Assembly (NCBI GenBank): GCA_903970355.1
Contig: CAJCIF010000113.1
Location: forward strand, 1 to 22,984
DNA length: 22,984 nt
DNA from: Actinomycetota bacterium
GTDB lineage: Bacteria > Cyanobacteriota > Vampirovibrionia > Obscuribacterales > Obscuribacteraceae
Direction of reading: 5' to 3'
The position numbers were made by a program, and so were the translations under genes. The notes beneath the pieces were generated by a model. That model made no database searches and was not told where the DNA came from. It saw nothing but the letters and a program-made list of their open reading frames with translations. Of the stretch, positions 1-22,984 are shown piece after piece. Positions within the stretch are counted from its first letter, which is position 1. Each line of letters starts with the position of its first letter.

Positions 1-265
1 TCGCGAAGTTGTTGAACAACACGCGCCACCTCAAGACGACAGTCCAATCCGAATTGGTAAGAGACTTCTTGCTGCAGGCATCATTAACGAACCATTTCTG
101 TACAACGCATTACGGTGTCAGTCACTGGCGCGAGAAGGGCTTCTTTCAGCTGATAATGCTGTTATAGTTCTTGCTACCTGCCGCACCGACAATCTTTCTC
201 TGGAAGAAGCTCTCCAGAAATTGAGTTGGTATCCACCTGCCAGAATGCACTGGAGCTGGGTCTAA
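1..265 (+). CDS. C-terminal part of an unidentified protein (5' end outside window)
   Basis: An open frame enters from the left edge (codons in phase from base 2) and stops at TAA 263-265, giving about 87 residues. The sequence has two short helical segments of the type 'RIGKRLLAAGIINEPFLYNA' followed by a similar leucine-rich segment ending in ALQKLSWYPP. This resembles the helical 'LGELLVEAGLI...EEAL' units of the MshEN/GspE N-terminal family. That resemblance is pattern recognition only. The start, full length and function cannot be seen. No membrane segment or catalytic motif is visible in the part shown. Confidence 0.55.
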   Translation, partial: REVVEQHAPPQDDSPIRIGKRLLAAGIINEPFLYNALRCQSLAREGLLSADNAVIVLATCRTDNLSLEEALQKLSWYPPARMHWSWV

Positions 266-384
266 AGCCTGCGCGAAATACGCAATTTAACAGCTCGATA
301 ACATCATTTCAGCAATAGATATGTAACCTCCTCCCTAGAGGCTGGTGCATTTGCGCCGCTGCTCAGAAAAATAGGGAAAGCTGG

Positions 385-969
385 ATGACTGAAGTTGACC
401 AGGATATTGTTCGTATACGGCACGCTGTCGATGCTGCAGCTCACAACCATTCGGACCCTAAAGCCGATCACGCCACAACATACGCCAATGTCATTCGTGA
501 ATTGCGTGATGATTTAGCCGTTCTTCCTCCCAAAGACTCAGCGCGCGTTCTTTCTGCAGCTATAACTTCCATGGTTCGAGATGGGCTTCTCTACCTACCG
601 AGCTCTTTTGATTTCGATACTTCCAAAGTCAAAGCAACCGTCGACCAAGACAAAATTCAACTGACTGATAAAAACGGAAAGGGAACGATTACCATTTCAG
701 AGGGTGCGATCTCACCCACATTGAATGAGGTAGAGAAACAGGCATACCGTAAAAATGGCGTCCATAGTATTTTGGATGCAGGCAAGGGCTTAAAAGTACT
801 GCGGGGTCTGCAAAATGCCACTCACGGCGCAACTGTCACTCTGCCAGACCTGACCGTCGAATCGCACGTACCCATGAACGTTATTGCCGAAGATCTACTT
901 CACAGACAAGGCATCGCCAAGCCAACGCCAAATCAAATCGACAGCGAAGTGAAGAAGTTAAAGAAGTAG
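385..969 (+). CDS. Hypothetical protein, 194 aa, soluble
   Basis: ATG start with a weak purine stretch (AGGGAAAG) upstream. I do not recognise the family. The N-terminal 70 residues look helical and charged. A middle part around residues 80-110 has alternating beta-like segments (KIQLTDKNGKGTITISEGAI). The C-terminal part ends in a lysine-rich helix (EVKKLKK). There is no signal peptide, membrane span or cysteine pair, so it is probably cytoplasmic. It lies 119 bp after the preceding gene and converges on the acyltransferase gene, with only 24 bp between the two stops. No function is proposed. Confidence 0.7.
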   Translation: MTEVDQDIVRIRHAVDAAAHNHSDPKADHATTYANVIRELRDDLAVLPPKDSARVLSAAITSMVRDGLLYLPSSFDFDTSKVKATVDQDKIQLTDKNGKGTITISEGAISPTLNEVEKQAYRKNGVHSILDAGKGLKVLRGLQNATHGATVTLPDLTVESHVPMNVIAEDLLHRQGIAKPTPNQIDSEVKKLKK

Positions 970-993
970 TTGGTTCGTAAGGAATCGAACTAA
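970..993. terminator. Possible bidirectional stem-loop between convergent genes
   Basis: TTGGTTCG (970-977) pairs with CGAACTAA (986-993) with one G-T wobble, around an 8-nt loop. It fills the gap between the two convergent stop codons. There is no clear T-run on either side, so terminator activity is uncertain. Confidence 0.35.
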
Positions 994-1848
994 TTAATTA
1001 GCTAAAAAAGCTGGGTTGTGGGTCGGGGACATGCCGGAGAGCCGGTCCAATTCTTCTCTAACGTATTCTTCCAAACCGCCATTGAGCAATTTGATTACAT
1101 CCTGCATGAAACGAGCACATGGTGCGCCGTCTACTACGCGATGGTCAAAGTTGAGGACGACTGACAAAATAGGTCTGATTTCGACTTTTCCGTTTTTAGC
1201 AACCGGTCTGTCTTCAACCACGCCAACTCCAAAGGTAGCTGTGGTGACGGCTGGTGGAATTATTACCCGGGCGCCGAATTTGCCCAGGGAGCTAAAACCG
1301 AAAGTAGCACCCATATAGTGCAAACGCATCTGGGGTACTCTTAAACCGAAGAAGAGAATGATTTTGCGGATGAACTCAGGCATCTTATTGAACCAGTGCT
1401 GCAGTTCAAGTTCAGAATTCTCGTTGATTTCATCTTCGCTGAAAGAACGCAGTTCATCGGCAATTTCGGTAATTGGTTTTGAATCTGCTTCCTTTATAGT
1501 GCCGAAGAAAACACCCGGCTCACCGTTAACGAAACGTTCCACGGTAAAACCAGCTGTGATGTTTTCCAGGGTAATAACCTGTCCAGTCGGTAAAAGAGCG
1601 CTGCGCATGATCGGATGGGTACGTTGCGCAATAGCAATCGCCTTAAGCAAGATGGCAGTAACAGTGGTTTTGTAGCCGAGAGCGTTGAATTTCTTGCGCA
1701 GATCTTCAGCCCACGTCATGTCTATGTCATAGAAAAGATAAGCCGGTATGGCTGGCACACCGCAGAGGCGAATCATATCTATGACATTCCGACGAACTTT
1801 CGGAATGCTACTGTCGTTATAATTGCTATCGCCGGATTGAGAATCCAC
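994..1848 (-). CDS. Stand-alone 2-oxoacid dehydrogenase acyltransferase (E2) catalytic-domain protein
   Basis: The protein aligns by eye with the catalytic domain of E2 subunits of 2-oxoacid dehydrogenase complexes, a CAT-like acyltransferase fold. The signature FDHRVVDGA, with the catalytic histidine of the DHRxxDG motif, lies about 50 residues from the C-terminus. Other E2-like stretches are 'KTTVTAILLKAIAIAQ' and 'ATFGVGVVEDRPV'. It lacks the lipoyl and peripheral-subunit-binding domains of true E2 subunits, and no E1 or E3 gene is nearby. It may therefore be a free-standing acyltransferase, or a partner lipoylated elsewhere. The frame is open back to a TTG at 1884, but a strong GGGAGG (1855-1860) sits 6 nt before GTG 1848, so I place the start there (284 aa). 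Confidence 0.8.
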   Translation of the reverse strand: MDSQSGDSNYNDSSIPKVRRNVIDMIRLCGVPAIPAYLFYDIDMTWAEDLRKKFNALGYKTTVTAILLKAIAIAQRTHPIMRSALLPTGQVITLENITAGFTVERFVNGEPGVFFGTIKEADSKPITEIADELRSFSEDEINENSELELQHWFNKMPEFIRKIILFFGLRVPQMRLHYMGATFGFSSLGKFGARVIIPPAVTTATFGVGVVEDRPVAKNGKVEIRPILSVVLNFDHRVVDGAPCARFMQDVIKLLNGGLEEYVREELDRLSGMSPTHNPAFLAN

Positions 1849-2123
1849 GTTAGGCCTCCCTTTAAGTCGCCGGTGCTCTTTCAAACTTTTTGAACTAGCT
1901 CAAACTGTCTCTTGAACCACCCCAATGGACGGTAGTCTAACACAGTACTTGACGGCTCCTTACTTCTTTAAAGTACAGCACAACAAATGTTTAGCCAAGA
2001 TGTTTACCTGACCCTATTTTCCTCTTTTTTGTAACGGACGCCAAAAAACAGAGCCCAGTTCCGGATTTAACGTGGAATTTAGACTTTACACGGGTAACGA
2101 TCTTTTATTTGAACCGAGGATTT

Positions 2124-2543
2124 ATGGAAACAGCCAACAATCAGCCCGGCACCGCCAAAATTGACACCTTTTTGTCCGCACCAGCCTTTGCAGTGGTGGG
2201 TGCCAGTGACGATGAGCGCAAATTCGGGCATAAGTGCTTCGTTTCCTACCTAAAAACCGGGCGCAAGGCCTATCCGGTCAATCCTAAGGTTGAAACCGTT
2301 TTGGGTCACACGGCATACAAAACTTTGAAGGATTTACCCGAACAAATTCAGTCGATATCGATAATCACACCACCTGTGGTGACTGAGGCCGTAGTTGATG
2401 AAGCAATCGCGCTTGGCGTAAAGAATATATGGATGCAACCTGGTGCTGAAAGCAAACTGGCTGTTACTAAAGCTGAGCAAGCCGGCATAAACGTCATTTA
2501 TGGCGGACCCTGTTTGCTTGTGACCTTAGGCTATTTCGGTTAA
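2124..2543 (+). CDS. CoA-binding domain protein (YccU-like, CoA_binding_2)
   Basis: A small single-domain Rossmann-fold protein of 139 aa. The N-terminal FAVVGASDDERKFGHKC is the nucleotide-binding loop of the CoA-binding family, related to the N-terminal domain of succinyl-CoA synthetase alpha. It is followed by YPVNPK, ITPPVV and 'GVKNIWMQPGAES', all typical of YccU-type proteins. The ligand is presumed to be CoA or acyl-CoA; the cellular role of the family is poorly defined. The frame extends to TTG 2109, but GAGGA directly before ATG 2124 favours the ATG. It stands alone, about 275 bp from the divergent acyltransferase gene, and converges on the AbiTii-like gene. The shared CoA theme with that neighbour may be coincidence. 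Confidence 0.85.
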   Translation: METANNQPGTAKIDTFLSAPAFAVVGASDDERKFGHKCFVSYLKTGRKAYPVNPKVETVLGHTAYKTLKDLPEQIQSISIITPPVVTEAVVDEAIALGVKNIWMQPGAESKLAVTKAEQAGINVIYGGPCLLVTLGYFG

Positions 2544-2573
2544 AGAGCTGCTGGGCTCAAACCGCATCGGCAC

Positions 2574-3071
2574 TCAAGCTTTCTGGCCTGAAGCCACTTT
2601 ATCAAGCACGGCTATGACGCGCTGCCGAATCGTCGTGATTATTTGAGTTAATTGCGGTTTGGAGAATTCGCAGACAACATTGCCCAACCCCTTGGCAAGT
2701 ACGGCTGTCAAGTCAGGGCAATCAGCTAAGGCAACTGGTCCAGGCAAACTATCGAATTCTTCCAACCAAGAGACAGGTGCGCTTAAAAAATACTTTCCCC
2801 TGGAGGCAAAGGGGTGATCGAGATCGTTAAGATCGCCGCTGGCATCAAGAATCTTTAAACTCCCTTGAACTATTCGATAGGCAGGCAGATCGTTATGAAC
2901 GATATGTTCCTTTTGATAAAACTCAAGAGTGTTTGAATAGCCCTGCAGCTCGTTGACCAACCACATAATTATGTCGTCGGGTACTCGATCTTTGACTATT
3001 GGTAAGGCTTTTACAATGCCGTCTCCAACGCTTATTTCTTTACGTTGAAGTTGCTGCCTAAGCTGGTCCAA
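2574..3071 (-). CDS. AbiTii-like domain protein
   Basis: The N-terminal part resembles the AbiTii domain found in abortive-infection-type and many uncharacterised proteins: an 'isvgdgivKALPIVKD' helix, a short spacer, 'IMWLVNELQGYS', then 'LPAYRIVQGSLKI' opening a beta region. The remainder (about 90 residues) is not recognised and ends in a helix (QIITTIRQRVIAVLDKVA). No membrane segment is visible. Start choice: the frame is open to ATG 3164 and has ATG 3101, neither with a ribosome site. TTG 3071 has GAGAGG 8 nt upstream, starts just before the domain, and leaves about 130 bp for a divergent promoter with the polyprenyl synthase gene. The start is uncertain. A phage-defence role is only suggested by the family name. 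Confidence 0.6.
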   Translation of the reverse strand: MDQLRQQLQRKEISVGDGIVKALPIVKDRVPDDIIMWLVNELQGYSNTLEFYQKEHIVHNDLPAYRIVQGSLKILDASGDLNDLDHPFASRGKYFLSAPVSWLEEFDSLPGPVALADCPDLTAVLAKGLGNVVCEFSKPQLTQIITTIRQRVIAVLDKVASGQKA

Positions 3072-3199
3072 AAACAAAACCTCTCGGGGGCCGGCACACA
3101 TGAGTATAGTATGAATTGGTACAAATGCCGAAACATGCACCAGAATTCGTAATCGCTCTGGCATAATTTGTCATCTAATAACGAGCGCACAGAATTCCG

Positions 3200-4246
3200 A
3201 TGACAACCCTCAAAAATTCGGCTGAAACTTCGCCTGCAAAGGTGCACTCACTTCAGGCGCTTGATTTGTCTCAAATCATCGAGCCTGTTAAAGACGACCT
3301 ACTGGTCGTCGAAGAGTGGCTGGAAACGAATCTCGTTGACGACAATCCTTTTATAGCGGAACTGCTTAGCCAGGTATTCCGCGCTGGCGGCAAGAGAATC
3401 AGACCGGCAGTGGTGTTGCTTAGTTCGCATGCCAGTCTGGATGCTTCCCGCCCCTTTAGTCGGCTGCACATTATTCTGGCTGTTTTGACCGAACTTATAC
3501 ATGCAGCAAGTTTGGTGCACGATGACGTAATCGATAGTGCTTCCTTGAGGCGTGGCCAGGAGACTGTCAATCGGCGTTGGAACGACCGCGTCGCCGTTCT
3601 CATGGGAGATTTGCTTTTCGCTCAAGCTTCTATTTGTCTGGCGCGCATCATGAATCCGGTTGTGGTTGGAATTTACGGACAAGTCCTGGGCGACCTGTGT
3701 GCAGGTGAAATTCGACAAATGCGTCAACAGTTTTCAACCGAACTGACATTCCCTGATTACATCAAGAAATCAATCAACAAAACGGCATCACTTTTTGCAG
3801 CCGGTGCTCACAGTGGTGCAATATTGAATGCCAATCCCGATGCCTCGGTGAGTGCTCTTAAAGAATATGGCTTGAATCTAGGCTTATGTTTCCAAATTGT
3901 CGATGATTTGCTTGATGTAATCGGCGAAAGCAACAAAATGGGCAAAATGGCTGGCAGTGATTTGCGCGGTGGTGTGCTTACGGCACCTGCCCTCTATCTG
4001 CTTGAGGAAAAGAGTGCTGCTTCCAAGCGCCTGGAAGAATTGGTGCGCTCTCGCGATGTTACAAGCGATGAAGGCTCCGAAGAAGCTCTCTCTCTAATTC
4101 GAAACAGCAATGCAATTGAACGTACTTCTGATTTGGCAAAGGAATTCGCAAATAAAGGACGAATGTCCTTGTTAACGATTGCGCCAAGCAATTATCGTGA
4201 TTCTTTGGAAGCACTTTTGGATTACGTGCTCACGAGGGCTAATTGA
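3200..4246 (+). CDS. Long-chain (all-trans) polyprenyl diphosphate synthase
   Basis: A type I trans-prenyltransferase of 348 aa. It condenses isopentenyl diphosphate onto an allylic primer to make a long chain, probably the quinone side chain. Visible motifs are GGKRIRP (about residues 63-69), the first aspartate-rich motif DDVID (108-112) in LVHDDVIDSASLRRG, and the second DDLLD (235-239) in FQIVDDLLDVIGESNKMGK. Small residues before the first motif (HAASLVHDD) fit the IspB/solanesyl-synthase type rather than short-chain farnesyl synthases; exact chain length cannot be read. ATG start without an obvious ribosome site. It is the first gene of a tightly spaced unit with the precorrin-2 dehydrogenase-like, resB and ccsA genes, consistent with respiratory quinone supply. 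Confidence 0.92.
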   Translation: MTTLKNSAETSPAKVHSLQALDLSQIIEPVKDDLLVVEEWLETNLVDDNPFIAELLSQVFRAGGKRIRPAVVLLSSHASLDASRPFSRLHIILAVLTELIHAASLVHDDVIDSASLRRGQETVNRRWNDRVAVLMGDLLFAQASICLARIMNPVVVGIYGQVLGDLCAGEIRQMRQQFSTELTFPDYIKKSINKTASLFAAGAHSGAILNANPDASVSALKEYGLNLGLCFQIVDDLLDVIGESNKMGKMAGSDLRGGVLTAPALYLLEEKSAASKRLEELVRSRDVTSDEGSEEALSLIRNSNAIERTSDLAKEFANKGRMSLLTIAPSNYRDSLEALLDYVLTRAN

Positions 4247-4252
4247 TCTGCC

Positions 4253-4969
4253 ATGAGGTTCGAACGAACAATCGGCGGCATTCTGACTTTCTGTCCGATC
4301 AGCCTGGATTTGAGAGGCAAAAATCTTCTCATCGTCGGTGGTGGCAAGTTAGCTCTGCGAGAATTGAATCGGCTCGTTGAATTTGGTGCGTTAATAGATA
4401 TAGTTGCACCACGAATAATCAGTGAGATGCAAGAAACCATACACATTGTCGGCAAAAGCATCCGTCTTCATTCGCGCTCTTTTGGCGACCAAGACAGGGA
4501 AGCCATTAAAAATAAAACGTACATTCTGGCTCTAGCTGTCAGCGACAATCAAATTGAAAATGAAGCCATAATCAGCACTGCCAGAGAGCATGGCTGCCCG
4601 GTGTACGACGCTATTGCTGTTGAGAAGAGCGATTTTCTATTGCCTGCTCTCTTAAAACGCGGACATTTAAAAATATCTGTCTCCACAGATGGTATCAGTC
4701 ATGCCCTGGAAAAATCTTTGCTGCGTCGCATTGAAGCAGCCCTTCAACCAGAGCTCGACAAATATCATATTTTTCTCAACACGATGGTGGAGAGACTGGA
4801 AACAATTAGCAATTCAAAAGAGTTCGACAACACTGCTCGGGCTAGAATTCAAAACAGTCTCGAAAACTCAGAAGAATTATGGAACGCTGTCGAACGCCAC
4901 AAGTTCGAAGAAGCTCAAGCTATAATTGACCGGGTTTTTGAAGAAAGTGGCACAGCAGTTGGCACTTAA
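4253..4969 (+). CDS. Precorrin-2 dehydrogenase / sirohydrochlorin ferrochelatase-like (Met8/CysG-N)
   Basis: Expected to oxidise precorrin-2 to sirohydrochlorin using NAD+, and possibly to insert iron, towards sirohaem or haem. An N-terminal Rossmann domain carries VGGGKLALRE (residues 28-37). LALAVSD has the aspartate (about 98) at the position of the catalytic Asp of Met8p/CysG. The dimerisation segment SDFLLPALLKRG then 'LKISVSTDGISHALEKS' is nearly canonical. There is no C-terminal methyltransferase domain, so this is not a full CysG. The 238-aa length is somewhat long, with a helical C-terminal tail. It starts 6 nt after the polyprenyl synthase stop and ends 18 nt before resB, so it is surely co-transcribed. 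Next to haem-attachment genes it may serve haem supply. Confidence 0.85.
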   Translation: MRFERTIGGILTFCPISLDLRGKNLLIVGGGKLALRELNRLVEFGALIDIVAPRIISEMQETIHIVGKSIRLHSRSFGDQDREAIKNKTYILALAVSDNQIENEAIISTAREHGCPVYDAIAVEKSDFLLPALLKRGHLKISVSTDGISHALEKSLLRRIEAALQPELDKYHIFLNTMVERLETISNSKEFDNTARARIQNSLENSEELWNAVERHKFEEAQAIIDRVFEESGTAVGT

Positions 4970-4987
4970 ATTTCAGCTTAGAAGGTT

Positions 4988-6394
4988 ATGGAAGCAGTAA
5001 GGACGACAGTCGAAGCCCGCGCCTCAAAGCGTTCGCGCGCGACCTGGTCTGTCTTCTCATCGGTAAAGCTCACCGTGCTGTTGCTCAGTTTGATAGCCTT
5101 CACAGTCCTGCTTGGCGCCTGGTGTCCACAAGAATCGCAAGTTGGGCAGGAAAAGGTTTTCGAACAATTTGGCACTGATGTTGCTCCCTGGATGATTAAG
5201 CTTGGCATATCTGATATTTTTCACACGCCTTTCTTTCTTACTCTGATTGCACTCCTCACCATCAATCTGGTTGTCGCAAGCTGGCAGCGTGTCTTCCCTC
5301 GTTTGTGGGTATTGCGGCATCCGCTGCCATTTTTAAATCCATCTGAGGTAATGCGGCTCCCTGTCTCGAAAACACTCACTACAAGTATTGAGCCAGATCA
5401 ATTGATCAACCAATTGAGCAAGAAGCTCAAACACAATTTATATTTCGTGCGGCGCCAGGGAACTTCGCTTGTAGCCGAAAGTGGAAAAATCGGCCGCCTG
5501 GCACCCACCATTACACATATTGGTCTACTCACACTTTTACTGGGAGTGACGATTAGCTCCTGGACCGGTTTTTCCGGATTCAAGCCGGTCTTACTTGGAT
5601 CAAATTTGTTTTTTGGTGATTCCGAGCACTCTAAATTGTGGATCGGTAAATTACCAACCTGGCATATAAAGGTCGATTCAACCAGACGAGAAAATTACGA
5701 GAGTGGTGAAGCCAAACAGTGGTATAGCCGCCTCACGGTTCTCGATCAAAACGATCATGTTGTGAAATCGGAAGAAATTTCGGTAAACAATCCTCTCTCG
5801 TATGAAGGTGTGGATATTTACCAATCTAGTTGGGGACTGGATCAAATTCAGCTTGCCTTCAATGGTCAGGCAAAAACAATGTCGCTTCGACCGATGGGCA
5901 AACTTTATGCCGCATTCTTGCCGCTCACGAAAGATCTTATTCTTATTTTTTCAGTGCGTGACCAGGAAGGTCCGATGCGTGTGTTTGCCAAAAGACCAGA
6001 TTGGGATGCGCCAAAACTGCTTGGTGAAATTGCCGTGGGCAAATCATTGAAATTAGGAACTGTGCAATTGACATATGGCGGAGCGCTTCCTGTAACAGGA
6101 TTGCAATATAAGTGTGATCCTGGTCTTGCCATAACTTACACAGCATTCGCTTTTATCATGTTGGGAGTTTGTTTAGCCTCCATACCGCATCGCCAGGTTT
6201 GGGCGGCAGTTTCTCCGGATGGCTACGGCTCATCTTTTCTCTTTATTGGCGGCAGTGCTAAAAAAGGAAAAATTCTCTTTGGCAAGCAAATGGATAAGAT
6301 CGTCGCTCAACTGCAGAAAGAACTACCCGGCAGAGCGAATGAAGCGTTGCCAGAAAATTCTTATAGTTCTGCAAAGGATACTGTAAATGTCTGA
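4988..6394 (+). CDS. resB: Cytochrome c biogenesis protein ResB (Ccs1)
   Basis: One half of the System II haem delivery and attachment complex in the inner membrane (468 aa). Transmembrane segments are visible at about 26-45, 81-99, 174-192 and 379-399. A large extracytoplasmic domain lies between the third and fourth, and a soluble tail follows. H177 in TITHIGLLTLLLG lies in the third membrane segment, where ResB/Ccs1 proteins carry a conserved haem-associated histidine. The extracytoplasmic part shows the usual 'NNPLSYEGVDIYQSSWG'. The gene overlaps ccsA by 8 bp, which implies translational coupling and 1:1 production with its partner. Start ATG 4988 has AGAAGG close upstream. Confidence 0.93.
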   Translation: MEAVRTTVEARASKRSRATWSVFSSVKLTVLLLSLIAFTVLLGAWCPQESQVGQEKVFEQFGTDVAPWMIKLGISDIFHTPFFLTLIALLTINLVVASWQRVFPRLWVLRHPLPFLNPSEVMRLPVSKTLTTSIEPDQLINQLSKKLKHNLYFVRRQGTSLVAESGKIGRLAPTITHIGLLTLLLGVTISSWTGFSGFKPVLLGSNLFFGDSEHSKLWIGKLPTWHIKVDSTRRENYESGEAKQWYSRLTVLDQNDHVVKSEEISVNNPLSYEGVDIYQSSWGLDQIQLAFNGQAKTMSLRPMGKLYAAFLPLTKDLILIFSVRDQEGPMRVFAKRPDWDAPKLLGEIAVGKSLKLGTVQLTYGGALPVTGLQYKCDPGLAITYTAFAFIMLGVCLASIPHRQVWAAVSPDGYGSSFLFIGGSAKKGKILFGKQMDKIVAQLQKELPGRANEALPENSYSSAKDTVNV

Positions 6395-7379
6395 ATTCCA
6401 ACTGGCGCTAACGAACACGGCCGGACTTTCATCAGTCGCATCATTTTGGGTTTTTGTAGCCTCCAATGCTTTTGCAAAATGGCAAAAGGTTATGCTGCGC
6501 CTGGCTCAGATCGTAATGGTTGTTGGTTTTGTATCGCTCACGGTGGCGATCGTCGCCCGTGGCATTGAAGCACAACGATTTCCGCTCGCTAATCTATATG
6601 AATCACTGTTGTGGTTCGCCTGGGCCACTATGGGTGGTTATTTGTTTCTGGCCCGCTCCTACACAATTGGGCAATTAGGCTGGCTTGCCAGTTTGACGGC
6701 CACAGCGATGTTTTTATATGGCAGTTGGTTGCCTGCTTCCCAGCACGAAATTGCTCCCCTTGTACCGGCTCTCGTCAGTTACTGGCGCCAAATCCACGTG
6801 CCACCGCTTATAGTGTCGTATGCCATGTTTATCCTGGGCGGCTTATCGGCGTTGCTTGAACTTTGGGTGGGCGGTCGCCGCCAATCAATGTTCCTGGCTA
6901 TTGCGGCAATTGCATGTGCAGGTTTAGCCATTGCGCTTGGTACTTACACACCGATTGACTCCTTTTGGCTACAACTTTTATTTGTGGGTGGCAGCTTGGT
7001 AGGTTTGGTGTCTGCTTGGTTAAAACTGGACAAAGTGCGTCCAGCAAACACAGATAACAAGGCAGTGGAACTTTATGACGATGTTTGTTATCGCTGTGTT
7101 GCAATTGGTTTTCCGCTATTAACTATCGGAGTAATTACCGGAGGACTGTGGGCCAATCACGCGTGGGGCTCATACTGGTCCTGGGATCCAAAAGAATCAA
7201 TGGCACTTGTAACCTGGCTTAGCTATGCGGCTTACATTCATTTGCGCATTCACCGTGATGTATCTGGTGAGAAGCTTGCTATTGTTTCCGTTGCAGGTTT
7301 ATTGCTTGTTTTGTTGACCTATCTCGGTTTCAACTCACTTGGGTTTGGTGGGCTGCACAGCTACGGCCGGTTTAAATAA
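6387..7379 (+). CDS. ccsA: Cytochrome c biogenesis protein CcsA (ResC)
   Basis: A polytopic haem-handling membrane protein of 330 aa with about eight hydrophobic segments. The tryptophan-rich WWD motif is seen as WGSYWSWDPKES (about 260-271), flanked by conserved histidines in ANHAWG and GLHSYG near the C-terminus, plus one in QIHVPPLIVSYA. Together with ResB it forms the System II cytochrome c synthase, joining haem to CXXCH apocytochromes outside the membrane. The start lies inside the end of resB with AAAGGA at good spacing. No thioredoxin-like ResA gene is present in the window. Confidence 0.95.
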   Translation: MSEFQLALTNTAGLSSVASFWVFVASNAFAKWQKVMLRLAQIVMVVGFVSLTVAIVARGIEAQRFPLANLYESLLWFAWATMGGYLFLARSYTIGQLGWLASLTATAMFLYGSWLPASQHEIAPLVPALVSYWRQIHVPPLIVSYAMFILGGLSALLELWVGGRRQSMFLAIAAIACAGLAIALGTYTPIDSFWLQLLFVGGSLVGLVSAWLKLDKVRPANTDNKAVELYDDVCYRCVAIGFPLLTIGVITGGLWANHAWGSYWSWDPKESMALVTWLSYAAYIHLRIHRDVSGEKLAIVSVAGLLLVLLTYLGFNSLGFGGLHSYGRFK

Positions 7380-7397
7380 AAGTTATAGCTTCTTAAG

Positions 7398-7417
7398 CTG
7401 CGTGTAAGCGCAGTTTT
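7398..7417 (+). terminator. Putative intrinsic terminator after ccsA
   Basis: CTGCG (7398-7402), 6-nt loop, CGCAG (7409-7413), then TTTT. It lies 19 bp after the ccsA stop. The stem is short, so efficiency is uncertain. Confidence 0.5.
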
Positions 7418-7606
7418 AATAGATATGGAGAGCCCTTTCAATCTAGGGTTTTCCCCCTTACTGATGTGTAACAGAATCAATTTAATAAGTAATGACGTCA
7501 AGATCAACATGGGAATAAATATAGTAGTGGCTTCAAAAAAAAATTGTTTCTTTGAACTCATATCACTAAAGCGAGCCCTCGCAATGGTGTCGGAACCCTT
7601 TTTAAA

Positions 7607-7622
7607 GACGGCTTCAGCCGTA
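7607..7622 (+). promoter_or_regulatory. Small hairpin in place of a ribosome site before the sigma factor gene
   Basis: ACGGC (7608-7612), TTCA loop, GCCGT (7617-7621) ends 8 nt before ATG 7630. No purine-rich ribosome-binding sequence is present, so the hairpin occupies the 30S docking zone of the mRNA. The structure is visible in the sequence; a regulatory role is inference. Confidence 0.35.
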
Positions 7623-7629
7623 AAGCATA

Positions 7630-8631
7630 ATGATCAGAAGAAAGTACTCAACATCAACCATAGATGACCTATCACTCGATGACGAATTCTCTCAAGGATT
7701 CGCAACCTTTCCTTTTCACGAAGAAGTCGAGCCTCATGCTCAAGACGATAGCGAAGGGGAAGATGCACCGGTTGAGTCTGTCGGACGTATTCGCACAGCC
7801 GCTGGAGAAGATCCAGTGCAGGTCTATCTTCGCTCGATCGGTCGAATCAAACTGCTCACAGCCACAGAAGAAATTGAACTTGCTCGGCGTATAGCCAAAG
7901 GCGACATGCTCGCCAAGAAAAGGCTTGTACAATCGAATCTTCGTTTGGTAGTGAGCGTCGCTAAAAAGTATCAAGGACGCGGCTTGCCCTTCTTGGATCT
8001 CATTCAAGAAGGAAACGTCGGTCTGATTCGGGCTGCAGAAAAGTTTGACGCGGAACGCGGATACAAGTTTTCCACATATGCTACGTGGTGGATTCGGCAA
8101 GGCATAACAAGAGCGCTGGCCGACAAATCACGCACAATACGTGTGCCTGTGCACATGGTGGAAACCATTAATGCGCTGCGCAAAGCAACGCGCAAACTAT
8201 CCCAGGATATGGGACGCAGACCAAGCATGGAAGAGTTGGCGAAAGAAATGAACGTAACGCTCACCAAAATCAAAGAAATTTTGGCCGCGAATCGTTTGCC
8301 GCTTTCGCTGGATACTCCATATGGCGAAGACGACGATAATTCACTTGCTGAACTCGTTGAAGATGAAAACTGCGCAAAACCGGAAGAATCTACGGAAGCA
8401 GCCCTAATGGCCTCAGACATAAAGGGCATCCTTTCGATGCTGACGCCGCGTGAACGCGATGTTCTTATCTTGCGTTTCGGTCTCAATGACGGAAAACAAA
8501 GAACACTTGAGCAAGTAGGCAAGCTGGTGGGAATTACGCGCGAACGCACCCGCCAAATTGAACTCAAAGCATTGCGAGCTTTGCGTCAATCAAAGCAAAC
8601 TTCGCGACTCAAAGATTATTTGCACGGTTAA
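7630..8631 (+). CDS. RNA polymerase sigma factor, sigma-70 family (RpoD/SigA type)
   Basis: A 333-aa group 1 or group 2 sigma factor that directs RNA polymerase to -10/-35 promoters. An acidic N-terminal 55 residues replaces a full region 1.1. Region 1.2 follows ([20 protein letters not shown], about 61-80), then region 2 (about 96-176, with [26 protein letters not shown] and [11 protein letters not shown]). Region 3 is about 180-255. Region 4 (about 268-325) has [15 protein letters not shown] and the helix-turn-helix [20 protein letters not shown]. These match housekeeping-type sigma factors closely; whether this is the primary sigma or a group 2 relative, as cyanobacteria carry, cannot be decided here. 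An in-frame stop lies just before ATG 7630, and no ribosome site is visible. Confidence 0.93.
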
Positions 8632-8658
8632 CGAACCGGCAGATCTCGTCGAAAATAA

Positions 8659-8690
8659 GGGCTCGCACCATATGTGGTGCGAGCCCTTTC
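8659..8690. terminator. Strong bidirectional terminator between sigma factor and ylqD
   Basis: A perfect 12-bp stem: 8659-8670 pairs with 8675-8686 around a TATG loop. It is followed by TTTC on the plus strand and preceded by GAAAATAA, a T-rich tail for the minus strand. It sits between two convergent stop codons and can serve both genes. Confidence 0.85.
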
Positions 8691-8704
8691 TCTAAATGCG
8701 ATTT

Positions 8705-9142
8705 CTAAATACGAATTTCTTGAATGACGCCATCTTTGACAAGAATTTCGCCGCCTTCCAGGCGTTGAAAAATATTTTCGCCTATACGTACTTCAACCGG
8801 GTTTTCGACGGTGAATTGCGTGACAACTGCACCAAGAGGAAGCTCAGCCAGCGCTTGACTTTGGGCCAGCATATCTTCCTTATACTGCTGCAATCTGGTT
8901 CGTTCAGCTTCCATTTGAGCTCGGATGCTTTCTATTTGCAGGCGCACTTCAGCGACATTGCCACCTGCTGCTCGTTTCTCCAGATCGGCGATAGCGCGCT
9001 TACCTTTGAATTCGAGTTGCTGAAGCTCGGCATCAATCTGTTGAATTTGGCGATTGATCTCATTACCAACCTGAGTTTTGAAGTTTTCGGTAACGATAGC
9101 TCTTACGGCGATTTGCCTCATGAGCTGTATGGCTTCAACCAT
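8705..9142 (-). CDS. YlqD-family protein
   Basis: The protein (145 aa) has an N-terminal segment, a long charged coiled coil (about residues 25-95, rich in Q/E/R: IQQIDAELQQLEFKGKRA ... RLQIESIRAQMEAERTRLQQ), and a compact beta-rich C-terminal part (VRIGENIFQRLEGGEILVKD). This is the layout of the YlqD family known from Bacillus and cyanobacteria, whose function is not established. There is no signal peptide. A strong GGGAGG lies 5 nt before ATG 9142. Its start overlaps the stop of a 59-codon ORF (TAATG), suggesting a two-gene unit. It converges on the sigma factor gene. Confidence 0.75.
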   Translation of the reverse strand: MVEAIQLMRQIAVRAIVTENFKTQVGNEINRQIQQIDAELQQLEFKGKRAIADLEKRAAGGNVAEVRLQIESIRAQMEAERTRLQQYKEDMLAQSQALAELPLGAVVTQFTVENPVEVRIGENIFQRLEGGEILVKDGVIQEIRI

Positions 9143-9321
9143 TAAGACCTCCCAGCGGGGCGTTCGTCCATATTTTGGACCGAAGTTAGTTTAGCAGAAC
9201 TATTTTCGGCGTATTTGGGCAGCATCACGAGAGTCCCTTGACGACCAACCGCCGCGCTCTCGGCCGCTATATATACAAGCGATTTCGACTGGACCATCTG
9301 TTGCGCCACCACATATGACAT
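9142..9321 (-). CDS. Small hypothetical protein (59 aa) coupled to ylqD
   Basis: A 59-codon frame beginning ATG (9321-9319), reading MSYVVAQQMVQSKSLVYIAA and ending ...NMDERPAGRS. Its TAA (9144-9142) shares a base with the ylqD ATG. The composition looks coding: no stop across the region and a balanced amino-acid mix. The sequence otherwise would be a 250-bp gap. No ribosome site is convincing before the first ATG; ATG 9297 is an alternative. I do not recognise a family. It may alternatively be a translated leader of ylqD. Confidence 0.45.
   Translation of the reverse strand: MSYVVAQQMVQSKSLVYIAAESAAVGRQGTLVMLPKYAENSSAKLTSVQNMDERPAGRS
9166..9180. repeat. Inverted repeat within the small ORF upstream of ylqD
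   Basis: GTCCA (9166-9170) and TGGAC (9176-9180) with a 5-nt spacer. Adding flanking TTCG and CGAA, with one bulged base, lengthens the dyad. It lies about 25 bp upstream of the ylqD ribosome site on the minus strand, so it could be an operator or mRNA hairpin. Confidence 0.3.
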
Positions 9322-9413
9322 CAGCCCAGAAAACTCAAAACCAGATACTCAAAATATGTAACTTTGTAAAAGGCTAATCTACTTCGCTTAATCATTTTGG
9401 GAGAATATTCAGC

Positions 9414-9437
9414 ATGGAAAATGTTCAGCATGGCTAA
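9414..9437 (+). other. Possible 7-codon leader peptide overlapping the lipoprotein start
   Basis: ATG 9414 has GGGAG (9399-9403) at ideal spacing and opens a frame reading MENVQHG then TAA. The TAA (9435-9437) lies a few bases past ATG 9430 of the lipoprotein gene, which has no ribosome site of its own. A 10-bp direct repeat TTCAGCATGG (9408-9417 and 9424-9433) carries both ATGs. The leader is hypothetical. Confidence 0.3.
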
Positions 9438-10413
9438 ACTGCTTTCTCTAATTGCTCTGATTACCTTGTGTCTCTCCGGTTGTTCGCTTTCAAGACTTTC
9501 GGAGAAAGCGCCCTTATGGTTTCAAGACATGGAGAGGGCGCGCGCTTTTTGTGGGAAAGGAGACATGACAAACGCAGAAGCTGCCCTTTCGGAAGGCAGC
9601 GCTCACGCAAAGAGTCAGGGCGGTTGTCCTGAACCATATCACGACCTTAACTCTTCACCCGAACCACCCTCAACTTTTCCAGGACAGCTGGCCACCTTGG
9701 CGCACTGTTTTGCCTCCCACGGACATTTCAGCGAAGCGGAACACTTATGTGCTATTGCAATTGAATTGGCCGAATCGAATCCGACTCGGGCCAATCTCTG
9801 TTCGCCTTTAAGGGCACTGGCACAAATAAATCTTTCCCAGGGGAAAAACAACGAAGCAACTGCCCTTATGGAAAGAGCAACGAAACTTCCTACTGCCTCA
9901 CTGGAAGATTTCTACACTCTGGGAGATTGCTATCTCGCTCAGGGCAATATCAAAAGCGCAAAAGAAACCTACTCGGCAACTGTAAAAAAAGAAGAAGGTC
10001 TCAGAGTCAAATCTCCCGATCTGCCCATTCACCTTAATAAGTTGGGTCGTTGCTACGTTCTCGAACGCAACTACGATCAAGCGGAGAAGATCTACCTCCA
10101 GGCACTTGCCTATACACCGGTCGGCGATTCTGAACGTGGCGATACTTTCAATGGCAAAGATCTGCAACCGCTTGCCGATCTCTATTTTGCAAAAGGTGAT
10201 CTAGACAAGGCTGACACTTACTATCGTGACAGCCTGTCGGGCAATACTTTCATTTCATTGCCCCAGCGTGTTGTTCTTTTAAAAAGCCACGCTAAATTGC
10301 TGCGCCAGATGAACCGGACCGACGAAGCAAACGCACGAGAAAAACAAGCCGCTCAACGCGAAAAAGAATTAGCAGCACAGTTGCCACCGTATTCGCCAGT
10401 CATTTACGACTAA
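9421..10413 (+). CDS. TPR-repeat lipoprotein
   Basis: An exported lipoprotein of about 330 aa. The N-terminus MFSMAKLLSLIALITLCLSG precedes the lipobox cysteine (residue 21, LSGC). The rest is built of tetratricopeptide-like helical pairs: 'LAQINLSQGKNNEATALMERA', 'FYTLGDCYLAQGNIKSAKETY', 'HLNKLGRCYVLERNYDQAEKIY' and 'LADLYFAKGDLDKADTYY'. It ends in a lysine/glutamate-rich helix. TPR lipoproteins usually act as periplasmic scaffolds; no partner is evident. The start could be ATG 9421 or 9430; the frame also extends to TTG 9397. It resembles in design the second TPR lipoprotein at 20796-21317 and converges on the P5C dehydrogenase gene. Confidence 0.85.
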   Translation: MFSMAKLLSLIALITLCLSGCSLSRLSEKAPLWFQDMERARAFCGKGDMTNAEAALSEGSAHAKSQGGCPEPYHDLNSSPEPPSTFPGQLATLAHCFASHGHFSEAEHLCAIAIELAESNPTRANLCSPLRALAQINLSQGKNNEATALMERATKLPTASLEDFYTLGDCYLAQGNIKSAKETYSATVKKEEGLRVKSPDLPIHLNKLGRCYVLERNYDQAEKIYLQALAYTPVGDSERGDTFNGKDLQPLADLYFAKGDLDKADTYYRDSLSGNTFISLPQRVVLLKSHAKLLRQMNRTDEANAREKQAAQREKELAAQLPPYSPVIYD

Positions 10414-10462
10414 CGTAAATACGCGCGGAGGAACGAGCGGAGCGAGTGACCGGAGCGCTTAG

Positions 10463-10503
10463 ACAGAAAGATATTAAACGCGAAGCGTTTAATATCTTTC
10501 TGT
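10463..10503. terminator. 19-bp perfect hairpin between convergent genes
   Basis: 10463-10481 is the exact reverse complement of 10485-10503 around a GAA loop. The right arm contains the stop codon and last codons of the minus-strand dehydrogenase gene (stop 10491-10489). It is likely a bidirectional terminator, although no long T-run follows either arm. Confidence 0.6.
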
Positions 10504-12051
10504 TATAGACTTTGCTTGGGTAAAGAGCAGTAAGTAGTCACGGCCGCCGGCTTTTGAATCGGTTCCGCTCATGTTGAAGCCGCCGAAAGGTTGAACGCCG
10601 ACGAGCGCGCCGGTGCATTTGCGGTTGAGGTAAAGATTGCCGACGTGAAAACGTACGCGAGCTTCATCGATGTGACTGCGATCTACCGAATAGACGCCGC
10701 CTGTCAAACCGAATTCTGTGTTGTTAGCAATTTGCAGCGCATCTTCCCAATCTTTTGCTTTTATAAGTGCAAGCACCGGGCCAAATATTTCTTCTTGAGA
10801 TATTCGTGCAGCAGGACTGACTGGGCCTATCACTGTTGGTTCGATAAAATAACCGGTATCACCCTTAGTATCACTATTGTGAACTTTACCGCCGCTCAGT
10901 AGTTTTCCTTCGCTTTTGCCGATTTCAATGTATTTGAGTACTGATTCGAATTGCGATTTCGAAGCAACCGGGCCAAGATCCACATCTTGTTTTTCTGGAA
11001 CGCCAATTTTCAGTTGTTCAACGCGTTTGACGAGTTTTTCTTTAAAAGCGTCAAAGACATTTTGATGGACGATGGCGCGGGAACAAGCTGAGCATTTCTG
11101 TCCTTGAAATCCGAAAGCGCTTGCTGCTACACCTTCTACAGCCTCATCCAGGTTAACCTTGTCGTCAACGATGATTGAATCCTTGCCACCCATTTCAGCA
11201 ATAACGCGTTTGATCCAAATTTGACCAGGTTGGGTTTTAGCTGCCAATTCATTTATGTGTAGGCCGACTTCTTTCGAACCTGTAAATGCAATAAAGCGAG
11301 TTTGAGCATGTGCTACCAGTAAATCGCCAACGCTTGCTCCCGGGCCAGGAAGAAAATTGAGAACACCGGCAGGCAAACCTACCTCTTCCATGAGCTTGGC
11401 AAATTGGAAAGAAATAGCTGGGGTTTCACTTGATGGTTTTAGGATGACGGTATTGCCCGCAACTATTGCTGCGCTTGTCATACCGACAAGAATGGCAAGT
11501 GGAAAATTCCAGGGCGGAATAACAATGCCAACACCAAGTGGAATGTAGTGCAGCGCATTTTCTTCTCCCGGATAAGGAACAACTGGTTGTGGTCCACCCA
11601 ATCGCAACATCTCACGTCCATAGAATTCCAGGAAGTCGATCGCCTCAGCAACATCAGCATCAGCTTCGACCCAATTCTTTCCAATTTCGAGAATCATCCA
11701 GGCTGCAAATTCAAATTTTCGTCGCCGCATAATTGCAGCAGCTTTAAATAAGTATCGAGCTCTCTCGTGTGCCGGCACTAAAGACCAACTGGCGAAGGCT
11801 TTCAATGCCTGCTGCATTGCTTCTTCTGCAAGTTTGGAATCTGCTTTGGCAAAACTGCCAATTACTTCTTTTGGATTACTTGGATTAGTTGAGACCAAAT
11901 AATCCTTCGTTTCCACGTGTTTGCCGCCGATTACAAGCGGGTATTTTTGCCCAAGCTCATTTCTTACCTTCTCAATAGCTAACTCGATAGCACGAGCATT
12001 GTGGGGCTGTTTAAAATCGGACAGCGATTCATTACGAAATTCTGTGAGCAT
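10489..12051 (-). CDS. 1-pyrroline-5-carboxylate dehydrogenase
   Basis: An NAD-dependent aldehyde dehydrogenase of 520 aa oxidising P5C/glutamate semialdehyde to glutamate, the second step of proline breakdown (RocA/PruA type). Evidence: IPPWNFP (about 178-184), the substrate/cofactor loop 'NTVILKPSSETPA', FTGSKEVG, the general base in AEMGGKDS (E286), the catalytic cysteine in GQKCSACSR (C320), and EEIFGPVL. The C-terminal 'QPFGGFNMSGTDSKAGGRDYL' is characteristic of P5C dehydrogenases. The length matches the monofunctional enzyme; no proline dehydrogenase is in the window. The ATG is preceded by a run of eight A and only a weak GGAAA. Confidence 0.93.
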   Translation of the reverse strand: MLTEFRNESLSDFKQPHNARAIELAIEKVRNELGQKYPLVIGGKHVETKDYLVSTNPSNPKEVIGSFAKADSKLAEEAMQQALKAFASWSLVPAHERARYLFKAAAIMRRRKFEFAAWMILEIGKNWVEADADVAEAIDFLEFYGREMLRLGGPQPVVPYPGEENALHYIPLGVGIVIPPWNFPLAILVGMTSAAIVAGNTVILKPSSETPAISFQFAKLMEEVGLPAGVLNFLPGPGASVGDLLVAHAQTRFIAFTGSKEVGLHINELAAKTQPGQIWIKRVIAEMGGKDSIIVDDKVNLDEAVEGVAASAFGFQGQKCSACSRAIVHQNVFDAFKEKLVKRVEQLKIGVPEKQDVDLGPVASKSQFESVLKYIEIGKSEGKLLSGGKVHNSDTKGDTGYFIEPTVIGPVSPAARISQEEIFGPVLALIKAKDWEDALQIANNTEFGLTGGVYSVDRSHIDEARVRFHVGNLYLNRKCTGALVGVQPFGGFNMSGTDSKAGGRDYLLLFTQAKSITERY

Positions 12052-12097
12052 TTTTTTTGCGTTTCCAAAAATGACGGAGGGTAATAATACCAGAGCC

Positions 12098-13555
12098 TTA
12101 TTCTGGCTCGGCAGTCCCTTCCTGAATCAATCCTTTTGTTTCCGGAAACTCTTTGTACCAGAGCGATAGAGCATCTCTTAAGTGAAGAGCATAACGGTAG
12201 TGCGCTCCCGTGCCAGTGCGCAGTTCTGCTTCGTAAATAAACTTGTCGGCGGTGGTGAGATGCTCAAACTGAAACTGTGTTCCAAGCAACGTGAAGTAAA
12301 CGTAGTTGGGATTTCCTTCTGCAAGTAACTGCCAGGCCTTTTCGTTTGCTTCCACTCCTACCTTACTCAAATTCAATAATTTGCTTTTCGCTTCTTCATA
12401 TTTGTCGGGAATCTGGTCATACGCAAAATAAAAGCCGCGCGGCAGAAGTGGACAATACTTCGTACCGGTACGATGGCGATTCAGATCCCGTATCTCGCCA
12501 AGCGCCATGGCGTCCCAACCGAACCGTACAGCTGTACGGGCCAGGTCTTCACCTATCCATGCATAACGGTTCTCATGATTTCTCAGTGCTTGTACAAATG
12601 CTCCTTTATTTAGAGATTCAGGAAGAGTCACTTGCAATCTTGCCGTCGGTGGATGATCTGGCTGTTGTCTAAAGCGGGCCAGAAATTCCGGTCCTTCAGC
12701 ACGCGCTCTTGCAACAAGATTTTGAAATTGTTCTTCCTGTCCCCTTTTTGTTGTCTCCTTCAATTCGGCATGTCTAACCATGCGGGGAGCAGCAAGTCGA
12801 AGTTCTTCTTTGATCAATTCTCCTAACTGCAGTGCTTCGGGTAAGTTGTGAGAAAGCAACTGCTGGCAAAGCTGCACCCATCCTCTTGCCGACATAATCA
12901 TCATGACGTTCGTCAATGCAGCAGTCGGCAAAAAATAACGGGCACGATCAAAGCTGTAATTACGCTGCATACGCGCCGTTTGCTTATTGGCTTTATCCGA
13001 CTTCTCGGCAAGCAAGTTGCTTGGTATTTTCGCAAGGGCAGGATCTGCTTCGAACAAATCGTCGAATATTTGCAGGGCGCTTTGATAAGCGCTAAAACAA
13101 CCATCCATCAACTGATACCACTTCGTGGTATCAGTCACCGAGCCACCAAGGGATGAAGGCTGCACCAGACCTTCTTTTGAAAGTTTGATATAGCGCGTTG
13201 AAGATTCTTGTCCGCCTGCCGTTGGACACAATGTCCAAAGGTAATAAGCAAGCCAGAGCGAGATGTTATCCATAAAAATTGCAACCGGTACCATATCGGC
13301 AATCGACTGGTGACCGTAATCAACCATTTTGAAAATCGATTCAACCGACTTGTCGAGGTTCTTCGGGTCGATCTTCGACAAAATGGCCTCAAGTCCTTCG
13401 TTATTACGTGAATAGCGCGCACCGCTTGCCGCAAGAAGTTCTGGCGTGAGCGCAGGACGCTCAGCATCTTTAGATGCTTCGGTAGGTATAATCGCAACTT
13501 GAGTTACTTTCATTGCAGCCTGTGTTGGAACGGGTATCGCTACTTCGCTTATCAT
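12098..13555 (-). CDS. Double-length ThyX-like protein (flavin-dependent thymidylate synthase family)
   Basis: At 485 aa it is about twice a normal ThyX subunit and looks like two fused ThyX-fold halves. Half one (about 45-265): YGHQSIADM (80-88, like the ThyX GHxSxxEH motif), QESSTRYIKLS (116-126, like the NExSxRY part of the signature), ARYFLPTAALTN. Half two (about 325-470): DLNRHRTGTKY (357-367, the RHR FAD motif) and 'LRTGTGAHYRYALHLRDAL' (445-463), like the nucleotide-binding arginine region. Each half lacks what the other keeps. ThyX makes dTMP from dUMP with methylenetetrahydrofolate and FADH2. Activity here is inferred, not shown. AGAGG lies 5 nt before ATG 13555. It is divergent from folA. 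Confidence 0.75.
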   Translation of the reverse strand: MISEVAIPVPTQAAMKVTQVAIIPTEASKDAERPALTPELLAASGARYSRNNEGLEAILSKIDPKNLDKSVESIFKMVDYGHQSIADMVPVAIFMDNISLWLAYYLWTLCPTAGGQESSTRYIKLSKEGLVQPSSLGGSVTDTTKWYQLMDGCFSAYQSALQIFDDLFEADPALAKIPSNLLAEKSDKANKQTARMQRNYSFDRARYFLPTAALTNVMMIMSARGWVQLCQQLLSHNLPEALQLGELIKEELRLAAPRMVRHAELKETTKRGQEEQFQNLVARARAEGPEFLARFRQQPDHPPTARLQVTLPESLNKGAFVQALRNHENRYAWIGEDLARTAVRFGWDAMALGEIRDLNRHRTGTKYCPLLPRGFYFAYDQIPDKYEEAKSKLLNLSKVGVEANEKAWQLLAEGNPNYVYFTLLGTQFQFEHLTTADKFIYEAELRTGTGAHYRYALHLRDALSLWYKEFPETKGLIQEGTAEPE

Positions 13556-13569
13556 TTAGACCTCTTAGA

Positions 13570-13604
13570 GAGAGAATAAGGAACATGTTGACCTAATTTC
13601 TCTC
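13570..13604. repeat. Inverted repeat in the thyX-like/folA divergent region
   Basis: GAGAGAA (13570-13576) and TTCTCTC (13598-13604) are reverse complements. An outer CTCT/AGAG pair extends the dyad with a small offset. It lies 15-50 bp upstream of the thyX-like start on the minus strand, so it may be an mRNA leader hairpin or operator. Confidence 0.35.
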
Positions 13605-13699
13605 AGAGCGTTCATTTAAGCTACTTTAGATTCAATTTTTAGATCCAATTATTAGGTTGGGCAATATATCCGGACTATAAACAATCAGCTTTCTCTCCC

Positions 13700-14251
13700 G
13701 TGAAGATCGAAACAGAACTGGCTATCGTTGTGGCCCATGACCAAAATCTCGGCATTGGCAAAGACGGCCGATTGCCGTGGCATTTGTCCCAGGATTTAAA
13801 ACATTTTCGCGAAATAACCACAAGATCCTACGACTCTAATTTTCAAAACGGTGTCATCATGGGACGCAAGACGTGGCTATCGCTTCCGGATGTTGTAAGA
13901 CCACTGCCGGATCGTCTCAATTGCGTACTCTGCCGCTCACAGCAATCGGAAATTGTGGAGAACGATCACGTGCTGGTTGCCAATAGTTTTTCAGAAGCGA
14001 TCGCAAAACTGATCTCGAAGTCCTGCCCGAGAATATTTGTGATTGGCGGCGGAGAGATATTCAAATTGGCGATCGACGACTCAAGCATCAACCTTCTATA
14101 TGTAACTGCGGTTGAAGGTGACTTCAATTGCGATACCTTCTTTCCTGAATATCGACTGCGGTTTGAAGAAACAGACAGCGTTGAAACGCAAAGAGAAGGA
14201 GACATTCAGTTTCGGTTCTCGAATTTTCGCCGCAAGGGAAGTAAGGCATGA
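13700..14251 (+). CDS. folA: Dihydrofolate reductase
   Basis: Reduces dihydrofolate to tetrahydrofolate with NADPH (183 aa). The N-terminal ELAIVVAHDQNLGIGKDGRL, then PWHLSQDLKHF with the active-site aspartate (D32), is canonical. So are VIMGRKTWLSLP, PLPDRLNCVL and the NADPH-binding FVIGGGEIF. The start is GTG 13700; there is no in-frame ATG between an upstream stop and the first motif, and no clear ribosome site. It is divergent from the thyX-like gene, which groups folate and thymidylate functions. It overlaps aat by 4 bp (ATGA), implying coupled translation. Confidence 0.93.
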   Translation: MKIETELAIVVAHDQNLGIGKDGRLPWHLSQDLKHFREITTRSYDSNFQNGVIMGRKTWLSLPDVVRPLPDRLNCVLCRSQQSEIVENDHVLVANSFSEAIAKLISKSCPRIFVIGGGEIFKLAIDDSSINLLYVTAVEGDFNCDTFFPEYRLRFEETDSVETQREGDIQFRFSNFRRKGSKA

Positions 14252-14823
14252 AAGAACCGGAGTTTAATGCCGAGCTACTTTTGCGTGCATACTCATCCGG
14301 AATATTTCCCATGGGTGAAGACGACCAGATCAGTTGGTATTCGCCGGACCCGCGTTTTGTGATCGATTTAAAGAATTTCCACATCCCGAAGAGATTGGCC
14401 CGGACATATCGACAGCAACCTTTCGAACTGCGAGTTGATACAGCCTGGAGCGATGTCTTGCGCTTGTGTGCTCAAAGAGAAAGCACCTGGATCACCGATG
14501 AGATCATTCGCGCCTACACCGAACTGCATGAGCTCGGATTCGCTCACACCGTCGAGGCTTTTCAAGGAGACAAATTAGTGGGCGGTCTTTATGGCGTCAG
14601 TATCGGTGGCGCATTCATGGGAGAGTCCATGTTTCATCTTGCAACCGATGCTTCAAAAATTTGTCTTGTCTATTTGGTGGAGAGATTGAATGCACGAGGA
14701 TTCATACTTCTTGATTCCCAATTTGCAACTGAGCACCTCATCAAGTTTGGAGGAGTGCTCATCACTCGAAAGAAGTACCTTGCAGTGCTTTCGCAGGCGC
14801 TCAAGCTTGATTGTCGCTTCTAA
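14248..14823 (+). CDS. aat: Leucyl/phenylalanyl-tRNA--protein transferase
   Basis: Transfers Leu or Phe from aminoacyl-tRNA to proteins with N-terminal Lys or Arg, marking them for ClpS/ClpAP in the bacterial N-degron pathway; cytosolic. Family signatures are clear: AYSSGIFPMG near the N-terminus, WYSPDPRFVI, 'WITDEIIRAYTELHELGFAH', and the core 'LVGGLYGVSIGGAFMGESMF' followed by ASKICLVYLVERL and LLDSQF. The length (191 aa) is slightly shorter than the E. coli enzyme. Its start overlaps the folA stop, with GGGAAG inside folA as ribosome site. It is followed by a clear stem-loop. Confidence 0.94.
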   Translation: MKEPEFNAELLLRAYSSGIFPMGEDDQISWYSPDPRFVIDLKNFHIPKRLARTYRQQPFELRVDTAWSDVLRLCAQRESTWITDEIIRAYTELHELGFAHTVEAFQGDKLVGGLYGVSIGGAFMGESMFHLATDASKICLVYLVERLNARGFILLDSQFATEHLIKFGGVLITRKKYLAVLSQALKLDCRF

Positions 14824-14825
14824 AG

Positions 14826-14864
14826 AGAAATGATGCCGCCTGATCGACAGCATCATTTCTTTCA
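14826..14864 (+). terminator. Intrinsic terminator after aat
   Basis: AGAAATGATGC (14826-14836) pairs perfectly with GCATCATTTCT (14850-14860) over 11 bp, with a 13-nt loop and a T-rich tail. It lies directly after the aat stop codon. Confidence 0.7.
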
Positions 14865-14922
14865 AGGTTCTAAACGAGGGCGATTGCTAACTCAATTACC
14901 AATGACCCGGTAGTTGTTCCGT

Positions 14923-15114
14923 TTACTTGTGATGTAATTTTTCGCCCATTGCCTTCATGCCGGCGCCAATTTTTTTCGGTCCCCACATGATTCCACGGCC
15001 AACTGCTTTAGTCCCCTTCACGAATGGGTTTTCAGTTGAAGCCGTATTGGCTGCTTGTGCGACGCTGCCACACATCGAAAGAGCGATGGCTGCTACCAAA
15101 ATGTACTTATTCAT
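14923..15114 (-). CDS. Small secreted protein, 63 aa
   Basis: AAGGAG lies 6 nt before ATG 15114, so the longer frame (to 15150) is rejected. The N-terminal MNKYILVAAIALSMCGSVAQ and following A form a Sec signal peptide with an AQA cleavage site. The mature part is only about 42 residues: glycine-, lysine- and methionine-rich (GRGIMWGPKKIGAGMKAMGE) and basic, ending HHK. I do not recognise a family. It is likely periplasmic and possibly membrane- or nucleic-acid-associated, given its charge. It converges on aat. Confidence 0.75.
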   Translation of the reverse strand: MNKYILVAAIALSMCGSVAQAANTASTENPFVKGTKAVGRGIMWGPKKIGAGMKAMGEKLHHK

Positions 15115-15206
15115 AATGCACTCCTTACCGGGACAAGCCCATTCTTCCATTACATTCTCAGTTTGTACAGATTCTAGAGGTAATAGTCTGGTTAGAGCAT
15201 TCGTTT

Positions 15207-15224
15207 GTTGCAGCTAAATGCAAC
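15207..15224. repeat. Inverted repeat in divergent intergenic region
   Basis: GTTGCA (15207-15212) and TGCAAC (15219-15224) with a 6-nt spacer, midway between the divergent small secreted protein and adenosine-deaminase-family genes. Geometry is compatible with a regulator site; this is unproven. Confidence 0.3.
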
Positions 15225-15304
15225 GAAGTGAATTTATTCGGCTATATTGGTACGAAAGTTGCCTTCTCGTTTTTACCGACTGCTCGAACTAAAAGGACAC
15301 ACTG

Positions 15305-16294
15305 ATGACCTTATACGCGGATCTGCATCGTCATTTGGGAGGCGCGTTGCATCCGCGCATCATTTACAAATTTCTCCAACGTCACGATCATCCAGTGCTT
15401 GGATATTTTCCTGATTACGAAGGTTTCTACAGTTGGTTCACAAGGCGATGTCGCACGCTCGAAGAGTTTGTAAAAATTCATACGCTCGTTGAGGAGTTGC
15501 AGAGTCTCGAACACCTTCCCTATTTCTGTGTTCGTCTCTGTCGCGGTGCGTACATGTTTGAGAACCTGCAGTACCTCGAACTGCGCTACAACCCTTATTT
15601 CCGGACCGACAAGACTTTATCGATGCAAAAGCGGATCGGCCAGATGAAGTTGATCGTCGAGGTCATAACTGAGAATTTGAGGCCGGCCGAATATCCGATT
15701 GTCGTCAAACAAATTATTTGCCTGGATAGACGATTGCCTCAAAACTTGAACGAAGCAATTCTGAAAGTAGCGATCGACAACATTGGTCCTGTTGTTGGAA
15801 TTGATCTAGCCGGTCCGGAGATTAACGACCATAAATTTGAGACCTGGATCAAATTCATGGCAAAGGCAAGAGCAGCCGGGCTTAAGACCACCTGCCATTT
15901 AGGTGAAACAGGAATTGATAATGTTCACGAACAATATTTCGCGGTACTCGATCGAATTGGTCACGGCATTCACATCCCACTCATGAAACCCGATTTACTA
16001 AAAGAACTTGCCAAACGACAAATCACTCTTGAGGTTTGTCCAACAAGTTATTGTCAAACCGGTGTGTTGAATGATCTGGGAGATTTGCGCACAGTATTTG
16101 AGCGCTGTCGAAAAGCAGGAGTTTCAATTGCAGTTTGCACAGATAACCCTGGTCGAAACCCTTCACCCTGCACGCTTCCGGGCGAATACGAGCGGCTGAT
16201 CGATCATGACGTGATTGACTTCGGTGAACTCAAACAAATACAGAACGAAGCATTCCGTTCTGCGTTCGGTTTCGTCGGTGGTGGGAGAGGTTAG
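15305..16294 (+). CDS. Adenosine deaminase-family metal-dependent deaminase
   Basis: An amidohydrolase-superfamily purine deaminase of 329 aa. Metal and catalytic residues are all visible: H8 and H10 in LHRHLGGAL, H198 and E201 in TCHLGETG, H220 in RIGHGI, D280 in VCTDNPG; also GIDLAGPE and VCPTSY. Two positions that contact the nucleoside in classical adenosine deaminase differ: HLDG is HLGG (G12), and TDDP is TDNP (N281, which many bacterial members also have). The substrate could therefore be adenosine or another adenine derivative; aminodeoxyfutalosine deaminase belongs to the same family. AAGGA lies 7 nt before ATG 15305. It stands alone. Confidence 0.88.
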   Translation: MTLYADLHRHLGGALHPRIIYKFLQRHDHPVLGYFPDYEGFYSWFTRRCRTLEEFVKIHTLVEELQSLEHLPYFCVRLCRGAYMFENLQYLELRYNPYFRTDKTLSMQKRIGQMKLIVEVITENLRPAEYPIVVKQIICLDRRLPQNLNEAILKVAIDNIGPVVGIDLAGPEINDHKFETWIKFMAKARAAGLKTTCHLGETGIDNVHEQYFAVLDRIGHGIHIPLMKPDLLKELAKRQITLEVCPTSYCQTGVLNDLGDLRTVFERCRKAGVSIAVCTDNPGRNPSPCTLPGEYERLIDHDVIDFGELKQIQNEAFRSAFGFVGGGRG

Positions 16295-16698
16295 CCACCA
16301 AATACGCAATCTGCATTTTGAAAAACGTTGTACCCCGGCCTCTAATGCATATATTCATCCCCAGCATAAAATTTTCCATTCAAAATTTAAGCGAACCACT
16401 CAGGTCATCCGAGCGGAATCGCTGCAGTTCGAAACTGGCTTACCAAGCCATTTTCAGAAGAGGCACTTCAAGTCGGAGTCAGCCGAAAAGAGAGGCAGCC
16501 TCAATTTGAGGCCGGATAACTTGTTGCAATTTATGGGAATAGAAAGTACTCTATTCTTCATGTGGTGTCGTTGGGAAAAAGTGCATACTCAAGGAAGCAC
16601 TTACTAAAATGGTGGCAGACAGAAAAAACTGATCGGAACCAAAACTAAAGTTGATGCCGAACATCTGCTGCAATCAACAACCAAGTGGGAGGAAAATA
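16295..16698. other. 404-bp stretch without a recognised gene
   Basis: No convincing ORF or known RNA family was found by eye. Two small dyads are visible: GCCTCA/TGAGGC (16498-16512) and GAATAGA/TCTATTC (16537-16556, 6-nt loop). The stretch may hold the promoter and a long leader of the histone-like gene, or an unrecognised RNA. The last 20 bp carry the ribosome site GGGAGG of that gene. Confidence 0.4.
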
Positions 16699-17304
16699 AT
16701 GGCCGTAAAGATGAAAAAGAAAACGGTGCGGAGAGCTAAAATCTCTCCAGCCGCTGCATTGGCAGATGAGTCCGGCGTGACTCCAGCCAAACCAAAGAAA
16801 GCAGTAAAACGCAAAGCTAAAAAGACCACAGCTAAAAAAGCTGCTCCGAAAAAAGCTGCCGCGAAAAAAGCTGCTCCTAAGAAGGCTGCTAAAAAGACCA
16901 CAGCTAAAAAAGCTGCTCCGAAAAAAGCTGCCAAAAAGACAACAGCTAAGAAAGCTGCTCCGAAAAAGGCAGTCAAAAAGACTACCGCCAAGAAAACAAC
17001 TCGTAAAGCTGCACCGAAAAAGGCTGCAGCCAAGAAGACGACTGCTAAAAAGACCACAGCCAAAAAGGCTGCACCAAAGAAAGCAGCCGCTAAGAAAACT
17101 ACCGCAAAGCGCAAGACTACTGCAAAGAAGTCACCCGCTAAAAAGAAAGCAGCCCCTAAGAAGGCAGCGACTAAGCGCCCGGCCAAAGCAGCAGGAAAGA
17201 AACGTGCTGTAAAAAAGTCGGGAGCTAAGCGTAAAACAGCAGCGGCACCGGCCGCTGTTAATCATGAACACCACGGCGAGCTCGGCTCGGAACACCATGA
17301 TTAG
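16699..17304 (+). CDS. Lysine/alanine-rich histone H1-like DNA-binding protein
   Basis: The protein (201 aa) consists mostly of K/A/T/P repeats of the type TTAKKAAPKKAAKK, like the C-terminal tails of eukaryotic H1, chlamydial Hc2 and AlgP. The N-terminal 35 residues (MAVKMKKKTVRRAKISPAAA) are less repetitive. The C-terminus differs: about 20 residues with histidines and acids (NHEHHGELGSEHHD). It probably binds DNA or RNA non-specifically and compacts the nucleoid; this is inferred from composition. GGGAGG lies 6 nt before ATG 16699, which rules out the longer frame from 16651. The DNA repeats make it prone to length variation. It is followed by a terminator. Confidence 0.88.
   Translation: MAVKMKKKTVRRAKISPAAALADESGVTPAKPKKAVKRKAKKTTAKKAAPKKAAAKKAAPKKAAKKTTAKKAAPKKAAKKTTAKKAAPKKAVKKTTAKKTTRKAAPKKAAAKKTTAKKTTAKKAAPKKAAAKKTTAKRKTTAKKSPAKKKAAPKKAATKRPAKAAGKKRAVKKSGAKRKTAAAPAAVNHEHHGELGSEHHD
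16816..16932 (+). repeat. Internal direct repeats in the histone-like gene
   Basis: A 45-bp stretch at 16816-16860 recurs exactly at 16888-16932, 72 bp (24 codons) downstream, with further diverged copies after it. The spacing is a multiple of three, so copy-number changes would keep the frame. Confidence 0.85.
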
Positions 17305-17330
17305 CGCTTAGACAATCAACATTAAAACGA

Positions 17331-17367
17331 GGGGGAGCGAGTTTAACGACTTGCTCCTCTTTGTTTT
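17331..17367 (+). terminator. Intrinsic terminator after the histone-like gene
   Basis: A 12-bp stem with wobbles (17331-17342 with 17349-17360), loop TTAACG, followed by TTTGTTTT. It lies between convergent genes and reaches the stop of the minus-strand hydrolase gene. Confidence 0.75.
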
Positions 17368-18038
17368 CAGGCTCGTAAATGCGAAGATGCCAACCCTTTC
17401 ATGAATGGCAACGCATAAGACCAAATTTTGTCCGTCGATGCAAGAAGATCATGACCATCGTCAAACTCAATCAGGCGACAAGTTGCAGCATTTTCTTCTT
17501 GAAATTTTTGACTACCGGCAATTGGTACAGTTTCATCAAGCCGCCCGTGAAAAATAATTGCCGGTGCAGATATCGAAAAGCTATCTGTTTGGTGCTTTTG
17601 CAAATCGAGAAAGAATTCCTTTTTGAGAAACACATCCTTCTTATATGAATGATGGTGGAGATTCACTTGACCATCTCTTTCCAGAATCTCTAATCCTTCT
17701 GCACCCACAATATTTGGCCAGCGTTTTGCAATACCAAAACCGGGCGCTAATAAAACCAGGCCTTGCGTTTGAGGATGATGCTTGGCAACAAGTGCGGCAA
17801 TCAAACCACCGAAACTCGATCCCCAAATTACGAGTCCTTTCTTCGGCATCGCTTCGATCATCTCTTCTAGATATTTCAAAATGTAAGTAAGAGTCATATC
17901 TTGAAAAGATGGCTGATTCAAATCAGGCACGTGCAAATCGATTCCCAAATCGGAAAATCTTTTTGCAAATATCACTGCCTTTGCAGAGAGCGGGCCCGAT
18001 GCAAAGCCGTGCAGGTACAGGTAATTAAAGTCTTTCAA
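17367..18038 (-). CDS. YqiA/YcfP-like alpha/beta-hydrolase (putative esterase)
   Basis: A compact alpha/beta-hydrolase of 223 aa. The opening YLYLHGFASGP is the oxyanion-hole region typical of YqiA/YcfP (UPF0227-type) proteins. The nucleophile elbow is WGSSFGG with S75, the acid is D168 in HGRLDETVP, and the histidine is H196 in DDGHDLL. A complete triad suggests an active esterase or thioesterase; the substrate is unknown. The start is TTG 18038, immediately after an in-frame stop and with no later candidate before the HGF motif, so little N-terminal extension is possible. No good ribosome site is visible. Cytoplasmic. Confidence 0.85.
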   Translation of the reverse strand: MKDFNYLYLHGFASGPLSAKAVIFAKRFSDLGIDLHVPDLNQPSFQDMTLTYILKYLEEMIEAMPKKGLVIWGSSFGGLIAALVAKHHPQTQGLVLLAPGFGIAKRWPNIVGAEGLEILERDGQVNLHHHSYKKDVFLKKEFFLDLQKHQTDSFSISAPAIIFHGRLDETVPIAGSQKFQEENAATCRLIEFDDGHDLLASTDKIWSYALPFMKGLASSHLRA

Positions 18039-18208
18039 TTATCAGTCGGAAAATCGTTGTTTGGTATATTTTACACACTCATTACCTGTCACTGGAGTGC
18101 TCTTAATCCACGTGGCCTAGGATGATCCAAAGATGGCAATTACGCGGACATCTTTTTTGTCCCTTAATGTATGACCCGTCTGAAAACAGTCAACCTAGGA
18201 GGACGAAA

Positions 18209-18391
18209 ATGCAAAAATCCCTATTAGCTGCTCTTTTGGTCGCAGCATTAGGTTTTGCTTCCACTGCTGCTTTTGCTGCTGATGAAGCAACCAGCACGGA
18301 TACCAAAACCACTACCAAAACAGAAAAGAAGTCGAAGAAGGGCACTAAGAAAGCTTCTAAGACCACTGAAAAGACTGAAACAACCAAGTAG
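18209..18391 (+). CDS. Tiny secreted Lys/Thr-rich protein, 60 aa
   Basis: AGGAGG lies 6 nt before ATG 18209, a near-consensus ribosome site, so the longer frame from 18122 is rejected. A signal peptide (MQKSLLAALLVAALGFASTA, then AFA) ends at an AFA-A cleavage site. The mature 37 residues are almost only D/E/T/S then K/T (TKTTTKTEKKSKKGTKKASK), a disordered polycationic tail reminiscent of the histone-like protein. The strong ribosome site and own terminator suggest high expression. Family not recognised; a cell-envelope or matrix role is possible. Confidence 0.8.
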   Translation: MQKSLLAALLVAALGFASTAAFAADEATSTDTKTTTKTEKKSKKGTKKASKTTEKTETTK

Positions 18392-18416
18392 TTCTCAGTT
18401 TCAGGTAAAACAGGTG

Positions 18417-18449
18417 AAAGGGATGATGCATATCATCCCTTTTCTTTTT
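18417..18449 (+). terminator. Strong intrinsic terminator overlapping the end of tlyA
   Basis: An 11-bp perfect stem (18417-18427 with 18432-18442), loop GCAT, then TCTTTTTC. It ends the small secreted gene and overlaps the last codons of the convergent tlyA. Confidence 0.85.
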
Positions 18450-19275
18450 CTACTAATTCCTGATGCGCCGATCGCACTATTTCTTGAACCTTGAAAGCCG
18501 GTAAGTGAGCCGCTTCATCATCATTTTTTAGATGCAAAAGAAATTCGATGTTACCAGCCGGGCCAAGCAACGGAGAATACGATAAGTTGATGCTCCTGAA
18601 ACCGGCTTCCCGAGCCGCATTGATCACACCTTCTGTGACATGACAATGCACTTCTTCAGAATGCACAACGCCTTTCTTTCCAACCATGTCTCGACCCGCT
18701 TCAAACTGCGGTTTGACAAGACAAATCAATTCGCTTTGCAGCGGCAAGAGTAGCTCCGCGCATGGTGGCAATATCAGTTTTAAAGAGATGAAAGAAACAT
18801 CAATTGCAGCAAAAGTAGCTCTCTCTTCATCTGCGTTATAAACTTCTTCCGCCTTCAAATAACGCGCATTGCAACGTTCTTTTACCGATACTCGCGCATC
18901 ACTACGCAAGGACCAGTCCAATTGCCCATAGCCAACGTCGATGGCATGAACTTTACGAGCGCCGGCCTTAAGAAGACAATCTGTAAAACCACCGGTAGAT
19001 GCACCAATATCTAGGCAGACTCTTTCTTTTACTTCAATTGAAAATTCCGAAAGCGCCTTTGCAAGTTTCAATCCACCGCGTGAAACATATTTTGATTCGC
19101 TATAGCTAGGTATAAGCTCAATGGTTGAGCGTTCCGAAACATTTTTGCCTGGCTTTGTTACCTTGACGCCATCAACCAGTACGCTCCCGTCCATAATGGC
19201 CGTTACGGCCTTTTGCCTGGACGTAAAGAGACCACGGTCAAGCGCCAAAAGATCTAATCGCTGCCATTTCGACAT
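18433..19275 (-). CDS. tlyA: TlyA-family rRNA (cytidine-2'-O)-methyltransferase
   Basis: The protein (280 aa) has an N-terminal S4 RNA-binding domain (about 1-60: LDRGLFTSRQKAVTAIMDGS, VLVDG) followed by an FtsJ-like Rossmann methyltransferase. Visible motifs are the linker YVSRGGLKL (63-71), the SAM-binding LDIGASTGGFTDCLL (88-102), AIDVGYGQL, FAAIDVSFISL, LVKPQFEAG and KGVV. TlyA methylates rRNA cytidines; some members are also called haemolysins, a weakly supported label. ATG 19275 has no clear ribosome site. The 3' end overlaps the terminator of the convergent small secreted gene. Confidence 0.93.
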   Translation of the reverse strand: MSKWQRLDLLALDRGLFTSRQKAVTAIMDGSVLVDGVKVTKPGKNVSERSTIELIPSYSESKYVSRGGLKLAKALSEFSIEVKERVCLDIGASTGGFTDCLLKAGARKVHAIDVGYGQLDWSLRSDARVSVKERCNARYLKAEEVYNADEERATFAAIDVSFISLKLILPPCAELLLPLQSELICLVKPQFEAGRDMVGKKGVVHSEEVHCHVTEGVINAAREAGFRSINLSYSPLLGPAGNIEFLLHLKNDDEAAHLPAFKVQEIVRSAHQELVEKEKG

Positions 19276-19319
19276 GTTTCTATTCTAAACCCGTGCTGTG
19301 TGGGGATCTTCATTTGACG

Positions 19320-19349
19320 TTGAGACCTTTTGCCGGAAAGCTGTAAAAT
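19320..19349 (+). promoter_or_regulatory. Sigma-70 type promoter for tRNA-Ser
   Basis: TTGAGA (19320-19325), an 18-bp spacer, and TAAAAT (19344-19349); each hexamer matches consensus at five of six positions. The expected start is about 19356, roughly 10 bp before the mature tRNA. Confidence 0.65.
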
Positions 19350-19366
19350 GGTAAATCCCACGCTAT

Positions 19367-19450
19367 GGAGCAGACCTGGCTGGATGAAGACACCGCCTTG
19401 AAAGCGGCTGCCCGAAAGGGTTGGGGGTTCGAGTCCCTCCTGCTCCGCCA
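19367..19450 (+). tRNA. tRNA-Ser (anticodon UGA)
   Basis: The acceptor GGAGCAG (19367-19373) pairs fully with CTGCTCC (19440-19446), then discriminator G and encoded CCA (19448-19450). The anticodon loop CTTGAAA (19397-19403) gives anticodon TGA at 19399-19401, closed by four G-C pairs and an A-C mismatch. A variable arm CCC-GAAA-GGG and a T arm with TTCGAGT are present, as expected of a class II tRNA-Ser. The D stem pairs poorly: only two base pairs can be drawn. It would read UCA and probably other UCN codons. Confidence 0.9.
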
Positions 19451-19477
19451 TTTTAAAAGCACAAAATCTAAATTCGG

Positions 19478-20782
19478 ATGAAACTAGTTCGCATCGGTCT
19501 CACCGGCAAAGATCTACTTAGCCTTTCGCACCAGAAAGTGGTGGTAACGGTTAGTGGTCCTGCCAGGTTTATTCTCGGTTCTTCACTGAATGAAATGTCA
19601 GGGCCGGGAAAAACGGCTTCTGAATCCACTTTCACTATTGGAGCAAAAGAAGATCACATTTTGTTATCGGGAGTTTCAACGAAAGCGAAATGGTTGAGCC
19701 TTACACCGTTAAAAGCCAACGCAATATTGACTGTTCAAATTGCAGGAAACCTGCAACGTACTTACCATGGCCGTCTTCTCATTACCGCCATTGAAAATAG
19801 TGTGCGTGTATTAGTAGAAACAGATTTAGATGATTACATAAAAGGTGTTCTGAATAGCGAAATGCCAGCCTCATACTTACTTGAGGCTCTTAAAGCACAA
19901 GCAGTTTGTGCAAGAACATATGCACTCAGACCACGCATCGATCATTCTGCTGATGATTGCAATGTCTGCGACTCTTATTTGTGTTGCCAATGTTTCTCAG
20001 GCATTGATGAGCACTTAACACCTAGACAGCTTGAAAGTGTTGAAAAAACGGCAGGAGAAGTCCTCACATACGACAATCAGCCTGCACTGGCACTTTTTAG
20101 TTCATGTGCCGGTGGTCACACGGAAAACTATGAAAATTGTTTCTCCGATTTAAATACAAATGCATTTCCAGGCACGCCGATACCGTATTTAAAAGGTGTG
20201 GCAGAAAGCAAATCCGAAAGCAACTTAGCTAATACTAAAACTGGCGAAGAACTGGTTCGCGCTCTCTGGAAAAGTGAGAACCCAGGCACAGTCGATGCCT
20301 GGTCTCCAAAATTTAAATGGCATGTGCGCATTCCAGCCGGGGAGCTGGATTCGCACTTACACAATACTGTTGAAAACATGCTGGCAACAAAAGATCAGGC
20401 ACCATTTGTGATACCACCATCCGGCTCAATTTTCGGTCATATCGAATCTTTCCAAATAGATGAGCGAGGAGTAGCAGGTACTGCTCTTTCCATGTCCGTT
20501 AAAACCTCAAAAGGCATATGGCAATTTAAGAAAGAGCTGATCATCCGGAGTGTTTTCAAGAATGCCGTTGCCGGCGTGAAGCGTTTAAATAGTGCTCGCA
20601 TTTTTTTCACGCACAACCGATACTCTAATGGAATGTTGTCGGATCTCGAAATTTGCGGTTTGGGTTTTGGACATGGAGTTGGTTTACAACAGATTGGTGC
20701 ACAGGGCTGGGCAAAAGCCAATTTTAATTATCGGGCCATCCTCTCTCACTATTTTCAGGGATGCCAGGTAGTATCGCTCTAA
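19478..20782 (+). CDS. SpoIID/LytB-domain protein (putative peptidoglycan lytic transglycosylase)
   Basis: SpoIID-family enzymes cleave glycan strands of denuded peptidoglycan. The catalytic segment is clear: LDDYIKGVLNSEMPASYLLE with the acid E128, then ALKAQAVCARTYAL. A cysteine cluster CNVCDSYLCCQC (161-172) corresponds to the zinc/cysteine loop of SpoIID. The C-terminal GFGHGVGLQQIGAQGWA (396-412) is the second signature. Length 434 aa, longer than SpoIID because of an N-terminal beta-rich region. No signal peptide or membrane anchor is apparent, which is odd for a cell-wall enzyme; the true start might be elsewhere, or export is non-classical. It begins 27 bp after the tRNA and is 13 bp from the next lipoprotein gene. 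Confidence 0.88.
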   Translation: MKLVRIGLTGKDLLSLSHQKVVVTVSGPARFILGSSLNEMSGPGKTASESTFTIGAKEDHILLSGVSTKAKWLSLTPLKANAILTVQIAGNLQRTYHGRLLITAIENSVRVLVETDLDDYIKGVLNSEMPASYLLEALKAQAVCARTYALRPRIDHSADDCNVCDSYLCCQCFSGIDEHLTPRQLESVEKTAGEVLTYDNQPALALFSSCAGGHTENYENCFSDLNTNAFPGTPIPYLKGVAESKSESNLANTKTGEELVRALWKSENPGTVDAWSPKFKWHVRIPAGELDSHLHNTVENMLATKDQAPFVIPPSGSIFGHIESFQIDERGVAGTALSMSVKTSKGIWQFKKELIIRSVFKNAVAGVKRLNSARIFFTHNRYSNGMLSDLEICGLGFGHGVGLQQIGAQGWAKANFNYRAILSHYFQGCQVVSL

Positions 20783-20795
20783 GACAAGGAGAATC

Positions 20796-21317
20796 ATGGC
20801 GGAATTTCCCTCTTTAAAGGTCAGCTTAGTTCTGGTGGCAACTTTTGCCCTCAGCGGCTGCAGTGCGGTTACAGATTATGTTTCGATGGACCGGGCCAAG
20901 TCCTGGTACGAAAAGAAATGCGAGACATTTGAAGACTACATGGCAGCAGCGCAGGAAGTTTCAAATAAGGGCAACTACACGCGGGCTATGCAGTATTACA
21001 AGGACGGCCGAGCTCTAGCCGTTGTTTTATATGGAGAATCCGATGGTCGCGTTGCCACTAGTTCTTCCTCTCTTGCTCATCTTGAAGAAAATGCCGGCAA
21101 TTTTACAGATGCAGAAAGCGACTACAAAAAGGCACTCGAAATCGACAAGAAAATACTGGGCTGGGACAAACCTGAAACAGTTGAATTAAGACGCGATCTA
21201 GCCAGAGTTCTTCGAGTCTTGTACAAGGAAGACGAAGCCAAACAAGTGCTGGCAGGTCTCAAAGACGTCCCGGCTCCTGTTGTTCACTCCCGCAGCAGCC
21301 ATTCCAGACGGAAGTAA
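20796..21317 (+). CDS. Small TPR-containing lipoprotein
   Basis: AAGGAG lies 4 nt before ATG 20796. The signal region LKVSLVLVATFALSG precedes the lipobox cysteine (C22, ALSGC). The mature part has two or three TPR-like helix pairs: 'AAAQEVSNKGNYTRAMQYYK' (about 50-70), 'LAHLEENAGNFTDAESDYKK' (about 92-112) and a C-terminal pair 'RDLARVLRVLYKEDEAKQVL'. The extreme C-terminus is basic (SRSSHSRRK). It follows the SpoIID-domain gene by 13 bp and is probably co-transcribed, so it may be a periplasmic scaffold for that wall enzyme; this is inference. Its stop is one base from the stop of the convergent gene. Confidence 0.85.
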   Translation: MAEFPSLKVSLVLVATFALSGCSAVTDYVSMDRAKSWYEKKCETFEDYMAAAQEVSNKGNYTRAMQYYKDGRALAVVLYGESDGRVATSSSSLAHLEENAGNFTDAESDYKKALEIDKKILGWDKPETVELRRDLARVLRVLYKEDEAKQVLAGLKDVPAPVVHSRSSHSRRK

Positions 21318-21318
21318 C

Positions 21319-22977
21319 TTAGCTGGAAGGCGTGGCTTTGATCTTGTCTTTGCGCAGCTTTATGACCATGGAAAGCATTCCCTTTTTGGTCTTCGGCACG
21401 TTCTTGTAAGGAGCGGCGCTCATGATTGCCTGAGTAACGGCGTTTGTGATTTTCTCGGAGTCTGATGGCACCGACACCTCTGCCTTCTTGACGTTGCCGT
21501 CAGAATCAATGTCTACGTTAACATTGACTTTGAGCTTGGTGGATTTTGGCTTGTCTAACTCATCCGAAAAACCATCGGGCAATTCGAACTGCTCTTGTAC
21601 TTTTTCAGCAACGTTTTCGAGATATTCCTTTATCTCGTCTTCAGTAGCGAAGCTTGCCTTGTCGTCATCTTCATCTTTGTCTTTAGTGTCGCCCGCCAAT
21701 TTCTTGCCATTTTCAGCGCGTGTCCAAATTGAAGCAGCGTTGTCTATGATGAAGAGAGCGGATTTGAAATCATATGGCAATGTATCAACGTGCAGTTGCT
21801 GCCCAAGCACATAAACTGATTTGCCATCCGCTTTCGGCAGGAAAGCACCAACAAGCATGCTGAATTCTTGGTCTTGCAAATTTATGTATTTGCCTTCGTA
21901 GTATTTGAACAAACCCTTACCCATAGGCAACGAAGCGTTCACACCTTGTGAAGCCGGCGCCTGTGATTTTGCATCGGAAAAAGGTGGCTTTGTAATAAAG
22001 GAATCAAGATTGGTGACAGGTTGGGTGTCATCGAAAATGATAAACACTATTTTCTGGTTAGAAGTGTCGGAATATATGCCAACGGATGGATTTGGTTTCG
22101 TTAGCGCTGATGTATCTTCGTACCAGAAACCAGTTGGAAGAGTAGGACTAAAACCGATTGTATCGGTTGCCAAAGCTACTGCTGCCGGAGAACTATTGTG
22201 AACCGTTGGTTCCCAAGTATGCGGATCTTTAGGATGCGGCATGAGGCTTGAGATGATCGTAAAAAGGAGCAGAAGCGGCACAACAATTGCGCATCCGCCA
22301 TAAATTTGCACTTGTTGTTCGGTAAGGTTGTATTTTTTCTTGAGCTTCCTTACGAGCATGATCGGTTTTGCAAAAGGCCCGGTTGGATCTGATTCCGGTG
22401 GCGGCGGAATGATTATGTGTCCACAGTTAAAGCAAGGTCCGGGTTGAGAATTGGAAGCATGGCACTTTCCACAAATATATTGCTCAGCACCTGGTGCGGA
22501 TGCCATGTCTGATTGCGTGCGTGTGCGCAATCCTGTAAAAGTAGAGTCGCTGTCTTCAGCACCATCAGTAGCACCACGCAGCTTTTTCGTGCCCATGTCG
22601 AACATGGCACTCATGAACATCATTTGCGAAACTTTTCCATCCGGAGTATTCGGCGGCGGTTGACCAGGTTTGGTAACGACATTGCCGTTATGAACGCCAA
22701 CAAGTTTGTAATCTTTCAGGATAAGCGCGCCTTTGGCACCTGGCAAAATCGGAACGGTATGCAACAAATTTTTCGGTTGCAGAACGCTTGAAACACCGTT
22801 GAAATTTCCCGTGCGCCAGATTGGACCACCGGAAAGAGGATCCAGCATGAAGCCCTGCAGCGCATCACCTGGTTTTATATCAAAGTCTGTGTGAGAAACG
22901 AGCGGATCGCCTAATGTGCCATGACACGGAAACGGCGTCGCTTTGTTGAGAGGAGAAATGACACCACGGTTCATCAT
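21319..22977 (-). CDS. Zinc-ribbon, single-pass membrane protein with TonB/TolA-C-like domain
   Basis: At 552 aa it reads as a mosaic. Residues 1-150 are an unrecognised soluble region. A zinc ribbon follows (C169-G-K-C172 ... C182-F-N-C185), then IIIPPPP. A basic stretch RKLKKKYN (210-217) precedes one transmembrane span (about 226-246), giving a cytoplasmic N-terminus. Outside are an unrecognised beta-rich region (270-410), an acidic linker (DTKDKDEDDD) and a C-terminal TonB/TolA-C-like fold: 'LKVNVNVDIDSDGNVKKAEV' then AVTQAIMSAAPYKNVP. It may link cytoplasmic sensing to the envelope; function unknown. Start is ATG 22977 or 22974 after GAGAGAA; the frame could continue beyond the window edge. 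Confidence 0.75.
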   Translation of the reverse strand: MMNRGVISPLNKATPFPCHGTLGDPLVSHTDFDIKPGDALQGFMLDPLSGGPIWRTGNFNGVSSVLQPKNLLHTVPILPGAKGALILKDYKLVGVHNGNVVTKPGQPPPNTPDGKVSQMMFMSAMFDMGTKKLRGATDGAEDSDSTFTGLRTRTQSDMASAPGAEQYICGKCHASNSQPGPCFNCGHIIIPPPPESDPTGPFAKPIMLVRKLKKKYNLTEQQVQIYGGCAIVVPLLLLFTIISSLMPHPKDPHTWEPTVHNSSPAAVALATDTIGFSPTLPTGFWYEDTSALTKPNPSVGIYSDTSNQKIVFIIFDDTQPVTNLDSFITKPPFSDAKSQAPASQGVNASLPMGKGLFKYYEGKYINLQDQEFSMLVGAFLPKADGKSVYVLGQQLHVDTLPYDFKSALFIIDNAASIWTRAENGKKLAGDTKDKDEDDDKASFATEDEIKEYLENVAEKVQEQFELPDGFSDELDKPKSTKLKVNVNVDIDSDGNVKKAEVSVPSDSEKITNAVTQAIMSAAPYKNVPKTKKGMLSMVIKLRKDKIKATPSS

Positions 22978-22984
22978 TTCTCTC

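What the first reader, a model, noticed from the sequence alone, without database searches (positions are those of the whole stretch)
12098..13555. Tandem ThyX-fold protein whose halves hold complementary parts of the ThyX signature
A 485-aa protein reads as two ThyX-like halves. Half one keeps GHQSIADM and ESSTRY (117-122), but where the FAD-binding RHR should stand (about 108-110) it has TLC. Half two keeps NRHRTGTKY (RHR at 360-362) and a nucleotide-binding-like LRTGTGAHYRYAL, but lacks the ExSxRY element. In normal ThyX tetramers the active site is built from several subunits, so reciprocal loss after gene fusion could leave one composite site per pair. Alternatively the protein has lost synthase activity.
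Basis: partly seen in the sequence, partly recalled or inferred. Interest (0 to 1): 0.7.

Follow-up and report, generated by a model that had tools for sequence, protein, structure and literature searches.

The report
Two-part ThyX with split active site
This gene encodes a double-length version of the flavin-dependent enzyme that makes the DNA building block dTMP, in which each half has kept only one share of the usual active site, so that a working site should form only when two copies of the protein come together.

Summary
The 485-aa protein is two ThyX folds in tandem: a confident model (pLDDT 92, pTM 0.90) matches solved ThyX over residues 12-271 and 300-485. The split is orderly. Published ThyX sites use three subunits: A (RHR, R174), B (S71/T55, R165), C (SxRY, R147). 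In 232 aligned members the A residues are conserved only in half 2, the B and C residues only in half 1. I infer two live and two dead sites per homodimer, each live site needing both chains. Relatives carry thyA beside folA; here and in one other genome of the order a tandem ThyX fills that slot. Of 43 genomes with members, none has a full-length thyA match, 42 lack a folA match, and 33 show neither another ThyX nor full-length thymidine kinase. Most likely an active thymidylate synthase. A duplicated ThyX in Chloroflexi was noted in 2009 as uncharacterised; ten searches of open-licence papers found no report of the reciprocal split. Activity and dimer structure are untested.

The parts
12098..13555 (-). 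Tandem ThyX coding sequence, 485 aa plus stop
12743..13522 (-). Half 1 (residues 12-271), ThyX fold, supplies the published B- and C-subunit residues
12101..12658 (-). Half 2 (residues 300-485), ThyX fold, supplies the published A-subunit residues
13292..13315 (-). GHQSIADM (81-88): H82 = Tm H53, S84 = Mtb S71 (B role)
13226..13234 (-). TLC (108-110), the degenerate RHR slot of half 1
13190..13207 (-). ESSTRY (117-122), dUMP-binding and lid peptide (C role)
12938..12940 (-). R206 = Tm R147 / PolB R166 (C role)
   Evidence: equivalence by spacing, computed by me
12884..12886 (-). R224 = Mtb R190 / Tm R165 (B role)
12857..12859 (-). L233, the lost R174/R199 position of half 1
12470..12478 (-). 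RHR (360-362), FAD clamp (A role)
   Evidence: 232/232
12200..12223 (-). LRTGTGAH (445-452): R446 = Tm R174 / Mtb R199 (A role)
   Evidence: 232/232; just behind helix 436-445 of the model; equivalence by secondary structure, mine
13700..14251 (+). folA (dihydrofolate reductase), next to thyA in relatives, here divergent from the tandem thyX
   Evidence: PF00186 E 7e-39; synteny
14248..14823 (+). aat-like gene (name recalled from the sequence), syntenic in relatives
10489..12051 (-). aldehyde-dehydrogenase-like gene (name recalled), on the far side of thyA in 7 of 9 fetched relatives

Best explanation
The gene encodes a fused, subfunctionalised flavin-dependent thymidylate synthase. After tandem duplication of a ThyX domain, half 2 kept the role of subunit A (RHR holding FAD and dUMP, and the arginine that activates uracil), while half 1 kept the roles of subunits B and C (FAD-phosphate residues; the SxRY lid and the dUMP-phosphate arginine). 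Two chains form a ThyX-like pseudo-tetramer in which the half-2s take the two positions that share no active site. This gives two live sites, each from one half 2 and both half 1s, and two dead sites. It makes dTMP and THF from dUMP and methylene-THF, and in this genome it has replaced ThyA at the thyA-folA locus. Shown: tandem fold (predicted), residue partition, occupation of the thyA slot, absence of other synthases in most genomes with members. Inferred: dimer, live and dead sites, catalysis.
For: Both halves match solved ThyX structures in a confident model. In 232 aligned members (closest hits of two capped searches plus loci; some P and L rows are identical) A-role R360, H361, R362 and R446 are 232/232 in half 2, while half 1 never has R at the third RHR slot and always L at 233. 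B-role H82, S84, R224 and C-role R206, E117, S119, R121 are 232/232 and Y122 229/232 (F in 3) in half 1; their half-2 counterparts are not conserved as such. Roles come from PMC6514825 and PMC5003785. Of 39 family/order genomes 34 have thyA and no Thy1; the only two with Thy1 (G000, G134) show no thyA and carry the tandem gene beside folA, where 9 of 9 fetched relatives carry thyA. In 43 genomes with members: no full-length thyA match, canonical ThyX in 3, folA in 1, thymidine kinase over its full length in 9.
Against: No activity data. Half 2 is not recognised by sequence profile (hhalign probability 0.8% to canonical ThyX, 0.2% to half 1); its residue mapping rests on the RHR motif and on matching secondary-structure elements, not on a printed structural alignment. 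By that mapping two half-2 positions keep the B/C-type residue in part of the family: S in 60 of 232 at 336 and R in 43 of 232 at 373. Dimer geometry was not modelled. In 3 of 43 genomes a canonical ThyX is also present, so there the tandem form could do something else. The TIGR02170 cut-off is missed (20.9 against 87.9 bits). G000 and G134 are only about 65% complete, so missing genes there mean little by themselves. The gene's third-position GC (0.44) lies between those of its neighbours (0.39-0.51) and gives no sign of a recent transfer.
Confidence: 0.82

Rival explanations
1. An active ThyX-fold methylase with another substrate, as PolB acts on UMP in an antibiotic pathway, dTMP synthesis lying elsewhere.
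For: PolB structures are among the fold matches, and its authors call UMP its naturally preferred substrate although dUMP binds more tightly; 3 of 43 genomes also hold a canonical ThyX.
Against: 33 of 43 genomes show no other ThyX, no full-length thyA match and no full-length thymidine kinase match (two of the 33 have a partial thyA match over the cut-off); 42 of 43 lack a folA match, a pattern linked with ThyX; the gene sits in the thyA slot in two genomes.
Confidence: 0.08
2. Each half keeps part of the site because the protein has lost synthase activity and is a structural or regulatory relic, for example an FAD or dUMP sensor.
For: Neither half carries a full ThyX signature; a ThyX that is not needed for thymidylate synthesis is known from the titles of PDB entries 3ge9 and 3fnn.
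Against: Conservation of the residues needed for a composite site, each in one half, and absence of another dTMP route in most of the 43 genomes.
Confidence: 0.05
3. The composite site is right but forms within one chain, or in a larger or different oligomer than the two-chain pseudo-tetramer.
For: The oligomer was not modelled, and pTM 0.90 suggests only that the two halves have a defined mutual placement.
Against: The published site takes B- and C-role residues from two different subunits; both roles sit in half 1, of which one chain has a single copy.
Confidence: 0.1

Closest known systems
Homotetrameric ThyX (T. maritima TM0449, M. tuberculosis ThyX 3gwc)
   Same: Fold of each half; each of 12 compared active-site positions is conserved in one half.
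   Different: Two ThyX domains in one chain; RHR and SxRY lie in different halves; predicted two sites instead of four per tetramer-sized assembly.
Duplicated ThyX of Chloroflexi noted by Valas and Bourne 2009 (PMC3224940, passages read)
   Different: Those sequences were not compared here; of the two passages seen one is in the reference list, and the other says nothing of a reciprocal split of the active site.
The ~525-aa tandem ThyX group found here (P0193 and relatives; source names include Sericytochromatia, Planctomycetota, Leptospirillia)
   Same: RHR and an R174-like arginine in half 2 (120/120); S and R of SxRY and an R147-like arginine in half 1 (120/120), Y 118/120; half 1 folds as ThyX.
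   Different: Both halves match Thy1 in three members examined (G004, G010, G018); B-role R165 seems absent from both halves by my reading, not counted; aligns to the window's family only in half 1.
PolB, UMP/dUMP C5-methylase
   Same: ThyX fold, and the same two-monomer division of the nucleotide site.
   Different: Single domain (226-235 residues in the chains); antibiotic pathway.
Chlamydia trachomatis ThyX
   Same: Recalled, not tested: about 500 aa long, so possibly a tandem form. It is used as a ThyX in activity assays (PMC3498832, passage).
   Different: No sequence of it was reached here.

Membership tests
Thy1 superfamily (PF02511) | Score above the Pfam gathering cut-off | tested here: met
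   53.2 bits against 24.8, half 1 only
Thy1 superfamily (PF02511) | ThyX fold | tested here: met
Canonical ThyX (TIGR02170 equivalog) | Score above the curated cut-off | tested here: not met
   20.9 bits against 87.9
Canonical ThyX (TIGR02170 equivalog) | RHR followed within one domain by SxRY (contiguous ThyX motif) | tested here: not met
   SxRY in half 1 with TLC in the RHR slot, RHR in half 2 without SxRY; no R at the third slot of half 1 in 232 of 232
Canonical ThyX (TIGR02170 equivalog) | FAD and dUMP contact residues present | tested here: met
   12 positions (A, B and C roles) each conserved in one half: 11 at 232/232, Y122 229/232. M. tuberculosis R87 (C role) is not kept in half 1; T. 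maritima lacks it too by my reading
Functional thymidylate synthase | Only dTMP route found in at least some holders | tested here: met
   33 of 43 genomes: no other Thy1, no full-length thyA match, no full-length thymidine kinase match; completeness not given for these genomes
Functional thymidylate synthase | Catalysis dUMP to dTMP | not testable with these tools
   needs the bench
Homotetramer with 222 symmetry (here a dimer of fused chains) | Oligomeric state | not testable with these tools
   only single-chain models could be made

The most novel reading that the evidence does not exclude
Tandem ThyX proteins are a widespread class of thymidylate synthase in which gene fusion froze a three-subunit active site into fixed roles, leaving two live and two dead sites and an obligate two-chain site; the same split arose at least twice (the ~470-aa and ~525-aa groups), and such enzymes displaced ThyA in place at least twice in one bacterial family.
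Probability: 0.35. Interest if true: 0.7.

Novelty: new variant of a known kind. Interest (0 to 1): 0.55.

Why it matters
ThyX is a drug target and a classic case of an active site shared by several subunits. A natural fusion with reciprocal loss gives each subunit role a fixed place in one chain, so the roles can be mutated one at a time, which a homotetramer does not allow. It would also explain why the curated ThyX equivalog misses this protein, and perhaps many like it, although it looks like the only thymidylate synthase of most of the holders examined.

Tried and rejected
Rejected: a single degenerate ThyX with an unrelated tail (half 2 has the ThyX fold); binning error (the neighbours keep the gene order of the family); a second thyX or a thyA elsewhere in G000 (none found; 65.7% complete).

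Led nowhere: the first genome-contig scan with the single protein; the PDB search with the single sequence; hhalign of half 2 to canonical ThyX (probability 0.8%) and of half 1 to half 2 (0.2%), with a canonical set of 9 sequences (half 1 to canonical 77%); the 50-row careful tree, which did not finish (quick tree shown). A 21-row tree (LG+G4) gave p-AU 0.03 against P0001 and G134's protein forming one clade; G134's branch is very long, so two separate acquisitions are likely, not proven. I could not reach a Chlamydia ThyX sequence. In the VIA second look at the ~525-aa model most rows cover residues 5-253; its half 2 was compared with canonical ThyX by sequence only.

Paper searches: in open-licence PMC only. 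The one paper found on a duplicated ThyX is PMC3224940.

Full report
WHAT IS THERE. The ORF 12098-13555 lies on the minus strand and encodes 485 aa. Pfam Thy1 matches residues 38-257 at 53.2 bits (cut-off 24.8); the NCBIfam thyX equivalog is far below its cut-off (20.9 against 87.9 bits); a phmmer search of the PDB with the single sequence finds nothing at E<=1. A profile of seven family members finds M. tuberculosis ThyX through half 1, and that alignment puts TLC (108-110) opposite RHR, E117-Y122 opposite Q103-Y108, S84 opposite S71, R224 opposite R190 and L233 opposite R199 (residue equivalences read off by me).

A CONSERVED FAMILY. The protein search gave 2987 proteins at E<=0.001 among 7998 scored candidates; the 119 others of the 120 listed are 455-514 aa long and 59-66% identical. 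A second search, with a seven-sequence alignment, gave 2183 of 7999, with overlap. Neither total was checked protein by protein. Titles of the 44 loci found in genome contigs name Verrucomicrobia, Kiritimatiellae, Lentisphaerae, Armatimonadota, Chlorobiota, Pirellulaceae, Berkelbacteria and Rickettsiaceae MAGs, among others.

THE PARTITION FOLLOWS THE SUBUNIT ROLES. PMC6514825 (section 9 read) describes one M. tuberculosis site: subunit A gives RHR 95-97 and R199; B gives S71 and R190; C gives the Q103 backbone, S105, R107, R87 and the lid Y108. PMC5003785 (passages) puts PolB F79, R82 and H83 on one monomer and S96, R98 and R166 on a neighbouring one, with E94 on the second and R193 on the first, so the T. 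maritima R147 equivalent goes with the C role. PMC11940539 (passages) puts H53 on a third monomer. The 232 aligned members are the 192 proteins held at that point and 40 locus proteins of at least 420 aa (four shorter ones dropped; some rows identical); they are the closest hits, not a sample of the whole family. In them R360, H361, R362 and R446 are 232/232; in half 1 the slots are mostly T/S/A, L/Q/I/V and C/A/S/V, with R in 2 of 232 at position 108, no R at 110, and always L at 233. H82, S84, R206, R224, E117, S119 and R121 are 232/232 and Y122 229/232. By offset, the half-2 counterparts are variable or different: D/N/E at 437, G at 374 in 231, but S in 60 at 336 and R in 43 at 373. R87 has no counterpart in half 1 by my reading; T. 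maritima ThyX lacks it too (my reading). If the half-2s take two of the four positions of a 222 tetramer, only the pair that shares no site lets every live site find all its residues (my inference): two live and two dead sites, each live one using both chains.

FUNCTION FROM GENOMES. G000 holds one Thy1 and no thyA match, but is 65.7% complete. Among 60 relatives, 39 (G000 included) are of the same family or order: 34 have thyA and no Thy1; G000 and G134 have Thy1 and no thyA; 3 (66-88% complete) have neither. All 21 other same-class genomes have Thy1 and no thyA. In the order, 2 of 53 genomes match the window's protein. I fetched 9 of the 34 thyA loci: in 9 of 9 thyA lies beside folA, and in 7 of 9 the aldehyde-dehydrogenase-like gene lies on its far side. 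In the window the tandem gene fills that slot in inverted orientation; in G134 it lies in front of folA in the thyA orientation, without the aldehyde-dehydrogenase-like gene in the 6.8-kb contig (L073). The two tandem proteins are 40% identical (their neighbours 40-86%, the 40% being folA), whereas the window's protein is 59-66% identical to the best foreign ones; a test of one clade gives p 0.03, with a long branch. Two displacements are likely. Third-position GC of the gene (0.44) does not stand out.

In the 43 genomes behind the 44 named loci: 43 have Thy1 (42 over the cut-off); 3 also a canonical ThyX (G190, G199, G202); 4 have partial PF00303 matches (two over the cut-off), none full-length. 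Of these 43 plus G000 and G134, 12 of 45 have a thymidine kinase match, 9 over its full length, and 3 of 45 have folA (G000, G134, G173). So 33 of 43 have the tandem ThyX as the only dTMP route found (two of the 33, G188 and G207, have a partial thyA match over the cut-off), and 42 of 43 lack a folA match, a pattern linked with ThyX (PMC1971073 passage). Completeness of these 43 is not given.

RELATED FORMS. Proteins of two other genomes of the phylum (G001, G007) align end to end with the family (hhalign 99.3%, E 2.6e-20, 34-479), with RHR, SxRY and the R446 arginine in register. A second group of ~525 aa (7126 of 8000 candidates at E<=0.001, which may include other ThyX; 120 analysed) has RHR and an R174-like arginine in half 2 (120/120), S and R of SxRY in half 1 (120/120, Y 118/120) and an R147-like arginine in half 1 (120/120); its half 2 aligns to canonical ThyX with RHR and R174 in register (97.4%) and its model is confident (pLDDT 89.1). 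It aligns to the window's family only in half 1 (75.5%), so common or separate origin of the split is open. Five phylum genomes with such long forms (G001, G004, G007, G010, G018) show no thyA match.

WHAT IS KNOWN. Valas and Bourne 2009 (PMC3224940, passages) say that Chloroflexi ThyX contains a domain duplication that has not been characterized but occurs in a few other species. The listings and the passages read turned up no report of reciprocal loss; the library holds open-licence papers only. That C. trachomatis ThyX may be long is recalled only.

VERDICT. It is a new variant of a known kind: a fused ThyX that fails two tests of canonical ThyX but keeps the 12 active-site positions compared, divided between its halves by subunit role.

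Noticed in passing
genomes G002, G005, G014, G030 and 15 others of the phylum: 19 of 116 genomes of the phylum lack Thy1 and have instead a 498-576 aa open frame matching only positions 87-237 of the 266-position thyA profile: possibly a long divergent ThyA.
   Followed up: no
G019, G048, G052, G070, G077, G081, G085, G115: Thy1 match split near profile position 85 in open frames of 423-709 aa, as expected for an intein in thyX (known for ThyX from a paper title in a reference list).
   Followed up: no
L079 (MAG isolate WY5.bin105): The only one of 43 holder genomes with a folA match has it directly behind the tandem thyX.
   Followed up: partly
window 16651-17304 (+): Lysine-rich repeat protein (AKKTTAKKAAPKK units), histone-H1-like in composition.
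   Followed up: no
G202 (Rickettsiaceae MAG): Two open frames of tandem ThyX length (463 and 472 aa) plus a canonical ThyX in a 1.2 Mb genome: mixed bin or real redundancy.
   Followed up: no
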